Source of the DNA: Bacteroidaceae bacterium
GTDB lineage: Bacteria > Bacteroidota > Bacteroidia > Bacteroidales > Bacteroidaceae
DNA: 64,000 nt
NCBI GenBank assembly: GCA_016292045.1
Contig: JAEEZX010000019.1
Location: forward strand, 1-64,000
Direction of reading: 5' to 3'
In this document: piece after piece, positions 1 to 64,000 of the stretch
Layout: each line of letters begins with the position of its first letter
How positions within the stretch are numbered: position 1 is the stretch's first letter
The notes under the pieces: generated by a model
What the model was told of the DNA's origin: nothing
Database searches by the model: none
The model's input: the letters and a program-made list of their open reading frames with translations, nothing else
Translations under genes and position numbers: made by a program

Positions 1-1293
1 ATGGGCGGCTCGAGACGCGGCAAGAGCATTGTTCTGCGTTCGCTGGAAGAGCTTTTCCTCAGCAAAGATATTGCAGAGAAAAATGCCGCAGTGAAAAGGG
101 CTGCCGACTACTCTCTGCTCAGCGAGAAGGAACAGAAAGAGATGGCTCCACCAAGAGAGGTGATACGCATCTTCGACTCCATCCCGACATCCATTGCGCT
201 GCTCAAACAGATGCAGATAAACGGCGGTGGTGCGATATATATTTCGTGCTCTGAATGTGGTGAGTTGGGTAAGAAGATAGGTTCAGCCTACTACTCTGTG
301 ACGCTCGACATGATGAAAAAGGGCTACGACGGAACAGGTGAGCCGTTCCTTCACGAAACATCTTCCAAGATCTATTTTGTTGAATCGATGAAGATATTCA
401 CAAACATCGGAGGCACTGAGGACCCGATGTATAAGGTTTTCAGCCATTGCGATTCGGACGGTACACTATCGCGAGGTGTCGTGACGATTCTGGGCGAGCC
501 CAAGGATGAGGTCAAGGAAGGTCCTTACAAATCCCCTTCGTGGACGGAAGAGCAAGTGAAGATACTTCTCAGGGGAGCGAACAGGCTACGTAATTTTGAC
601 AACCGATTTAACGAAAACCAAAACGAAAACCAAAACAATGATAAAGAAAGTGATGAGCGCGTGTATGAAAGCGCAAAAGACAGTGACGGCAGTGCTCCTA
701 CCGTTGAAGAGTATAATATCAGTCTGCAAAGAGAGCGCGAACGTCATGCGCTCTGCATACCTGCAATTGTCTCATTCGGTAAGGAGATTAAGAGCGATTT
801 ATCGCGAATTGGTGAAATAGCTGACGATTGTTGCTCCAGAGCCTTCGAGGTTGCTCAGGGAATGTGCTATCTGCTCTATGTCGCTAACGGACTCGCAGAA
901 ATCCCCGAAGGGGAACGGGACGCAAAATACCACGAGACAATGCACAGGATCTTCGATGTGGTGCGCTGGTGGATAAATCGTTCGATGGAATGCGCCATAG
1001 CGATACAGACCCGGCTGAACGCCAACAGCAAATCGCACCGTGAGGAGATACGTCTGGCATACAAGCAGACAATCGGTGCGTCATCCGCTCTGGGTGTCTT
1101 CAACGAGCGGGAGATGGCCTTTGTTGAGTACGAGAAGTCGCACGCCGGGGAAATCGTCAACGTGAGGGCGGTGATAAATTCAATAGAACTGCTGAAAAAA
1201 CTAAACCCGAAGACCGTGTCCAGAGATATCAAGGCGCGTGGATGGGAAGAGTTTTCGCATGGCAAATACAGAGTTCCAAAAAAGGAGGATTGA
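1..1293 (+). CDS. DUF3987-like P-loop protein, C-terminal part (5' truncated by window)
   Basis: The frame is open from base 1, and its first residues read GGSRRGKS, a Walker A (GxxxxGKS) motif. A P-loop at the very start of the ORF means the true N-terminus lies upstream, so the ATG at position 1 is probably internal. The visible 430 residues contain an N/Q/E/K-rich linker (about 200-220) followed by a mostly helical C-terminal region. The layout resembles the DUF3987 primase/helicase-like ATPases found in Bacteroidales integrative and mobilizable elements; that family call comes from memory of the family, not from a search. The next gene starts 2 bp downstream of its stop, so the two form an operon. 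The role in element replication or mobilisation is inferred. Confidence 0.6.
   Translation: MGGSRRGKSIVLRSLEELFLSKDIAEKNAAVKRAADYSLLSEKEQKEMAPPREVIRIFDSIPTSIALLKQMQINGGGAIYISCSECGELGKKIGSAYYSVTLDMMKKGYDGTGEPFLHETSSKIYFVESMKIFTNIGGTEDPMYKVFSHCDSDGTLSRGVVTILGEPKDEVKEGPYKSPSWTEEQVKILLRGANRLRNFDNRFNENQNENQNNDKESDERVYESAKDSDGSAPTVEEYNISLQRERERHALCIPAIVSFGKEIKSDLSRIGEIADDCCSRAFEVAQGMCYLLYVANGLAEIPEGERDAKYHETMHRIFDVVRWWINRSMECAIAIQTRLNANSKSHREEIRLAYKQTIGASSALGVFNEREMAFVEYEKSHAGEIVNVRAVINSIELLKKLNPKTVSRDIKARGWEEFSHGKYRVPKKED
1281..1288 (+). promoter_or_regulatory. Strong Shine-Dalgarno (AAAGGAGG)
   Basis: A full AAAGGAGG sits 7 nt before the ATG at 1296 and overlaps the last codons of the upstream gene. 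Bacteroidetes genes generally lack SD sequences, and none of the housekeeping genes in this window shows one this good, so it fixes the start and hints at foreign origin. Confidence 0.75.
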
Positions 1294-1295
1294 TT

Positions 1296-1556
1296 ATGAA
1301 AACATCAAAGAAAATACTGAAGAAAGTAAGAGGGACGTATAAGAAGAAGGTATCCCTCACCAGCCTTGCCGAAGAATACTACGGCGATGAGTATTGTGAT
1401 TCACACAGGCGCTTCCTTTTCCGCAAGGAAATGGAGCTAAAGTTCGGACACCATCTTACGCTCGAAAAGCGCCTGAAAAGACGCGGCTACCATCATCGGA
1501 GACCTCTGACACCGGAAATGCTTAGCGTCATAAAGGAAAGAATCGGAAAGCCGTGA
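1296..1556 (+). CDS. Small basic hypothetical protein of a mobile-element gene pair
   Basis: This 86-residue protein is lysine- and arginine-rich (N-terminus MKTSKKILKKVRGTYKKK) and has no recognised domain. The ORF track starts it at 1242 inside the upstream gene. The ATG at 1296 is preferred because AAAGGAGG lies 7 nt upstream, an unusually perfect Shine-Dalgarno for Bacteroidetes, and because it follows the upstream stop by 2 bp. The high charge and small size would suit a nucleic-acid-binding accessory protein of the element, but no function is claimed. A bidirectional terminator lies downstream at 1677-1701. Confidence 0.6.
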   Translation: MKTSKKILKKVRGTYKKKVSLTSLAEEYYGDEYCDSHRRFLFRKEMELKFGHHLTLEKRLKRRGYHHRRPLTPEMLSVIKERIGKP

Positions 1557-1561
1557 GAGAT

Positions 1562-1670
1562 GTAAGAAGTAAGATGTAAGAGTGAAGAACGAAGGCGCCC
1601 CAAAAAATCGGAATATTCGGAGTATTCGGAATAATCGGAGTATTCGAAGGGCGCCTCTTCACTCTTCACT
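1562..1670. repeat. Composite tandem-repeat hairpin (heptamers / GGCGCC / 9-mers / GGCGCC / heptamers)
   Basis: The left arm is GTAAGAA, GTAAGAT, GTAAGAG, TGAAGAA (period 7), then a GGCGCCC box. The centre is TCGGAATAT, TCGGAGTAT, TCGGAATAA, TCGGAGTAT (period 9, 1608-1643). The right arm is GGGCGCC followed by TCTTCAC twice (1656-1669). The arms AGTGAAGAACGAAGGCGCCC and GGGCGCCTCTTCACTCTTCACT are near reverse complements, so the whole element can fold as a long hairpin with the 9-mers in the loop. Confidence 0.85.
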
Positions 1671-1676
1671 AAAAAT

Positions 1677-1701
1677 GGCATCCGAAAGGGTGCCGTTTTT
1701 T
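1677..1701. terminator. Bidirectional rho-independent terminator
   Basis: The stem GGCATCC-GAAA-GGGTGCC is followed by GTTTTTT on the plus strand and flanked by AAAAA on the other side, so it can stop both the plus-strand gene pair ending at 1556 and the minus-strand gene ending at 1757. Confidence 0.8.
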
Positions 1702-1707
1702 GTTCCC

Positions 1708-1734
1708 GAGACATCCGAGACATTCGAGACATCA
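1708..1734. repeat. Period-9 tandem repeat (GAGACATCC)x3
   Basis: Three contiguous 9-mers read GAGACATCC, GAGACATTC, GAGACATCA just beyond the terminator. A decayed relative (GCGATATCC, GCGACATCG) occurs at 32481-32498. Confidence 0.8.
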
Positions 1735-1756
1735 AATTTTGTGTCCCCTACTCTGT

Positions 1757-4700
1757 CTAGAAGAGAACCTTCCTGCCCCTGTTGATGTAGATGCCCTTCT
1801 TCGTGGGCCTCGAACTCAGTCTGCGGCCGCTCAGGTCGTACCACACACCATCGGATTCTTCACTCTTCACTCTTAACTCTTCACTCTTCACTTCATCCAC
1901 TCCCGTGGAACCGGCATCGTCCCAATGCAGCATGAAATGGTCCACACTCCACCAGGCCGTGGTCTGCGCACTGATAAAGGCATTGACAGTAAGCCTGTCG
2001 CCGCTCTGGGCCGTGAACACAGGCAAGGTCACCTTCTGCCAACCGCGCTGATAAGGGCTGCCGTCCACCGTCTGGTCGCCAATGCCCGTGAGAGTCTCCT
2101 GATAAACAGTCTCCTCACCGCTGCGGGAACGGTGCACAGCCTGCAACGTGACATTCTGACCCGTGGCGCAGCGCATCAAGGCACTCAGCGTGAAGTCACC
2201 GGCCGGAAGATACTCGACAGTCTGCGACATCGACGACTCCAGAGAACCCTGACTGTAGACATCGAAATATGAGTTGCCGCTGTCGCCGTCCCAGGACTGA
2301 CCGCTGCGGGTCTCCTGGTTGTGCGTCGTCCAGCCGTAGAGGTCGGCACGCAGGCAGTCGGTGTTCTTTATCAGTGACGAAGCATCTCTGCCGCCCTGCT
2401 CCTCATCGGGACATACTGCCGCCAACTGCTCGTCGCGACGCTGCGCCGCATCGGCAAGGAACCGGTCGCCCTCGCCGCCAAGCACCTCATCCTCAGTGCC
2501 AAGACGGACAAGCTGGAAATCGTCGGCACCGGCCCAGCGGGCTGTCATCACACCCTGATTCCTGATGCCGATACGCAGCGTGCCGCCGCGCACCACAATA
2601 CGGTCGATGACGGTCTCGCGTCCGTAGTCAATCTCCGAATCGACGGTGACGGGTGCGAAATACTCCACATCCTCGGCACGGGCATAGAGACCCACGTTGC
2701 CGTTAACAGAGGCTCCGCTGACTTCGTTCGACGAATTGAAGCACACAGCCCTCAGTTCGTACACACCGGCGGGCAGGTTGTCGATATCCTGATGATAGTC
2801 GAAAGCCATTATCTCCGCCGTGGGAGACCACACCTCGAGATAGGTGTCGCCGGTGGCCTTCGTATAACCGTTGGCGGCGCTGCGCTCACACACCCATCCC
2901 GGAACGGCATCCTTGGTGGAGGTCTGTATGTGGGGATTGGTGATGTAGCCGGTACTGAGCTCGCTGCTGGTGGCCTCGCCGCCATAGAGCGTGGTGGCCG
3001 TCAGACGGAAGCTGTCCGTGTAGCGCTGTATGGCGGTGAGAGGCACGGTGTATTCCATGCTGCTGCCCTCGAAGTCGGGACGGCTGTCGAACACAGCCAG
3101 GGCAGTCCATTCCCCACCCCCGGTCCTGCGCTCCAGCGTCATCTGCTCCGTGGCATCGCCGTTGGTGTTGCCGATGAGGAATGTCAGCGTGCCGTCATCC
3201 TCGTTGATGCGATAGTCCAGCGTGGGAGTCTTCACTCCGGGAGCCCACCACGCGGGAGCCTTGGTGTTCTCGGCACGGTAGGCAAAGGTGGAGCGATGGT
3301 CGCGATAGACCTCTCCGGCAGGCGTGATGCCTCCGTCGTCGTAGAACATATTATTGCGCCAGTAGTCGAAGGAATAGATGGCATAGCGCTCTATGTAGTT
3401 GCTCTCCTCCAGACGCACCAGCAGGGCCTGCAGATAGGCACGCGACTTGTCGTAGCTGTTGATGACCGACGAGGTGGAACTGTGCCACGAGGCGCCTATC
3501 TCCATCTCGGAGAGCCATACGGGGCGGCCGGTGGTGTTCCAGATGGTCCAGCACTGGTCCGTCATATACTTGGCGTAGGTGTCGGCATCGCGGCTGCCGA
3601 TGTCCCAGTAGGCGTGCGTCACCACGAAGTCGCAGCGCGAGTGGTTGTCGTTGTTGTCCACATAGCTGCAGTAGTTCTTAAGATAATCGAAGTCGGTAGG
3701 TTGCGGCGAACCGATACGTCCTCCTCCCGCCTGGAAATCATCGTTCAGCTGATAGGCCGTCCAGGCATCGATGGTGCCCCCGCAGGAGCATATACTGCTG
3801 GTGTGCTGCTCGGAATGGTCGGGCTCGTTGAGCGACATGGATGCCGTCGCCGTCTTGTTGTTCACGTCGGAGGCGCCGGGCCAGTAGCGATGCTGGCGGC
3901 AGGGCACATACTCCATATTGGAGGTGGAACTGTAGCCGGCACTCCACGACCAATACCACGTGGCACGCAGCTGAGGACCCTTCGTGGCGCCGCCCGTGTC
4001 AGCCCAGCCTTTCTTGGAGACATACTGCCAGGGCTTGATGTTGACGGACGAGACGCGGCGGCTGAGCGACGCAGGCAGAGTGACCACCTGGTCGGCATGG
4101 TCGGCCACATAGACGCGGCTGTGTCCGCTGCCTCCTGTGCCGGAAGCCAGCGTGGCCATATAGCCGCGACGCAGAGTGAAGGATGTCATCGTGTTGCTCT
4201 GCCCGCCAAGGTCGCTGTGATTGCCAACAGCCAGAGTGAAATCGCCGGAAGTGCCCTCGCATGTCATAGGCACCGCGGGCAGGGGAATGACGGCGGCGCC
4301 GTTGAGATAGATGGCCACGCGGCAGTTGACGTTGTTACGGGCTTTCTCACCGGAGACGGTCACATACTTGAGATACTTGCTGATGACCTCGCTCGGCACG
4401 ATATTGTCGAAAATGAGCCACGTACGCTCGCTGCCGAGATTGACAGTGCTGCCAGTCATCGGATTGTCGTTAGACGTGATGTGGATGTCTATTGCATCGC
4501 TGCAGTCGAGACTCCTGCCGCTGAGACGGCAGAAATCCACTTCCCTGACACCCTGTGCATTGGTGTACTCCTGCGACTGCCAGGCTTCGCGCGCTTCCTC
4601 CCAACTGCTTCCCACGGCGGGAATGACGGAGAACTGTGTGTGACTGCCCTTGCGCTTGTCGTAGTAGACGCTGACGTAGTCCTTACTCTTCTGGGCACCG

Positions 4701-5089
4701 TCTATGCCGACGCACTTGCCGTTCTTCTTGCTGACAATATGCACGTAGGCACCCTCGTCTGCCTGCCAGCAGAAGCGGTCGGCTGTGGACTTCGACTCCA
4801 GTGTCATACTCCACGCGTTGGCCGAACTGGCAGCCAGATACTTGCCGCTGCTCTTCTGACGCAGCAATACGTAGCCGGACTGGCCCGACTCCTCAGCCAC
4901 GAAGACATAACCGTCGGAGCGGGTGCCGTAAGCCGACAGGGCGGGACCGCTGCCGGCCTCGTTGGAGCCCAGCAGCTTCTCGTAGATGTTAAGCCAGATG
5001 TAATACTCCGTACCCGGATTCAAGGCGGCAGGGGCCGTCGTGAACACCGTCATGAGCAGGCTGACACCCAGCAGGAGTCGTCTCATCAT
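1757..5089 (-). CDS. Secreted GH128-like glucan hydrolase with T9SS-type sorting tail
   Basis: The 1110-residue protein has a signal peptide (MMRRLLLGVSLLMTVFTTAPA). An N-terminal ricin/beta-trefoil-like region follows (about 25-155; GKYLAASS and GKCVGID motifs). The catalytic region has the GH128/Asl1-like signature: ATWYWSWS, EYVPCRQ, SLNEPDHSEQ (likely acid/base Glu), FVVTHAYWD and PVWLSEMEIG (likely nucleophile Glu). Beta-sandwich modules and a C-terminal WYDLSGRR...KKGIYI tail of the type IX secretion kind follow. GH128 enzymes cleave beta-1,3-glucan, so export and beta-glucan degradation are inferred. The start overlaps the HU/LysM stop by 4 bp (ATGA), indicating translational coupling to a housekeeping operon. 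A heptamer array is inserted in frame just before the tail. Confidence 0.75.
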   Translation of the reverse strand: MMRRLLLGVSLLMTVFTTAPAALNPGTEYYIWLNIYEKLLGSNEAGSGPALSAYGTRSDGYVFVAEESGQSGYVLLRQKSSGKYLAASSANAWSMTLESKSTADRFCWQADEGAYVHIVSKKNGKCVGIDGAQKSKDYVSVYYDKRKGSHTQFSVIPAVGSSWEEAREAWQSQEYTNAQGVREVDFCRLSGRSLDCSDAIDIHITSNDNPMTGSTVNLGSERTWLIFDNIVPSEVISKYLKYVTVSGEKARNNVNCRVAIYLNGAAVIPLPAVPMTCEGTSGDFTLAVGNHSDLGGQSNTMTSFTLRRGYMATLASGTGGSGHSRVYVADHADQVVTLPASLSRRVSSVNIKPWQYVSKKGWADTGGATKGPQLRATWYWSWSAGYSSTSNMEYVPCRQHRYWPGASDVNNKTATASMSLNEPDHSEQHTSSICSCGGTIDAWTAYQLNDDFQAGGGRIGSPQPTDFDYLKNYCSYVDNNDNHSRCDFVVTHAYWDIGSRDADTYAKYMTDQCWTIWNTTGRPVWLSEMEIGASWHSSTSSVINSYDKSRAYLQALLVRLEESNYIERYAIYSFDYWRNNMFYDDGGITPAGEVYRDHRSTFAYRAENTKAPAWWAPGVKTPTLDYRINEDDGTLTFLIGNTNGDATEQMTLERRTGGGEWTALAVFDSRPDFEGSSMEYTVPLTAIQRYTDSFRLTATTLYGGEATSSELSTGYITNPHIQTSTKDAVPGWVCERSAANGYTKATGDTYLEVWSPTAEIMAFDYHQDIDNLPAGVYELRAVCFNSSNEVSGASVNGNVGLYARAEDVEYFAPVTVDSEIDYGRETVIDRIVVRGGTLRIGIRNQGVMTARWAGADDFQLVRLGTEDEVLGGEGDRFLADAAQRRDEQLAAVCPDEEQGGRDASSLIKNTDCLRADLYGWTTHNQETRSGQSWDGDSGNSYFDVYSQGSLESSMSQTVEYLPAGDFTLSALMRCATGQNVTLQAVHRSRSGEETVYQETLTGIGDQTVDGSPYQRGWQKVTLPVFTAQSGDRLTVNAFISAQTTAWWSVDHFMLHWDDAGSTGVDEVKSEELRVKSEESDGVWYDLSGRRLSSRPTKKGIYINRGRKVLF
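1857..1891. repeat. In-frame period-7 array (TCTTCAC)x5 inside the GH128 gene
   Basis: Five contiguous heptamers read TCTTCAC, TCTTCAC, TCTTAAC, TCTTCAC, TCTTCAC. On the coding strand this is (GTGAAGA)n, giving VKSEELRVKSEE in the linker before the sorting tail. The same unit occurs twice in the intergenic hairpin at 1656-1669. Confidence 0.9.
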
Positions 5090-6033
5090 TTATCCTTGCG
5101 CACCATTTTGGGGATGCGAATCTGAGCGCCGGGAGGAATGATATCGGGGTTCTTTATATCATTGAACACTATAATATATTCCATCAAGTCGCTGTTACCA
5201 AGTTCTTTACGGGCTATCTTCAGAAGACCCTCGCCCACCTGCATCTCATGCACGCAGACCTCGCCCACAATCCAATAGTCGCCGCCCTCCACCTGAGGAT
5301 AGTTCTTGGCAAGCTCCTCGGGAGTGGGTTCTGCCACAATCACCTCCTCTTCCACTACGGGTTCGTCGTCCACAGCAGGTTCGGTGACCTCGTTGGTTCC
5401 GCGCTGTGTGCCGAAATAGTAGCACACGCCGCCCACGATGAACAGCAGCACGATGATGAGCAGCCACTTCCACCACGAAGAGCCCTCGCTCTGCTGCACG
5501 GGAGCAGCGGCCTCGGGAGCTTTCTGTTCGGGGGCCTTCTCCTCCTTTGCGGGCTTCGGTTCGGGCTTGGGTTCGGGCTTCGGTTCGGGTTTCGGCTCGG
5601 GCTTCGGTTCGGGCTTCGGCTCGGGTTTCTGTACGGGAGCAGGCTCCTCGGTCTTCTTCACGGGAGGCACTGCGGGAGTGTCGATGCGCTCCATATCCTC
5701 CTGAGAAGTGGAATCGGCGAGCACTGTCGTCTCGAACTCGGAGAACGGGCGGTTCACCTGGTCGCGCAGGGAAGCGTCGGGAGTGAATGTCACCTTGGTG
5801 TGGCCCTCAATACGGATACGTTCACCGGTGTTGACATCTACGCTCTCGCGATCGCTCACCTCGATGAGCTTGAAGGTGCCGAGTCCCTTCACCTTGACGA
5901 GTTTATCCTGCATGAGACCTTCGCGTATGGTCTCGAAGAAGATACGCACGAAATTTTCGGTATCCTGCTTTGTGATACCGGTTCGCTTTGCCATCTTGGC
6001 AGCGAGTTCTAACTGCGAAATTTTCTGTTCCAT
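5086..6033 (-). CDS. HU-family DNA-binding protein with transmembrane segment and C-terminal LysM
   Basis: Residues 1-95 form an HU/IHF-type fold (KVKGLGTFKLIEV, VNTGERIRIEGHTKVTFTPD). Residues about 136-162 are a PEPK tandem repeat forming a stiff charged spacer. Residues about 187-207 (WWKWLLIIVLLFIVGGVCYYF) are a single transmembrane helix, then an acidic stretch, then a LysM domain at about 263-310 (VGEGLLKIARKELGN, IIPPGAQIRIPK). The topology implied is DNA-binding domain in the cytoplasm and peptidoglycan-binding domain in the periplasm, so it could tether the nucleoid to the wall; that role is inference. Similar HU-LysM proteins occur in Bacteroidetes beside rimO and a plain HU. It lies 19 bp downstream of HU and overlaps the GH128 gene by 4 bp. 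Confidence 0.85.
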   Translation of the reverse strand: MEQKISQLELAAKMAKRTGITKQDTENFVRIFFETIREGLMQDKLVKVKGLGTFKLIEVSDRESVDVNTGERIRIEGHTKVTFTPDASLRDQVNRPFSEFETTVLADSTSQEDMERIDTPAVPPVKKTEEPAPVQKPEPKPEPKPEPKPEPKPEPKPEPKPAKEEKAPEQKAPEAAAPVQQSEGSSWWKWLLIIVLLFIVGGVCYYFGTQRGTNEVTEPAVDDEPVVEEEVIVAEPTPEELAKNYPQVEGGDYWIVGEVCVHEMQVGEGLLKIARKELGNSDLMEYIIVFNDIKNPDIIPPGAQIRIPKMVRKDK

Positions 6034-6052
6034 GATATAAACTCGTTAAGGA

Positions 6053-6322
6053 CTAAATCTTTGACTTCAGTATCTGACTGGGTTTGAAGGCCACTACAAG
6101 TTTTGGCGGCACAAGCATACGCTGGCCGGTGGTGGGATTGACAATGACGCGCTCCAGACGCTTCTTCACCTCGAAATTGCCAAATGAGGAGATGCTCACC
6201 GTCTGTTCGTCTTCAAGGGCTGCCGTGAGTTCGCTCACGAGAGCTGCCACCTGTTGGTTCACTACACGCGAAGGAAACTGTCCCTTACGCATTACGGTTG
6301 ATAGGAATTCCTTGTTGTTCAT
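6053..6322 (-). CDS. HU-family DNA-binding protein
   Basis: The 89-residue protein has the full length of a histone-like HU/IHF subunit. The characteristic features are VSISSFGNFEVKKR and the DNA-clasping arm region ERVIVNPTTGQRMLVPPKLVVAFKPS. It should form dimers that bend DNA in the nucleoid. Its start overlaps the rimO stop by 4 bp (6319-6322), and it precedes the membrane-anchored HU-LysM gene, so two HU-type proteins are made from one message. There is no sign of truncation. Confidence 0.93.
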   Translation of the reverse strand: MNNKEFLSTVMRKGQFPSRVVNQQVAALVSELTAALEDEQTVSISSFGNFEVKKRLERVIVNPTTGQRMLVPPKLVVAFKPSQILKSKI

Positions 6323-7620
6323 AGTATAGTAGAATATAAATCGAAATCATCTGCTGATGTGACCTTCACATCGTAGAAACGTCCCGCCTGGACATCGGGT
6401 GCATCGGCAACGGCGATGAGCACCTCGGGATCCACCTCGGGAGAATCGAACTCGGTGCGTCCCACCCAATAGTCGCCCTCGCGGCGGTCGATGATGACGC
6501 GCAACTGCTGCCCCACCTTCTCGCCCTGCACCTCGGAGGAGATGCGCTGCTGCACACGCATGAGTTTGGAGAGGCGTGCCTGCTTGGTCTCCTCGGGAAT
6601 GTCGTCGCTGTAGTGGTCGGCACTCCACGTGCCCTCCTCCTCACTGTAGGCAAAGGCACCGAGACGCTCGAAACGTACCTCGCGCACGAAGTCGAGGAGT
6701 TCGTTGAAGGCCTCCTCCGTCTCTCCCGGATGGCCCACCATCATCGTGGTGCGCAGATGTATGCCGGGCACGGCGGCGCGTATGTCGCTTATGAGGCGGC
6801 GCGTCTGATCCGCTGTGATGTGGCGGTGCATCTTTTCGAGCACGGGATCGGCGATATGCTGCAAGGCGATGTCGAGATAGCGGCACACCTTGGGATTGTT
6901 GCGCATGACATCGAGGAGCTCCATGGGGAAGTCGGTGGGATATGCGTAGTGGAGACGTATCCACTCCACACCATCGACAGCGGCAACGGCCTCGACAAGC
7001 TGTGCTATGCGGCGCTCGCCGTAGAGGTCGAGACCGTAGTAGGTGAGTTCCTGGGCTATCACCTGCAGTTCCTTCACACCCCGGCTCACGAGATAGCGCA
7101 CCTCCTCCACGATGTCCTCAACGGGACGGGAGACGTGACGGCCCGTGATGATGGGAATGGCACAATAGGCGCAATGGCGGTTGCAGCCCTCGGAAATCTT
7201 GAGATATGCGTAGTGGGAAGGCGTGGTGACGCGGCGCTCGCACATGAGGTCGCTGCGCACGCTGGCACCCAAATCGCGGACGATGCCGTCCCAGTCGAAC
7301 TTACCGTAGAAGCGGTCCACCTCGGGAAGTTCTCCCTGCAGTTCCTCCAGATAGCGCTGAGAGAGGCATCCCATCACGTAGAGACGGCGCAGCCTGCCCT
7401 CCTTCTTGCGCTCTATCTGCTCGAGGATGACATTGATGCTCTCCTCCTTGGCATCGCCGATAAATCCGCAGGTGTTGACAATTGCCACATCACCGCCGGG
7501 CATCTCGGGGTCGTGGTGTACATCAAAACCCTCAGCCTCAAGCTGACGGATAAGACGCTCGGAATCCACGAGATTCTTACTGCATCCCAGGGTGATAATA
7601 TCAACTGAACAGCGAATCAA
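6319..7620 (-). CDS. rimO: Ribosomal protein uS12 methylthiotransferase
   Basis: This radical SAM methylthiotransferase adds a methylthio group to the conserved aspartate of ribosomal protein uS12. The N-terminal UPF0004 domain starts VDIITLGCSKNLVDSERL. The radical SAM CxxxCxxC motif is CNRHCAYC, in SEGCNRHCAYCAIPIITGRH, and a C-terminal TRAM-type domain ends near VDPEVLIAVADA. At 433 residues it is the normal length. The start overlaps the ftsY end by 20 bp, so the two genes are translationally linked. Confidence 0.95.
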   Translation of the reverse strand: MIRCSVDIITLGCSKNLVDSERLIRQLEAEGFDVHHDPEMPGGDVAIVNTCGFIGDAKEESINVILEQIERKKEGRLRRLYVMGCLSQRYLEELQGELPEVDRFYGKFDWDGIVRDLGASVRSDLMCERRVTTPSHYAYLKISEGCNRHCAYCAIPIITGRHVSRPVEDIVEEVRYLVSRGVKELQVIAQELTYYGLDLYGERRIAQLVEAVAAVDGVEWIRLHYAYPTDFPMELLDVMRNNPKVCRYLDIALQHIADPVLEKMHRHITADQTRRLISDIRAAVPGIHLRTTMMVGHPGETEEAFNELLDFVREVRFERLGAFAYSEEEGTWSADHYSDDIPEETKQARLSKLMRVQQRISSEVQGEKVGQQLRVIIDRREGDYWVGRTEFDSPEVDPEVLIAVADAPDVQAGRFYDVKVTSADDFDLYSTIL

Positions 7621-8551
7621 CGAATGCTCTGCGATTGAACGGTTGGAGATCTGCCATGCCCTCGCCCAGACCTATATAGCGTACGGGTATCTTGAACTGG
7701 TCGCTGATGCCAATCACCACACCGCCCTTAGCTGTGCCGTCGAGCTTGGTGATGGCCATTGAGGTGACGTCGGTGGCTGCCGTAAACTGCTTCGCCTGTT
7801 CGAAGGCGTTCTGTCCCGTGCTGCCGTCGAGCACCAGCATCACATCGTGAGGTGCGTCGGGAACGAGTTTCTGCATCACACGCTTTATCTTGGAGAGCTC
7901 ATCCATGAGCCCCTTCTTGTTGTGGAGACGGCCTGCCGTGTCGATGAGCACCACGTCGGCTCCCTGAGCCACAGCGCTCTGCAGCGTGTCGTAGGCCACG
8001 GAAGCGGGGTCGCTGCCCATCTGCTGACGCACTACGGGCACTCCCACTCTCTCGCCCCAGATGACTATCTGCTCCACTGCGGCGGCGCGGAACGTGTCAG
8101 CGGCACCGAGCACCACCTTCAGACCGGCCTCCTTGAACTGGTAGGCCAGTTTGCCTATCGTTGTGGTCTTGCCCACTCCGTTGACGCCCACCACCATGAT
8201 GACATAGGGTTTCGTCCCGTCGGGGATGACAAAGCCCTCTGTGTCGGAAGTATTGTTCTCCTCGAGGAGAGAGGCTATCTCGTCGCGCAGGATATGCTGC
8301 AGTTCACTCGTGGTGACGTATTTGTCGCGCTTCACACGGGCCTCAATACGGCGTATGATGTTGAGCGTGGTGTCCACACCCACATCGCTCGTCACAAGCA
8401 CCTCTTCGAGATTGTCGAGCACATCCTCGTCCACAGTGTCGCGCCCTGCAATGCTGCGCGTCAGCTTACCGAGAAAAGACTCTTTTGTCTTCTCCAGTCC
8501 CTGGTCGAGGGTCTCTTTCTGTTCCTTTTTGAAAAATCCGAAAAATCCCAT
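7601..8551 (-). CDS. ftsY: Signal recognition particle receptor FtsY
   Basis: This SRP-family GTPase receives SRP-ribosome complexes at the inner membrane. It shows GVNGVGKTTTIGKLA (P-loop), DTFRAAAVEQI, DTAGR (G3), and TKLDGTAKGG (G4). It has a short N-terminal region (GFFGFFKKEQKETLDQGL) instead of the long acidic A domain of E. coli, as is usual in Bacteroidetes. The ATG lies only about 7 nt beyond the U-tract of a strong terminator that ends the upstream ribosomal-protein transcript, so its own expression depends on readthrough or an unseen promoter. It heads the ftsY-rimO-HU-HU/LysM-GH128 run. Confidence 0.95.
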   Translation of the reverse strand: MGFFGFFKKEQKETLDQGLEKTKESFLGKLTRSIAGRDTVDEDVLDNLEEVLVTSDVGVDTTLNIIRRIEARVKRDKYVTTSELQHILRDEIASLLEENNTSDTEGFVIPDGTKPYVIMVVGVNGVGKTTTIGKLAYQFKEAGLKVVLGAADTFRAAAVEQIVIWGERVGVPVVRQQMGSDPASVAYDTLQSAVAQGADVVLIDTAGRLHNKKGLMDELSKIKRVMQKLVPDAPHDVMLVLDGSTGQNAFEQAKQFTAATDVTSMAITKLDGTAKGGVVIGISDQFKIPVRYIGLGEGMADLQPFNRRAFVDSLFS

Positions 8552-8556
8552 AAAAA

Positions 8557-8597
8557 AGCAAAAAAGGGAATGAGAACCAAACGGTTTTCACTCCCTT
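8557..8597 (-). terminator. Rho-independent terminator between ribosomal-protein genes and ftsY
   Basis: On the minus strand AAGGGAGTGAAAACC pairs with GGTTCTCATTCCCTT across a short GTTT loop and is followed by TTTTTTGCTTTTTT, which runs to within one base of the ftsY ATG. Confidence 0.85.
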
Positions 8598-8621
8598 GTA
8601 TCTTTTCTGTTTGGTTCTTCT

Positions 8622-8777
8622 TTAGTTTTTGAAGAAATCCTTTACAGCCTCGTTGGGTACCATCTGCTCGTTGAAGCTATAGGTGCCAGCTGCGTTCTTT
8701 ACCATCTTAATAACCTTGGTGTAAGAACGTCCGTCGGTCTTGCCAGTCTGAAGCGTGGCCACTGTTTTCTTTGCCAT
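8622..8777 (-). CDS. DUF4295 family protein (candidate bL38)
   Basis: This 51-residue gene was too short for the ORF track. It reads MAKKTVATLQTGKTDGRSY...FNEQMVPNEAVKDFFKN and ends in TAA at 8622-8624. It matches the small DUF4295 proteins that in Bacteroidetes follow rpmB-rpmG. Its small size, basic N-terminus and position in a ribosomal-protein operon support a ribosomal role. The Flavobacterium johnsoniae ribosome structure revealed a Bacteroidetes-specific protein called bL38; equating this gene with bL38 is inference. It is 26 bp downstream of rpmG and is followed by a strong terminator. Confidence 0.85.
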   Translation of the reverse strand: MAKKTVATLQTGKTDGRSYTKVIKMVKNAAGTYSFNEQMVPNEAVKDFFKN

Positions 8778-8803
8778 AGTAGTGTAATGTTATTAAGTGT
8801 GGA

Positions 8804-8992
8804 TTACTTGATTTCCTTGTGAATAGTCATTCTCTTGAGGATGGGGTTGTACTTCTTCAACTCCATACGGTCGGGGGTGTTCTTACGGTTCTTCGTCGTA
8901 ATGTAACGAGAAGTTCCGGGCAGACCGCTCTCCTTCATCTCTGTGCACTCCAGAATCACTTGAACTCTGTTGCCTTTAGCCTTCTTTGCCAT
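8804..8992 (-). CDS. rpmG: 50S ribosomal protein bL33
   Basis: The 62-residue protein starts [18 protein letters not shown] and contains [23 protein letters not shown], the standard bL33 core. It lacks the CxxC zinc-binding pairs of the other bL33 type. It lies between rpmB and the DUF4295 gene and is transcribed from the rpmB promoter. Confidence 0.97.
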
Positions 8993-9048
8993 AGTCTTCT
9001 GTTTCTATGCCAGCTCTGCCTCGTCGGCAAAACTGACACGCTTTCCTT

Positions 9049-9309
9049 TTAGCCGATTACACGAATGTTTTTCCAATCACAATAGCCCTTAGCAACAGCG
9101 TTCTTGAGGGCAGCATCCAGTCCGACCTTATTGATGTAGCGCAGGCCGTTGGCACAAATGTTCAGGCTGATCCAGCAATCCTCCTCCACGTAGTAGAACT
9201 TCTTGGTGAAGAGGTTCACGTCGAAAGTGCGCTTGGTGCGACGCTTTGAGTGCGACACATTGTTGCCAATCATCGCTGTCTTGCCTGTAATCTGACAAAT
9301 CTTAGACAT
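9049..9309 (-). CDS. rpmB: 50S ribosomal protein bL28
   Basis: The 86-residue protein reads [33 protein letters not shown], a textbook bL28 N-terminus. It is the first gene of the rpmB-rpmG-DUF4295 operon, behind a good Bacteroidetes promoter at 9360-9391. Confidence 0.97.
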
Positions 9310-9359
9310 ACTCGTATCTTTATTGCGTTATTTTCTATGTGTTACTTCCAAACAGGGCA

Positions 9360-9391
9360 CAAAGGTATAGCCTTTTTCTGACTTCGCCAAA
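9360..9391 (-). promoter_or_regulatory. rpmB promoter (-33 TTTG / -7 TACCTTTG)
   Basis: On the minus strand TTTG (9391-9388) and TACCTTTG (9367-9360) are separated by 20 nt, the canonical Bacteroidetes primary-sigma spacing. The ATG of rpmB is about 50 nt downstream. Confidence 0.8.
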
Positions 9392-9411
9392 CTTTTACTT
9401 AAAAAATTACC

Positions 9412-9828
9412 TTAAAAGCCCATTTTTTTCTTCCAGTCAACAAAAAAGAACGGTTCATCCAGCATCTGAGCACCCTCTTTGTCGATGAAAAGCTGCGTTG
9501 TGGTGCCTTCGAGACACAGTGCGCCATCCCTTTCACGGAAAATTTTGTAGCGGTAATCCAGACGTGCACCGCGCTTGTGGACGTAGGTGGTGTGTATCAC
9601 CGCCACATCGTTCATCTCCAGGGGAGCCAGACAACGGTAGTGCACGTCGAAGATGGGAGCTGTGATGCCGGTCTGCATCATCACCGTGTAGTCGCACCCG
9701 GGATAGTGACGCCCGAAACTCTCGCGCCCGTCCTCCAGATACTTGACATAGTTGCCGTGCCACACACGATGCATGGGATCCAGTTCGGAAAACTTCACCG
9801 GCACGCGGCAGATATCCTTTATTTCCAC
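9412..9828 (-). CDS. Hotdog-fold acyl-ACP/CoA thioesterase of the polyene-type cluster
   Basis: The 138-residue protein has the 4-hydroxybenzoyl-CoA thioesterase-like signature FSELDPMHRVWHGNYVKYLEDGRE, including the catalytic-type Asp. In aryl-polyene clusters a thioesterase of this kind (ApeK position) releases or edits intermediates. It is the last gene of the 18.5-9.4 kb operon and overlaps the LolA-like gene by 10 bp. The assignment to polyene synthesis rests on context. Confidence 0.8.
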   Translation of the reverse strand: MEIKDICRVPVKFSELDPMHRVWHGNYVKYLEDGRESFGRHYPGCDYTVMMQTGITAPIFDVHYRCLAPLEMNDVAVIHTTYVHKRGARLDYRYKIFRERDGALCLEGTTTQLFIDKEGAQMLDEPFFFVDWKKKMGF

Positions 9829-10394
9829 TGGTAGTCGGAGAATGTGTAGAGTGTGTAGTTGTCGCCCCTCTCGTTCATGCGAAGAGACTTTATTTCACCG
9901 TTCTTGCCGTCAATCACAAGCAGAAAAGAAGTGAACATCATACGCTTGGCTGTCTTGGCATCGGCCTTCGGGGTGATGGTGATGAGAATATCGCCGTCCT
10001 CCTTCTTCATCTCGAGGTCGCTGGTCTTGGACAGGTCGGTACCGCCGGCGAGAATGCTCTCCCAAACAGCCTGGAAGGTCTTGAACTGCACATTGGTCTT
10101 GGAAGACGTCTTGTGGGGCTTGCCCTTCATCGTCATCGTGAACTGCGTGCCGTTCATATCGAGGGCTTCCTTGCCGCCGTCCATCGTGATATTCACCTTG
10201 TCGGGACGCGACATACTGAAAGAACCCTGAAGAACCTCGTCCTTTGCCACCACTTTCTTGTGGCGCACACGCTGGCACTTGGCTGTCACCGTCTGCACTG
10301 TCTTGTACTTGGCACAGGCCTTCTGATAATCGCTCTGCTGCGCCCACATGAACGAGGAGAGCAGACAGAAGAATGCTAAAAGTATATGTTTCAT
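9819..10394 (-). CDS. LolA-like outer-membrane lipoprotein carrier protein
   Basis: The 191-residue periplasmic protein has a signal peptide (MKHILLAFFCLLSSFMWAQ) and a LolA/LolB-type beta fold (SFSMSRPDKVNITMDGGKEALDMNGTQFTM). Paralogous LolA proteins are regular members of aryl-polyene and flexirubin clusters, where they are thought to help move the product to the outer membrane. It lies 21 bp downstream of the FabG gene and overlaps the thioesterase. It is probably not the housekeeping LolA, judging by context. Confidence 0.75.
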   Translation of the reverse strand: MKHILLAFFCLLSSFMWAQQSDYQKACAKYKTVQTVTAKCQRVRHKKVVAKDEVLQGSFSMSRPDKVNITMDGGKEALDMNGTQFTMTMKGKPHKTSSKTNVQFKTFQAVWESILAGGTDLSKTSDLEMKKEDGDILITITPKADAKTAKRMMFTSFLLVIDGKNGEIKSLRMNERGDNYTLYTFSDYQWK

Positions 10395-10415
10395 CGTCTT
10401 ACGATTTTTTCGGGA

Positions 10416-11144
10416 TTAAGTGTAGAGACCGCCGTTAATGCTTATCACATTGCCAGTGACATATGAAGCACCCTCGGAAGCGAGGAATGCCACCACTTCA
10501 GCCACCTCTTCGGGACGACCGAAACGACCGGCAGGAATTGTTTTCTTGAGCGTTGCCTCGTCGAGACCCTCCACCATGTCGGTCTTGATGAAACCGGGAG
10601 CAATGGCGTTGACCGTGACATTCTTCTTAGCCACCTCCTGAGCGAGAGCTTTCGTGGCAGCAATGATGCCACCCTTGGCAGCGGAGTAGTTGGTCTGACC
10701 GGGAAGGCCCTTCAAACCGCTCACCGAAGCCATGTTGATGATACGGCCGAACTTGTGGAACTGCATCGGAGCCAGGAGAGGCTGCGTCACATTGTAGAAG
10801 CCGTCGAGAGTGATGGTGAGCACACGGTTCCAGTCCTCGCGGGGCATCAGCGCCATCACGTTGTCGCGACGGATGCCGGCATTGTTGAACAGCACCTCGA
10901 TATACTCGTCCTCGTGGCTCGTCTGCCACTCCTCAATAGCCTTGCGGGAAGCCTCTGCGTCGGAAACGTCGAACTTCATCAGCGTGCCGTCGCTACCGGC
11001 CTCGCGCACCATACGGAGCGTTTCCTCGGCGGCTGCAGTGTTGCCGGCATAGTTAATCAACACATGATAGCCCAAAGAAGCCATCTTAACGGAAACTGCA
11101 CGGCCGATACCGCGACTTCCACCTGTAATCAATGCGTATTTCAT
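10416..11144 (-). CDS. 3-oxoacyl-ACP reductase (FabG-type SDR)
   Basis: This 242-residue short-chain dehydrogenase reads ALITGGSRGIGRAV (TGxxxGxG cofactor motif), NNAG, and the catalytic Ser-Tyr-Lys in SVSGLKGLPGQTNYSAAKGG. It reduces the 3-keto group of ACP-bound chains with NADPH. In this operon it would supply the ketoreductase step of the iterative polyene-type synthesis (ApeQ position). It lies 19 bp after the oxidoreductase. The start at 11144 gives a normal SDR N-terminus. Confidence 0.88.
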   Translation of the reverse strand: MKYALITGGSRGIGRAVSVKMASLGYHVLINYAGNTAAAEETLRMVREAGSDGTLMKFDVSDAEASRKAIEEWQTSHEDEYIEVLFNNAGIRRDNVMALMPREDWNRVLTITLDGFYNVTQPLLAPMQFHKFGRIINMASVSGLKGLPGQTNYSAAKGGIIAATKALAQEVAKKNVTVNAIAPGFIKTDMVEGLDEATLKKTIPAGRFGRPEEVAEVVAFLASEGASYVTGNVISINGGLYT

Positions 11145-11163
11145 CTCGTAATGTTTTATTTCG

Positions 11164-12549
11164 TTACAAACTGTTTATCACTTGTTCACACGTAAACTGC
11201 GCCGTACGGGTCACTCCCATCAGTCCGTGGAGCACTACATTCTGTCCCGTGAGGAACAGGTTGCCCACCGACATCTTGGGAGAGAGTATCGTCATAAGAG
11301 GATTCTGCCAGTCCTTGCGCATTCCGTAGGCGCTACCCTCCGGTGTCTTGTTGTAATCGCGCCACGTGAGCGGAGAGGATGTGTATATCTCCTCTATCTG
11401 CGACGAGAGACCCGGCAACTGTGTTTCCGCGAGTGCAATACACTCCTCAGCGAAAACACCCTTGAGAGCCTTGTAGTCCTCCCCTCTCCGACCGACAGAT
11501 GTGTCGCTCCAGCGGCTCCATGTCCCGAACAGCGTGGGAGTGAGAATATCTATCTGGTCGGACGCAGGATTGGTGACCAGCACGGCACCGACAGGACGCT
11601 GCGGACATTCATGCTGTCCCCAAACATCTCCTCGCGCGTATATATATTTATTATGGTTAAAAGCAGGAAGAGCACCCTTCTTCGTCACCACGGAAACGGT
11701 GAACATGCCGAAAGAATTGGGCACCGATGCCATGCGACGACGGAAGACACCTTTTATCTTGCGGCTCTCCTTAATCCACGAGAGTGTGGTGACAGGATGG
11801 GCATCGGAAATGAAGAAGCGGCCTTCGTAGACATTTCCCAAGGAAGTGCGCGCAGCGGCAATCAGTTCGTCACGCTCGACGAGTTCCTCCACCTCCTCGC
11901 CGCAGAGCACCTCACCGCCGTACGATCTGATATCCCCGATGAGTCTGTCGACCATCAGCGAACCGGGTCCGTCGAGACGCCAGCTGCTTTCGATGAAAGG
12001 TCCCTGATTGTGGACAAAAGAAAAGAGAGGAAGAGTGTCGCGACGCAGTTCCATCTTGAGACAGGTACCCGAAAGTACGTCTATCAGCAGAGGGTCGTGG
12101 AAAAGTTCATTGAGCCATGTCCATGCAGAAATATTCACTCCGTCTCTCTCACCCATTTCGCGCAGAGCACGGACATAAGTGTGAAGCGCTTCCCTCTCGT
12201 GCGGGAAGTCATGCGAAAGATTCTCTGCAAAGCGCTCGAAGCCCTCCTTGTAGAGGAATGTGCTCCCCTCTATCGTCACCTTGTCGAACCCCTCCGGATC
12301 GAGACGTTTCCAGGGAAGCGACAACAGGTTGAGGTCTGCGAAAAGATTATGGAGAGCCTGTCCTTCGTCCAAACCGCCGACATAGTGCATCCCCGTGTCG
12401 AAATGACGGCCTTTGCGCAGGTAGCTCTGCAACGAACCGCCCGGCTGTCCCTGACGCTCCAGAACGACAACCTTCAACCCTTTGCGGGCAAGTGTATGGC
12501 CACAGGCCAAACCTCCTAATCCACTACCTATTATGACGACGTCGTACAT
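11164..12549 (-). CDS. CrtI/retinol-saturase-like FAD-dependent oxidoreductase
   Basis: The protein starts MYDVVIIGSGLGGLACGHTLARKGLKVVVLERQ, a dinucleotide-binding GxGxxG fold, followed by GGSLQSY and DTGMHYVGG. A C-terminal motif near NLFLTGQNVVLHGLMG resembles phytoene desaturase/carotenoid isomerase and all-trans-retinol saturase enzymes. The ATG at 12549 is preferred over the track start at 12576, which adds a non-homologous MWHSPQYSV; it still overlaps the MMPL gene by 26 bp. Enzymes of this type occur in flexirubin-like pigment clusters; the substrate here is probably a conjugated acyl chain, by inference. Confidence 0.78.
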   Translation of the reverse strand: MYDVVIIGSGLGGLACGHTLARKGLKVVVLERQGQPGGSLQSYLRKGRHFDTGMHYVGGLDEGQALHNLFADLNLLSLPWKRLDPEGFDKVTIEGSTFLYKEGFERFAENLSHDFPHEREALHTYVRALREMGERDGVNISAWTWLNELFHDPLLIDVLSGTCLKMELRRDTLPLFSFVHNQGPFIESSWRLDGPGSLMVDRLIGDIRSYGGEVLCGEEVEELVERDELIAAARTSLGNVYEGRFFISDAHPVTTLSWIKESRKIKGVFRRRMASVPNSFGMFTVSVVTKKGALPAFNHNKYIYARGDVWGQHECPQRPVGAVLVTNPASDQIDILTPTLFGTWSRWSDTSVGRRGEDYKALKGVFAEECIALAETQLPGLSSQIEEIYTSSPLTWRDYNKTPEGSAYGMRKDWQNPLMTILSPKMSVGNLFLTGQNVVLHGLMGVTRTAQFTCEQVINSL

Positions 12550-14998
12550 AACGGAATATTGCGGGCTGTGCCACATAACTCAACACCACAGCACTCACCA
12601 TACCTACGAGTGTGGCAAATCCCACGCTCTGAATAGCAGGATGCTTCGCCAACAACATGGAAGCCACCGTAACTACAAGGATAAAGGCAGAGAACATAAT
12701 GGCTGTCTTGTGACGGCCGAGAACCTTGTCATTACCGTCGTTCTCATGAATGAGACCCGACATGATGAATATGCTGTAGTCAACACCAATACCGAATATG
12801 AACGTGGATATGATGATGTTGATAAGGTTGAAACGCACTCCGAAGATAGCCATTGCACCCAATACGATGAGCCACGAAAGCACAATCGGGAAAAAGCCCA
12901 AAAGCGTGTATTTCCAGTTGAAATGGAAACTGAACAGCAACACCAGGAATACGAATCCCATGCTTATCCACTGAAGTACATTGAAATCCTCGTTGAGCTG
13001 ACGCAATGTATCGCGCGTATAATAATAGGTGTCGAGCACCATAAGATTGTCGTCCTTGGTGACAGCATCGCAGATGCGCAGGAATGTGGCATCCAGACTG
13101 TCGGGCTTATATCGCACACTGGAGAGCACCAGATACTGTCCTCCATAGGTCTCCTCAATAAGCGTGGAAAGATAACCGTAGGGAATGATATCCGCCTCGT
13201 AGAGAGCATCCGGTTCGTAGTCCCTCGTAGCAGCCTCAAAGAAAGGAGCAAAGCCGTCCGCAGAAAGACCGGCCCGGGGAGCTGTGGCATCGACGAGACG
13301 CTTCACCTTGGAGAGACGCTCCTCGTTCCAGAACTCCTTCCATGCCTCAATGCGCTTCTCCTGCACTTCGAGCGGAACGAAGAGAACACCCGTGTGAGTA
13401 TACCCGCTCACGAGGCCCTCCTTTTCAAGCGAATCAAGTTTTGCCTCCAACAGAGAGAATTTCTCAACCGCCTCCTCAGCTGTCGCACCTTGGGATGCAA
13501 AATATGTGGACTCGTCGCCGGTAGCCGTTTTCTCACTCAGGAGTTCTTTGCTCTTGGATGTCATCTCAGACACATATCCGAGATTGTTCATATCGGCATC
13601 GAAGTCCGTGCCTTTAATCAGATATGCCAGCACACAGACGGCGGATATCGTACCGATGACACAGGCAAGCACCTTACTCTTGTCGAAAGGATAGGCACTC
13701 AGCTTGTCCATAATAGCAAAAGCCCTCTCACCCTTGCGCGTCTTGCCGATATCCAAAAGATGCGGGAGATATATCAGCGAGAACAACGTGGTGCCGACGA
13801 TGGCAAAAGCTGCAAAAAGGCCGAAATCCTGAAGAAGGTCGGTCTTCACGAACAATAATCCTATGAAACTGCCTATCGTTGTGATGCATCCAAGAAGTAC
13901 CGGCTTTGTCTCCTCGCGGAGCACCATCTCACTGTTTCCGGAATACTTGAAGTGGGTGATGACATGCAGTGCATAGCTCATAGCCACACCCAGTACGATA
14001 GCACCAATACCGAGAGCCATCAAAGAGAACTGTCCCTTGATGAAATACATCATCGTGAGACCGAAGAATGTGCCGAATGCAACCGGCAACACCAACAGAG
14101 GCAACGCAGACCATGAGCGAAGACAAAGACCAAGGACTATGAGTACCAGCACCAGAGAGCCCAATATCGTTGTCAAAAGGTCGCCCTTGATTGTGGAAGA
14201 GTTATAATATCCGTTCGCGGGCGTACCATGATATGATATATTAACCTGCGGATGTGTCTCGCGGAATTGTTCTATCCGTTTATTGAGAGTCTCAAAGAGA
14301 CTACTGCCCTGCCCCGTATTTGTCGCAGAGAATTTCGGTGTGATGATAGCCAGACAGACGGTTGAGTCCGGAACAAAAATATGACCGTCTACCGTACTGT
14401 AACCTCCCCCGGTACTGCTTAGGAGCGGAGCTATCTTTTTCTCCATCACAGAACGCATACCGATGGGGTCCATCTCCAGAAGCTGTGGAAATATGTCGGC
14501 CACATCGCTCTGCATATCCTCCACATTCTTAGCCATCTGATAACGCATATGTTCCTCTGTGAGCAGCGTATCGAATGCCTCGTAGCAGGACTCGTCCACG
14601 TATGCCGGCAAATGCTCTGTGAGATAGTCGACAGCATCGAACATCAAATCCTCATTAATCTGATAGAACACATCGTCTATCGTACGCTCTTCCTCAGGTA
14701 GATTCTCCTGTGGAATCAGCAAAGAATCAACGAATTCATCACAAACGCTGATGAGCTCGTCTTTGTCCTCACCCTGGAACAGCACAAAAGTCTTATCCTT
14801 GATACGTAAGGATGAAAACGCCAGTTTAATACTACCGTCTTCATTACGAGACGATGGCATCAACTTGTTAAGGTCTTCCTCAAGATATATCTTTGAGGAG
14901 AAATATCCTAACAGAAAAAACAAAAAGACCATCGACAGCCACATGAGGAGGCGATGGTTCTTGAAATAATGATATATACTAACAAACAGTTGTGTCAC
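12524..14998 (-). CDS. MMPL/RND-superfamily lipid exporter
   Basis: The 824-residue protein has two halves, each a single helix, a large periplasmic loop and a bundle of helices (for example LTTILGSLVLVLIVLGLCLRSWSALPLLVLPVAFGTFFGL and TLLGFFPIVLSWLIVLGAMAIFG). This is the 12-helix MMPL/RND topology. Exporters of this type are constant members of aryl-polyene clusters (ApeM position) and are thought to move the lipid-linked product across the inner membrane. The gene overlaps its neighbours on both sides by a few bases, so it is an integral part of the operon. Confidence 0.85.
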   Translation of the reverse strand: MTQLFVSIYHYFKNHRLLMWLSMVFLFFLLGYFSSKIYLEEDLNKLMPSSRNEDGSIKLAFSSLRIKDKTFVLFQGEDKDELISVCDEFVDSLLIPQENLPEEERTIDDVFYQINEDLMFDAVDYLTEHLPAYVDESCYEAFDTLLTEEHMRYQMAKNVEDMQSDVADIFPQLLEMDPIGMRSVMEKKIAPLLSSTGGGYSTVDGHIFVPDSTVCLAIITPKFSATNTGQGSSLFETLNKRIEQFRETHPQVNISYHGTPANGYYNSSTIKGDLLTTILGSLVLVLIVLGLCLRSWSALPLLVLPVAFGTFFGLTMMYFIKGQFSLMALGIGAIVLGVAMSYALHVITHFKYSGNSEMVLREETKPVLLGCITTIGSFIGLLFVKTDLLQDFGLFAAFAIVGTTLFSLIYLPHLLDIGKTRKGERAFAIMDKLSAYPFDKSKVLACVIGTISAVCVLAYLIKGTDFDADMNNLGYVSEMTSKSKELLSEKTATGDESTYFASQGATAEEAVEKFSLLEAKLDSLEKEGLVSGYTHTGVLFVPLEVQEKRIEAWKEFWNEERLSKVKRLVDATAPRAGLSADGFAPFFEAATRDYEPDALYEADIIPYGYLSTLIEETYGGQYLVLSSVRYKPDSLDATFLRICDAVTKDDNLMVLDTYYYTRDTLRQLNEDFNVLQWISMGFVFLVLLFSFHFNWKYTLLGFFPIVLSWLIVLGAMAIFGVRFNLINIIISTFIFGIGVDYSIFIMSGLIHENDGNDKVLGRHKTAIMFSAFILVVTVASMLLAKHPAIQSVGFATLVGMVSAVVLSYVAQPAIFRYVRRRHNR

Positions 14999-15363
14999 AC
15001 TAATACCCCTTTCAGTTCCATATATTTTTGCTGCTCATCGCGGACAACTCCTTGAACCACGTAGCCGCCACCCTTAGCCTCTGCAGACACTTCGACTGTA
15101 ATTCTGGGACACACCGCCGGTGTGGCGACAGCCGTCAGACGACACAGTTTAATGCTCTCATAGCGCAGGTCGTTTTTCTGAAGTACCATACATACACATT
15201 CTTTGATGGTCTCCATGTTACAAACTCCGGGACAAACGGGTTTGCCCGGGAAGTGACCATCGTAGACACTGCATTCTGGAAGAAGCTCCAGACACACACT
15301 GCCCTTCATTTCCTCCTCTCTCTCAACAGAGATAATCTTGTAGAAGTTATTATTCAGGAACAT
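14995..15363 (-). CDS. FabZ-like 3-hydroxyacyl-ACP dehydratase
   Basis: This 122-residue single-hotdog protein carries SVYDGHFPGKPVCPGVCNMETI, the FabZ/FabA active-site segment (HFPGxPxxPG). It corresponds in context to the small dehydratase of aryl-polyene clusters (ApeI). It would remove water from the 3-hydroxyacyl chain to build double bonds. The upstream and downstream genes overlap it by 14 and 4 bp. Confidence 0.8.
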   Translation of the reverse strand: MFLNNNFYKIISVEREEEMKGSVCLELLPECSVYDGHFPGKPVCPGVCNMETIKECVCMVLQKNDLRYESIKLCRLTAVATPAVCPRITVEVSAEAKGGGYVVQGVVRDEQQKYMELKGVLV

Positions 15364-15766
15364 ATATTTTCATTTGAGTGTCTGCAACCACTTCATCTCC
15401 CACTCTTGTTTCCCCGCGCATCAGAGTGACGCCCTGCACCTCCGGTCCCATTGAAACCACAGTCTCAAGCACATCACCCACTTTCGGACGCTGGTACAGG
15501 TGGAAATTCTTTACCTCACCAATATATCCAATAGGTGCCTCTGTAGCACCTGTTTCTCTTGCCTTCCAACCGGCATGAGCAGAAGCACTCTGAGCGATAT
15601 GCTCAACAAGCGCCACCTCAGAGAGGCGGCCGTCGGACTCGATGAAGAAGTTGCCTTCCTTTACGGTGTAACGGCAAACTGCTTCATCTTCCGAGGCACG
15701 CACCAAAACGTCCACCATCCGAATGGGGGCACGCTGAGGTATCAGTTCTTCTATTGAATAGGGCAT
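15350..15766 (-). CDS. Hotdog-fold dehydratase (ApeP-like)
   Basis: The 138-residue protein reads LIPQRAPIRMVDVLV at the N-terminus and ALVEHIAQSASAHAG in the helix that carries the acidic active-site residue in this family. Two hotdog dehydratases in tandem are typical of aryl-polyene clusters. It lies 9 bp after the ACP gene. Which of the two acts as the main dehydratase cannot be told from sequence. Confidence 0.78.
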   Translation of the reverse strand: MPYSIEELIPQRAPIRMVDVLVRASEDEAVCRYTVKEGNFFIESDGRLSEVALVEHIAQSASAHAGWKARETGATEAPIGYIGEVKNFHLYQRPKVGDVLETVVSMGPEVQGVTLMRGETRVGDEVVADTQMKIYVPE

Positions 15767-15775
15767 TCCCTCTTC

Positions 15776-16015
15776 TTACTGATGAGATTCAATGTAATCG
15801 TACAGATCCTTGAAGGTCTTAACCTTAGGCAGATCCTCAACAGGAATCTTCACTTTGAAGGTGTACTGAATAACAGCAACGAGGTCAACCAAAGAGAGGC
15901 TATCCAACTGGAGAGTGTCGTAGATAACAGCGTCATCAGTGATAACACTTTCTTCTACTTCAAACTCTTCTGCCAAAGTAGATTGTACCTTTGCAATAAT
16001 GTCTTCGCGTGTCAT
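15776..16015 (-). CDS. Acyl carrier protein
   Basis: The 79-residue acidic protein has the phosphopantetheine site LQLDSLSLVDL. It starts MTREDIIAKVQSTLAEEFEVEE, a normal ACP helix I. It sits between the ketosynthase and two dehydratases, so it is probably the dedicated ACP on which the chain is built. Aryl-polyene clusters usually carry two or more ACPs; only this one is visible here. Confidence 0.93.
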   Translation of the reverse strand: MTREDIIAKVQSTLAEEFEVEESVITDDAVIYDTLQLDSLSLVDLVAVIQYTFKVKIPVEDLPKVKTFKDLYDYIESHQ

Positions 16016-16064
16016 AATTCAATTTTTTTGTTTGGTTTAAAAATTATTGTTTTTTCTATATTGT

Positions 16065-17288
16065 TTAGTCCACATTCTTGACAATCAGGGTGGAGTTCGT
16101 GCCGCCAAATCCGAAACTGTTGGACAGGAACATATCGAAATGCTTCTCTATCGTCTCGGGAATAACGTTCACGCAGGCAGTCTCTTCGTCGGGCTCCTCA
16201 AAGTTCAGGTTGCCGGCAATGAAACCGTTCTTCATCATGAGCATAGAATAAATACACTCTGCTGCACCTGCAGCCCACATCTCGTGACCGGTTTGAGACT
16301 TTGTACTTGTCACAGGAACCCTGTAGTCGCCGAATGCCTGAGCAATAGCCATAGCCTCACGTCCGTCACCGGCATGAGTGGATGTTGCATGAGCATTCAC
16401 ATAGCCTATCTCCGTTGGACTTACCCCAGAAAGGCGCAAAGCCATTTCCAGACTCTTGCGAGGACCCTCTACATTGGGTGTAGAGATATGGTCACCATTA
16501 CCGCTGAATCCCCAACCTACAATCTCTGCCAAAATCTTGGCACCACGCTTCTTGGCGTGCTCCTCGCTCTCAAGAATCAATGTTGCAGCACCACCGCCGG
16601 GTACAAGTCCGTTGCGGTTCTTGTCAAACGGACGACAGGCCTTGAGAGGCTCATCCTCTCTTGTAGAGAAAGCCTGAATACCATCAAAAGATGCCACGCA
16701 GTACATATTGTTCTCCTGGCCGCCACCGCAAATAACACAATCCTGCAAACCGTTCTTAATCAACAGATAGGCATTACCAATTGCAATTGAAGAAGATGCA
16801 CAGGCTGCAGAAGAAGTCAGATTGATACCACGCAGTCTGAACAGACAAGCAAGATTCATCGTAATTGTGGAGTTCATCGACTGGAAGATAGCACCGCTAC
16901 CACAGCTCGCTGTGTCACCACACTGACGGAATTTATCCAAAGCAACCATTGTTGCCTCTGCAACACTGTCATTGCCGTAAATTATACCTACATCATGCTT
17001 GTCCAGATAATCCTGATCAATACCGGCCTGCTCCAAAGCATCCTTTGTTGCCATATAAGCATACTGTGCCTCCTCCGGCATGAACATACGCATGTTGCGA
17101 GGAACAAACGGTTTCAAATCTGGCTTGGGAACATTGGTACAAAGGCCGCTGCGAAATCCTGCTGCCTTTCTCTCCTCGGAGAAAATAATTCCGCTCTTGC
17201 CATCATAAAGGCTCTGACGGACATCATCCAATGTCTGGCCCAGACAGGACCATATTCCCATACCTGTAATAACTACTTTGTTTTCCAT
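16065..17288 (-). CDS. Beta-ketoacyl-ACP synthase (KAS II-type)
   Basis: The 407-residue thiolase-fold condensing enzyme has the active-site Cys in TSSAACASSSIAIG and the two catalytic His in NAHATST and KSQTGHEMWAAG. It should condense malonyl-ACP onto the growing chain. It is the only ketosynthase in the operon; classical aryl-polyene clusters pair a ketosynthase with a chain-length partner. The phrase FGFGGTNSTLIV near the C-terminus shows the protein is complete. The gap to ACP is 49 bp. Confidence 0.92.
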   Translation of the reverse strand: MENKVVITGMGIWSCLGQTLDDVRQSLYDGKSGIIFSEERKAAGFRSGLCTNVPKPDLKPFVPRNMRMFMPEEAQYAYMATKDALEQAGIDQDYLDKHDVGIIYGNDSVAEATMVALDKFRQCGDTASCGSGAIFQSMNSTITMNLACLFRLRGINLTSSAACASSSIAIGNAYLLIKNGLQDCVICGGGQENNMYCVASFDGIQAFSTREDEPLKACRPFDKNRNGLVPGGGAATLILESEEHAKKRGAKILAEIVGWGFSGNGDHISTPNVEGPRKSLEMALRLSGVSPTEIGYVNAHATSTHAGDGREAMAIAQAFGDYRVPVTSTKSQTGHEMWAAGAAECIYSMLMMKNGFIAGNLNFEEPDEETACVNVIPETIEKHFDMFLSNSFGFGGTNSTLIVKNVD

Positions 17289-17320
17289 TTCACTATTATT
17301 TCATTTTCCACTTATGATAC

Positions 17321-18457
17321 TCATTTTCCTATTTCTTTGCACCAGCATCTGCGCCTCTTGATTTTCTCCGGCCCGAGAGGCTTCCACTGGGAAAGTTCTT
17401 TGACGTTATCCTCCAATTGAGGACCCGTTTCTGCATATCTAAATCCCTTGCGATTAAACACAGGAATTAAATCGTTGAATATAAGAGCATTCACACCCAT
17501 GCCCTGAAGATCCGGACGCACAGCTATCAAAAGCAGCTGCACCGTATCCTCATGCCTCCACTTCAGCGCACGCATAATGTGCCACCAGCCCAATGGCAGC
17601 AAGTGACCGTTCACTTTCTTCATTGCCTTGGAAAGGGACGGTATTGTCACCGCTGCAGCAACCAATTCGTTATCTCCGTTGACAACGCAAGGGATAAGCT
17701 CAGTGTCGATAATGGGCACGTATTGCTTGAGAAAATCATTAATCTGATTCTCCGTGAATGCCGTGAATCCGAATAACGGCTCATATGCCTTATTCATCAG
17801 GCGAAACACCTCATGTCCCTTTTCTCCCAGCAATTGCGTGCTGTTATATTTTACCACATGCAAACCGAACATCTCTCCCGAAAGCGCCGCTACACGAGCA
17901 TACTTAACAGGCACTTCTGAGGGAACAGCCACACGGATGTGCAACCAGTCTGCCTCTTTTTCAAAACCAAGCGCCTTCATGTGCTCCGGATAGTAGGGAT
18001 AGTTGTATATCTCCGTCATCATCCCCTCTCTTTCAAAGTCCTCCACGAGCATTCCCTCTTTGTCAAAATCTGTAATACCCATCGGACCTTGAATACGCTC
18101 CATACCCTGCTCCGCTCCCCATTTCTCCACGGCTTCTATCAAAGCACGGGAAACGTTCAAATCGTCTATGAAATCAATGAATCCAAATCGAACATTTCTT
18201 GTGCCCCACTTCTTATTCGCATTCTGGTTTATGATACCCGCAATACGGCCCACCACTTCACCATTCTGCCATGCAAGGAAGGGCTGCACCTTGGCAATAG
18301 CTAATGCACTGTTTTTCTTCGGATTAAACGTATCGTAGACATCACGATTCAAATCCGGAACAAACTGTTCACAGCCCCTGTACAGGGAAAAAGGAAAGCG
18401 CACAAAGAGAGTCATCTCTTCATTCGAACTAACCTTTTTAACTTGCACCTTTATCAT
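17321..18457 (-). CDS. Long GNAT-family acyltransferase at the head of the polyene-type operon
   Basis: The 378-residue protein begins MIKVQVKKVSSNEEM and contains FVRFPFSLYRGCEQFVPDL, QPFLAWQNGEVVGRIAGIIN, IQGPMGITDFDKEGMLVEDF and a C-terminal GNAT-type segment (LLLIAVRPDLQGMGVNALIF). Long GNAT-like proteins with this FPxxLYxxxxxFVPDL opening are widespread; the bacterial ceramide synthase bCerS is also a GNAT-like acyltransferase, so an N-acylation role in lipid synthesis is possible, but this is a low-confidence guess. It is first in the run and has its own promoter at 18478-18485. Confidence 0.65.
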   Translation of the reverse strand: MIKVQVKKVSSNEEMTLFVRFPFSLYRGCEQFVPDLNRDVYDTFNPKKNSALAIAKVQPFLAWQNGEVVGRIAGIINQNANKKWGTRNVRFGFIDFIDDLNVSRALIEAVEKWGAEQGMERIQGPMGITDFDKEGMLVEDFEREGMMTEIYNYPYYPEHMKALGFEKEADWLHIRVAVPSEVPVKYARVAALSGEMFGLHVVKYNSTQLLGEKGHEVFRLMNKAYEPLFGFTAFTENQINDFLKQYVPIIDTELIPCVVNGDNELVAAAVTIPSLSKAMKKVNGHLLPLGWWHIMRALKWRHEDTVQLLLIAVRPDLQGMGVNALIFNDLIPVFNRKGFRYAETGPQLEDNVKELSQWKPLGPEKIKRRRCWCKEIGK

Positions 18458-18477
18458 ATACGCACGTTTTTCGCGAG

Positions 18478-18485
18478 CAAAGGTA
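18478..18485 (-). promoter_or_regulatory. -7 element TACCTTTG upstream of the polyene-type operon
   Basis: TACCTTTG occurs on the minus strand about 20 nt before the ATG at 18457. No clear -33 TTTG is seen at standard spacing. It would start the 18457 to 9412 transcript. Confidence 0.65.
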
Positions 18486-18516
18486 CGAAAATAATTTGAT
18501 ATAGATGATAAAATAA

Positions 18517-19821
18517 TTAAGAAAAGTGGACATATGTTGCGATGTTGTCTCTCGCAGCCATCATTTTTGCCCTTTCATTCAAATGAGTAAGCAAGAAAAC
18601 GCGTCCTCTTGTCCGCTTAAATCTTGACCACATCCACCACTCAAACCTATCAATTGGAACCCATAGCAGAATCCACAATACAGCCAGCCACCACATTCCA
18701 AATATTCCTCCCACTAGAGACAAAGTTACCAATATTGCAAAAGGTACCAGCAAAAGGCTATTCACAAGCACACGATACGTATTCGTGTACATCAAGTTGT
18801 CGCTCAACAAGAGTGTTGGCAACCAATAGAACAATCCAAAAGGCCAAAGCCCCACCAGCCAGAGAGGCAACAGCAAAAGTTCGATGACAGCATCCAGGAC
18901 TGTTCTCGTCCAGCCCGCCGATTCTGCCACCCATTGATCCTTCAGCTTGTATTTTTCCTCCAGTCTTTTCAATTCTGCTGTCTTCTCATAGATATCCTTT
19001 TCGCCACAATTCTCTATGAGTTCCACAAAACGCTGATCTTTTTTCAAACGTTCCGGAAGAGGCAGTTTCCCTCCGGCAAAAGAATCGCCAAAGGCGCTGT
19101 TTCTAAGAAAATCTATCTCCTCATAGTGTCCGACATCATCAACATGCAGCATCATCTCCCGGACACGTTGGAATAATATCTCATTTATTTCCCTTACTGT
19201 TGTGCGGGGCCTCTCCTGATAACGTTTGTAGTACGGTTTGAGAGAAAACGGAGGTGCTATACGTATCATAAACTCCGTCTGGACGTCAAAATAATCGCTA
19301 TAATGATTTGCTGCAGGCAGCACCTTTACATCATACTTCCATCCGTCAGCTTCTGCAGCCTGAAAAGCGAGGTGCAGATAATTGGGAATGAAACGACCTA
19401 TATAATGGCCGAACTGTCCCGTACCCTCAGGATAAATTATAACCGGATGCCCCTCCCTCAACCTACGTTTCATCTCCTCCATCGAGGCTTCATTTTTCTC
19501 TACATTCTCCAGCCCCTCATAGTCAGCCCTGTAAGCTGGGAGCATGCCCAAACTGTAAAAAAAATTACCCAAGAAAGAAACCTTTGAGAGGAAAACTCCG
19601 CTCGTAAAAGTCGTAGGAAACTGTTTGTTCTTAAAGACCAGAATCAGCCCTATCGCATCGTTGGCATTATTCTGATGATTACTCACCACCATCAGCATGT
19701 CTCCGTTTTCAGGGATATTTTCCTTACCTAGGAGATAGACCTTACGATAGAGTAATTTATTGTTAAGTAGCTTAAAATAAGCCTTAAATATCCTATATGG
19801 CCAACTAGCACTACTCATCAC
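18517..19821 (-). CDS. PlsC-like membrane acyltransferase with C-terminal helices
   Basis: The 434-residue protein has an LPLAT domain (VVSNHQNNANDAIGL with the catalytic His, and VIIYPEGTGQFG) in the first half, then a helical stretch and several transmembrane helices (LLLLPLWLVGLWPFGLFYWLP, VLVNSLLLVPFAILVTLSLV). This architecture matches Bacteroidetes glycerol-3-phosphate/1-acyl-glycerol-3-phosphate acyltransferases. Its start overlaps the GlsB-like stop by 4 bp, so the pair is co-translated. It probably acylates a glycerophospholipid or an amino-lipid; the substrate cannot be read from the sequence. Confidence 0.75.
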   Translation of the reverse strand: MMSSASWPYRIFKAYFKLLNNKLLYRKVYLLGKENIPENGDMLMVVSNHQNNANDAIGLILVFKNKQFPTTFTSGVFLSKVSFLGNFFYSLGMLPAYRADYEGLENVEKNEASMEEMKRRLREGHPVIIYPEGTGQFGHYIGRFIPNYLHLAFQAAEADGWKYDVKVLPAANHYSDYFDVQTEFMIRIAPPFSLKPYYKRYQERPRTTVREINEILFQRVREMMLHVDDVGHYEEIDFLRNSAFGDSFAGGKLPLPERLKKDQRFVELIENCGEKDIYEKTAELKRLEEKYKLKDQWVAESAGWTRTVLDAVIELLLLPLWLVGLWPFGLFYWLPTLLLSDNLMYTNTYRVLVNSLLLVPFAILVTLSLVGGIFGMWWLAVLWILLWVPIDRFEWWMWSRFKRTRGRVFLLTHLNERAKMMAARDNIATYVHFS

Positions 19822-20732
19822 ACGTTCATGTGTCGAGCCTTTTTCTCTTCGCTCATCTCATCCACAGCGACGAGTATCGCACTTTCTATTGCACCGGCAA
19901 AATCTTCGTCTACAGTACTTCCGAAATACTGCATTGTAGGAGCAAGCATCATGTAAGAATTTATCATAGGAGGTATTCTCTCTCCCAACGCCTTTATCTC
20001 ACGCTTCAACACTCTGTAGCCGTCTTCAAAACCAAGGCCGTCAAACAGCACTTCAAACTCACTCTCAGGGACACTCTTCTCTATCGGCACATGAGGTGCA
20101 ATGAGAGGCTTCTTTGCCTGGAAATATTTCTTCAGGAAGAAAAGCATCATCTCCATCGCACGGTGGTTGAATCCTGCTGATATAGTAACCTTTCCAAAGA
20201 GATATTTTATCTCGGGATGACTCACGAGAAATGCTCCTATTCCATCCCAAAGATTATCCATGATATAGATACTCTTATTGCGGGGTGCATTGCGCTGATA
20301 ACCGGTTGTAACGTACGAACGCGCAACCTCAAGGGTACTATCTTTGTAGTCGCGAAGAAATTCCTCCGAGAAACTGAAGAGATGACTTGTTGCCAGATCC
20401 GGCTGTCCGTCTGCCTTCATTGGCCACCTCTCACCTTCTATCATACGATAACCGCCCGCAATCTCCTCTCCTTCCGGATTCCATACGAGCATCTGCAGAC
20501 ACTCCTCATCTGCGTGAGTCACATCCGTTTCAAGTCCCGTCCCCGTGCCACTACGACGAAAAGCCTCCTCTCTCACCCTGCCTATTTCACGCATCACACA
20601 AGGACAATCACTCGCACGTATGAGATATACCTCATTATCGCCATGATTCGTCTTGCGTAACAAGTATTTTGGAGCAAGTTCCCTTTTGAGGTCACTCACA
20701 TCCACCGGTGCTATGAGCTGTTTCACTGACAA
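19818..20732 (-). CDS. GlsB/OlsB-like N-acyltransferase (glycine or ornithine lipid synthesis)
   Basis: The protein is a hemolysin-type GNAT acyltransferase: PCVMREIGRVREEAFR, EEIAGGYRMIEG, LEVARSYVTTGYQRN, and a C-terminal YFGSTVDEDFAGAIESAILVAVDEM. In Bacteroides thetaiotaomicron GlsB makes the N-acyl-glycine precursor of glycine lipids; the present call is by resemblance. The track start at 20795 lies upstream of a -7 promoter element (20761-20754), so translation more likely starts at TTG 20732 (or GTG 20726), giving (M)SVKQLIAPVDVSDLKREL. It is followed by a PlsC-like gene, and another GlsA-like acyltransferase lies 4 kb away. Confidence 0.75.
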   Translation of the reverse strand: MSVKQLIAPVDVSDLKRELAPKYLLRKTNHGDNEVYLIRASDCPCVMREIGRVREEAFRRSGTGTGLETDVTHADEECLQMLVWNPEGEEIAGGYRMIEGERWPMKADGQPDLATSHLFSFSEEFLRDYKDSTLEVARSYVTTGYQRNAPRNKSIYIMDNLWDGIGAFLVSHPEIKYLFGKVTISAGFNHRAMEMMLFFLKKYFQAKKPLIAPHVPIEKSVPESEFEVLFDGLGFEDGYRVLKREIKALGERIPPMINSYMMLAPTMQYFGSTVDEDFAGAIESAILVAVDEMSEEKKARHMNV

Positions 20733-20753
20733 GCTAATTCTCCAAAGTTTACG

Positions 20754-20761
20754 CAAAGGTA
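20754..20761 (-). promoter_or_regulatory. -7 element TACCTTTG for the GlsB-like gene
   Basis: TACCTTTG on the minus strand puts the start of transcription near 20748, downstream of the ATG chosen by the ORF track and about 16 nt before the TTG at 20732. It decides the start call. Confidence 0.65.
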
Positions 20762-20816
20762 CGTATATTTTTCGACATACGCACCATTCTTGCACAAAAA
20801 ATCTTGGAAGTATAAA

Positions 20817-21461
20817 TTATTTGGCCTCAGAACAATATGGAAAGAACAAAAGGAAGTTCCCCTCTCCCGTGATGGAGAACGATGTGCCTGTCACCCTGTT
20901 CAGCGTGCCCTGCCACCAGCTGGTGAAATCATACAGAGGATACATAAGTCCCTCACCTTTCAGCCCTTTTGCCCCAAATGAGAATATACTTATTGTCTTT
21001 GCTCCCGCAAGGCACTCCGGAAGCATTCTGTCCGAGAAATAGCCCTTGACCGGAATAAACACCCCGTCGTCTGTAAACATCTTAACCCGAAGTCCCATCT
21101 TCATATACTCCATAAGCAAGGAAACATTACCTATCGTATGATCTTCCCTGCGCCCTGTCGCCCCGAGATATACAATATCACAGATACCGTGTTCCTTTAG
21201 ATAGAGCGTTGCCTTTGTCTGGTCATTGTTTTCCTGTTCGCTGTAGCTACGGACAATATCATGATAGCGTTCCCGCAGTTCCGGCGTCAGCGAGTCCCCA
21301 TCGCCCACAATGCGCCAGGGCAGGCATCCCTCTTTTTCTATGTACGTCTTTGCTGCACCGTCACAGCAAACCACTCTCTCTGCCTCCCGAAGAAGGCGAA
21401 GAGGTATCGGGTGCTTCGGGAAATCACCCGCACCTAAGATGACAGCATTTTCTTTTTCCAT
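20817..21461 (-). CDS. Thiamine pyrophosphokinase
   Basis: The 214-residue enzyme transfers pyrophosphate from ATP to thiamine, making ThDP. Motifs include CDGAAKTYIEKEG, VGDGDSLTP, EQENNDQTKATLYL and LGATGRREDHTIGN, all typical of the TPK catalytic domain. It is the last gene of the TPP-riboswitch operon and overlaps PnuT by 28 bp, so imported thiamine is activated directly. Confidence 0.92.
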   Translation of the reverse strand: MEKENAVILGAGDFPKHPIPLRLLREAERVVCCDGAAKTYIEKEGCLPWRIVGDGDSLTPELRERYHDIVRSYSEQENNDQTKATLYLKEHGICDIVYLGATGRREDHTIGNVSLLMEYMKMGLRVKMFTDDGVFIPVKGYFSDRMLPECLAGAKTISIFSFGAKGLKGEGLMYPLYDFTSWWQGTLNRVTGTSFSITGEGNFLLFFPYCSEAK

Positions 21462-22003
21462 GCAATATAACCCATTACTGCCACTGCGGTATACAATCCA
21501 TACAAAATGGCATAAAAATATATACCCTTATATACGTAAAGTGCAGAGGACACGGCATCCACCACTATCCAGGGAATCCATTGTTCCACCCACTTGCGGG
21601 CAAGCATCCACAGCCCCGCCACCGACAGTGCCGTAGTGAACGAATCCCACCAGGGGACATCGCTCGGAGTATAGTTGTCCAGCATCAATCCTACAGGTAT
21701 GAACACTACCGTAAAGGCCGCCACCAGAGGAATGAGCATTCTCGCAGGCATCGCCGTGATTGGTGCATACTGTGCGTTCCCCTGATTCTTTCGCCACAGC
21801 CATAAACCGTATAATGCAGCGACAAGATAATACACGTTTATCCCGAAGTCGGCATAGAGTCCTGATTTCCAGTACACCCAAAGGGATATCGCAGGCATGG
21901 CAATACCGGCATACCACACCTTGCGACTCGCCTTATACTCCCAGTAGAGATATAAAAGCCCTACCAGAGTGCCGAATATTTCTATGACAGTGTCTATATC
22001 CAT
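21434..22003 (-). CDS. pnuT: PnuT-type thiamine transporter (PnuC family)
   Basis: The 189-residue membrane protein has about seven helices and the PnuC-type motifs LYLYWEYKASRKVWYAG and WPxxD-like WWDSFTTALSVAGLWMLARKWVEQWIPWIVVDAVS. PnuC relatives downstream of a TPP riboswitch are assigned to thiamine uptake across the inner membrane (PnuT). The start is immediately next to the receptor stop (22004) and its end overlaps the pyrophosphokinase gene. Confidence 0.88.
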   Translation of the reverse strand: MDIDTVIEIFGTLVGLLYLYWEYKASRKVWYAGIAMPAISLWVYWKSGLYADFGINVYYLVAALYGLWLWRKNQGNAQYAPITAMPARMLIPLVAAFTVVFIPVGLMLDNYTPSDVPWWDSFTTALSVAGLWMLARKWVEQWIPWIVVDAVSSALYVYKGIYFYAILYGLYTAVAVMGYIAWKKKMLSS

Positions 22004-24253
22004 TTAAAATTGCAGGCAGACATTACCCAGCACGTTCGTTCCCGCCTGCGCTGCATATCCCGAATAATTCACTCGTCCCTGATCCACACCGTTCACGTAT
22101 GCACGCTCCGATGCCGCCCAACCGTTATTATCGTACTCTGCGTTGAATATATTATATACGGTACATCCTATCGTGATACCCTTGAAGTGTCGCAGATTCT
22201 TCCAGCTGTAGCTCAGAGCCAGATTTGTCGTACAGTATGCATCCAGAGTGCAGTCTTCCTGGTCTGCATTACTCATATACTGCTTGGAGACGAAGTTTGT
22301 CTGAGCCGACACATCAAATCCCTTAATAGAATAACGGAACACGTTCACGAAAGTGTAATCCGGTGAAAATGCGAGATGTGTGTCGCCGTGATAAACCAAT
22401 TCTGCAGGACGGGAACCTACGTAGTTCCAATCTGCGTCATAGTCGTTTACAGCAAGCGTCTCCAAGAAATTCTTCACACGATTGCGGGAAAGAGTTGCAG
22501 AAATGTCCCACGAGAATCCCACTTTTGTCTTCAGGCCGAAACTCAGTTCCACACCCATACGATAACTCTCCGGCACATTTTCCGACAACGGCTCTCCTAT
22601 TTCGTTTAGTTTACCCGTAAGAACGAGCTGGTCCTTATAATCCATATAATACAGATTCGCACCGGCATGCAACCATTCATTACTAAACTCGTAACCTGCC
22701 TCATAGTCAAAGAGTCGTTCGCTGACCGGTTTCACGTTGAGGTCGGTAATGAAGTTGTTGCGGGTAGGTTCCTTATGAGCCACGCTCCACGAGGCATATA
22801 CCCTGTGATTCTTCCTGAACTGATAATTCAGGCCCACCTTGGGGTTAAAGAAGTCATAGACGCGAGTAATGTTAAGATTCTGCGGTGCACCGACGTTGTA
22901 ATCCCAGCGCTCGTTCTCTCCACGCAATCTGTAGTCGATATGACGCCATTGCAAATCAAGATATCCGTTCAGTCCTTTGCAGAAATTGTAGTCGGCTTTT
23001 GCATATAGATTGCCGTCCCACTTCTCACCTCTGTAGCGATAGAACTCATGATTTGCGTTCACAAACTGGTTTTGGGTGTTTTGCACGGAAAGCACCTGAC
23101 CGTAGTTCCATCCCGTATACTTGTTCACACCGCCCCCTAAAGTGGTCTGCAGACGGTCGTTTTTATATGTCACGTCAAACACACCGCCTCCGAAACCGTT
23201 ATCCATAGATTTCTTGCGGGTCATATCCGACACTGCCGGCAAGAGTTTATATATGGTAAGATCGGCATCCTTGATGTATTCCTGATAATATCCGTCACCT
23301 TTCGTGAAGTGTGCCGCAGCATTGAAATACCAGCTACTGTTGAACTGATGGGAAAAGAGCAACTGATAATGATGCTGGAAATAGTTATCCGTCTGGTCAT
23401 CGTAGAAATGCATGCGTCCCCTGCTGTCTGTAAACATGTATCCGCATGAATTATAGCGACGTCCGTAGAGAGCAGTTTCTTCTTTCGTGGGATAGTTCCA
23501 TGCATGATATGTACGTTCTTTTCCTCCGAAAGTGAGCAGTTTTATGCTCGTTCCCCCGTTGTAATAACCCACTTGTGCATAGTAACTTAAGAGCTGTACG
23601 GAAGCACGGTCCAAATAGCCGTCCGACCCTATATGGCTAAGACGCACATCAAAGGTCCAGTGGTCGTTTATCAGACCGGTCCCCAGTTTCAGGGTTTGTT
23701 TGTTGGTGTTGAACGAACCGTACGAGCCAGCCAGTTCCGCATACGGTTTCACATTGAAATCCGTCGTCACCATATTCACCGTTGCACCGAATGCTCCGGC
23801 ACCGTTGGTGGACGTACCCACTCCTCTCTGTATCTGTATGCTCTTCAGACTTGATGCCAGGTCCGGCATATTCACCCAGAACACATTGTGGCTCTCGGCG
23901 TCATTGATGGGTATTCCGTTTGCCGTCACATTGATACGGCTGCCGTCCGTACCTCTCACTCTCATCGTCGTGTAGCCTATTCCGGCTCCGGCATCGCTGG
24001 TTGTCACCACTGACGGTGTCACGGAGAGAATCTCCGGCAGGTCTTTTCCCAGATTCACTTTACGGATTTCTTCCTTGGCCATATTCGTGAAGGCCACAGG
24101 TGTTGTCTTCGTGGCGCGGGTAGCTATCACCTGCACCTCATCCATTTCCTCGTAATCGAGGCTGTCCACACTGATTGATTTCTGCGCCCAGGCGCCACTT
24201 GCTACAGCCGTCACGGCCACAGCCACAAAAATTTTCCTCATGCTACTTTGCAT
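22004..24253 (-). CDS. TonB-dependent outer-membrane receptor for thiamine (OMR1-type)
   Basis: The 749-residue protein has a signal peptide (MRKIFVAVAVTAVASGAWAQ). A TonB-box-like segment follows (DEVQVIATRA), then a plug domain (LGKDLPEILSVTPSVVTTSDAG, TMRVRGTDGSRINVTANGIPINDAESHNVFWVNMPDL) and a 22-strand-type barrel ending in an aromatic residue (NVLGNVCLQF). The TPP riboswitch directly upstream and the PnuT and thiamine pyrophosphokinase genes directly downstream identify the ligand as thiamine or a relative. Either ATG 24253 or 24241 could be the start. Confidence 0.9.
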   Translation of the reverse strand: MQSSMRKIFVAVAVTAVASGAWAQKSISVDSLDYEEMDEVQVIATRATKTTPVAFTNMAKEEIRKVNLGKDLPEILSVTPSVVTTSDAGAGIGYTTMRVRGTDGSRINVTANGIPINDAESHNVFWVNMPDLASSLKSIQIQRGVGTSTNGAGAFGATVNMVTTDFNVKPYAELAGSYGSFNTNKQTLKLGTGLINDHWTFDVRLSHIGSDGYLDRASVQLLSYYAQVGYYNGGTSIKLLTFGGKERTYHAWNYPTKEETALYGRRYNSCGYMFTDSRGRMHFYDDQTDNYFQHHYQLLFSHQFNSSWYFNAAAHFTKGDGYYQEYIKDADLTIYKLLPAVSDMTRKKSMDNGFGGGVFDVTYKNDRLQTTLGGGVNKYTGWNYGQVLSVQNTQNQFVNANHEFYRYRGEKWDGNLYAKADYNFCKGLNGYLDLQWRHIDYRLRGENERWDYNVGAPQNLNITRVYDFFNPKVGLNYQFRKNHRVYASWSVAHKEPTRNNFITDLNVKPVSERLFDYEAGYEFSNEWLHAGANLYYMDYKDQLVLTGKLNEIGEPLSENVPESYRMGVELSFGLKTKVGFSWDISATLSRNRVKNFLETLAVNDYDADWNYVGSRPAELVYHGDTHLAFSPDYTFVNVFRYSIKGFDVSAQTNFVSKQYMSNADQEDCTLDAYCTTNLALSYSWKNLRHFKGITIGCTVYNIFNAEYDNNGWAASERAYVNGVDQGRVNYSGYAAQAGTNVLGNVCLQF

Positions 24254-24261
24254 TAAAAGTT

Positions 24262-24346
24262 CATACTCTCTTGCGCCGGTATTGTCCGGATCAGATCAGG
24301 AAGGGTATATTCTCAGCAAAATCCAACGGATTCGCACCCCTGATGA
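24262..24346 (-). promoter_or_regulatory. TPP riboswitch (THI element)
   Basis: The minus strand reads CAGGGGTGCG, then TGCTGAGA, ATACCCTT, and CTGATCTGATCCGGACAATACCGGCGCAAGAGAGT. These match the conserved boxes GGGGTGC, CTGAGA, ACCC, CTGATC...GGATAATGCCAGCG of the thiamin-pyrophosphate aptamer in the right order. The aptamer ends just before the receptor ATG, so control of translation start is more likely than a distant terminator. Confidence 0.93.
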
Positions 24347-24359
24347 TTCTTTTGCGGCG

Positions 24360-24367
24360 CAAAGGTA
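24360..24367 (-). promoter_or_regulatory. -7 element TACCTTTG for the thiamine operon
   Basis: TACCTTTG on the minus strand lies just upstream of the TPP aptamer, leaving a leader that contains the whole riboswitch. Confidence 0.7.
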
Positions 24368-24410
24368 TCACTTTTTTGTGAATTATGCCGCGCTTTCAAG
24401 AAAAAATTTA

Positions 24411-24418
24411 TATCTTTG
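24411..24418 (+). promoter_or_regulatory. -7 element TATCTTTG for the GlsA-like gene
   Basis: TATCTTTG lies 21 nt before the ATG at 24440 and is divergent from the thiamine-operon promoter about 45 bp away. Confidence 0.65.
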
Positions 24419-24439
24419 CCCTTAAAATTCAAGAAAACG

Positions 24440-25276
24440 ATGACTATTGATGTAGACAAACTGCTTCAGACCAAGCTTCCCAACCATTATAAGAAGATTC
24501 CCCGCCTGGCTATCAGTTTCCTCAAATGGCTTATCTGCCAGAAGGATATGAATGAATTTGTGCTGCCCCCCATACGTCAGTGCGAGGGTGTGGAATTTGC
24601 GCAGGGTATGACAAAGGTGCTCGATGTCACATTCGACGTGCACGGTCTTGACGACATCGACCCCGACGGGCACTATCTCTTCGTATCAAACCATCCCCTC
24701 GGGGCCTTCGACGGCATCTGCTATATCAGCATCCTCGGAAGGAAGTTCAAGAATATCAAGGTCATTGTCAACGACATGCTGATGCATATCGAAAATCTGC
24801 GACCCGTCTTCCTTCCCGTCAACACGCTGGGACGTCAGAAGCGTGAAGACATGGAAGCCATCTCGCAGGCATATCTGTCCCCCGACGTCCAGTTGATGAC
24901 ATTCCCCGCAGGTCTCTGTTCGCGCTACATCGACGGACGCGTGCAGGACACGGAATGGAAGAAAAGCGTCATCACCCAGGCCGTTGCCGCAAAGCGCGAC
25001 ATCGTGCCCATGTATTTCGACGGACGCAACAGCCGCACCTTCTACGCTGTGGAACTGCTCCGCCGCAAACTGGGTATTAAATTCAATATCGGCCTTCTGC
25101 TGCTTCCCCGTCAGATGGTGAAGACATCGCGCGGCAAGCACTATAATATCTTCATAGGGAAGCCCATCCCCTACACCGCTTTCGACAATTCCCGCACGGC
25201 AAAGGAGTGGACACTGTGGCTCCGCGAGCAATGCTACGCCCTGCCTAAGTCGAAAGAATCTGAAGCGCCTCGATAG
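24440..25276 (+). CDS. GlsA/OlsF-type O-acyltransferase (LPLAT domain)
   Basis: The 278-residue protein starts [23 protein letters not shown]; the ATG at 24440 is chosen over 24416 because the -7 element ends at 24418. It carries [17 protein letters not shown] (acyltransferase His motif), [19 protein letters not shown], and [23 protein letters not shown]. These match the O-acyltransferase partners of hemolysin-type N-acyltransferases in glycine/ornithine lipid synthesis. The GlsB-like gene is 3.7 kb away on the other strand. The last 32 bp overlap the pfkA 3' end convergently. Confidence 0.72.
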
Positions 25277-26222
25277 AAGCCGCCGACACAGGTTTGTCGC
25301 TCTTTATCGCTGCACTGAAAGGCACATGCACAATCGAACTGTTGTGTATGCCCATCATCACGTTGCGCAAGCCGTCCTGCAAAGCCTTGACGGCACCTAC
25401 GCCGAGCACCGAAGCCAGTATTCTGTCGCCTGCCACCGGTGAACCGCCTCGCTGCAAATGGCCGAGAATCGACACCCTCACGTCAAATTCCGGATGCTCC
25501 TTCTTCACCTTCTCGGCATAGTACATTGCGCCGCATTTCGGGCTCTCCGACACTATCACGATGCACGACTTCTTCGATTTTCTGATACCGCGGCCTATGA
25601 ACGTTTCCAGTTGGTCGGCACCCGTTGAGTCCTCCGGGATGATGGCTGCCTCCGCACCTGCCGCTATGGCGCTGTTCTGCGCCAGGAAACCGGCATCCCT
25701 GCCCATCACCTCCACGAAGAAGATGCGCTCGTGGGAATTGGCCGTGTCGCGTATCTTGTCCACGCATTCCATGATAGTGTTCAACGTCGTATCGTAGCCG
25801 ATGGTGAGATCCGTACCGTTGAGGTCGTTGTCAATCGTGCCGGGAAGACCGATGCACGGCACGTCGTGTTCCTCGGCAAACTGCCTTGCACCGCTCAGGC
25901 TTCCGTTGCCGCCTATCACGATGAGAGCGTCTATGCCGAACTTCTTCATATTCTCGTAGGCCTTGGCCCTGCCCTCTTCCGTGCGGAATTCCTCCGAACG
26001 CGCAGTACGCAGTATCGTGCCGCCCCGTCCGATGATGCCCGACACGTCTTCCGTGTGCAGCTCCTTAATCTCTCCGTTGATGAGACCCTCGTACCCGCGG
26101 TAGATTCCATACACTCCGTAACCGGCTGCAATACCTGCTCTGGTCACCGCACGGATGGCCGCATTCATTCCAGGTGCGTCTCCACCGCTCGTCAACACAC
26201 CGATATTCTTGATTCTTCCCAT
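25245..26222 (-). CDS. pfkA: 6-phosphofructokinase
   Basis: The 325-residue enzyme phosphorylates fructose 6-phosphate to the 1,6-bisphosphate. Motifs: [63 protein letters not shown]. The nucleotide-binding segment is [10 protein letters not shown]: it has Asn where E. coli PfkA has Asp103, but keeps the following Gly that favours ATP over pyrophosphate. The 3' end overlaps the GlsA-like gene by 32 bp on opposite strands. Confidence 0.95.
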
Positions 26223-26302
26223 ATCAAATATGTTATAAAGTCATTATTCACACCACAAAATTACGTTTTTTTCACAATTCCTCAAAAGTTTTTCCACATT
26301 TT

Positions 26303-26333
26303 CTTGTCGTTTAGAGAAAAAAATGTATTTTTG
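26303..26333 (+). promoter_or_regulatory. Promoter for the BACON lipoprotein gene
   Basis: TATTTTTG (26326-26333) with CTTG about 19 nt upstream. The ATG at 26428 leaves a leader of about 90 nt. Confidence 0.6.
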
Positions 26334-26427
26334 CATCGTTATTGGTGTGAGTTTTCGGACTCACTACCGTAAAGTGTGGACAAAAACGTATAAAAAAGAC
26401 GAACTAATTTTAAATCTCAATAGACTA

Positions 26428-27624
26428 ATGAAACATCTATTTTTATCCGTCATTGTGGTGCTAATGAGCGCTTTCATGGTGTCTTGCTCCGACGATGACA
26501 GTGTCGTAAGCCAGCTCTCGAGCGACCAGACAGAAGTTACTTACAGCAGCGACCGCGCCGTGGAGAGCGTGCTTGTCACCGCCACCGCCAATTGGAACGT
26601 CACCACCGATGTTGAATGGATTAATCTCACCAAGACATCCTACGAGGCAGCTGAGAACAATATTGCCTTCATCCTGGATGCCAACCTCACCAGCGAGAAC
26701 CGCGTAGGTCACATCCTCGTTACAAGCGGCGACAAGCAGCTGACGTTCACCATCACCCAGGAGGGTGCCGTTGTTGTCAAGCTGAGTCAGGATACATACA
26801 CCGTGCCCTGCACAGGCGGTATGCTCAATGTGAACATCGCAGCAAATGTAGAGTTGGATGTTGACGTGGAGACCGGCGACGACTGGCTCGAGTTCGTAGA
26901 GCTCAAGGACGCCGACACGGCATTCCCCTATCTGCTGTTCAGCGCCAAGGTGAACACCACCGAATACGAGCGCACTGCCGTTGTCAACATCAAGGATGCC
27001 GATTCCGAGGAAAGCCAGACGCTCACCATCGTCCAGAAGGAAAAATGGGTCTTCGAAGTGACCGACGGTGTCACACGTGAAGTGGACGGCAGCGAGCCCA
27101 CCGCAGTGTCCTTCAATATCAGACAGAATATCGACTACGTAGAGTTCATCTCCGACAACAGCTGGATCAAGTCTCATGAGGATCTTGCCGTCACCAAGGA
27201 TGCCAACAACATCGACGAGAAGACCATCTACTACGACATCATGGTCAACGAGGGCTACGACGATCGCGAGGGCACCATCCAGCTGACAAATGCCGCAAAC
27301 GGCGAACTTCTCGCCCTGATGACAATCAAGCAGAGCGGAAATCCCATCCTGGAGCTCACCGCCACCACTTTCACCAAGGATAAGGAGAAGTACAGCGCCG
27401 ATGCCGCCAAGAAGTCCTACACCGCACTGTTCAAGACCAATGTGAAGCAGATTATCGCATCCTCCTCCGCAGACTGGATTTCCTGTGTGGAGTCAGTCGG
27501 CGGTTTCACGCTGACCGTTGCCCAGAACACGACCGAAGCCGCTCGCGAGGCTACTGTCACCTTCAGCGACCTCAACGGCAAGGCCGAGCCCGTTGTGATG
27601 ACAATCACCCAGAAGAAGCCTTAA
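26428..27624 (+). CDS. Surface lipoprotein with tandem BACON-type domains
   Basis: The real start is MKHLFLSVIVVLMSAFMVSCSDDDS at 26428, giving a lipobox (VSC) followed by SDDD, the acidic lipoprotein export signal that sends Bacteroidetes lipoproteins to the cell surface. The rest of the 398 residues are repeated beta-sandwich units of about 90 residues, each with a W-x-x-x-x/WI segment and a TVTFSD/TLTIVQKE/TFTITQEG strand, typical of BACON domains. These domains bind carbohydrate or mucin, or act as spacers in surface enzymes. No catalytic domain is seen. It precedes another carbohydrate-binding T9SS cargo and a GH43 enzyme. A good terminator follows. Confidence 0.82.
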   Translation: MKHLFLSVIVVLMSAFMVSCSDDDSVVSQLSSDQTEVTYSSDRAVESVLVTATANWNVTTDVEWINLTKTSYEAAENNIAFILDANLTSENRVGHILVTSGDKQLTFTITQEGAVVVKLSQDTYTVPCTGGMLNVNIAANVELDVDVETGDDWLEFVELKDADTAFPYLLFSAKVNTTEYERTAVVNIKDADSEESQTLTIVQKEKWVFEVTDGVTREVDGSEPTAVSFNIRQNIDYVEFISDNSWIKSHEDLAVTKDANNIDEKTIYYDIMVNEGYDDREGTIQLTNAANGELLALMTIKQSGNPILELTATTFTKDKEKYSADAAKKSYTALFKTNVKQIIASSSADWISCVESVGGFTLTVAQNTTEAAREATVTFSDLNGKAEPVVMTITQKKP

Positions 27625-27647
27625 CCTTATATATACATATAATACGC

Positions 27648-27681
27648 AAACCGCTGCACTCCCGTTGCAGCGGTTTTTTTT
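27648..27681 (+). terminator. Rho-independent terminator after the BACON lipoprotein
   Basis: AACCGCTGCA-CTCCCG-TTGCAGCGGTTTTTTTT: a 10-bp stem followed by an eight-T tract. Confidence 0.88.
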
Positions 27682-27745
27682 GCTGCTATTTAAACTTTTA
27701 CGGAAAAAAGATGTCCTATAATAAAATGTGTGAATGATATCGGCG

Positions 27746-27753
27746 TACCTTTG
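27746..27753 (+). promoter_or_regulatory. -7 element TACCTTTG for the carbohydrate-binding cargo gene
   Basis: TACCTTTGC lies 24 nt before the ATG at 27778, supporting that ATG over the track start at 27730. Confidence 0.7.
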
Positions 27754-27777
27754 CACGCGAAAAACAAAACAACCACA

Positions 27778-28779
27778 ATGAAACAACATCTGCACACCCT
27801 GCTTCTCACGCTCCTCTCCCTTGTCTGTTCCTCTGCCGCCATAGCTGTCGACGACAACACCGTGGAGGTCTTCTACAACGGCCTGTCCGCCACCGTGAGC
27901 GTAGCATCCAACATCAGCCAGTACGTCACCGTTGAGAGCGGCACGTCATCCCACGTGAAAATCATACAGAGCGCAGACTTCTCAGGAGCGGATGCCACTG
28001 CCGACAATCCCGACGGAGAGATATTCTATTCCATCTCGGGCACGTCGTCCGACGGGGAGTTCTATCTGGAGGGCTCCTACAAATGCACCGTCGAACTCGG
28101 CGGCGTGACACTCACCAATCCCTCCGGACCTGCCGTCAACATACAGAACGGCAAACGTGTGGCCGTCAGCGCCAAGAAGAACAAGGTGAACACTCTCACC
28201 GACGGTGCCAACGAGAACTACAACGGCTGCTTCCATTGCAAGGGACACACCAAGTTCAAGGGCAAGGGCACACTCAATATCGTAGGCAACTCCCGTCACG
28301 GCATCTACAGCAAGGAATACGTCGAGGTGAAGAATCTCGCGCTCAACATCACGGGGGCCGTGAAGGACGGCATACATTGCAAGAACTATTTCTACATGGA
28401 GGGCGGCAGCCTGAATATTGAGAGCGCAGGAGACGACGCCATACAGGTGGAACTCGACGGCGACACCTCCACGGGCGAGACAACCGAACACGAGGACGAG
28501 GACAGCGGCAACTTCTATCACGAAGGCGGCAGCATCACCGTAGGTATCTACGCGGGCAAGGCCGTAAAAGCTGACGGCAGCGTGAATCTCAGGGCCGGCA
28601 CCCGCAATTTCACCATCGACGACACTGAGCAGTATGCCGATGTGTCAGAATTGGAAGCCGCTGACAACGAGACGTCTGCAAGTGAGACCTACGACCTCTC
28701 GGGACGCCGCACAAAGGCCGTCCGTCCGGGCATCTACGTTGTCCGGGAGGGCAAGAAAGCCAGAGTCGTACTTCGCTGA
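27778..28779 (+). CDS. Carbohydrate-binding domain protein with T9SS-type sorting tail
   Basis: The 333-residue protein starts MKQHLHTLLLTLLSLVCSSAAIA (signal peptide). The body is a right-handed beta-helix-like repeat (GSYKCTVELGGVTLTNPSGPAVNIQNGKRVAV, KGTLNIVGNSRHGIYSKEYVEVKNLALNITGAVKDGIHCKNYFYMEGGSLNI, SAGDDAIQV), resembling the Cthe_2159-like cellulose-binding family. The C-terminus (ETYDLSGRRTKAVRPGIYVVREGKKARVVLR) is a T9SS-type sorting domain. It is therefore probably exported or surface-attached, and binds polysaccharide or calcium. It ends 2 bp from the convergent GH43 gene. Confidence 0.78.
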   Translation: MKQHLHTLLLTLLSLVCSSAAIAVDDNTVEVFYNGLSATVSVASNISQYVTVESGTSSHVKIIQSADFSGADATADNPDGEIFYSISGTSSDGEFYLEGSYKCTVELGGVTLTNPSGPAVNIQNGKRVAVSAKKNKVNTLTDGANENYNGCFHCKGHTKFKGKGTLNIVGNSRHGIYSKEYVEVKNLALNITGAVKDGIHCKNYFYMEGGSLNIESAGDDAIQVELDGDTSTGETTEHEDEDSGNFYHEGGSITVGIYAGKAVKADGSVNLRAGTRNFTIDDTEQYADVSELEAADNETSASETYDLSGRRTKAVRPGIYVVREGKKARVVLR

Positions 28780-28781
28780 GA

Positions 28782-30416
28782 TTACTTCTCGCGGGAATAC
28801 AGGAAGGCGTCTACATCCACGTAGCCGCCTTTCTTTTTGGTGGCGTAGCAGAATATGCCGAACTTCGATCCCATGAAGAACCGCTGCCAGTCGAAGAGCA
28901 GACGGTAGTCGTTTCCGATCTTTGTCCACGTCTCGCCGTCCAGACTGTAATAAAATCTTGCCGTATCCTTTCCGCCATATCCTCCTCCCTCTGCAGGACG
29001 AAAATCGGCATCGATGCGGAGCCACACCTTCGTCTGCTGCAGCGCAACGCTTTCCACGGTCTTTTCCTCAACGGCCGTCACCTCTTTGTCCCTCTCCGAC
29101 AGTGTCACGCTCTGTTCGCTCATCTCCAGCGTGAGTTTTTTGCCGATCTTCTTGATGAGAAGAGCGCCCGTAGTGCTGTTGAATGCCGCAAAACCGGCTC
29201 TGTCGCCGTCGCGCATCTTTGCCAGGTCCATCACCACAGCGCCGCTGCACGCCGGACCTTCCATACGCTGTGTCAGCGTGTTGGGCGCCAGATAGAGGTT
29301 GTCCACCACGCGCGATGTCTTTAGTCTGAGCCAGCCTTCGCGCTCCTTGAGCGACCACGCTTCGTTCACCGGGTTGTGGTTCCACTGCCAGTGCAGCCCC
29401 AGTTTGTCCGAGGAGAAGTCGTCCGACTTCACTATCGCACCTTCCGGCTGTCCGGCCACCACGGGACGCACCCTCTCGGGCACCTTGCCGTCCTCGTCGC
29501 CCAGCATCGGCCATCCGTTTATCCATCTGCAGGGCATCACTGTCAGCACGCGCCCCACTCCTCCGCGGTCCTGGAATATGATGCCGTACCAGTCGCCGTC
29601 GGGACTGTCCACGATGGTGCCCTGCGCCTCGTAGGAGAAGCCTCCGAAGGGACTTTCCAGTATCACCTGCTTCTCATACGGTCCCTGCACATTATCAGCC
29701 CGGTAGCACACCTCCCTGCGATGCTTCCCGGGTGCGTACACGTGCGATATCATCAAGAGGTAGTAGCGCCCTCCGTGCTTTATCATGCGCGAGCCCTCCA
29801 GCAAACCCCTCTCGTCCGCTTCGCGCTGGAAGATACGGCGGTGCGTACCCTCTATCACGTCCGAGAGGTCGCTCTTGAGCTCCATCATCTCGCCCGTGCC
29901 GTAGAACACGTACACGCGCCCGTCGTCGTCGAAGAAGAGCGAGCAGTCGTGGAAGTGACGCATACGCGAGACGAGCGTCCACGGCCCCTCCGCCTTCTCT
30001 GCTGTGAAGATATACGTGCGTCCCATCTCTCCGCCCTCGTTGGGGGCCATCAGGGCATAGAATCTGCCGTTGTGGTATTTCAGCGATGTGGCCCATTGTC
30101 CGCGTCCGTAGGCGGTGCCCTGCAGCAGGTCGTACTTGGGCGAATCGGTGAGCCTGTCGAAGATGTATCCCACTGTTTCCCAGTTCTTAAGGTCTTGGGA
30201 TGCCATCACCGGTGCTCCCGGCATCAGATGCATCGTCGTGGACACCATGTAGAATGTGTCTCCCACTCTCACCACGTCCGGGTCGGGCACGTCGGCCCAC
30301 AGCATGGGATTCTCTATTTTCTCCATCGAGAGCGTCTCGTAGTCGGCGGCCTCCGCTTTCTGCACAAGCGGCAGCAGGGGCATCACGGCCAGCAGGCAAA
30401 ACAATGTTCTTTTCAT
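28782..30416 (-). CDS. Glycoside hydrolase family 43 enzyme
   Basis: The 544-residue secreted enzyme has a signal peptide (MKRTLFCLLAVMPLLPLVQKAEA) and a five-bladed GH43 propeller. The catalytic base Asp is in NPMLWADVPDPDVVRVGDTFYMVSTTMHLMPGAPV, the second Asp in HFHDCSLFFDDDGRVYVFYG, and the acid Glu in GLLEGSRMIKHGGRYYLL. A C-terminal beta-sandwich (about 330-544, WQWNHNPVNEAWSLKEREGWLRLKT) is the module found in two-domain GH43 xylosidases/arabinofuranosidases. It should cleave arabinose or xylose from plant polysaccharide; the exact specificity is not decided by sequence. Confidence 0.9.
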   Translation of the reverse strand: MKRTLFCLLAVMPLLPLVQKAEAADYETLSMEKIENPMLWADVPDPDVVRVGDTFYMVSTTMHLMPGAPVMASQDLKNWETVGYIFDRLTDSPKYDLLQGTAYGRGQWATSLKYHNGRFYALMAPNEGGEMGRTYIFTAEKAEGPWTLVSRMRHFHDCSLFFDDDGRVYVFYGTGEMMELKSDLSDVIEGTHRRIFQREADERGLLEGSRMIKHGGRYYLLMISHVYAPGKHRREVCYRADNVQGPYEKQVILESPFGGFSYEAQGTIVDSPDGDWYGIIFQDRGGVGRVLTVMPCRWINGWPMLGDEDGKVPERVRPVVAGQPEGAIVKSDDFSSDKLGLHWQWNHNPVNEAWSLKEREGWLRLKTSRVVDNLYLAPNTLTQRMEGPACSGAVVMDLAKMRDGDRAGFAAFNSTTGALLIKKIGKKLTLEMSEQSVTLSERDKEVTAVEEKTVESVALQQTKVWLRIDADFRPAEGGGYGGKDTARFYYSLDGETWTKIGNDYRLLFDWQRFFMGSKFGIFCYATKKKGGYVDVDAFLYSREK

Positions 30417-30519
30417 CTCTTTTCGCGTTTATTTTTGCGTAAAGTTACACATTTTTTTGCTTATAAGACGCTCCCCGGGGCAAAAAAGGTTGTTTTTCTT
30501 CATTTTTATGTATATAAAA

Positions 30520-30551
30520 TTTGGCCGCCCGGGGAAATTGTCGTATTTTTG
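30520..30551 (+). promoter_or_regulatory. rpsA promoter (-33 TTTG / -7 TATTTTTG)
   Basis: TTTG at 30520-30523 and TATTTTTG at 30544-30551 are 20 nt apart, the canonical spacing. The leader to the ATG at 30628 is about 70 nt and AT-rich. Confidence 0.82.
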
Positions 30552-30627
30552 CGCCCGTGTTTGTCTTAACACGCAAGAGATTTATAATTTATTATTAACC
30601 CTTTAACAAAAACTATCTGTACCAATT

Positions 30628-32412
30628 ATGGCAGATTACAAGAACATTGCCCCCGTTGCAGACTTCGATTGGGAAGCATACGAGAATGGGAGCGTCGCTT
30701 CAGATCAGAGCCGTGAGACTCAAGATGAAGCTTACAACAAATCAATGAACAACGTCGGTGAGCACGACGTAGTGGACGGCACCGTCATCGCTATGAACAA
30801 GCGCGAGGTGGTGGTCAACATCGGCTACAAGAGCGATGGTATCATCCCCATGAGCGAGTTCCGCTACAATCCCGACCTCAAGGTAGGCGACAAGGTTGAA
30901 GTCTACATCGAGAATCAGGAAGACAGAAAGGGCCAGTTGCTGCTCTCTCACCGCAAGGCACGCGCCAGCCGCAGCTGGGATCGCGTCAATCAGGCTCTCG
31001 AGTCTGAGGAGATCATCCAGGGCTACATCAAGTGCCGCACGAAGGGTGGCATGATTGTCGATGTCTTCGGCATCGAGGCCTTCCTCCCCGGCAGCCAGAT
31101 CGACGTGAAGCCTATCCGCGACTACGATATCTTCGTGGGCAAGACCATGGAGTTCAAGATTGTCAAGATCAATCAGGAATACCGCAACGTTGTTGTCAGC
31201 CACAAGGCTCTCATCGAGGCCGAGCTGGAGAAGCAGCGTATGGAGATTATCGGCAAGCTGGAGAAGGGTCAGGTGCTCGAAGGTGTCGTTAAGAACATCA
31301 CCAACTACGGTGTGTTCATCGACCTGGGCGGCGTTGACGGTCTCATCCACATCACCGACCTCTCCTGGGGCCGCGTGAGCGATCCTCACGAGGTGGTAGA
31401 GCTCGACCAGAAGATCAATGTCGTTATCATCGACTTCGACGAGGAGAAGAAGCGCATTGCTCTGGGTCTCAAGCAGCTCACTCCTCATCCCTGGGAGGCT
31501 CTCGATCCCAACCTCAAGGTTGGCGACAAGATCAAGGGTAAGGTTGTCGTGATGGCCGACTACGGAGCATTCGTAGAGGTTGCTCCCGGTGTAGAGGGTC
31601 TCATCCACGTCAGCGAGATGTCATGGAGCCAGCACCTCCACTCTGCCAACGACTTCATGAAGGTCGGCGACGAGGTAGAGGCTGTCATCCTCACTCTCGA
31701 CCGCGACGAGCGCAAGATGAGCCTCGGTCTCAAGCAGCTCAAGGACGATCCCTGGGAGACCATCGAGACGAAGTATCCCGTCGGTTCCAAGCACACCGCC
31801 AAGGTGCGCAACTTCACCAACTTCGGTGTATTCGTTGAGCTCGAGGAGGGCGTCGACGGTCTCATCCACATCAGCGACCTCTCTTGGACCAAGAAGGTTA
31901 AGCACCCCAGCGAGTTCACCAAGGTAGGTCAGGAGCTCGAGGTTTGCGTGCTGGAAATCGACAAGACCAACCGTCGTCTCTCTCTGGGTCACAAGCAGCT
32001 GGAGGAGAACCCCTGGGATGTCTTCGAGACAGTATTCACCGTTGACAGCATCCACGAGGGTACCATCACCGAACTGATGGACAAGGGCGCTGTTGTACAG
32101 CTCGAGTACGGCGTTGAGGGCTTTGCCACTCCCAAGCACCTGCAGAAGGAGGACGGCACTCAGGCCAAGGCCGGTGAGAAGCTCCAGTTCAAGGTGATTG
32201 AGTTCAACAAGGAGAGCCGCCGCATCATCGTCTCTCACAGCCGCATCTTCGAGGATGCTGCCCGTGCTGAGAAGAAGGCTGCCGCTTCTGCTGCCAAGAA
32301 GAACAGCAAGAAGGACGAGACTCCCACCATTCAGAATCAGGCTGCTGCCACCACTCTCGGTGACATCGACGCTCTGGCTGAGTTGAAGGCTAAGATGAAG
32401 AAGGGCGAGTAA
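30628..32412 (+). CDS. rpsA: 30S ribosomal protein bS1
   Basis: The 594-residue protein has six S1/OB-fold repeats, seen in phrases such as GVFIDLGGVDGLIHITDLSWGRVSDP, GAFVEVAPGVEGLIHVSEMSW and GVFVELEEGVDGLIHISDLSWTKKVKHP. It binds mRNA on the small subunit. A Lys/Ala-rich C-terminal tail (EKKAAASAAKKNSKKD) follows the last repeat. It is single-gene, with a good promoter before it and a strong terminator after it. Confidence 0.97.
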   Translation: MADYKNIAPVADFDWEAYENGSVASDQSRETQDEAYNKSMNNVGEHDVVDGTVIAMNKREVVVNIGYKSDGIIPMSEFRYNPDLKVGDKVEVYIENQEDRKGQLLLSHRKARASRSWDRVNQALESEEIIQGYIKCRTKGGMIVDVFGIEAFLPGSQIDVKPIRDYDIFVGKTMEFKIVKINQEYRNVVVSHKALIEAELEKQRMEIIGKLEKGQVLEGVVKNITNYGVFIDLGGVDGLIHITDLSWGRVSDPHEVVELDQKINVVIIDFDEEKKRIALGLKQLTPHPWEALDPNLKVGDKIKGKVVVMADYGAFVEVAPGVEGLIHVSEMSWSQHLHSANDFMKVGDEVEAVILTLDRDERKMSLGLKQLKDDPWETIETKYPVGSKHTAKVRNFTNFGVFVELEEGVDGLIHISDLSWTKKVKHPSEFTKVGQELEVCVLEIDKTNRRLSLGHKQLEENPWDVFETVFTVDSIHEGTITELMDKGAVVQLEYGVEGFATPKHLQKEDGTQAKAGEKLQFKVIEFNKESRRIIVSHSRIFEDAARAEKKAAASAAKKNSKKDETPTIQNQAAATTLGDIDALAELKAKMKKGE

Positions 32413-32439
32413 TTCTCCCCCACTCTTCCTATAAGACAG

Positions 32440-32477
32440 CAGAGCTGCAACGGAATGTTGCAGCTCTGTTTGTTTTT
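32440..32477 (+). terminator. rpsA terminator
   Basis: CAGAGCTGCAAC-GGAAT-GTTGCAGCTCTG forms a perfect 12-bp stem followed by TTTGTTTTT. Confidence 0.93.
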
Positions 32478-32480
32478 CTC

Positions 32481-32611
32481 GCGATATCCGCGACATCGTT
32501 TTTGTGTGCTTCCCCTCATCCATCAGCCCTCATCCTTCTTTCTCTCCTTCTATCAGAGGAAAGGTGGCAAATAGTTTCCCAAACTTACATTTTAGTCTTT
32601 AGACCTTAGTC
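32481..32611. repeat. Cluster of decayed short tandem arrays downstream of rpsA
   Basis: Three different arrays lie in 130 bp: GCGATATCC-GCGACATCG (period 9), CCCTCAT-CCATCAG-CCCTCAT (period 7, 32513-32533) and TTAGTCT-TTAGACC-TTAGTCC (period 7, 32591-32611). The first is related to the GAGACATCC array at 1708. Confidence 0.7.
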
Positions 32612-32648
32612 CCTTGTCTTCTTTAATCAGTAAATGGTAAACTAATTG

Positions 32649-33023
32649 TCAATAATTCACGTTTCGTTTGAACCATATCTTGAATACCGGGTCCTCCAGA
32701 TAAACACCCTCCGCATCATAATCTATCATCTCCTTTGCTTGCAATGTCGTCTTGATACGCGAGATGTTCGACTTGCTGCCGAGATTGTATCTTTCAAGTA
32801 TGGCTTTACTGCCGAAATCCGTATTCACACCCTCACACAAGGCACGCAGAAAATTCATCTGATAGCCGGTGAGCCCTTTCAGTTGCTCTTCGAAAAGTGC
32901 CGAGCATTGCGCCAGCAGTGCGTCCACGCCATGATTGAAATCCTGTTCTGTGGCCACTTTGTCCGTCTCGGCAAATACATTCCAGGCCAGCTGCTGCACA
33001 TAATAAAGAAAAGTGATACCCCT
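32649..33023 (-). pseudogene. C-terminal remnant of a Bacteroidetes AAA-type ATPase
   Basis: The visible frame reads VQQLAWNVFAETDKVATEQDFNHGVDALLAQCSALFEEQLKGLTGYQMNFLRALCEGVNTDFGSKAILERYNLGSKSNISRIKTTLQAKEMIDYD...DPVFKIWFKRN. It matches my memory of the winged-helix C-terminus of the roughly 380-residue ATP-binding proteins common in Bacteroidales. No P-loop or N-terminal two thirds is present, and an in-frame TAA at 33024-33026 closes the frame upstream. The remnant lies between repeat debris on both sides, so it is probably what is left of an excised or decayed accessory gene. Confidence 0.65.
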
Positions 33024-33026
33024 TAA

Positions 33027-33330
33027 AAATAAACTGTAATAACAGTAACTGTAACCACAGACAAATAGTCATCTCACCTAAAAAGCAAATATACAATAAG
33101 TTAGGCGGCAGACAAAAGTGGAGCTATTAGGCTTCAAATCTAAAATCGTGACAAATACAGTCTCAAAAAGGCCGTTTTTCGCCTCAAAAACGAGTGAGAA
33201 ATGCTATTTTCGGTACTTTTACCTGCGTTTTCGCAAACTTTTGTACTTCGGAAAAATTCACGAATTTGTCGTAATAAGCTATATTGTGATGCTCGTATGG
33301 CACTTTTGCATCAGAAAACATGGAAATTTG
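33027..33330. other. AT-rich gene-free stretch
   Basis: No supportable gene is seen. The only pattern noticed is AACTGTAATAACAGTAACTGTAAC (33033-33056), a partly palindromic, partly iterated ACTGT/ACAGT motif next to the ATPase remnant. Confidence 0.5.
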
Positions 33331-33370
33331 AGGCGCCCCCTCTAAAAAATCGGAGTATTCCGAAGGCGCC
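33331..33370. repeat. Second copy of the GGCGCC-bounded hairpin with a single 9-mer
   Basis: GGCGCCCCCTCTAAAAAATCGGAGTATTCCGAAGGCGCC matches the 1592-1655 element (GGCGCCCCAAAAAATCGGAATATTCGG...TATTCGAAGGGCGCC) but has about one TCGGAGTAT unit instead of four. Confidence 0.85.
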
Positions 33371-33380
33371 GTCAAACTCC

Positions 33381-33406
33381 TCAGACTGTTCTCAGACTGT
33401 TCTCAG
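33381..33406. repeat. Period-11 tandem repeat (TCAGACTGTTC)
   Basis: TCAGACTGTTC, TCAGACTGTTC, TCAGAC: two and a half units directly beside the second hairpin copy and ending just before the DUF3089 stop codon. Confidence 0.8.
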
Positions 33407-33413
33407 ACATGCA

Positions 33414-34394
33414 TCAGCGTGGCCGAGAGCGCCAGGAGGAGGTGCGGAGAGCAATGTTGCGCTGCAGACACTCGCTATAGAGCCAGGGCTCGCAGCTGTG
33501 GATGTCGCCCACATTGAGGAAATTCCTGTAAGGCCTGTACTCCGAACCGCTGTAGCCGCTCACCACAAGGACATGATACTCGGGCGAGAGAGTGACGGTG
33601 ACAGTGTCGTGGAGCGTGGCGGGAGTGGCATCGGTGCGCCAGTTCACAGGGTTGATGGCAATGCACGAAGAGGCAATGACAGGCTGGACATACTTCACAT
33701 CCTTCACCGTATTGTAGCAGACAGTGACACCCGTATCGTCAGCAGACAGGGCAGGACGGATGCGGCGGCACACGGCAGTGTCCGCAGGCGTCACCTTATA
33801 GCCCAGCACATAAGCGGCAGCCAACTGCGCATAGGTGTCGTCGCCGATATGCTTGAGCAGCTCCACCACAGCCTTGCCGCCCTGACTGAAACCCGCAATG
33901 ATGAGAGGACGGCTCCTGTCGCGACGGCTCTGGAAGAGGTCGAAAGCTGCGCACACATCACCCATGGGCACACGAGTGCGGCGAAAGATGGTGTCCTCGC
34001 TCTGCGTCAGCCACGTCTCCATGGTGGTGTGACGGTAGAAGGGCGCATAGAAACGGTTGCCGGGAGCCATATAGGCCGCAACGCGGAGCATCTCACGGGA
34101 CATACGCTCGCGATGCACGGGATTCCAGACGTCGGCATAGTGACAGAGGGCACCGTCGGCGGTGGTCCAGTCCTCCTCCCACGTGGACACGACATAGAAG
34201 ATGTCGGCTCCCGTGCCCGCTGTGTCTCCGTCGGCAAGGATCCACATCACGGAGTCGCGGTAGTCGGGCTCCTGCGGGATACATTCTGCCCCGGGAGCCG
34301 CCTGGAATGGCGCATTGCCGCCGCGACACAGCACATACACGCCGCAGAGGACGGCGAGGAGGATGGCCGAAAACAGGAGTATCTGGCGTCTCAC
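33414..34394 (-). CDS. DUF3089 alpha/beta-hydrolase-like protein
   Basis: The 326-residue protein has an N-terminal membrane anchor (ILLFSAILLAVLCGVYVLC) and the DUF3089 features DIFYVVSTWEEDW, NRFYAPFYRHTTMETWL and the nucleophile-elbow motif IIAGFSQGGKAV (GxSxG). A late His occurs in VGDIHSCEPW. DUF3089 proteins are probable esterases or lipases acting at the envelope. The gene lies 28 bp downstream of the patatin/barrel gene on the same strand, so the two probable hydrolases are likely expressed together. Confidence 0.82.
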   Translation of the reverse strand: MRRQILLFSAILLAVLCGVYVLCRGGNAPFQAAPGAECIPQEPDYRDSVMWILADGDTAGTGADIFYVVSTWEEDWTTADGALCHYADVWNPVHRERMSREMLRVAAYMAPGNRFYAPFYRHTTMETWLTQSEDTIFRRTRVPMGDVCAAFDLFQSRRDRSRPLIIAGFSQGGKAVVELLKHIGDDTYAQLAAAYVLGYKVTPADTAVCRRIRPALSADDTGVTVCYNTVKDVKYVQPVIASSCIAINPVNWRTDATPATLHDTVTVTLSPEYHVLVVSGYSGSEYRPYRNFLNVGDIHSCEPWLYSECLQRNIALRTSSWRSRPR

Positions 34395-34422
34395 GGGTGC
34401 AAGGCGTTTAAGTTAGCAAGGC

Positions 34423-36678
34423 CTAGAACTCATGTCCGAGGTTGAGGAAGAAGTCCAGCTTCTTGGTGTGGTTGCTGTAGCCGAAAGCCGCACCGAGGGG
34501 ACCGAACATGGTGTTGTAGTAGTAGGCAATCTGACCGCCGATGAGGGCCCTGTTGTCGAAAATCTGACCCAGCTTTCCCGAATGGGCACCGACGGCCGCG
34601 CGCACGATGATGTAGTGATTCTTGCCGATGCGCTCCTGGGCCTGCAGCTGTGCAGCCACGAAATGCTGCTTGACGAACTCCATATTGCCTATGCCGGCAA
34701 AGGGCATCTGCTGCTCGATGTAGTGACCGAACCAGCTGCCTCCGACAGTGTTGCCGAAGATGGTGGGCACCTCGTCGCCGAAGAGCAGACGGCCGTAGAA
34801 CATGGGCTGCAGCGTGAAACGCTTACCGATGGTGAACGACATACGCCAGTCGGCGCTAACCTCGTGCATACCGGAGGTCTTCCCCACCTTGTTGCCGAAG
34901 TCGTCGAGCACGTCGAGCTGCGTGAAATCGTTGGTGACATAGGCGTATTCAGCCTTGAAGCGTGCGCCCTGCGTGGGGAAATACCAATGGTCCTCGCTGT
35001 TGTAGTTGACACGGGTGCGATAGCTGACGAAATGCTGGTTGGGCAGCGTCAGACGCACGGCATGGTCGGAACCGAGCTTGTCGAGATAGTGCACGTAGTC
35101 CCAGCGCAAACCCACCTGCACGTTGAAATTGCGCAGGTCGAAGTTGAAGGGCGTGAATTCGGCCTGCGACTGGTTGTAGCGCACGTCGAAATCGAGGTCA
35201 CCATTCTTGAAGACGTCCACATCGTAGTGGCGGAAGGTGTAGCTGAGCTTGGGACGCGTGAAGAAGGCGGGATGCACAGTGAAATCTCCCCGCGCAAAGA
35301 TACGCTTGCCCAGACGCACGGTGAGCTCCGTGTTCACAGGAATGGAGGTCCTCAGAGGCACGGTGGCGCCCAACTGCAGGGCAGCGTGCTCCTCCTGGTC
35401 GTAGCGGGCACCTATGTGGAGCATCATCGACTTGCGGTTGCCCACCGAAAGGTGCACGCGCACGCCGTCGCTCTCGGGGATCACGTCACACTCAGCACTC
35501 TGATAGAAGAGATCCATGCGCAGGCTCGTCGTGATGAGCTGCACGGTGGTGGCGTCGATGCTGTCGTTCTTGTCCAGATTGAATTTGCGGCGCAGGAAGC
35601 GCTCGTCGTGCTTCGTCAGATTGCCGAAGTCGTAGCTCTTGACGTATTGCTTCTCCGTGAGCACCTTGGGGCGCAGCGGCTGATGGATGACGGGGCGGAA
35701 ACTGTCGTCGATGCCTATCTTCTTCTTCAGGGCGATGATAGCATCCCAGTTTTCGTTGCCGGCCCGCTCACCGCGACGGATGAGCGAATCAATGGCTTCC
35801 GTGGTGAAACTGCCCGTGCTGTAGCCCCTCACGTCGACCCTCATATGGAGGTCGGTGATGGCGAGGTTCTCCTCCACCTTGTTCTTACAGTTCACATCGA
35901 CAATCTGTCCGATGACGCTCAACGTGCCGGTCAGGTCTTCTGCGGTCTTGGCATCGCCCTGCACGGTGACACCGATGATGACCTCGGCACCCATCTCGCG
36001 GGCGAGGTCGGCGGGATAGTTGTTCTTCAGGCCGCCGTCCACCAGCACCATGTCGCCCATTCTCACGGGCGAGAACACAGCGGGAATGGCCATTGAGGCA
36101 CGCATACACTGCCAGAGACGTCCGCTGTGGAAGTCCACCTCGCTGTTGTCCACGATGTTGGTGGCCACGCAAGCAAAGGGGATGCAAAGGTCCTTGTTGA
36201 AGTCGAGGGAGTCGTTGTAGCCCATGCAGACGCGCTGGAACAGTTCGGCCAGGTTCTTACCCTTCACCAGTCCGCCAGCGTTCTTGTCGTGCTTGCCAAA
36301 GGCAAAACCCGTCGAGAAGAGGTATGTGTTGCTCTTGCTGCGGTCGTCGAGACTCTGGTTGCGCAGATTTTCCTTGTCGGTGATGACATAGCCCCAGTCC
36401 TGCCTGAGCACCAGCGAATCGAGCGCATCGGCGTTGTATCCGATGGCGTAGAGACCGCCGATGATGCTGCCCATAGACGTACCGGTGATGACGTCCACGG
36501 GGATGCCGGCCTTCTCCAGCACCTTGAGCACACCGATGTGCGCCATTCCCTTGGCACCGCCGCCGCTGAGCACGACGCCCACACGCTTTCTCCTGACTTG
36601 CGTGCTGTCGGGATTGGCACTCACGGCAAAACTTATCAGCACGGCAACGAGCAACAGAAGTATCTTTTTCATTTTCAT
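34423..36678 (-). CDS. Patatin-like phospholipase fused to an outer-membrane barrel (type Vd/PlpD-like)
   Basis: The 751-residue protein has a signal peptide (MKMKKILLLLVAVLISFAVSA) and a patatin domain with the oxyanion GGGAKG, the nucleophile GTSMGS (GxSxG), and the catalytic Asp in DGGLKNN. A POTRA-like linker (about 320-400) follows. The remaining 350 residues are a BamA/TamA-type barrel (LSVGNRKSMMLHIGARYDQEEHAALQLGATVP) ending in LNLGHEF with a terminal Phe, the usual barrel signal. In PlpD relatives the patatin domain is on the cell surface or released. It probably acts on lipids. Confidence 0.9.
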   Translation of the reverse strand: MKMKKILLLLVAVLISFAVSANPDSTQVRRKRVGVVLSGGGAKGMAHIGVLKVLEKAGIPVDVITGTSMGSIIGGLYAIGYNADALDSLVLRQDWGYVITDKENLRNQSLDDRSKSNTYLFSTGFAFGKHDKNAGGLVKGKNLAELFQRVCMGYNDSLDFNKDLCIPFACVATNIVDNSEVDFHSGRLWQCMRASMAIPAVFSPVRMGDMVLVDGGLKNNYPADLAREMGAEVIIGVTVQGDAKTAEDLTGTLSVIGQIVDVNCKNKVEENLAITDLHMRVDVRGYSTGSFTTEAIDSLIRRGERAGNENWDAIIALKKKIGIDDSFRPVIHQPLRPKVLTEKQYVKSYDFGNLTKHDERFLRRKFNLDKNDSIDATTVQLITTSLRMDLFYQSAECDVIPESDGVRVHLSVGNRKSMMLHIGARYDQEEHAALQLGATVPLRTSIPVNTELTVRLGKRIFARGDFTVHPAFFTRPKLSYTFRHYDVDVFKNGDLDFDVRYNQSQAEFTPFNFDLRNFNVQVGLRWDYVHYLDKLGSDHAVRLTLPNQHFVSYRTRVNYNSEDHWYFPTQGARFKAEYAYVTNDFTQLDVLDDFGNKVGKTSGMHEVSADWRMSFTIGKRFTLQPMFYGRLLFGDEVPTIFGNTVGGSWFGHYIEQQMPFAGIGNMEFVKQHFVAAQLQAQERIGKNHYIIVRAAVGAHSGKLGQIFDNRALIGGQIAYYYNTMFGPLGAAFGYSNHTKKLDFFLNLGHEF

Positions 36679-36704
36679 TTAAACATAATTAACGTTTACG
36701 GCTG

Positions 36705-36712
36705 CAAAGGTC
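36705..36712 (-). promoter_or_regulatory. -7-like element GACCTTTG for the patatin gene
   Basis: GACCTTTG on the minus strand lies 26 nt before the ATG at 36678. The first base deviates from the TAnnTTTG consensus, so it is weaker than the others. Confidence 0.5.
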
Positions 36713-36826
36713 GTGATTTTTTTCAAAATACGGCAATTTCAGCCCTTTTTTCGTACTCTTACAGCGCAAATATGCCGTCAGAGACGGGAAAAAGACATCA
36801 AAGATGAAAATACGAAGTATTGAGGC

Positions 36827-37291
36827 CTAGGATTTGAAAGTCTGGTAAATCTCGTAGGTGCCGTCGTCAAAGAACACCCGAATCTCCGAAATCCTGCGCT
36901 CTTTTTTGTCAACATTTTTTACCGACTCCTGCGCCTGACTGTGCATCTTGCTCCTGGCACCCTGCGAGGAGGGGCCGGAAGGCTGCGCAGACATCTGGCT
37001 GAAGAGGTCGCCGAAGACCCCCGCATCGTCGCCATCTTGCGGACGCGCATCCGCGCGCGCGAGCGCATTATCAGAGGTGGAGGACAGCTTCATCTCACCC
37101 TCGCCGAACATGAGCCAGTTGAGACTGATCTCCGGGAAGCACTCGTGGATGGCACTCGCGGTGGCCAAGGTGGGCTGGGTGCGCCCGTTGAAGATGCCGG
37201 AGAGGGTGGCGGGAGCGATACCTATCCTGTGAGCAAAGTCCACCTGAGTGCAACCTTGCTGCTCCATGATGAGTTTGATGCGGTCTTTCAT
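36827..37291 (-). CDS. XRE-family helix-turn-helix regulator
   Basis: The start at 37291 (MKDRIKLIMEQQGCTQVDFAHRIGIAPATLSGIFNGRTQPTLATASAIHECFPEISLNWLMFGEGEM) gives a standard Cro/CI-type HTH of about 65 residues. The track start at 37378 lies upstream of the -7 element. The remaining 90 residues are low-complexity, with a Ser/Gln-rich stretch and a C-terminal KKERRISEIRVFFDDGTYEIYQTFKS that looks like a small beta motif. Proteins of this layout are common in Bacteroidales; the regulated genes are unknown. It is flanked by gene-free DNA on the upstream side. Confidence 0.82.
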   Translation of the reverse strand: MKDRIKLIMEQQGCTQVDFAHRIGIAPATLSGIFNGRTQPTLATASAIHECFPEISLNWLMFGEGEMKLSSTSDNALARADARPQDGDDAGVFGDLFSQMSAQPSGPSSQGARSKMHSQAQESVKNVDKKERRISEIRVFFDDGTYEIYQTFKS

Positions 37292-37344
37292 AATCAAAAA
37301 AAAACGATGCACCCCGAAAGAGGCGACGAGTAAATTTTCGGAGG

Positions 37345-37352
37345 CAAAGGTA
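37345..37352 (-). promoter_or_regulatory. -7 element TACCTTTG for the XRE regulator
   Basis: TACCTTTG on the minus strand about 53 nt before the ATG at 37291, with a GTTGC about 20 nt further upstream. Confidence 0.6.
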
Positions 37353-38026
37353 CGAAAAATAATCCAAACAAGCAACAATTCGGGAACGAAAATTTAAATT
37401 CGGCATCAATAAATTTTATTCACATCCTCAGATTTATATCTGTAATCATCAGGGTGCCGTTCACAGCGTTTACATATCTGTATTTTAACATCCGCACTTC
37501 AAGTTGACTGTTCACTTAAAAATGCATAAAAATCATATAGACCGATAGTTATATACGTAAAAACGGCCGAAAACAGGCACTTTTTGCCGCTTTGAAAGAT
37601 TATTCGCCCATATTAACACTTTCTTAAGACTCCTTTGGCTTAATACGAATGTACTATCTTATTGATTTAGTGCAAATAAACCACACAAAAGATGTCGTGC
37701 TATTTATGCGGGGCAAAAACAGGCTATCAAGATGTGATTTAACATTTACATCTATACCGGCCCTCTCCTCGCTCCGGTTTAAAAATTTAAATATTCAATT
37801 TTGTGACCGGGAGTGCTTTCTTTTGCGTTTGTAAATGTGAAGCGCCCGTTTAGGTTTGTAAACGTAAAAATCTCAAATTTTCGTGCTCTATTTGGGTTCG
37901 AATCACTGACAAAACTCTCCCGTCCACGCAATTCTCACGAAGGGAGAAAACGGCAAAAAGCCCTCTATTCTTAGGGGTTAGGCCACAAAATTTGTGTTTG
38001 GAAAAAACGTCGAGATAGAGTGAAAA
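37353..38026. other. AT-rich intergenic region without a supportable gene
   Basis: The longest gene-free stretch in the window. The 61-residue ORF at 37649-37834 has no promoter, no family resemblance and biased composition. A short direct repeat GTTTGTAAATGT / GTTTGTAAACGT occurs near 37828 and 37854. No tRNA, terminator or riboswitch could be supported. It may hold a small RNA or be a scar. Confidence 0.5.
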
Positions 38027-39058
38027 CTATTGCAGAATGAACAAAACGAGCTCCAGAAGAAGGTCGCCGGGAGCCATTCTGCAGCCTCCCACCCCCTTCG
38101 ACTTACCGTCCGTTTGGCGTATCTCATGCAAAATGTTCAACACCTTTTTTGCAGGATACGTTTTCATGCCCGGCACGATGTCCTTGCGCACCTTCCAGTC
38201 GGGCTGTCCGAGCCACGCGGCCACACCCTTCTCCGTCTTGTCGGGAGCGTAGAACGTGAGCATCAGATCGGAATAGAAACCGTAGAGAACGGAAAGCGTG
38301 GGCGAAATAGCAAAAGAACGGGGATTGCTGTTAAAATATTTTACGATTTTCAGCGCCTGAGCTTTGTTCCTGCGTGCAAGCGCGGACACCAGTTCGTAAT
38401 TATTATACTCACGCGAAAGGCCGGTTTGCTCCTCCACCATCATCGCAGTGATGCGTCGCTCGCCCTGCGGGAGGGCATTGCAGAGCTTGCTTATCTCGCT
38501 GTCCATGCGGGCGAGGTCGAGCCCCACAAACTCCACGAGCATCTCCACAGCCTTCGTCTCTATGTCGGCACCCTTCTCCTTTGCCGTGCGAGTGACAAAC
38601 CCGGGCATCGACGTGTCGTAGATGCGTTTGCTCTCAAAGACAACGCCTGCCTTGGCAACAGCTTTGGAAGCCGACTTGCGGCTGTCCATCACCCCGCCCT
38701 TGTGACAGAGGATGAGCACGGTGGTGGGCGAAGGATTCTTGGCGTAGGCCTCCAGAGCGTCCAGATTGCCGCGCATCTGCTGCGCCTCGCGTACCAGAAC
38801 TACACGGCGTCCGCCCATGACGGGGAACTGACGGCACGAATCGGCAATGCGCTTGGCATCCGACTCCAGACCGTAGAATATCTCAGCGTCGAAGTCGCGC
38901 TGTCCCTCGGGAGCCAACGTGTCGAAGAGGAAAGAAGAAAGACGGTCGATGAAGAACGGTTCTTCGCCCTCCAGCAAATAGATGGGGGCAACGACACCGC
39001 TCCTGACATCACGCATGATATCCTCAACGGCAGGTCCTGTGACGCGACTCTGAGCCAT
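38027..39058 (-). CDS. holA: DNA polymerase III delta subunit
   Basis: The 343-residue clamp-loader subunit starts MAQSRVTGPAVEDIMRDVRSG at 39058. The track start at 39184 runs over the promoter. Motifs: PIYLLEGEEPFFIDRLSSFL, RRVVLVREAQQMRGNLDALEAY, EYNNYELVSALARRNKAQALKIVKYF, YGFYSDLMLTFYA. HolA opens the beta clamp at the replication fork. The -7 element TATTTTTG (39075-39068) leaves only a few nucleotides before the ATG, so the message may be nearly leaderless. It is divergent from the HsdR_N-like gene. Confidence 0.93.
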   Translation of the reverse strand: MAQSRVTGPAVEDIMRDVRSGVVAPIYLLEGEEPFFIDRLSSFLFDTLAPEGQRDFDAEIFYGLESDAKRIADSCRQFPVMGGRRVVLVREAQQMRGNLDALEAYAKNPSPTTVLILCHKGGVMDSRKSASKAVAKAGVVFESKRIYDTSMPGFVTRTAKEKGADIETKAVEMLVEFVGLDLARMDSEISKLCNALPQGERRITAMMVEEQTGLSREYNNYELVSALARRNKAQALKIVKYFNSNPRSFAISPTLSVLYGFYSDLMLTFYAPDKTEKGVAAWLGQPDWKVRKDIVPGMKTYPAKKVLNILHEIRQTDGKSKGVGGCRMAPGDLLLELVLFILQ

Positions 39059-39067
39059 ATTCAATTG

Positions 39068-39075
39068 CAAAAATA
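39068..39075 (-). promoter_or_regulatory. -7 element TATTTTTG for holA
   Basis: TATTTTTGCAATTGAATATGG on the minus strand: the G of the -7 element lies 9 nt before the ATG. Confidence 0.6.
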
Positions 39076-39140
39076 CAAAAAAGAGCAAAGGATAGGGCGC
39101 AAAGGACGGAAGTTTTTTTCGTTCTTTCAAGGTTTTTTCA

Positions 39141-39148
39141 TACTTTTG
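39141..39148 (+). promoter_or_regulatory. -7 element TACTTTTG for the HsdR_N-like gene
   Basis: TACTTTTGCG lies 41 nt before the ATG at 39190 and about 65 bp from the divergent holA -7 element. Confidence 0.6.
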
Positions 39149-39189
39149 CGAACAAACACAAGACAGACGCTGTGAAGCACACACTCAAT

Positions 39190-39621
39190 ATGCCACCTGC
39201 GAAGCTCACGCTGACGAAACAGCGCGGCGTCGTGAAGGTGTGGGACACGCTGAGAGGAAAGTGGGTGAAATTCACTCCCGAGGAATGGGTGCGACAGACG
39301 TTCTGCCACTGGATGACGGGCGAACTGGGCTATCCCGCAGCACGGCTGGGCAACGAGATAGCAATAGAGCAGAACGGTATGCGCAGACGCTGCGACAGCA
39401 TCTTCTACGACACGGAAGGACGTCCCGCCATCATCATCGAATACAAGGCGCCGTACGTACCGCTGACGGAGCGCGTGCTCGACCAGGCTATACGGTATAA
39501 TATGGTGCTGCGTGTGCCCCGTCTGTTCATCAGCAACGGTATGGAGCACTGGAGCGTGGAGATAGACGAAAACGACACGCCCCACATCAGGAGGAGCGTG
39601 CCGAAATATAACGATTTGTAA
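39190..39621 (+). CDS. Stand-alone HsdR N-terminal-like nuclease-fold protein
   Basis: The 143-residue protein (MPPAKLTLTKQRGVVKVWDTLRGKWVKFTPEEWVRQTFCHWM) has the PD-(D/E)xK pattern RRRCDSIFYDTEGRPAIIIEYKAP (D...ExK), as in the N-terminus of type I restriction HsdR subunits. It has no helicase domain, and no HsdM/HsdS is nearby. Stand-alone copies beside holA are widespread in Bacteroidetes, so a housekeeping DNA-repair or nuclease role seems likelier than restriction; this is inference. A GTG at 39172 is an alternative start. Confidence 0.78.
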   Translation: MPPAKLTLTKQRGVVKVWDTLRGKWVKFTPEEWVRQTFCHWMTGELGYPAARLGNEIAIEQNGMRRRCDSIFYDTEGRPAIIIEYKAPYVPLTERVLDQAIRYNMVLRVPRLFISNGMEHWSVEIDENDTPHIRRSVPKYNDL

Positions 39622-39633
39622 GGGGGATATGCC

Positions 39634-40455
39634 CTACTCGTCTGTCTTGCGCACAGAACGGCGGCGTTTCGGCTTGTCGTCCGTTGCGACGGTCACCTGT
39701 ACACCTGCCAGTTCGGGATCAATCATGATACGGCCGCAGTATTCGCACACGATAATCTTCTTGCGCATGCGGATATCAAGCTGACGCTGGGGCGGAATCT
39801 TGTTGAAGCAGCCACCGCAGGCATCACGCTGCACATAGACCACGCCGAGACCGTTGCGGCAGTTCTTACGGATGCGCTTGAATGCTGTCAGCAGACGCGT
39901 CTCGATGGTGAGCTCCGTAGCCTGAGCCTGCTCCTTGAGCTTCTCTTCCTCCTCGCGGGTCTCCTTGGTAACCTCCTCCAGCTCCACACGCTTGGCGTCA
40001 AGGTCTGCACGGCGGTCGTTCACGAGGGTGTTGTTGCGCAGAGCCTCTTCCTCCTTGGCCTTGATACGCTCCTTGGCCTCGTTGATTTTCTTCTCGTTGA
40101 GCTGAATGTCGAGCTCGGCATACTCAATCTGCTTGGAGAGGTTGTCGTACTCGCGGTTGTTGCGCACGTTGTCAATCTGCGTCTTGAAGCGCTCGATATT
40201 CATCTCGTTCTCCTTGATGTTTGCCTGGCGCTCGCTCACTTCCTTCTTCAGCGTGATGATGTCGTTGTTGATGTTCTCGATACGGGTGGTGAGGCCCTCG
40301 ATTTCATCCTCGAGGTCGCGCACCTCCTCGGGCAGTTCGCCGCGGATGGTACGTATCTTGTCAATCTCCGAGAGAAGCGTCTGCAGCTTATACAGATTCT
40401 TCAGCTTCTCCTCCACCTTGAGGTCAGCGACATTTTTCTTGTTGTCTCTTGCCAT
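39634..40455 (-). CDS. Coiled-coil protein with C-terminal C4 zinc ribbon
   Basis: The 273-residue protein is an almost continuous coiled coil (about 10-190, for example EVRDLEDEIEGLTTRIENINNDIITLKKEVSERQ) followed by a zinc ribbon CGGCFNKIPPQRQ...CEYCGRI and a basic tail (KPKRRRSVRKTDE). This is the C4-type zinc-ribbon/CT398-like family, whose members have been linked to secretion and nucleic-acid handling; no firm function is known. It lies 1 bp from the Nif3-family gene, and the two are neighbours in many Bacteroidetes. Confidence 0.85.
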   Translation of the reverse strand: MARDNKKNVADLKVEEKLKNLYKLQTLLSEIDKIRTIRGELPEEVRDLEDEIEGLTTRIENINNDIITLKKEVSERQANIKENEMNIERFKTQIDNVRNNREYDNLSKQIEYAELDIQLNEKKINEAKERIKAKEEEALRNNTLVNDRRADLDAKRVELEEVTKETREEEEKLKEQAQATELTIETRLLTAFKRIRKNCRNGLGVVYVQRDACGGCFNKIPPQRQLDIRMRKKIIVCEYCGRIMIDPELAGVQVTVATDDKPKRRRSVRKTDE

Positions 40456-40456
40456 T

Positions 40457-41218
40457 CTAAATCAGATATTTTATAGGGTTTGTATTTATTTCTGTCATAT
40501 AGAGTGAAAGCTCGGGCAGGCGCTCCTCAAGAACGCGCTGCAGGAGTTCGACGGTGTATTGCTCGCTCTCGTAGTGACCCAGGACGGCAATCTGTATCTT
40601 ATCATCATAACCGAAATAACGATGATAATGCATCTCACCCGTGAGGAATGCGTCAGCCTCCTGACGTACGGCCTCGTCTATCGCGAAATCTCCGGCACCT
40701 CCACATATGGCCACACTGCCTATCGGACGGGAAAGCATCTCGTTGTGCATCAGACACGAGCAACGGAAGGTTTCCTTGACACGCTCCAGGAAAAACTCGG
40801 CCTGCTCCTCCACAGGAAGATAGCCCAACACTCCTCCGCCCTGCATGGGAACGACATCGATGAGCCCCAGTTTCTCTGCTATCATGTAGTTCACACCGTC
40901 CTCTGCATTGTCGAGATTGGTGTGGGCGGCATAGATGGCAATGTCGTTCTGGATGGCCAGACGAAGGCAACGCTCCACATCAGTGGCATCGGAAACACAC
41001 TTGAGAGCACGGAAGAGCAGAGGATGATGAGACACAATCATGTTGCAACCCAAATCCACAGCCTCGTGAAGCACGTCTTCCGTGACGTCCAAACACAATA
41101 AGGCCCCTGAAACCTCCGTCTCTGTCAATCCGCACTGAAGTCCAGCATTATCATAGCTCTCTTGCAGGGGCAGAGGCGCGAAATGTTCAAGGGCATCGAT
41201 TACTTCCCTGACTTTCAC
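40457..41218 (-). CDS. Nif3-like dinuclear metal-centre protein
   Basis: The protein has the metal ligands and motifs of the NIF3/GTP cyclohydrolase I type 2 family: ESYDNAGLQCG, MIVSHHPLLFRAL (HH ligands), AIYAAHTNLDNAEDGVNYMIAE, and LTGEMHYHRYFGY with a late HYESE. Family function is unclear. The N-terminus KVREVIDALEHFAPLPLQE points to a GTG start at 41218 (or 41224) rather than the ATG at 41257, which falls within a -7 element. Confidence 0.88.
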   Translation of the reverse strand: MKVREVIDALEHFAPLPLQESYDNAGLQCGLTETEVSGALLCLDVTEDVLHEAVDLGCNMIVSHHPLLFRALKCVSDATDVERCLRLAIQNDIAIYAAHTNLDNAEDGVNYMIAEKLGLIDVVPMQGGGVLGYLPVEEQAEFFLERVKETFRCSCLMHNEMLSRPIGSVAICGGAGDFAIDEAVRQEADAFLTGEMHYHRYFGYDDKIQIAVLGHYESEQYTVELLQRVLEERLPELSLYMTEINTNPIKYLI

Positions 41219-41246
41219 ACTCACGTGATATATCTGTTTTCGGCCA

Positions 41247-41254
41247 CAAAAGTA
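41247..41254 (-). promoter_or_regulatory. -7 element TACTTTTG for the Nif3/zinc-ribbon pair
   Basis: TACTTTTG on the minus strand 28 nt before the GTG at 41218; it rules out the track ATG at 41257. Confidence 0.6.
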
Positions 41255-41318
41255 CAAAAAAATTAAGTGTTGTGGAGCATCGTCGGGCGCTTTTTTCCCT
41301 TATTTGCGATTTTTTGAC

Positions 41319-41326
41319 TACTTTTG
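41319..41326 (+). promoter_or_regulatory. -7 element TACTTTTG for the agmatine genes
   Basis: GACTACTTTTGCACC lies 47 nt before the ATG at 41374, divergent from the Nif3 promoter. Confidence 0.65.
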
Positions 41327-41373
41327 CACCATATTTCGGGCGCACGCGCACATATATTTAAACGTATAGCGAC

Positions 41374-42306
41374 ATGAGACGACTGCCAGCAGAATGGGAA
41401 CCACAAGAAGCCGTACTCCTTACATGGCCACATGAAGGAACCGACTGGTGCGACTCTCTGGAGGACGTGGAAAAATGTTATGTGAACATCGCCAGCGAGA
41501 TTGCAAAACGTGAGACGCTGTGGATTGTCACTCCCGAACCGGAACACGTGCGAAACCTGCTGAACGGCATCGAAGCAAAGATAATAATGTGTCCGACGAA
41601 CGACACATGGGCGCGCGACCACGCCTTCATCTCCGTGGAGGAAGACGGCGAGAGACGATTGCTGGACTTCCGTTTCAACGCATGGGGAGGCAAGTTTGAG
41701 GCAGAGCTCGACAACGCCATCAACACCCATATACAATGGGCCGTAGACGGCATATACGAAGACCATCTGGACGTAGAACTGGAAGGCGGCAGCATCGAAT
41801 CGGACGGTCGGGGCACCATACTCACCACCGTGAGATGCAACAAAAACCCCAACAGACGCAAAGCCGGAGAAGATATCGAAAGCGTATTTATCAACAGTCT
41901 TGGAGCCAAACGAATCCTATGGCTGGAGAACGGCGGACTGGAACATGACGACACGGACGGTCACATCGACACGCTGGCACGTTTTGCTCCCAATGACGTA
42001 ATCGTCTACGGAGAGGGCGACGAAGCCCTTCTAACGGAACTGAAAGCTCTGCGTACGATGGAGGGCAAGCCCTATACTCTTGTGCCGCTACCACCCTATC
42101 ACGTCAATTTCCTCATCATGAACGGTGCCGTGCTGGTGCCCTTCTATGAAAACGGGGACGACAACGAAAGAGCTCGGAAGACTCTGCAGAGTGTTTTCCC
42201 GGAAAGAGAAATCGTGGGCATCAACTGCCGCATACTGCTCACACAGAACGGCAGCCTGCATTGCTGCACCATGCAGTTTCCACTCATAAAAAAGGAAGCA
42301 GAATGA
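41374..42306 (+). CDS. aguA: Agmatine deiminase family protein
   Basis: The 310-residue guanidino-modifying enzyme has the active-site segments WPHEGTDW, TNDTWARDHAF, LEGGSIESDG, DDTDGHIDTLARF and NGSLHCCTMQFP, with the nucleophilic Cys in the last. It should convert agmatine to N-carbamoylputrescine. It is shorter than plant and Pseudomonas enzymes and is of the bacterial PPAD-like size. It overlaps the amidase gene by 4 bp (ATGA), and the pairing makes a role in putrescine synthesis very likely. Confidence 0.92.
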   Translation: MRRLPAEWEPQEAVLLTWPHEGTDWCDSLEDVEKCYVNIASEIAKRETLWIVTPEPEHVRNLLNGIEAKIIMCPTNDTWARDHAFISVEEDGERRLLDFRFNAWGGKFEAELDNAINTHIQWAVDGIYEDHLDVELEGGSIESDGRGTILTTVRCNKNPNRRKAGEDIESVFINSLGAKRILWLENGGLEHDDTDGHIDTLARFAPNDVIVYGEGDEALLTELKALRTMEGKPYTLVPLPPYHVNFLIMNGAVLVPFYENGDDNERARKTLQSVFPEREIVGINCRILLTQNGSLHCCTMQFPLIKKEAE

Positions 42307-43178
42307 AAGTCGGTATCATACAAATCAAATGCTGCGCTGACAGCGAAGCCAATAAACGCAAACTCGCAGAGCGTATTGACGAAGTCAGCCGAAAGGGCGC
42401 AGAACTCGTAGTGCTGCAGGAACTGCACAACACACTCTATTTCTGCCAGACGGAGTCGGTGGATATGTGTGCACTTGCAGAACCCATACCCGGGCCTTCG
42501 ACAGAATTCTACGGAGAAATAGCTAAACGAAACGGTATCGTGCTCGTCACATCGCTCTTCGAGCGCAGAGCAGCGGGATTGTATCACAACACGGCTGTGG
42601 TCTTCGAACGCGACGGCAGCATTGCGGGAAAATACCGAAAGATGCACATTCCGGACGACCCGGCTTACTACGAGAAGTTCTACTTCACTCCCGGTGACCA
42701 GGGATTCTGGCCCATCAAGACATCAGTGGGAATGCTGGGCGTACAGGTGTGCTGGGATCAATGGTATCCTGAAGGAGCAAGACTTATGGCGCTGCACGGT
42801 GCCGAAATACTCATATACCCGACAGCCATCGGTTACGAAAGCAGCGACACACCCGAAGAACAGGAACGCCAGCGCATCGCATGGCAAACCGTGCAGAGAG
42901 GGCATGCCGTAGCTAACGGACTGCCCGTGATAGCAGTAAACCGCTGCGGACACGAACCCGACCCGTCCGGACAGACAAAAGGAATACAATTCTGGGGTAC
43001 CAGTTTCGTTGCCGGTCCGCAGGGAGAAATCGTTTATGAAGCACCTCAGGAAGAAGAAGCGGCTGTCGTGGCAGATGTAGATATGGCACGCAGCGAGCAG
43101 GTGCGCCGTTGGTGGCCGTTCCTGAGAGACAGAAGAATAGAAGCGTTTGACGGGCTCACAAAACGTTTCATCGACTAA
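42303..43178 (+). CDS. aguB: N-carbamoylputrescine amidase
   Basis: The 291-residue nitrilase-superfamily enzyme starts at the overlapping ATG 42303 (MKVGIIQIKCCADSEAN). The catalytic triad is visible: Glu in LVVLQELHNT, Lys in YRKMHIPDD, Cys in GVQVCWDQWYPEGARL. It hydrolyses N-carbamoylputrescine to putrescine, CO2 and ammonia. Together with the upstream agmatine deiminase it completes agmatine to putrescine conversion. No arginine decarboxylase is in the window. Confidence 0.95.
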   Translation: MKVGIIQIKCCADSEANKRKLAERIDEVSRKGAELVVLQELHNTLYFCQTESVDMCALAEPIPGPSTEFYGEIAKRNGIVLVTSLFERRAAGLYHNTAVVFERDGSIAGKYRKMHIPDDPAYYEKFYFTPGDQGFWPIKTSVGMLGVQVCWDQWYPEGARLMALHGAEILIYPTAIGYESSDTPEEQERQRIAWQTVQRGHAVANGLPVIAVNRCGHEPDPSGQTKGIQFWGTSFVAGPQGEIVYEAPQEEEAAVVADVDMARSEQVRRWWPFLRDRRIEAFDGLTKRFID

Positions 43179-43221
43179 AGAAGAACAAACAATATAATCG
43201 TATAATAAAAAAACAGCATAT

Positions 43222-45414
43222 ATGTCCAGTAGCATCCGTTTCCGCATCGTGGGAGAGGCATTCAGAAAGAAGGCAATTGATATACCCAATCGCGCAGAAC
43301 GCCCGAGCGAGTTTTTTGCCAAGTATGTCTTCAACAAAGAGAAGATGTATCGTTATCTGCCTGCAAAGGTGTATAAGAAGATGTGTGACGTCATCGACAA
43401 CGGTGCCACACTCGATCTTGACACAGCCGATGCCGTAGCAGCCGGTATGAAGAAGTGGGCGATGGAACTTGGAGTGACGCATTGCACACACTGGTTCCAG
43501 CCTCTCACAGAAGGAACTGCGGAAAAGCACGACGGTTTCGTAGAGCACGACGGCAAGGGAGGACTCGTAGAGGAGTTCACCGGCAAGCAGCTTGTGCAGC
43601 AGGAACCGGATGCCTCATCATTCCCTTCCGGAGGTATACGCTCCACCTTCGAGGCACGCGGATATTCGGCATGGGATCCTGCCTCACCCGTCTTTGTTAT
43701 GGGCGACACACTGATGATACCCACCGTATTTATCTCATACACAGGTGAAGCGCTTGATTACAAGGCTCCGTTGAAGAAGGCTCTCAAGGCTGTTGACAAA
43801 GCCGCCACACAAGTGGCACGCTACTTCTACCCCAAAGTGAACAAGGTTGTTTCCAATCTCGGTTGGGAACAGGAATACTTCCTCATGGATGCCGATCTCT
43901 ATGGAGCACGTCCCGATATGCTGCTCACCGGACGCACACTGATGGGACACTCCAGCGCCAAAGACCAGCAGATGGACGACCACTACTTCGGAGCAATTCC
44001 CGAACGGGTGGCAGCCTTCATGAAAGATCTTGAGATACAAGCCCTGGAACTCGGCATTCCCTGCAAGACCCGTCACAACGAGGTGGCCCCCAATCAGTTT
44101 GAACTGGCTCCCATCTTCGAGGAGACGAATCTTGCCGTAGACCACAACATGCTGCTGATGAGTCTGATGCAGAAGGTGGCACGCAAGCACGGTTTCCGTT
44201 GTCTGTTGCACGAAAAACCCTTCAAGGGAATCAACGGATCCGGTAAGCACAACAACTGGAGTCTGGCCACCGACACAGGAATACTGTTGCACGGTCCCGG
44301 CAAGACACCGATGGACAATCTGCGTTTCATCACTTTCGTTGTAGAGACTCTGATGGCCGTTTATCGTCACAACGGACTGCTGAAAGCATCCATCATTTCG
44401 GCCACGAATGCACATCGTCTGGGAGGCCACGAGGCACCGCCAGCTATCGTTTCCGCATTCCTTGGCGCACAACTCACAGAAGTGCTCAATCGCCTGGAAG
44501 AGAGTGACGACAACACTATCTTCAACCTTTCCGGCAAACAGGCCATCCTGCTCGATATCCCGCAGATACCGCAACTCTCACGCGACAACACCGATCGTAA
44601 TCGCACGTCGCCGTTTGCCTTCACGGGCAACCGCTTTGAGTTCCGCGCTGTGGGAAGCCAGGCCAACTGTGCCGCAGCAATGATTGTACTCAACACTGCA
44701 ATGGCGGAAGCACTCACCAGTTTCCGTACACGTGTCGACAAACTCATCGCTTCAGGTATGGAGATGACGAAAGCTATCATCTGTGTGCTGCGCGACGATA
44801 TCAAGACGTGCAAACCTGTGCGCTTCGACGGTAACGGTTATTCCGACGAATGGAAAGAAGAAGCAAAACGACGCGGACTCGACACTGAGACATCTGCCCC
44901 TCTCATGCTCGACCATTATCTGGACAAAGAGACCGTAACGATGTTCCAAAGCCAGAAAGTGATGACTGAAGGCGAACTGCGTGCCCGCACGGAAATCAAA
45001 CTTGAGACCTACATCAAGAAGATACAGATTGAAGCACGTATCTTCGGTGACCTCTGTCTCAACCACATCATCCCCGTGGCAACCCGCTATCAGAGCCAGC
45101 TCATAGAGAATGTGAGTCGCGTGGCAAGTGTCTTCTCCGGCACGGAAGCCAAAGCTCTCAGCAGCAACAACATCCTGCTCATCAAGGACATCTCGGAACA
45201 CTCTGCATATATCACAGAAAACGTGCAACGACTTATCGATGCACGTAAGGTGGCCAACAGACTGGATGACGTGAGAGAAAAAGCAATAGCTTACCACGAC
45301 AACGTAGCACCTCTCATCGAGGACATACGTAAGCACGTGGATAAGCTAGAGCTGATTGTTGACGACGAATTGTGGCCTCTGCCCAAGTATCGCGAGATGC
45401 TGTTTATCCGTTAG
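43222..45414 (+). CDS. glnN: Glutamine synthetase type III
   Basis: The 730-residue protein has the GSIII-type N-terminus ([24 protein letters not shown]), the metal- and ATP-binding motifs [29 protein letters not shown] and [26 protein letters not shown], and [17 protein letters not shown]. It joins ammonia and glutamate to glutamine. Type III enzymes are the main form in Bacteroidales. Its last 4 bp overlap the convergent clpB stop. No PII or ammonium transporter gene is adjacent. Confidence 0.96.
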
Positions 45415-47480
45415 TTGCTGAAAGCCAGCGACTCTTCGGAAGCAACTTTTATCTTTATCGGGCGCGTCTTGTCCACCTCACCTGAAAGCAGGGACTTGGA
45501 CAGGTCGTTGAGCAGATAGTGCTGCAAAGCACGCTTCACAGGACGGGCTCCGAAACTTGGGTCGTAACCTTTCTCTGCAAGGAAGTTGACAACATCGTCG
45601 GGCACCTCCACAGAAATCTGGCTCTCCGAGAGACGACGCTTGAGTGTGTCGAGCTGCAGATTGACGATAGCTTTCACCTGTTCCTTTGAGAGCGACTCAA
45701 ATGTGATGATATCATCCACACGGTTGAGGAACTCCGGACGCACAGTCTGGAAGAGTTGCTCACGAGTGTAGTTGGACGTCATGATGATAAGAGTGTTCTT
45801 GAAGTTGACCGTACGTCCCTTGGAATCAGTCAGACGTCCGTCGTCCAGCACTTGCAGAAGAGTATTGAAGACATCGGGATGAGCCTTCTCTATCTCATCG
45901 AACAAGACAACAGAATATGGTTTACGTCTGACGGCCTCTGTCAACTGACCGCCCTCATCGTAGCCGACATATCCTGGAGGGGCGCCAATGAGTCGGGATA
46001 CAGAGAACTTCTCCTGATACTCCGACATATCGATACGTGTCATCATACTCTCATCATCGAACAGTGTCTCGGCAAGAGCACGTGCCAGTTCGGTCTTACC
46101 CACACCGGTAGTACCCAGGAAGATGAAACTGCCGATAGGACGCTTCGGATCCTGCAATCCTGCCCTGCTCCTTCTCACGGCATCAGCCACAGCATGTATA
46201 GCTTCTTCCTGACCAATGACTCTCTTATGAAGTTCGTCTTCAAGTGTAAGGAGTTTTTCGCGTTCCGATTGCATCATCTTCGACACAGGGATACCGGTCC
46301 AGCGACTTACGACATCTGCAATGTCATCGGGAGTCACCTCCTCCTTGAGAAGCGCAGAACCAGCCGGTGCGGCATTCTGTGCGCGCTGCATTTCCTTTTC
46401 AAGAGACGGCAGTTTTGAATAACGTATCTCTGCCACACGTGCATAGTCGCCCTCGCGTTCACGCTGTTCTGCTTCCTGTTTGAGCGATGCCATCTGGTCT
46501 TTTATGGTCTGCACACGATTGGCCTCTTTCTTCTCTTCCTCCCATTGCTGACGCATCTTGCCTTCTTCGCGCTTGAGAGCATCTATGTCGGCCTCCAGTT
46601 TCTTGAGTTTCACCTCATCCTTCTCGCGTTTGATTGCCTCGCGTTCGATTTCAAGTTGGCGCAAACGACGCGTAAGTTCGTCCAATGCTTCGGGTACGCT
46701 GTCGCGCTCCATACGCAGCTTGGCAGCAGCCTCATCCATCAGGTCGATAGCTTTATCGGGCAGGAAACGTTCCGTGATATAACGGTGAGATAGCGACACG
46801 GCAGCAATGATGGCATCATCCTGAATACGCACTCTGTGATGCTGCTCATAGCGTTCTTTCAAGCCACGCAGGATACTGATGGAAGCCATCGTATCGGGCT
46901 CGTCCACGAGGACGGTCTGGAAACGTCGCTCAAGAGCCTTATCCTTTTCAAAATACTTCTGGTATTCGTCCAGCGTAGTGGCACCGATAGAGCGCAACTC
47001 ACCACGCGCAAGAGCGGGCTTCAGAATGTTTGCTGCATCCATTGCGCCCTGCGTCTGTCCTGCGCCCACAAGAGTGTGAATCTCATCGATGAAGAGGATG
47101 ATATTACCCTCCGACTCGACTACCTCCTTCACCACCTTCTTCAGGCGCTCCTCAAATTCTCCCTGGTATTTCGCACCGGCAATCAGAGCACCCATGTCAA
47201 GACTGTACAGTTGTTTGTTTTTCAGATTCTCCGGCACATCACCACGCAAGATACGGTGCGCAAGACCTTCCACAATGGCGGTCTTACCAGTACCCGGTTC
47301 ACCGATAAGCACGGGGTTGTTCTTCGTGCGTCGGGAAAGTATCTGAAGCACGCGACGTATCTCCTCGTCACGACCTATCACGGGATCGAGCTTACCCTTA
47401 CGAGCCTCCTCCACAAGGTTGCGTGCATACAGTTCAAGAGCTTTCTGCTCCTGCTGTTGATTATTGTTTGCTGTCATCAT
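45411..47480 (-). CDS. clpB: Compact ClpB disaggregase lacking the N-terminal domain
   Basis: The 689-residue AAA+ chaperone begins directly at the linker to NBD1 ([32 protein letters not shown]). NBD1 has Walker A GEPGTGKT (60-67) and [10 protein letters not shown] full coiled-coil M domain follows (about 255-370). NBD2 has Walker A GTTGVGKT (456-463), [26 protein letters not shown] and [13 protein letters not shown]. About 145 residues of the usual Clp_N domain are absent and no trace of them lies upstream. NBD2 also lacks about 20 residues between MTSN and RPEFLNR compared with E. coli. The catalytic core is intact, so it should still disaggregate proteins with DnaK. No heat-shock element was recognised. 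Confidence 0.9.
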
Positions 47481-47619
47481 AGTAGTAGTGGTTTTTATTG
47501 GTTTTTGTTTTCACACCACCACTACGCAAACTCCGTGCTAAAAGCCGAAATACGTACAAAAAGTCATTCTTTACGCCATTTTGGCAGAAAAGATATGCCC
47601 CTCAGAAGAGTTCCCGCGC

Positions 47620-48000
47620 TCAGTCGTACAACCGGAAAATACGCTCCATCGGATACCACTTATCCGTACTCTTCGCATCGGCATCACAGCCTTGGAACTT
47701 CGACACGAAAGCCTCCCACTCCGCCTGACGAGGCAATGTGGCAAGACGGCTCATCGACTTCTCCCAATCAAAGTCTGCCGGAGCATCAACTATCATGGTG
47801 AGATGATTTCCGATGAGATATATCTCCATTTCGAGAATACCCACCTGCCGTATTCCCTCGCGTATCTCCTTCCAGTGATGGGCCTCTGAATGATATTTGC
47901 GATAGAGTTCTATCAGTTCCGGGTCACTGCTGATTTCCAGATACTGCACATAACGTTTTATCCTGCCATTCGAAATAGTCTGAACGTAACCTTCCATAGC
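47620..48000 (-). CDS. L-rhamnose/L-fucose mutarotase family protein
   Basis: The 126-residue dimeric alpha-beta-barrel type protein (MEGYVQTISNGRIKRYVQYLEISSDPELIELYRKYHSEAHHW...GNHLTMIVDAP...WEAFVSKFQ) belongs to the former DUF718 family, whose members interconvert anomers of L-rhamnose or L-fucose. A homologue sits in the Campylobacter jejuni fucose locus. The start at 48000 avoids overlap with the dehydrogenase stop. It is the last gene of the sugar operon. Confidence 0.85.
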   Translation of the reverse strand, partial: AMEGYVQTISNGRIKRYVQYLEISSDPELIELYRKYHSEAHHWKEIREGIRQVGILEMEIYLIGNHLTMIVDAPADFDWEKSMSRLATLPRQAEWEAFVSKFQGCDADAKSTDKWYPMERIFRLYD

Positions 48001-48001
48001 A

Positions 48002-49021
48002 TCAGAACTTAACAAGAATACGGAACACCTTGCCGGGATTCTCGCTCCACCAGCGCATTGTCTCCAGAGCTTCTTCCGGACATATTTCCTTAGTTATCAG
48101 GGAGTCCACGGGACATGTGCCGCGCTCAAGATAATTTATCACTGCGCGAAAATCACTGGGTTGTGCGTTGCGCGAACCGCGTATATCGAGTTCCTTCTGC
48201 ACGAAATATTTCGTCTGGAACGAAACCTCCGACTTGGCATATCCGATACAAGCCACACGACCCGTGAATGCCACCTCGTTGATTGCCATCTGATAGGTAG
48301 GCACACTGCCCACTGCCTCTATCACCACATCCGGACCGAAACCGCCAGTAATCTCCTGCAAACGCTGATGAACATCCTCCGCAAGAGTGTTTACGGTGTA
48401 GGCGGCTCCCATCTTCTTGGCAAGAGCCAGTTTCTCGTCATCGATGTCCGCAGCAATCACCGTTGCTCCTCGCATGGCAGAACGTACAATAGCACCCATG
48501 CCCACCATTCCGCAACCTATCACCATCACCACATCGATATCCGTCACCTGTGCGCGACTCACCGCATGAAATCCTACAGACATGGGTTCCACCAGCGCAG
48601 TGGTGCGCGGCGAGAGACTGCCGGCCGGAATCACCTTCTCCCACGGCAGTACGATATACTCCTTCATCGCTCCATTGCGCTGCACACCGAGCGTCTCGTT
48701 GTGTTCACACGCATTCACACGCATATTTCTGCAGGACGCACACTTTCCGCAGTTGGTATAGGGATTGCACGTCACCACCATACCGGGTTTCAACGTCTCG
48801 GGCACGCCGCTTCCAACAGCTTCTATTACGGCACCTATTTCATGGCCCGGTATAACAGGATTCAAAGCCATCGTATTGCGTCCCATGAATGTATTGATGT
48901 CGCTACCGCAAAAACCCACGTAGCAGAGTTTCAGGAGCACTTCCCCGGCAAGCGGCGACTGCGGCATCTCCACATCAATGATATTCAGTTCCTGATTGTG
49001 TGTTATCTGTATTGCTTTCAT
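48002..49021 (-). CDS. Zinc-binding medium-chain alcohol/sugar dehydrogenase
   Basis: The 339-residue MDR protein has the catalytic-zinc Cys in YVGFCGSDINTFMG, the GHE motif (PGHEIGAVIEAVGSG), a structural-zinc lobe (CGKCASCRNMRVNAC) and a Rossmann GxGxxG (VIGCGMVGMGAI). It resembles galactitol-/sorbitol-type dehydrogenases. In this operon it could oxidise the free sugar or 2-keto-3-deoxy-L-fuconate; the sequence alone does not decide. It overlaps the amidohydrolase by 4 bp. Confidence 0.85.
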   Translation of the reverse strand: MKAIQITHNQELNIIDVEMPQSPLAGEVLLKLCYVGFCGSDINTFMGRNTMALNPVIPGHEIGAVIEAVGSGVPETLKPGMVVTCNPYTNCGKCASCRNMRVNACEHNETLGVQRNGAMKEYIVLPWEKVIPAGSLSPRTTALVEPMSVGFHAVSRAQVTDIDVVMVIGCGMVGMGAIVRSAMRGATVIAADIDDEKLALAKKMGAAYTVNTLAEDVHQRLQEITGGFGPDVVIEAVGSVPTYQMAINEVAFTGRVACIGYAKSEVSFQTKYFVQKELDIRGSRNAQPSDFRAVINYLERGTCPVDSLITKEICPEEALETMRWWSENPGKVFRILVKF

Positions 49022-49902
49022 TCTGACATATTTTTTATATAAGGTAAATTCGGAAGATTCTCAAAACCGTAGAAGCGAAATGCATTCTCGCCAAGGAAGA
49101 GCCGTTTTTCTTCATCGCTCAGTTCCTTGCTCTTAGTCACAAAGTCGTATGACATGCGATAGGTGATTGCCGTAATGGTGCGCGGATAGTCCGAGCCCCA
49201 CATCAGATGTTCGATGCCCACCCAGTCCTTTGCCTCGCAGATACGACGGACAGCTGTAGGATAAGGATAGAATTCCGCATTGTAAAGCCACGTTATACCG
49301 CCCGACTCCACCATCACATTCCTTCCTTCACGGGCCAGCATCACCTGACTGCAGAAGGAGTCCGTTGTCGGCATTCCGAAATGACCGATTGCCACACGCA
49401 GTTCCGGGCACTCCTGTATCACCTCGCGCATCTCTCCTATCTGCCGCTCATCGTCTGCCAGACACATCGACAGCACCATTCCGCGTTGCTCCATCAGACG
49501 GAATACGGGCATCAGTTCCGTGAGAGGCTGTTTCATACGGTGTCCGGGAAACGCGATACCTTTCAGCCCCATCTCGGCCACCGTCTTCGCCTCGTCTTCG
49601 TTCCAAGCCATACCCATACAGAAGAAGCGCTCCGGATATTTGCGCTGCACCTCTGCAAGGTATTCGTTCTGATTGCCGTCTATCAGTTCCTGCACCACCA
49701 CTGCGGCTCCTACCTGCGCATAGTTCATATTGGAGAGGAACACTTCCGCTGTATTCCTGCCGTCTATCATAAACGGCGGCAACATTTGCACTTCTTCGTC
49801 GAAGAATATGCTACGTCCGTTCTCCAGCGACAAAATGCGTTTGCCGTCTATCTGTGTATCCTGCCTGAGCCACAGGTGCGAATGTGCATCAACAATTACC
49901 AT
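49018..49902 (-). CDS. Amidohydrolase family protein, probable L-fucono-1,5-lactonase
   Basis: The 294-residue TIM-barrel amidohydrolase has the metal-binding start IVDAHSHLWLR (HxH), RVAIGHFGMPTTD and a late GIEHLMWGSDYPRT (Asp). Amidohydrolases of this type in fucose loci hydrolyse the lactone made by the sugar dehydrogenase. The context (FucP-like permease, aldo/keto reductase, mutarotase) supports that role, but a related sugar lactone is possible. It is 4 bp into the dehydrogenase gene. Confidence 0.8.
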   Translation of the reverse strand: MVIVDAHSHLWLRQDTQIDGKRILSLENGRSIFFDEEVQMLPPFMIDGRNTAEVFLSNMNYAQVGAAVVVQELIDGNQNEYLAEVQRKYPERFFCMGMAWNEDEAKTVAEMGLKGIAFPGHRMKQPLTELMPVFRLMEQRGMVLSMCLADDERQIGEMREVIQECPELRVAIGHFGMPTTDSFCSQVMLAREGRNVMVESGGITWLYNAEFYPYPTAVRRICEAKDWVGIEHLMWGSDYPRTITAITYRMSYDFVTKSKELSDEEKRLFLGENAFRFYGFENLPNLPYIKNMSE

Positions 49903-49908
49903 ATTACT

Positions 49909-49948
49909 AACAACTTGTCAACTCGTCAACTAACAACTTGTCAACTAA
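49909..49948. repeat. Period-8 array (TCAACTTG/TCAACTCG/TCAACTAA)
   Basis: The 47-bp gap between the aldo/keto reductase stop and the amidohydrolase start is almost entirely filled by CAACTTG-TCAACTCG-TCAACTAA-CAACTTG-TCAACTAA. A related octamer array in inverse orientation occurs at 56194. Confidence 0.85.
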
Positions 49949-49949
49949 T

Positions 49950-50897
49950 TCACGAATTTGCCCACGTCACACGCTTCTGGTCGCCTATTATCTCCTGCAC
50001 TTCGCGCACGAGCTGCCAGTCCGGTTCTTCGTTTGCCCACTGTATATTGCGACGCACATTATCGGGATTGGCCGACGAGAACAGCGTGGAAGCGATGCGC
50101 GGATTGCTCACGGAGTATTGCACAGCGAGCTGTTCGATAGGATATCCCTTCTTGCTGCAATGCTCTGCGGCACGCTGGCAGGCATCCACCAATGTTTTCG
50201 GGGCAGGATGCCACGAGGGCACACCGCGCTGCGAAAGCAGACCCATTGACAGCGGTGAGGCGTTGATGATACCGATACCGCGCTGCTCGAAGAAATCAAT
50301 ACTGTCCGACAGGGCGTCGTCGTTCAGTGTGTAATGACAGAAATTCAATATGCTCTCCACCGTGCCCTCTTCACAGTGCTCCACCACCCACTGGAGATTC
50401 TTCAGTTGCAGGTCTGTGATACCCACGTGTCCTACAACGCCCTTCTCCCTCAGTTCCACAAGTGCCGGCAGTGTTTCCTCCACCACTTTCTGCAGTCCTC
50501 CCGGCAGCGCAGCCTGAAACTCGATGTCGTGCACGTTGATGAGGTCTATATGGTCGATACCGAGCCGCTCCATACTCTCGTACACGCTGTCCGTGGCACG
50601 GCGTGCGGAGTAGTCCCACGTGTTCACACCGTCCTTGCCGTATCTGCCCACCTTCGTACTCAGATAGTACTTATCGCGCGGTATTTTACGCAGAGCCTTT
50701 CCCAGCACCGTTTCCGCCTTGTAATGGCCGTAATAGGGACTCACGTCGATGAAGTTGATTCCTCCTTCTATCGCAGCCTCCACGGCTTCAAAACTCTCCT
50801 TCTCGTTGGTCTCGCGAAAAACGCTTCCCAGCGACGATGCACCGAATCCCAGATGCGAGATATGCATCCCTGTATGTCCTAATTCCTTATAACGCAT
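49950..50897 (-). CDS. Aldo/keto reductase, candidate L-fucose dehydrogenase
   Basis: The 315-residue (beta/alpha)8 oxidoreductase has the AKR signatures GINFIDVSPYYGHYKAETVLGKAL (catalytic Asp/Tyr), YYLSTKVGRYG (Lys), DLINVHDIEF (His) and a C-terminal NAD(P)-binding segment (NPRIASTLFSSANPDNVRRNIQWANE). AKRs of this group in fucose or pyridoxal loci oxidise free L-fucose to its lactone. The gene is 9 bp downstream of the permease. Confidence 0.83.
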   Translation of the reverse strand: MRYKELGHTGMHISHLGFGASSLGSVFRETNEKESFEAVEAAIEGGINFIDVSPYYGHYKAETVLGKALRKIPRDKYYLSTKVGRYGKDGVNTWDYSARRATDSVYESMERLGIDHIDLINVHDIEFQAALPGGLQKVVEETLPALVELREKGVVGHVGITDLQLKNLQWVVEHCEEGTVESILNFCHYTLNDDALSDSIDFFEQRGIGIINASPLSMGLLSQRGVPSWHPAPKTLVDACQRAAEHCSKKGYPIEQLAVQYSVSNPRIASTLFSSANPDNVRRNIQWANEEPDWQLVREVQEIIGDQKRVTWANS

Positions 50898-50906
50898 AAT
50901 TCTATA

Positions 50907-52151
50907 TTATTTTTTCTGTATCAGTTTCCCATACCTGCAGCCGTAATAGGCACACACGGCAAAACATATCATCGGCACCACGTATGCCACCTGATAGATG
51001 TAGTCATATCTGTTCATCACAAAAGCCGTGAACTGCGGCACACACGCATTTCCCACGATGGCCATCACCAGGAATGCGGCACCCGATTTCGTCTGAGCTC
51101 CCAGTCCCCGCAATGCCAGCGAGAACTGTGTCGGATATATTATCGACATGAAGAACGACACTGCCAGCATGGCATACAGTCCCACGTATCCTCCGTAGAT
51201 GATGATTACCACGCACAGTATGATATTCGCAATGGCGTATACCGTCAGCATGTGCTCCGGAGCGAAGCGCCCCATCAGCAATGTGCCCATCCAGCGTCCC
51301 ACGAGGAATGCCAGCATGTAGAGTCCGAAGAATGTAGTGGCGGTTTCTTCGTTGATACCCGCATACGTGCAGCAGTAGACGAGAAATAGACTGTTGATTG
51401 CTGTCTGTCCGCCATTGTAGAAGAACTGTGCTATCACTCCCCATCTCAGATGTCCTTTCTTCAGCACAGAGAAGTCTATCAGCTTCTTCCTTTCCCTGCC
51501 GCTATCTTCCTCCACTTTGGGCAGTTTCACCCACGTGAGCAGTGCCGCCACTCCCAACAGCACGATGGCCAGCAGCAGATACGGCATCTTTATTGCGTCT
51601 GTCTCCATCTGTATATATCCCTCCCATCCTCCTGGATAGTCCACCGGCAAGGTGGCTCGGGTGTATGTCTGTCCGCTCAGCACCAGTTTACTCAGAAACA
51701 TTGCCGAGACGAATGCTCCCAGTCCGTTGAACGACTGCGCCAGATTCAGTCTGCGCGATGATGTCCTAGCCTCTCCCAGCACCGTGACATACGGATTCGC
51801 TGCAGTCTCCAGAAAACACATACCAGTGGCGATGACGAAGAAAATGCACAGATACACGGCATAGCTCTTCACCAGTGCTGCAGGGAAGAACAGCAGTCCT
51901 CCCACAGCCGCTATCAGCAGTCCCGCAATGATACCCACGCGGTAGCTGTACCTGCGCATGAACATGGCGATGGGTATGGGACAGATGAAATACGCAAGCC
52001 AGTAGGCGCTCTCCGTAAACGAGGCCTCGAAGGTGTTCAGTTCGCATGTCTTCATCAGCTGCCTTATCATTGTAGGCAGCAGATTACTGCTTATCGCCCA
52101 TAGAAAAAACAGGCAGAAGATAAGGCTTAGAGCCACGGTGTTCTTTTTCAT
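50907..52151 (-). CDS. fucP: L-fucose:H+ symporter-type MFS permease
   Basis: The 414-residue protein has about 12 transmembrane helices and the FucP-family signatures FEASFTESAYWLAYFICPIPIAMFMRRYSYRVGII, CFLETAANPYVTVLGE and RLNLAQSFNGLGAF. It should import L-fucose or a similar deoxyhexose across the inner membrane with protons. It follows the AraC regulator after a 38-bp gap that holds the hexamer array. Confidence 0.9.
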   Translation of the reverse strand: MKKNTVALSLIFCLFFLWAISSNLLPTMIRQLMKTCELNTFEASFTESAYWLAYFICPIPIAMFMRRYSYRVGIIAGLLIAAVGGLLFFPAALVKSYAVYLCIFFVIATGMCFLETAANPYVTVLGEARTSSRRLNLAQSFNGLGAFVSAMFLSKLVLSGQTYTRATLPVDYPGGWEGYIQMETDAIKMPYLLLAIVLLGVAALLTWVKLPKVEEDSGRERKKLIDFSVLKKGHLRWGVIAQFFYNGGQTAINSLFLVYCCTYAGINEETATTFFGLYMLAFLVGRWMGTLLMGRFAPEHMLTVYAIANIILCVVIIIYGGYVGLYAMLAVSFFMSIIYPTQFSLALRGLGAQTKSGAAFLVMAIVGNACVPQFTAFVMNRYDYIYQVAYVVPMICFAVCAYYGCRYGKLIQKK

Positions 52152-52163
52152 TTCCTTTTTTCT

Positions 52164-52187
52164 TTAAGGTTAAGGTTAACGTTAAGG
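52164..52187. repeat. Period-6 array (TTAAGG)x4
   Basis: TTAAGG, TTAAGG, TTAACG, TTAAGG fills most of the gap between the AraC-type regulator and the fucP start. Confidence 0.85.
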
Positions 52188-52189
52188 TT

Positions 52190-53053
52190 CTACTTTCTCA
52201 TCCTGTCCCTGTATTCCTGCGGTGTCACTCCCGTCTGTTTGCGAAACACACGTATGAAATAACTGTGATCCGTGAATCCCAGAGAGTAGGCCACCTCCTT
52301 CACCGGCTGGTCTGTGGTGTAGAGCATCAACTGAGCTCTCTCCACTTTCTTTGTGTTGATATACTGCAAGGGAGACAGACCGAATTCCTTCTTGAACAGG
52401 CGTATCAGATACGGTTTTGTGATGCACGCCACTCCCGACAGCTTCTCCACATCGATGTTCTCACCGATATGTGCGTGGATGTAGCCCAGCACATTCTTTA
52501 TCCTCTCGTCCGTAGTCCACGAGTGCGGTACCACCTCGCGCATGAAACGGGAAAAGAGCAGCAGCAGAGCACCCCTCAGTCCCATCTTCCGCCACAGCGG
52601 CATATCACGGTAGCGCTGCACGTAGTCGGTGAATTTCGCTGCGTTGTCATACGAGTTGGGATTGCTTTCCGGCAGACATGCGTCGGGATAGTCTTCGCAC
52701 AGTCCCCGGAAGATTTGATTCTCATCCCTGCCGGCTTTCACTTCCGTGGGGAATTCGTAGAGCTCCATCATGTTCATCTCGTTCTTGAAACCCTCGTACA
52801 CGTGCAGGTAGTAGTGCGTGAACGGTCCTTCGCACTGATACGAATGCTTCGTGTAGGGCGGGATGATATACATATATCCCGGACGCAGTGTCACGGTCTC
52901 TTCCGGCAGGTGCAGCTGCGCCTCGCCTTCCGTCACGTAAAAGATACGCGTGAACGGGGAACTCACTTCCTTCCAGTTCCAGTCTCCGTTGTGATGCGCC
53001 AGACCCACGTTCAGCATCTGGAGATTAAACGACTCAATGGGAATCTGCTTCAT
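52190..53053 (-). CDS. AraC-family transcriptional regulator of the sugar operon
   Basis: The 287-residue protein has an N-terminal cupin-type sensor (EGEAQLHLPEETVTLRPGYMYIIPPYTKHSYQC) and a C-terminal double HTH (NIDVEKLSGVACITKPYLIRLFKKEFGLSPLQYINTKKVERAQLMLYTTDQPVKEVAYSLGFTDHSYFIRVFRKQTGVTPQEYRDR). It lies directly upstream of fucP in the same direction, so it is likely the local sugar-responsive activator. A pair of 13-bp direct repeats 21 bp apart sits upstream of its promoter. Confidence 0.92.
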   Translation of the reverse strand: MKQIPIESFNLQMLNVGLAHHNGDWNWKEVSSPFTRIFYVTEGEAQLHLPEETVTLRPGYMYIIPPYTKHSYQCEGPFTHYYLHVYEGFKNEMNMMELYEFPTEVKAGRDENQIFRGLCEDYPDACLPESNPNSYDNAAKFTDYVQRYRDMPLWRKMGLRGALLLLFSRFMREVVPHSWTTDERIKNVLGYIHAHIGENIDVEKLSGVACITKPYLIRLFKKEFGLSPLQYINTKKVERAQLMLYTTDQPVKEVAYSLGFTDHSYFIRVFRKQTGVTPQEYRDRMRK

Positions 53054-53081
53054 TTTCCGCTTTTTTACACTTTTACGGGTG

Positions 53082-53089
53082 CAAAGGTA
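53082..53089 (-). promoter_or_regulatory. -7 element TACCTTTG for the AraC/sugar operon
   Basis: TACCTTTG on the minus strand 29 nt before the AraC-gene ATG. No good -33 TTTG is at standard spacing, which suits an activator-dependent promoter. Confidence 0.7.
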
Positions 53090-53116
53090 CGGTTTATTGT
53101 TCTATTTCGATGCGAC

Positions 53117-53150
53117 AAAATTGACATTTAATAGGATAAAATTGACATTT
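53117..53150 (-). promoter_or_regulatory. Tandem AraC-type operator half-sites
   Basis: AAAATTGACATTT occurs twice (53117-53129 and 53138-53150) in the same orientation with 21-bp periodicity, two turns of the helix. Relative to the predicted transcription start near 53077 the sites cover about -40 to -73, the classical place for AraC-type activators. Confidence 0.75.
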
Positions 53151-53159
53151 CCCATTTTT

Positions 53160-54305
53160 TCAATAAGCGTGACCGCTCGCTATTTCCTCCTTATCCAGCT
53201 TTTTTGCATCAATCTTATACCAGCAGTACACGATATACGCCAGGACAAAAGGCACCAGCAGCGACACGTAGAACATTGTGCACAGAGTGAACTCGCTGCT
53301 GCACGAATTGGCTATGGTGAGCGACGACTGCAGGTCTGCCGTGGAGGGATAGTAGGCAGTCTGCCCCCACCCTGCGCACAGCAGCAGTGCGAGCACCGTC
53401 ATCACCGTTCCCGCGCCTGCAGGCCAAATACCGCAATAATAGTCCTTCACGAACAACGTCTTGCCGATACCGTAGAGCACACCCGCTACGCCCGCAAGCA
53501 GCACCACCGTGAGGGGCCACATCGCGAGGAAGTTCCCCAGATACTTATACGGCTCCACCGTCACCACTCCGCTTGCATCCACGGCATAGCCGTCCTTGAG
53601 CAGCAAATGCACGAGATAGTACACGAAGAGCAGCACAAACACTCCTGCTGTGCTTAGCAGCCGCGTGCGACCTCTCCTGCGTATATCCTCGTCAGCCACG
53701 TTGTTCATAACATACAGTATGCCGAGCGTGCGTGCAAGGAACACCACGGCCAGACCCAGCACCAGCACGTGCGGATTCAGCAGGGCATCCAGTCCGTGCG
53801 AAGCATTTGCCCAGCGACTTATCACGGGTGTCAGGGCTCCCGCGTCTATCATATTACTCTTCTCCACGATGAAGTTCGAACCCTCGAAGAATGTCGCCAC
53901 AGCACCGCCCAGCAGGAGCGGTCCCACAATGCCGTTGAGCACGAGGAAGAAGCGGAACACCGACGGGCCCAGTATGTTGCCCAGTTTGTTCTGGAACTCA
54001 TAGCTCACCGCCTGCAACACGAATGTCAGCAGGATAGCCATCCACAACCAGTAAGCACCACCGAACGAGGTGGAATAAAACAGCGGGAACGATGCGAAGA
54101 ACGCACCTCCGAATGTCACCAGCGTGGTGAATGTGAATTCCCACTTGCGCCCAGTTGAGTTAATCACCAGACGTCGCCCTGCGTCCGTCGCCCCGAGACT
54201 GTTCACCATCGAATTGGCACCCTGCACAAACAGCAGGAACACCAGTATGGCTCCCAAGAGCGACACGATAAACCACCAATACTGCTGCAAAAATACGTAT
54301 GTCAT
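53160..54305 (-). CDS. cydB: Cytochrome bd ubiquinol oxidase subunit II
   Basis: The 381-residue membrane protein starts MTYVFLQQYWWFIVSLLGAILVFLLFVQGANSMV at 54305; the track start at 54329 lies in the heptamer array. It has about nine helices and the CydB feature GRKWEFTFTTLVTFGGAFFASFPLFYSTSFGGAYWLWM. With CydA it reduces oxygen to water using quinol, with high affinity. It is 70 bp downstream of cydA, separated by the array. Confidence 0.95.
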   Translation of the reverse strand: MTYVFLQQYWWFIVSLLGAILVFLLFVQGANSMVNSLGATDAGRRLVINSTGRKWEFTFTTLVTFGGAFFASFPLFYSTSFGGAYWLWMAILLTFVLQAVSYEFQNKLGNILGPSVFRFFLVLNGIVGPLLLGGAVATFFEGSNFIVEKSNMIDAGALTPVISRWANASHGLDALLNPHVLVLGLAVVFLARTLGILYVMNNVADEDIRRRGRTRLLSTAGVFVLLFVYYLVHLLLKDGYAVDASGVVTVEPYKYLGNFLAMWPLTVVLLAGVAGVLYGIGKTLFVKDYYCGIWPAGAGTVMTVLALLLCAGWGQTAYYPSTADLQSSLTIANSCSSEFTLCTMFYVSLLVPFVLAYIVYCWYKIDAKKLDKEEIASGHAY

Positions 54306-54311
54306 AATCTC

Positions 54312-54374
54312 TAAATTATCAATTGTCAATTATCAATTATGCATTATGCATTATGAATTATGAATTATGCATTA
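54312..54374. repeat. Period-7 array of nine drifting heptamers between cydA and cydB
   Basis: TAAATTA, TCAATTG, TCAATTA, TCAATTA, TGCATTA, TGCATTA, TGAATTA, TGAATTA, TGCATTA: nine heptamers with no break fill the whole cydA-cydB gap. The changes are confined to positions 1-3 and 7 of the unit. Confidence 0.92.
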
Positions 54375-54375
54375 T

Positions 54376-55932
54376 TCAAGCTCCCTTCTTAATCTGCTTC
54401 AGCATGATATTCACCTCCACGGCAAGCAGCACCGTGAAGAGCACGAGAAAGATGCAGAATGTCGTCATCACACTTGACGCACCCAAGTTGCTCACCGATG
54501 CACCCACGGGCAGCATGTCCTGTATGGTCCACGGCTGGCGACCCAGTTCTGCCACCATCCATCCGCACTCTGATGCTATGTATGTCAGCGGCAGCAGGGC
54601 GATGGCCGTCCAGTAGTGCCACTTGGGCAGCGATGTCAGGCTTCTCTTCTCCCACAGCTTCTTGGGGAACCCGTACGATGCTGCGAGCACTGCGGTGAAG
54701 AACAGTATCAGCAGAGAGCCCATTCCCACCATGATGCGGAACGCCCAGAAGTTGGCAGCGACGGGCGGCACCAGTTCGGCCTCATCCTTGATGTATCCGT
54801 AGCCGAAATACGGCATATTCTCTTTCAGTATTGCCAGCTGCTGTTCCTTGCGCCATGTGAAGTTAAGGTCTGGAGCCTCGCCTGCAAGGAACGCCTTCTC
54901 GTCCGCTGCATCGCGTCGGTAGTTCTGCAGCGCTGCGATGGCCAGCTGTCCTCTCATTATCTTCTCCTGGGCCGATGGTTCTTTTGTACCGTCCTCGCGC
55001 ACGTATCCTTTCAATATGTCGTTGATGCCGGGCACGTAGCCGTTGAAGTCGTTCGTTGCCATGAAGGAGAGGGCGTACGGCACCTCTATGCCTTCCACTA
55101 TTTTAAGGCCCTGTCCCCGTCCGCCGTCGTAGAGCGCTTCCATTGCCGCCAGTTTCATGGGTTGTGCGGCAGCCACATCCTGTGCCGACTTGTGTCCCGT
55201 AGCCGCTGTCAGCAGGGCAGCTGCAAGACCTACCCACGCTCCTATCCTCATGCTCTTGAGCGCCATCTCCTCCTCGCGCTTCTTCATGAGATACCAGCAG
55301 CACACAGCCACGCAGAACACAGCGCCTACGATCCATGCAGAGGTCACCGTATGGCAGAATTTCGACACAGCGAAGGGCGACAGCGCCACATCGGCAAACG
55401 ATGTCATCTCGTTGCGCATCGTGTCAGGATTGAATTCGCAGCCCACCGGATACTGCATCCATGCGTTTGCCACCAGTATCCACCAGGCTGATATCGTCGC
55501 ACCCAGTCCCGTGAGCCATGTCGAGGCCAGATGGAAACCGCGCGACACCTTCTCCCATCCGAAATACATCACGGCCACGAAGGTCGACTCCATGAAGAAT
55601 GCCACGATACCCTCCACAGCAAGCGGAGCTCCGAAGATGTCGCCCACGAACCATGAGTAGTTCGACCAGTTGGTGCCGAACTCGAATTCCAGTATGATAC
55701 CCGTGGCCACACCCATCGCAAAGTTCACACCGAAGAGCCGCTGCCAGAATATCGCTGTGCGGCGCCAGAAGGGTTTCTTCGTTCGATAATAGCATGTCTC
55801 CATGATACCCATGATGACAGCAAGTCCCAGCGTCAGCGGCACGAACAGCCAGTGGTATATTGCCGTCAGGGCAAACTGCGCTCTCGACCAGTCCACGGTC
55901 TCCGCAAGCGTTGATAACAGAATGTTTTGCAT
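54376..55932 (-). CDS. cydA: Cytochrome bd ubiquinol oxidase subunit I
   Basis: The 518-residue haem-bearing subunit has the haem b595-type His in RAQFALTAIYHWLFVPLTLGLAVIMGIMET and the conserved segments FGVNFAMGVATGIILEFEFGTNWSNYSWFVGDIFGAPLAVEGIVAFFMEST and QPWTIQDMLPVGASVSNL. It oxidises quinol and binds oxygen at the inner membrane. It follows the DUF4492 gene by 6 bp. Confidence 0.96.
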   Translation of the reverse strand: MQNILLSTLAETVDWSRAQFALTAIYHWLFVPLTLGLAVIMGIMETCYYRTKKPFWRRTAIFWQRLFGVNFAMGVATGIILEFEFGTNWSNYSWFVGDIFGAPLAVEGIVAFFMESTFVAVMYFGWEKVSRGFHLASTWLTGLGATISAWWILVANAWMQYPVGCEFNPDTMRNEMTSFADVALSPFAVSKFCHTVTSAWIVGAVFCVAVCCWYLMKKREEEMALKSMRIGAWVGLAAALLTAATGHKSAQDVAAAQPMKLAAMEALYDGGRGQGLKIVEGIEVPYALSFMATNDFNGYVPGINDILKGYVREDGTKEPSAQEKIMRGQLAIAALQNYRRDAADEKAFLAGEAPDLNFTWRKEQQLAILKENMPYFGYGYIKDEAELVPPVAANFWAFRIMVGMGSLLILFFTAVLAASYGFPKKLWEKRSLTSLPKWHYWTAIALLPLTYIASECGWMVAELGRQPWTIQDMLPVGASVSNLGASSVMTTFCIFLVLFTVLLAVEVNIMLKQIKKGA

Positions 55933-55938
55933 GATATT

Positions 55939-56154
55939 CTATGGATTAAGTATTTGCGATGCCACATAGTCTGCCTCCCTACCCTCCTCTGCGTGCTGTT
56001 TCAGGAAGTCGGGGAAGAAGAACAGTTTCAGTATGATGAATATTATGAACAGTTTCACTATGATGACGAGCCACAGCGTGCGTCCCAGCCGCATCTGCCG
56101 AAACCCGTCGTAATACAGGTCGAACACCCGATGTATGAAGGTGTTTTTGGGCAT
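55939..56154 (-). CDS. DUF4492 small membrane protein of the cyd operon
   Basis: The 71-residue protein starts MPKNTFIHRVFDLYYDGFRQMRLGRTLWLVIIVKLFIIFIILKLFFFPDFL at 56154. It has a single transmembrane helix (about 26-46). DUF4492 genes regularly precede cydAB in Bacteroidetes, so it may be an assembly factor or small subunit comparable in place to CydX; that role is inferred. The -7 element at 56183-56176 drives DUF4492-cydA-cydB. Confidence 0.88.
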   Translation of the reverse strand: MPKNTFIHRVFDLYYDGFRQMRLGRTLWLVIIVKLFIIFIILKLFFFPDFLKQHAEEGREADYVASQILNP

Positions 56155-56175
56155 AGATTTGAGGTTATAGCATTG

Positions 56176-56183
56176 CAAAAATA
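56176..56183 (-). promoter_or_regulatory. -7 element TATTTTTG of the cyd operon
   Basis: TATTTTTG on the minus strand lies 22 nt before the ATG at 56154. The DNA that should hold the -33 element lies inside the octamer array at 56194-56225 (TTG at 56208-56206, 22 nt away). Confidence 0.68.
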
Positions 56184-56193
56184 CGAAATTTAG

Positions 56194-56225
56194 TTGACAA
56201 GTATACAACTTAACAAGTTGGCAAG
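56194..56225. repeat. Period-8 array (TTGACAAG/TATACAAC/TTAACAAG/TTGGCAAG)
   Basis: Four contiguous octamers lie upstream of the cyd -7 element. They are the reverse-complement type of the CAACTTGT array at 49909. Confidence 0.85.
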
Positions 56226-56267
56226 TTGTTACTTTGGGAAAAATGACTTAATTTTATTGGAATGGCC

Positions 56268-56837
56268 CTACATCTTCATCTGCTGGGAGAAGAAGTTCCA
56301 GTCGTTCTCCATCTTATCAAGCTGCCAAGGCTCCAGGCGAAGAGAGAATGTGCCTCGCAACGACTCCAGATTGAAGGAAAGGCGCATCACACTGGCCAGA
56401 TTGAAGGCAACGGCATCGTCCCTGCGCAAGAGGAAACGGGCCACACGCATGAGCAGTTCGCGGTCCTCCTCCACATAGCGCAGCGCCCTGAGAAGCAGGA
56501 AAGCCGAAGGCATGCCCTGATGCTTGATTAAAAGAGGTATAAGGGAGGCCGGTTCGTCATATCCCAGATGATGCAGCAGTGAGAGCAGCGAGGATGGTTC
56601 GTCGTAACTGTCGATGAGACGCTCTGCCGTCTTCTGCCTGTCTATCTCGGAAAACGAGGGAAGGAGGCTGAGGAAGACATCGCTGCGTAAAGGATCCCTC
56701 TCCCCCATGCCGCGCAGCAGCGTGACGAGAAACTCACGGGGCGACTCACCGTAGTAGCGGGCAAAGGCATCCCAATACTCTCCGTCGTCCATGCGCTGCA
56801 GACGGCGCACCAGAAGTTCGTGCTCGGTCTTCTTCAT
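56268..56837 (-). CDS. Hypothetical helical protein
   Basis: The 189-residue protein (MKKTEHELLVRRLQRMDDGEYWDAFARYYGESPREFLVTLLRGMGERDPLRSDVFLSL) is predicted by eye to be all-helical and Leu/Arg/Glu-rich, with no signal peptide, membrane segment or recognised motif. The phrase LSLLHHLGYDEPASLIPLLIKHQG may indicate a HEAT-like repeat. It starts about 13 bp beyond the terminator of the tRNA/SRP RNA unit, so it either has its own weak promoter or is read through. I do not recognise it. Confidence 0.65.
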   Translation of the reverse strand: MKKTEHELLVRRLQRMDDGEYWDAFARYYGESPREFLVTLLRGMGERDPLRSDVFLSLLPSFSEIDRQKTAERLIDSYDEPSSLLSLLHHLGYDEPASLIPLLIKHQGMPSAFLLLRALRYVEEDRELLMRVARFLLRRDDAVAFNLASVMRLSFNLESLRGTFSLRLEPWQLDKMENDWNFFSQQMKM

Positions 56838-56849
56838 AGTCGTAGATAT

Positions 56850-56888
56850 AAAAAGAAAAGAAGTGAGGCTCTTTCTACCTCACTTCTC
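56850..56888 (-). terminator. Terminator of the SRP RNA/tRNA-Thr transcript
   Basis: GAAGTGAGG and CCTCACTTC form a 9-bp stem on the minus strand, followed by TTTTCTTTTT. Confidence 0.85.
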
Positions 56889-56897
56889 CTTTTCTTG

Positions 56898-56971
56898 AGC
56901 CTCTTGTCGGATTCGAACCAACGACCCCGAGATTACAAATCACGTGCTCTGGCCAACTGAGCTAAAGAGGC
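56898..56971 (-). tRNA. tRNA-Thr (TGT anticodon)
   Basis: The 74-nt minus-strand sequence folds as acceptor GCCTCTT/AAGAGGC, D arm GCTCAGTTGGCCAGAGC, anticodon loop TTTGTAA (anticodon TGT, reading ACA Thr codons), T arm GTTGG-TTCGAAT-CCGAC, and discriminator T. CCA is not encoded. The anticodon stem CGTGA/TCTCG has one T-T mismatch in the middle. It directly follows the SRP RNA 3' end and shares its promoter and terminator. Confidence 0.95.
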
Positions 56972-56972
56972 G

Positions 56973-57078
56973 GGTGGGAAAGCTAGCTGCATCGCGCCGC
57001 TACAACCAAGTACCCTTGCTGCGGTCAAGCCCTGGGGGAGTTCCGAGGGAGCATGCCGTACAGGACTTTCCCGTGTTT
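56973..57078 (-). ncRNA. ffs: Signal recognition particle RNA (small bacterial type)
   Basis: The minus strand has terminal helix halves GGGAAAG (57072-57066) and CTTTCCC (56982-56976). Its apical domain reads CCCCCAGGGCTTGACCGCAGCAAGGG, with the SRP-type asymmetric and symmetric loop sequences CAGG and AGCA that bind Ffh. The tetraloop region reads TTGA rather than the GGAA of E. coli. Length is about 105 nt. A -7 TACCTTTG lies just upstream and tRNA-Thr follows directly, so the two are made as one transcript. Confidence 0.82.
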
Positions 57079-57085
57079 GCGGGTG

Positions 57086-57093
57086 CAAAGGTA
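57086..57093 (-). promoter_or_regulatory. -7 element TACCTTTG of the SRP RNA/tRNA unit
   Basis: TACCTTTG on the minus strand about 6-8 nt before the predicted 5' end of the SRP RNA. Confidence 0.75.
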
Positions 57094-57133
57094 CGAAAAA
57101 AAAAGATAATTAAGCACACTAGTGAGCACTTTT

Positions 57134-57166
57134 TTTGAGAAATTTCATGAAAAATTAGTATCTTTG
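57134..57166 (+). promoter_or_regulatory. Promoter of the GT2 gene run (-33 TTTG / -7 TATCTTTG)
   Basis: TTTG at 57134-57137 and TATCTTTG at 57159-57166 are 21 nt apart. The ATG at 57191 is 25 nt downstream. Confidence 0.75.
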
Positions 57167-57190
57167 CACTCAAAATGCACTATATATAAT

Positions 57191-58153
57191 ATGGACATAA
57201 GTGTAGTAATACCTCTTTGGAACGAAGACGAGAGTCTGCGCGAGCTCTACGAATGGATAGAGCGCGTGATGAAAGAGAACGGATTCACCTACGAGGTGAT
57301 ATTCGCCAACGACGGTAGCACGGACAACAGTCAGAAGGTGATAGAAGAACTCCATAGGGAGCATCCCGATACGGTGCACGGTGTGGAATTCAGGCGCAAC
57401 TACGGCAAGAGTCCTGCCCTCTACTGCGGTTTCGAGATGGCCAAGGGCGACGTGGTAATCACCATGGATGCCGACCTTCAGGACTCGCCTGACGAGATAC
57501 CCGCGCTCTACCGCATGATAAAGGAAGACGGCTACGACATGGTGTCGGGCTACAAGCAGAACCGCAGCAAGGGCGACCCGCTCTCTAAGACCATACCCAC
57601 AAAACTTTTCAACGCAACGGCACGCAGGGTGAGCGGTATACACAATCTGCACGATTTCAACTGCGGCCTGAAGGCCTATCGCCTGGATGTGGTGAAGCAC
57701 ATCGAGGTGTATGGCGAGATGCACAGATACATCCCTTATCTGGTGAAGAATGCCGGATACAGCAAGATAGGCGAAAAGCCCGTGCACCATCAGAAGCGGC
57801 AGCACGGTGTGTCCAAGTTCATGGGATGGAACAGGTTCGTGAACGGATATCTGGACCTGATGTCGCTGTGGTTCCTCTCCACGTTCGGCATGAAACCCAT
57901 GCACGTATTCGGCTTCATCGGCAGCCTGATGTTCTTCGCAGGTTTCCTGGCAGCATGTGCCGTGGGAGGTGTGAAGCTCTACTGCCTGAGTGCCGGTATC
58001 AAGGCACCGCTGGTGGCTGACACACCATGGTTCTACATCGCCCTGACGATGATGATACTGGGCACGCAGCTCTTCGTGGCAGGATTCCTGGGCGAACTCA
58101 TCTCACGCACTTCGCAGGAGCGCAACAAATACCAAATCAACAAGACGATATGA
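57191..58153 (+). CDS. Family 2 glycosyltransferase with C-terminal membrane helices
   Basis: The 320-residue protein starts MDISVVIPLWNEDESLRELYEW at 57191. The GT-A domain has ANDGSTDNSQ, the metal-binding MDADLQDSPDEIP, and HGVSKFMGWNR. Two C-terminal transmembrane helices follow (VFGFIGSLMFFAGFLAACAV and PWFYIALTMMILGTQLFVAGFLGELI). This is the DPM1/GtrB-like group, which loads a sugar onto a polyprenyl phosphate at the inner membrane. It is the first gene of a plus-strand run. Confidence 0.9.
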   Translation: MDISVVIPLWNEDESLRELYEWIERVMKENGFTYEVIFANDGSTDNSQKVIEELHREHPDTVHGVEFRRNYGKSPALYCGFEMAKGDVVITMDADLQDSPDEIPALYRMIKEDGYDMVSGYKQNRSKGDPLSKTIPTKLFNATARRVSGIHNLHDFNCGLKAYRLDVVKHIEVYGEMHRYIPYLVKNAGYSKIGEKPVHHQKRQHGVSKFMGWNRFVNGYLDLMSLWFLSTFGMKPMHVFGFIGSLMFFAGFLAACAVGGVKLYCLSAGIKAPLVADTPWFYIALTMMILGTQLFVAGFLGELISRTSQERNKYQINKTI

Positions 58154-58662
58154 TGAAGAAGGTACGCCGTCTCATCATGGTGGCGCTGGCAGGCATCGTG
58201 TGTACGCTGGGCGGCTGCGATGACACGGGATGCACGCTCTACAACTCCACACTGTGCCACATATCCTTCTACAGCGAACTGGGACTGGCCACCGTGCTGG
58301 AAGACACACTGACGGTGTATGCCGTGGGTGCAGAGACCCCCGTATACAACATGGGTGTCAACCTCTACACGCTGAAGGTGCAGCTGTCATACTATAAGGA
58401 CATCGACACCCTGCTCTATGAGCACTGGATGGGGACGGCCGACGAACCTGCACCGCACCAGGTGGACACACTCTTCATCCGCAAGAGCGACATGCCCCAC
58501 TTCGAGAGCCCCGACTGCGGTGTGGCAATGTTTCACGAAATAGAGGAAGTGTGGTGGGAGAACGACAGCAGATTTCCCGAGACACCGCTCTTCAAGGGCG
58601 TGTTTATATATCATCCTCAGGTGTACTACAACAGCGAGGACAACATACGCCTTTTCATATAG
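58150..58662 (+). CDS. DUF6452 family lipoprotein
   Basis: The start ATG at 58150 overlaps the GT2 stop by 4 bp (ATGA). The 170-residue protein begins MMKKVRRLIMVALAGIVCTLGGCDDTGC, with a lipobox Cys (LGGC), so it is a lipoprotein. The rest is a beta-rich domain (LYTLKVQLSYYKDIDTLLYEHW, VDTLFIRKSDMPHFES). DUF6452 and DUF6048 genes occur as a pair in Bacteroidales; function is unknown. A role at the outer membrane is inferred. Confidence 0.8.
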   Translation: MMKKVRRLIMVALAGIVCTLGGCDDTGCTLYNSTLCHISFYSELGLATVLEDTLTVYAVGAETPVYNMGVNLYTLKVQLSYYKDIDTLLYEHWMGTADEPAPHQVDTLFIRKSDMPHFESPDCGVAMFHEIEEVWWENDSRFPETPLFKGVFIYHPQVYYNSEDNIRLFI

Positions 58663-58665
58663 CAA

Positions 58666-59481
58666 ATGAGAAGATTCATCATATTCACCTTTCTCCTGCT
58701 GGCAATGGCCGCAAACGGCACATGGGCGCAGACAAACGGAGGCGTGAAGCTCCCGGAAGGGTACAACAAGAAGACCTACCGGGGAGCTGACGGACGTATC
58801 TACGTGCTGGAGGAGAACCAGAAGGTGAAGAAAAACAAACGCGGAAAAAACATCGTGGTGGAGGAAGAACCGAGACCCGTGTTCGGAGGTTTTGCCGTGA
58901 TGGCCGACCTCGTAGGATTCGTAATGAAGGCTGCCGGTTCGTGGGCCAATATGGAGGTGGCAGGCAGAATAAATTTCAAGGAGAAGTACTTCCCCATCGC
59001 AGAACTGGGTATCGGTTCGTGCGACAGAGACGGCAAGACCAACACTAACAATCTCTCCGTCACAGCACCCTACTTCCGCGTGGGAATGGACTACAACATC
59101 AACAAGAAACAGAACGGCAACAGATTCTTTGCGGGAGTGAGATACGCCTTCACATCGTTCAGCTACGACTTCAGCAACCCGGAGTTCACGGACCCGCTCT
59201 ACAACAAGGTGTTTCCGCTCTATCTGGAAGGACTTGACGGACACGCACAATGGCTGGAACTTGTGCTGGGCTTTGAGACGAAGCTGTGGAGCTTCATAAG
59301 GCTGGGAGGCAACTTCCGTTTCAAGTTCAGGACGGTGAACGACTTCGACTTCATGGGCGAACCGTGGTATGTGCCCGGCTTCGGCATCAACGGGTCGTCA
59401 GCATACGGAGCTACTGTGAACCTGGCGTTCGACTTCGGCAAGACAATGAAAAAACAACCTCCAAGAAATCTCTACAGATAA
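58666..59481 (+). CDS. DUF6048 family probable outer-membrane beta-barrel
   Basis: The 271-residue protein has a signal peptide (MRRFIIFTFLLLAMAANGTWAQ), a charged segment (KKTYRGADGRIYVLEENQKVKKNKRGKN), and then about 200 residues of alternating beta strands (FPIAELGIGSCD, APYFRVGMDYNI, RFFAGVRYAFTSFSYDF, SFIRLGGNFRFKFRTVNDFD) ending in a strand before MKKQPPRNLYR. It looks like an eight-stranded-type barrel. It is 3 bp after the DUF6452 lipoprotein, and the pair may form an envelope complex; no function is known. Confidence 0.78.
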   Translation: MRRFIIFTFLLLAMAANGTWAQTNGGVKLPEGYNKKTYRGADGRIYVLEENQKVKKNKRGKNIVVEEEPRPVFGGFAVMADLVGFVMKAAGSWANMEVAGRINFKEKYFPIAELGIGSCDRDGKTNTNNLSVTAPYFRVGMDYNINKKQNGNRFFAGVRYAFTSFSYDFSNPEFTDPLYNKVFPLYLEGLDGHAQWLELVLGFETKLWSFIRLGGNFRFKFRTVNDFDFMGEPWYVPGFGINGSSAYGATVNLAFDFGKTMKKQPPRNLYR

Positions 59482-59487
59482 GGAAAT

Positions 59488-60447
59488 ATGAAGAAGTGGC
59501 ATCTACCCTTTCTCGTGCTGCTCATCGTGGGCACATATCTGGCATACCTGCAGAAGCACCCAACAGCCCGCTACATCAAGGAGGAGATGCAGGTATTCGG
59601 CACCGTGATGCACGTCACTTACAAAACAACGGCATCGCTCAGGGAAGGATATAGCGAGGAACTGAGACAGGTGGACATGAGCCTGTCGATGTTCAATCCC
59701 ATGAGCACCCTCTCGCGTATCAACCGCAACGAGACGGATACGGCAGATGCCATGCTGCAGGAAGTGCTGCGTATGGCAATGGCCGTGAGCGAGGCTACGG
59801 ACGGAGCCTTCGACGTGACAGTGGCACCGCTGGTGAACGCGTGGGGGTTCGGATTCAAGAACGGACAGTTGCCCGACTCTGTGCAGGTGGATTCACTGCT
59901 GACACTGGTGGGCTACAGGAATATAGCGCTCACGGAAGACGGACGCGTGGAGAAGAAATATCCCGGCATCGTGATGGACCTCTCCGCAATAGCAAAGGGC
60001 TACGGAGTGGATAAGGTGGCAGAATATCTGAAGGCCAACGGTGTGACGGACTACATGGTGGAGATAGGAGGAGAAGTGGCCTGTCAGGGGAGGAACGCGA
60101 AAGGAAAGGCCTGGCGCATCGGCATCAATAAACCAGATGACGACCCCACATCCACGAATACGGACATAGAGAAAGTGATAGAACTGGAAGACGGAGCGAT
60201 GGCCACCAGCGGCAACTACCGCAACTACTATGTCACACCCGAAGGAAAGCGTATCATGCACACGATAGATCCCAAGACCGGATACCCCGTGCAGCACAAT
60301 GTGCTATCGGCAACGGTAATAGCTCCCACATGCGCTATGGCCGATGCCTTCGCCACATCGTTCATGGTGATGGGAAGCGAACGGGCAGAAGAGGTGCTGA
60401 AGCAGCATCCCGAACTAAAAGCCGAACTGATATGTACGGAAGAGTAG
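59488..60447 (+). CDS. apbE: FAD:protein FMN transferase (ApbE)
   Basis: The 319-residue enzyme has an N-terminal membrane anchor without lipobox (WHLPFLVLLIVGTYLAYLQ) and the ApbE motifs SMFNPMSTLSRIN, DLSAIAKGYGVDKVAEYL, VEIGGEVACQGRN, AMATSGNYRNYY and MHTIDPKTGYPVQ. It links FMN to Thr residues of Nqr/Rnf-type subunits in the periplasm. Its last 16 bp overlap the Crp/Fnr gene. No Nqr or Rnf gene is in the window. Confidence 0.93.
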   Translation: MKKWHLPFLVLLIVGTYLAYLQKHPTARYIKEEMQVFGTVMHVTYKTTASLREGYSEELRQVDMSLSMFNPMSTLSRINRNETDTADAMLQEVLRMAMAVSEATDGAFDVTVAPLVNAWGFGFKNGQLPDSVQVDSLLTLVGYRNIALTEDGRVEKKYPGIVMDLSAIAKGYGVDKVAEYLKANGVTDYMVEIGGEVACQGRNAKGKAWRIGINKPDDDPTSTNTDIEKVIELEDGAMATSGNYRNYYVTPEGKRIMHTIDPKTGYPVQHNVLSATVIAPTCAMADAFATSFMVMGSERAEEVLKQHPELKAELICTEE

Positions 60448-61046
60448 TCGGCCTGCCTCTCTTCACCGGTATTTCCAGCACAGACCTGCTGGAGTTTCAG
60501 GACCGTTTCATGCTCAGCATCGAGCCCATTGACGCAGGTACGCGCCTGCTGACACGGGGCGAGCGCTCAGAGGGTCTGCTGTGGATAGTGAGCGGCACTG
60601 TGAAGCGGGAAAACGAGTGGATGGAAGAAACCATCGACGGACCGTTGCTCGTTGAGGCAGAACGCCTGTTCGGCCTTAATAACACAGTGAGTATGACGTG
60701 GGATGCGGTGACAGCTCTGGAAGTGATATACATAGCGAAGGAACATGTGGTGAGACACTTGCTGCGCAACAGTCTCGTACGCATCAACTACCTCACCCTG
60801 CTCTCCTCCTCGCTGCAGCGCAAAGCAGAGACGATGAGCGTACCGCGAAGTCCGGAAGAGAAATTCCGCATGTTCGTCAACAGCGTGAAGCATCCTGCCG
60901 GCAAAGAGCTGACACTGCACATCAAGATGACAGAACTGGCGGAGAGACTCGACGTCTCACGCCTCAATCTCTCGAAGATGCTCAACCAGCTGGCAAGGAA
61001 CGGAGAGATAGACATCAAACGAGAACAAATAACGATACATGGCTAA
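60432..61046 (+). CDS. Crp/Fnr-family transcriptional regulator
   Basis: The 204-residue protein starts MYGRVVGLPLFTGISSTDLLEFQDRF at 60432. It has a cNMP-type beta-roll (RGERSEGLLWIVSGTVKR) and a C-terminal winged helix (IKMTELAERLDVSRLNLSKMLNQLARNGEIDIKREQITI). No Fnr-type cysteine cluster is visible, so direct iron-sulphur oxygen sensing is unlikely. It is embedded in an operon with ApbE upstream (16-bp overlap) and the M3 peptidase downstream (8-bp overlap). Confidence 0.9.
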   Translation: MYGRVVGLPLFTGISSTDLLEFQDRFMLSIEPIDAGTRLLTRGERSEGLLWIVSGTVKRENEWMEETIDGPLLVEAERLFGLNNTVSMTWDAVTALEVIYIAKEHVVRHLLRNSLVRINYLTLLSSSLQRKAETMSVPRSPEEKFRMFVNSVKHPAGKELTLHIKMTELAERLDVSRLNLSKMLNQLARNGEIDIKREQITIHG

Positions 61047-63087
61047 TATATTCATAGAGAACAAATACAACACCCCGCACGACAGCATACCCTTCTCGCG
61101 CATACGCTTTGAGGAATACGAAGAGGCGATAACGGAGGGTATGAAACAGGAGGACGAGGAGATAGATAAAGTGCTCTCCAACCCGGATACACCCACTTTC
61201 GACAACACCGTGGTGACACGAAGCGAGAGACTGCTCTCGCGCACCACATCCGTATTCTTCAACCTGCTTTCCGCATGCCGCACAGATGAGATGGAGAAGC
61301 TCTCGGAAAAGATGCAGCCCCTGCTCTCGGAACACTCCTCGCGCATAGCGATGAACCGCAGATTCTTTGAGAGGATAAAGGCTGTACACGACAATCCGGG
61401 CCGGCAGCTCACAGGTGAGGAACAGCGACTGCTGGACGACATCTACGAGGGATTCACACGCAGCGGTGCCCTGCTGCCGGAGGACGAGAAGAAAGTGCTG
61501 GCCGAGAAGAGGCAGAAACTGGGGATGCTGACGCTGCAGTTCTCACAGAACGAACTGCATGCTACAAACGCCTTCACGCTGCATCTGACACAGGAGGACG
61601 AAGTGAGCGGACTGCCGGAAAGCGCTCTGGATGCCGCAAGGATGGAAGCTGAGAGCAGAGGACTGGAAGGATGGGTGGTGACACTCAAGGGACCCTCCTA
61701 CAGCGCATTCCTCAAATATGCCGACCGTCGCGACCTGAGAGAGAAGGTCTACAGGGCTATGTCGACACTCTGCACCAGCGGAGAATGGAACAATCTGGAC
61801 ATCGTGAGGGACATCGTGAACCTGCGACGCGAGATAGCGCAGATGCTGGGTTTCAACACATTTGCCGACTTCGCCCTGAAGCATCGTATGGCAGAAGATG
61901 TGGCGCACGTGGATAATCTTGTGGAGCAGCTTCTTGAGGCCTACCTTCCTAAAGCCAGGGAGGAAATGGAGGAAATAAAGGCATTCGCAAGAGAGGAGAT
62001 GCAGAGAAACGGTGAGACACCCTTCGAACTGGCTCCCTGGGACCTCTCCTACTACAGCTACAAACTGCAGAAAGCACGCTACGACCTCGACTCCGAGATG
62101 CTCCGCCCCTACTTCCCGCTCAATCAGGTGAAGGACGGCATCTTCGGCCTTGCCACAAAGCTCTACGGAATCACATTCCATGAGAATCCCGACATAGATG
62201 TGTATCATCCCGACGTGAAGGCCTACGAGGTGAGAGATGCCAACGGGGATTTCCTGGCTGTGCTCTACGCAGACTTCTTCCCGAGGGAGAACAAGCAGTC
62301 GGGCGCATGGATGACATCCTACCGCGAGCAGTGGATAGACATCGACAGCGGCAAGGACATACGTCCGCTGGTATCTATTGTGCTCAATGTGACAAAGCCC
62401 ACTGAAACCAAACCGGCTCTGCTCACGCTGGGCGAAGTGGAGACCTTCCTGCATGAGTTCGGTCACGCTCTGCACGGAATGCTCTCGAAGGTGCGTTTCG
62501 AGGGACTCTCATGCACCAATGTCTATTGGGACTTCGTAGAACTGCCCTCGCAGTTTATGGAGAATTTCGCCATGGAACCTAAATTCCTCCGCACCTTTGC
62601 CCGTCACTACGAGACAGGGGAAGAACTGCCGCAGGAACTCATCGACCGTATCCTCAGAGCCAAGAACTACATGGTGGCATACGCCTGCATCAGACAGGTG
62701 TCGTTCATCCTTCTGGATATGGCATACTACACTCTGAGCGACCCCTTCACAGAAGATGTCATCGCCTTTGAACAGAAGGCCTGGAGCCGTGCACAACTGT
62801 TTCCGCAATTGGAAGGAAGCTGTATGTCAACACGCTTCGGACACATAATGTCAGGCGGTTATGCTGCCGGATACTACTCATACAAATGGGCGGAGGTGCT
62901 GGATGCAGATGCTTTCAGTGTGTTCCAAAAGGAGGGCATCTTCAATAAGGAGACAGCACAGCGTTTCCGTGACTGCATCCTCTCACGAGGCGGTACGGAG
63001 CATCCTATGACGCTCTACAAACGTTTCCGGGGAGGCGAACCCACCATAGATGCGCTGCTGCGTCGCAACGGAATAAAGAAACAGTAA
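61039..63087 (+). CDS. M3-family metallopeptidase (peptidyl-dipeptidase Dcp-like)
   Basis: The 682-residue zinc peptidase has the HEFGH motif in VETFLHEFGHALHGMLS, and the downstream segments LPSQFMENFAMEPKF and HIMSGGYAAGYYSYKWAEVLDADAFSVF of the Dcp/oligopeptidase A type. No signal peptide is seen (ANIFIENKYNTPHDSIPFSRI), so it is probably cytoplasmic and trims peptides. It overlaps the regulator gene by 8 bp. Confidence 0.93.
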   Translation: MANIFIENKYNTPHDSIPFSRIRFEEYEEAITEGMKQEDEEIDKVLSNPDTPTFDNTVVTRSERLLSRTTSVFFNLLSACRTDEMEKLSEKMQPLLSEHSSRIAMNRRFFERIKAVHDNPGRQLTGEEQRLLDDIYEGFTRSGALLPEDEKKVLAEKRQKLGMLTLQFSQNELHATNAFTLHLTQEDEVSGLPESALDAARMEAESRGLEGWVVTLKGPSYSAFLKYADRRDLREKVYRAMSTLCTSGEWNNLDIVRDIVNLRREIAQMLGFNTFADFALKHRMAEDVAHVDNLVEQLLEAYLPKAREEMEEIKAFAREEMQRNGETPFELAPWDLSYYSYKLQKARYDLDSEMLRPYFPLNQVKDGIFGLATKLYGITFHENPDIDVYHPDVKAYEVRDANGDFLAVLYADFFPRENKQSGAWMTSYREQWIDIDSGKDIRPLVSIVLNVTKPTETKPALLTLGEVETFLHEFGHALHGMLSKVRFEGLSCTNVYWDFVELPSQFMENFAMEPKFLRTFARHYETGEELPQELIDRILRAKNYMVAYACIRQVSFILLDMAYYTLSDPFTEDVIAFEQKAWSRAQLFPQLEGSCMSTRFGHIMSGGYAAGYYSYKWAEVLDADAFSVFQKEGIFNKETAQRFRDCILSRGGTEHPMTLYKRFRGGEPTIDALLRRNGIKKQ

Positions 63088-63099
63088 GATATATTATAT

Positions 63100-63528
63100 A
63101 TGGAAAGAAAACAATCGGAACTGGATTACCGCTACCTCAAGATGGCACACATCTGGAGCGAGAATTCATACTGTGTCCGTCGCAAGGTGGGAGCGCTCAT
63201 CGTGAAGGACAAGATGATTATCTCGGACGGATACAACGGCACACCGACAGGTTTCCCCAACGTATGCGAGGACGACAACAACGTGTCGCTGCCCTATGTG
63301 CTGCACGCTGAAGCAAACGCCATCACCAAGATAGCACGCTCGGGCAACAACAGCGACGGAGCCACACTCTACGTGACGGATTCGCCCTGTATCGAGTGTG
63401 CCAAACTTATCATACAATCCGGAATACGACGCGTGGTTTACGACCGCGAATACCGTCTCACAGACGGCGTCGATCTGCTGAGAAGAGCAGGTATAGAAGT
63501 TATTCACCTTGACGAACTACCCATCTAA
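63100..63528 (+). CDS. Deoxycytidylate deaminase family protein
   Basis: The 142-residue zinc enzyme carries [15 protein letters not shown] (HAE, zinc ligand and catalytic Glu) and [26 protein letters not shown] (PCxxC). It should convert dCMP to dUMP for thymidylate synthesis, or serve as the ComEB-type homologue. It follows the peptidase by 12 bp and its last 20 bp contain the TTG start of recR. Confidence 0.92.
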
Positions 63529-64000
63529 ACTGTTAGAAAAGGCTGTCGACGAAGTGTCGCGCCTCCCGGGAGTGGGACGACGGAGCGCTATGCGCCTCGT
63601 ACTGCACCTGTTGCGTCAGGAGGAGTCTCAGACTCTGTCTCTGGCCGATGCACTCAAGACGCTGCGCACGGAAGTGCACTACTGCCGGGAATGTCACAAC
63701 ATATCCAACACGGATCTCTGCGAGGTGTGCGCCAATCCCCGTCGCGACCATGCAATGGTGTGCGTAGTGCAGACGATAGAGGACGTGATGGCCATCGAGG
63801 CTACCCAGATGTACAGGGGCGTGTATCACGTGCTGGGCGGAGTGATATCCCCGATGGACGGAATAGGGCCTCGCGACCTTGAGATAAATTCGCTGCTCGA
63901 ACGCATCGCACAAAAAGATATCAAGGAAGTGATTCTCGCACTATCTCCCACGATGGAAGGCGACACAACCGGTTTCTATATCTTCCGCCAGATACAGAAC
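63509..64000 (+). CDS. recR: Recombination protein RecR (3' truncated by window)
   Basis: The ORF track missed this gene because it has no ATG start and no stop in the window. From TTG 63509 the frame reads (M)[36 protein letters not shown], the RecR HhH region. The zinc motif [16 protein letters not shown] follows, then a Toprim domain ([36 protein letters not shown]). An in-frame TAG at 63494-63496 blocks any start further upstream, and no ATG precedes the HhH motif. RecR works with RecO/RecF in gap repair. It overlaps the deaminase gene by 20 bp. 164 codons are visible. Confidence 0.93.

Follow-up and report, generated by a model that had tools for sequence, protein, structure and literature searches.

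Intergenic DNA in the 64,000-nucleotide stretch analyzed here (the window, which forms the start of contig C33) contains runs of short tandem repeats whose units differ from site to site, with the same unit reappearing at distant places. Are such arrays chance products of the sequence, remnants of local slippage, or strings that have been put there? The source is a Prevotella-like rumen bacterium with a 2.56-Mb draft genome in 74 contigs, a MAG-like assembly. From this genome (G000), 1.08 Mb was taken in stretches, some of them picked around heptamer matches, so that array densities reflect a biased sample; intergenic DNA (93 kb) was delimited by crude ORF calls. In what follows, the sister is the closest species (91% identity across 130 kb). 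Short arrays between genes turn out to be a real and unusually active form of genome change, not chance sequence: from one species to a close relative they arise, are lost, or switch to another unit. The features of the window are as follows (TRF, found by TRF; units, number of repeat units).

1558-1593 (+), heptamer array (AGATGTA/AGTAAGA/AGTGAAG) in the sense orientation, right after the stop of ORF 1242-1556; TRF and sequence
1577-1670 (no strand), compound hairpin repeat; fold, copies, and alignment
1608-1646, 9-mer array, 4.3 units; TRF
1655-1670, heptamer array, 2.3 units; TRF
1671-1702 (no strand), terminator-like stem-loop AAAAATGGCATCCGAAAGGGTGCCGTTTTTT between converging genes; fold of -15.9 kcal/mol over 1673-1712
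1706-1733, 9-mer array CCGAGACAT, 3.1 units; TRF
1857-1892 (-), heptamer array, 5.1 units, in frame inside ORF 1757-5089 (-); TRF
33380-33408, 11-mer array, 2.6 units; TRF
49911-49946, irregular octamer array, part of the 43-bp insertion 49911-49953; TRF
49911-49953 (-), insertion of a 43-bp octamer string at the stop codon of an aldo/keto reductase gene (49950-50897, -); missing in the sister
52164-52189 (-), TTAAGG hexamers following closely on the stop of an AraC-type gene (52190-53053, -); TRF
54314-54375 (-), heptamer array, 8.9 units, filling the cydA-cydB gap; TRF
56193-56230 (-), degenerate octamer array that immediately precedes a TAnnTTTG box (56176-56183) in front of cydA; missing in the sister

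Most arrays named in the original prediction are real: TRF and direct reading recover those at 1608, 1655, 1706, 1857, 33380, 49911, 52164, and 54314. The CCCTCAT string at 32513 and the TTAGTCT string at 32591 are too imperfect for TRF, whereas those at 32481 and 56194 are present but degenerate. The excess over random sequence is large and rules against chance arrays, with 105 intergenic arrays of period 5 to 13 in the 93 kb versus 1.4 to 1.8 in order-2/3 Markov sequence. These include 50 arrays of period 7, 18 each of periods 9 and 11, 11 of period 8, and 2 of period 10. A search with three copies of CTCTTCAC, allowing up to 2 mismatches, gives 30 matches in the same genome and none with the reversed control. 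Two of the listed arrays lie within open frames: the array at 1857-1892 encodes a linker, EVKSEELRVKSEE, that precedes the C-terminal segment of ORF 1757-5089 (-), and the one at 33381 lies in a frame with no family match. The idea of one layout for all arrays proved too broad, as the listed examples are not one class: they occupy different positions and include hairpin-borne 9- and 11-mers, two weak strings, and the two intra-ORF arrays. Heptamers tend to lie at stop codons, octamers and some heptamers are found before promoters, and many 9-mer and 11-mer arrays are parts of hairpin elements.

The compound site at 1562-1735 lies between converging genes and consists, in order, of the left stop codon, sense heptamers, a GGCGCCC/GGGCGCC hairpin with a 9-mer loop, complementary heptamers, a stem-loop, and a 9-mer array. 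The hairpin repeat (1577-1670) is made up of a heptamer arm, GGCGCCC (1594-1600), the loop array of the 9-mer TCGGAATAT (1608-1646), GGGCGCC (1649-1655), and a TCTTCAC heptamer arm (1655-1670). With its arms, it is found in about 7 copies in the same genome, which are 79 to 91% identical along most of the repeat. In the sister and in 39 further genomes of the genus, only fragments of it have a match; the repeat is lineage specific. A related array is found in locus L026 at the same gene end as that of ORF 1242-1556. Among paralogous genes that end in the Flg_new_2 domain, the same gene end is followed by different arrays or by this hairpin, and three paralogs keep an identical heptamer array. 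The inter-gene heptamer array is identical base for base in three paralogous gene pairs of about 91% identity (L031:521-556, L015:106-140, and L047:19880-19914), and other paralogs differ there.

Several further observations concern dispersed repeats. Arrays of 11-mers of the GTTAACGAGTG type occur in both orientations inside an approximately 140-bp dispersed repeat (L053:6220-6307, L046:19758-19829, and L037:9547-9579). Near-identical dispersed segments of 60 to 110 bp combine AACGAAAACCAA 12-mers with TTCACTC heptamers (L015:1099-1152, L019:10052-10118, L011:1650-1679, and L018:877-899) and terminate at a CGTAnnTTTGC promoter-like box. Inverted array pairs 50 to 100 bp apart, as around the window hairpin, are frequent in many genomes (e.g., contig C46 of G012, C68 of G073, and C22 of G064). 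Of the CTCTTCAC-type sites in the same genome, roughly half are less than 3.5 kb from contig ends, exceeding the expectation from contig sizes; these sites are possibly next to assembly-breaking repeats.

The best-defined single event is the 43-bp insertion at 49911-49953, which supplies a new stop codon, TGA, to the aldo/keto reductase gene. Where the sister has GCAAATTC directly followed by TTAGTAATATG, with a 4-bp junction between the genes, the window has GTGAATTAGTTGACAAGTTGTTAGTTGACGAGTTGACAAGTTG between the two. In the 13 other congeners in which both genes can be aligned, the genes mostly overlap or are no more than 8 bp apart, and longer but different spacers are seen in L231, L236, L237, and L241. 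Polarized by these outgroups, the comparison indicates that the string entered the junction after the split from the 91%-identical sister. The 43-bp insert has no target duplication and no terminal or inverted repeats of the kind that mark a MITE; the pentamer ACTAA/TTAGT is common to the insert and its flank. A search of the same genome with the query region of the octamer string gives 17 matches; the string is found in many places in some congeners and in none in others, and it recurs with the same 8-8-7-8 layout at several loci of the same genome with unrelated flanks. The sister carries a 38/38 match at another place, and the best match in the same genome, 95% over 40 bp, is no proven donor. 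The possibility of a non-autonomous element, raised in the original prediction, thus holds for parts of the material only, namely, the hairpin and this octamer string, both of which are dispersed repeats. A second resolved insertion (of two in total) is found between cydA and cydB in L119, which has a 46-bp heptamer-like string where its close relatives L116 and L125 have an ATGA overlap; its polarity is weaker than that at 49911.

Comparison of orthologous gaps between relatives, proposed as a check, revealed 7 gaps that vary in array presence, length, or unit. Most arrays differ across such gaps, and one is conserved base for base between the sister species. At 52164-52189, the sister has units of the TTTTCG type. 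Likewise, the cydA-cydB gap is occupied by AGTTTAC units in the sister and by TAATTCA/TAATGCA units in the window, so that the unit as such has been replaced. In 80 other species, the two genes overlap by ATGA (19 species), are separated by a plain gap, or have between them an array built from different units (AGTTTAC, AGTTTAG, AAATCGT, AAATTGT, AATTGAG, and AATTAAC). A quick CydA tree, with direction not inferred, requires at least 20 changes in the array state and 12 in the overlap state. Among the 16 indels of at least 10 bp that separate this genome from the sister over 118 kb, 8 consist of array units and about 3 more lie inside arrays by our own classification.

Recurrence of the same unit at distant sites is confirmed. 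When heptamer arrays whose flanks are homologous are left out, the remaining 36 yield 23 pairs with the same unit, versus 1.0 for random intergenic 7-mers (maximum of 8 in 100 draws). Unit order is not common between loci beyond what composition gives (23 pairs versus 19.8 ± 3.3 for 3-unit blocks). Across 81 genomes of the family, three successive units of the grammar ARTTNAN have from 0 to 606 matches, with congeners at both extremes (606, 424, 247, and 0 within genus g12); a reversed control was not used here because it matches many of the same arrays in another phase. Generic array detection agrees where sequence is available, with none in 14 kb of intergenic DNA of G036 and 30 per 10 kb, from a small sample, in G012. 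Exact-unit counts for AATTGAR, AATTGAY, and AGTTTAR are 36, 0, and 0 in G020; 0, 38, and 0 in G006; 0, 15, and 0 in G060; 6, 44, and 23 in G000; and 2, 14, and 21 in G073. Thus, genomes carry near-exclusive unit dialects, which for distant genomes rest on pattern counts, and congeners either show the trait or lack it. Phylum-wide, few of 198 genomes reach such match numbers.

Heptamer tandem arrays dispersed within one genome are also known from the STRR sequences of heterocystous cyanobacteria, which are alike in this respect and belong to a different phylum. The nearest kinds are the long simple sequence repeats of Mrazek et al. (2007) and the TAACTGA repeats of MacGregor (2015). The former, as presented in the available parts of the sources (PMC4679880, PMC4060949), are repeats of 5- to 11-nt units beyond chance expectation, commonest as heptamers and patchy among species. 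The arrays described here fit this definition, both in their excess and in the predominance of heptamers (50 of 105); compared with the available account, they add per-genome dialects, the on/off distribution among congeners, a polarized nonlocal insertion, and starts at stop codons. TAACTGA heptamers form direct repeats in Beggiatoaceae, cyanobacteria, and some Bacteroidetes and, like the present arrays, lie between genes beside gene starts or ends, with 7-nt indels between close strains and repeat-free gaps in relatives (PMC4679880). However, three tandem TAACTGA units were not found in 261 loci nor two in the 1.08 Mb, and we reject membership in this family; in contrast to it, many units are used per genome and arrays start at the upstream stop. 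BrickBuilt of Porphyromonas gingivalis, described in the available part of its source as a minisatellite within a MITE, with a 23-nt unit, a leader, and a tail (PMC4596501), is an array inside a dispersed intergenic repeat from the same bacterial order and in that respect is comparable to the 1577-1670 hairpin, whereas here the units are of 7 and 9 nt and most arrays have no surrounding element. Prokaryote satellites include related arrays scattered in one genome, read as satellite transposition, and (GATAGRA)n heptamers in Chloroflexus; neither Prevotella nor Bacteroidetes is named in that text, and its available part describes neither insertion polarity nor a gene-border rule (PMC6749651). 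Our literature search found no account of these arrays in Prevotella.

The arrays might be conserved regulatory sites under selection, such as RNA spacers, antitermination or Rho-loading tracts, or repeated operators. In codirectional gaps, 19 of 32 heptamer arrays begin no more than 8 bp from the stop of the upstream gene, versus 10.1 ± 1.6 expected from uniform placement. Orientation is biased toward sense within 15 bp of the stop (37:7; P = 5e-6), a bias that is partly ascertainment because ORF calls terminate at any stop that falls within an array, and the bias is reversed at 16 to 100 bp (2:16). Arrays starting 1 to 15 bp after the stop are still mostly sense (13:3, with a slightly wider grammar), as are those between cydA and cydB, where the gene end is fixed by homology (11:2, counted by eye). 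Several arrays abut a TAnnTTTG box, and these mostly have more C than G (17 of 22 sides). While both orientation biases and this strand preference speak for a regulatory role, close relatives have a different unit or no array in the same gap, and TAnnTTTG boxes occur beside arrays at 0.077 per side, hardly above the 0.058 at random intergenic positions, which led us to reject a general promoter link. We therefore consider this interpretation very unlikely.

Ordinary replication slippage on random local seeds, combined with selection for AT-rich, C-poor, unstructured intergenic sequence with stops in every frame, would make independent arrays look alike, and it is a possible, if rather improbable, explanation. 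It is consistent with the indels of 14 and 21 bp found in arrays, with the random unit order, with the prevalence of stop codons inside stop-abutting arrays (51 of 63 in the sense versus 31 of 63 in the antisense orientation), and with the dominance of heptamers among 5- to 11-nt repeats in other phyla too (Mrazek et al., 2007, as cited in the available part of PMC4679880). However, the 43- and 46-bp inserts have no local seed, and neither near-exclusive dialects nor the contrast of 0 versus 606 matches within one genus follows from slippage plus a shared selective regime. Slippage from local seeds alone is disfavored because of these multi-unit nonlocal inserts, the dialects, and the on/off distribution; the view that it is insufficient for recurring units, already expressed in the original prediction, is backed by the unit sharing as well. 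We tentatively favor, at a little below an even chance, the alternative that gene junctions receive strings copied out of the stock already present in the genome, with slippage resizing them afterward. Genomes would hold a large, fast-turning stock of short arrays, mainly heptamers plus octamers and hairpin-borne 9- and 11-mers, and a new array would be a multi-unit string that enters a gene junction in a single step. In the case of octamers, a string of about 40 nt would derive from a further copy elsewhere in that genome, and microhomology-primed template switching in the course of replication or repair is the probable route. Once in place, arrays may grow, shrink, and swap units via slippage and further switching, and they would survive wherever they disrupt no gene: at a stop or directly behind it, between the stop and the next start within operons, on the upstream side of the -7 box, and near terminators. 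The genomic donor, the switching step, and the part played by slippage are what we infer. The microhomology at the 49911 insert, the two nonlocal insertions, the unit sharing, the dialects, and the differences at orthologous gaps speak for this reading; the small number of resolved insertions (two), the best genomic match of 95% over 40 bp, the array kept base for base in the sister, and the draft state of the assembly count against it. For heptamers, copying of long blocks is unsupported because unit order is random, units but not their order being common between loci, and block copying of heptamer arrays was rejected.

Dialects and on/off distribution among congeners also speak for arrays being the product of a dedicated enzyme (a polymerase, a reverse transcriptase, or a transposase) confined to array-rich genomes. 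The occurrence of many units and several periods in one genome argues against such an enzyme, and none of the three protein families tested for the proposed co-occurrence proved to be a required maker. Copying from a template, as the original prediction suggested, is favored for the 49911 insert but not via the RVT_1 reverse transcriptase, whose distribution does not follow that of the arrays: 14 of 29 array-rich genomes (those with 20 or more grammar matches, a class assigned by hand) have no such protein. A Y1 transposase (PF01797), expected of a REP/RAYT system, has no match at E ≤ 0.001 in the 92%-complete draft G000 and was rejected as well. The only Y-family match in this genome is a divergent 518-aa polymerase (L030:9837-11393, -, contig C8) in which the IMS span is longer and the D and SIDE motifs are intact; its families and neighbors do not support an assignment as ImuB. 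Such polymerases, typed by hand, are found in 16 of 29 array-rich versus 8 of 52 array-poor genomes (P = 3e-4, uncorrected for phylogeny), which is a lead only, and since array-rich G012 and G056 have no Y-family match, nor does the richest genome, they were rejected as required makers. A dedicated enzyme is thus as doubtful as the regulatory role. The broader notion of a dedicated, patchy activity in this Bacteroidales family that writes and rewrites genome-specific heptamer or octamer strings at gene junctions, a programmed or selfish intergenic DNA synthesis, seems unlikely, if slightly less so.

The cause of heptamer-array buildup in many bacteria has been an open question since 2007. This family offers a tractable case, with congeners that have hundreds versus zero matches of one grammar and with near-exclusive dialects, and births, losses, and unit swaps can be traced at orthologous operon gaps such as cydA-cydB and the aldo/keto reductase junction. 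The gene junctions of these common gut and rumen bacteria are being rewritten, which alters the distances between operon genes and the final codons of genes such as cydA.
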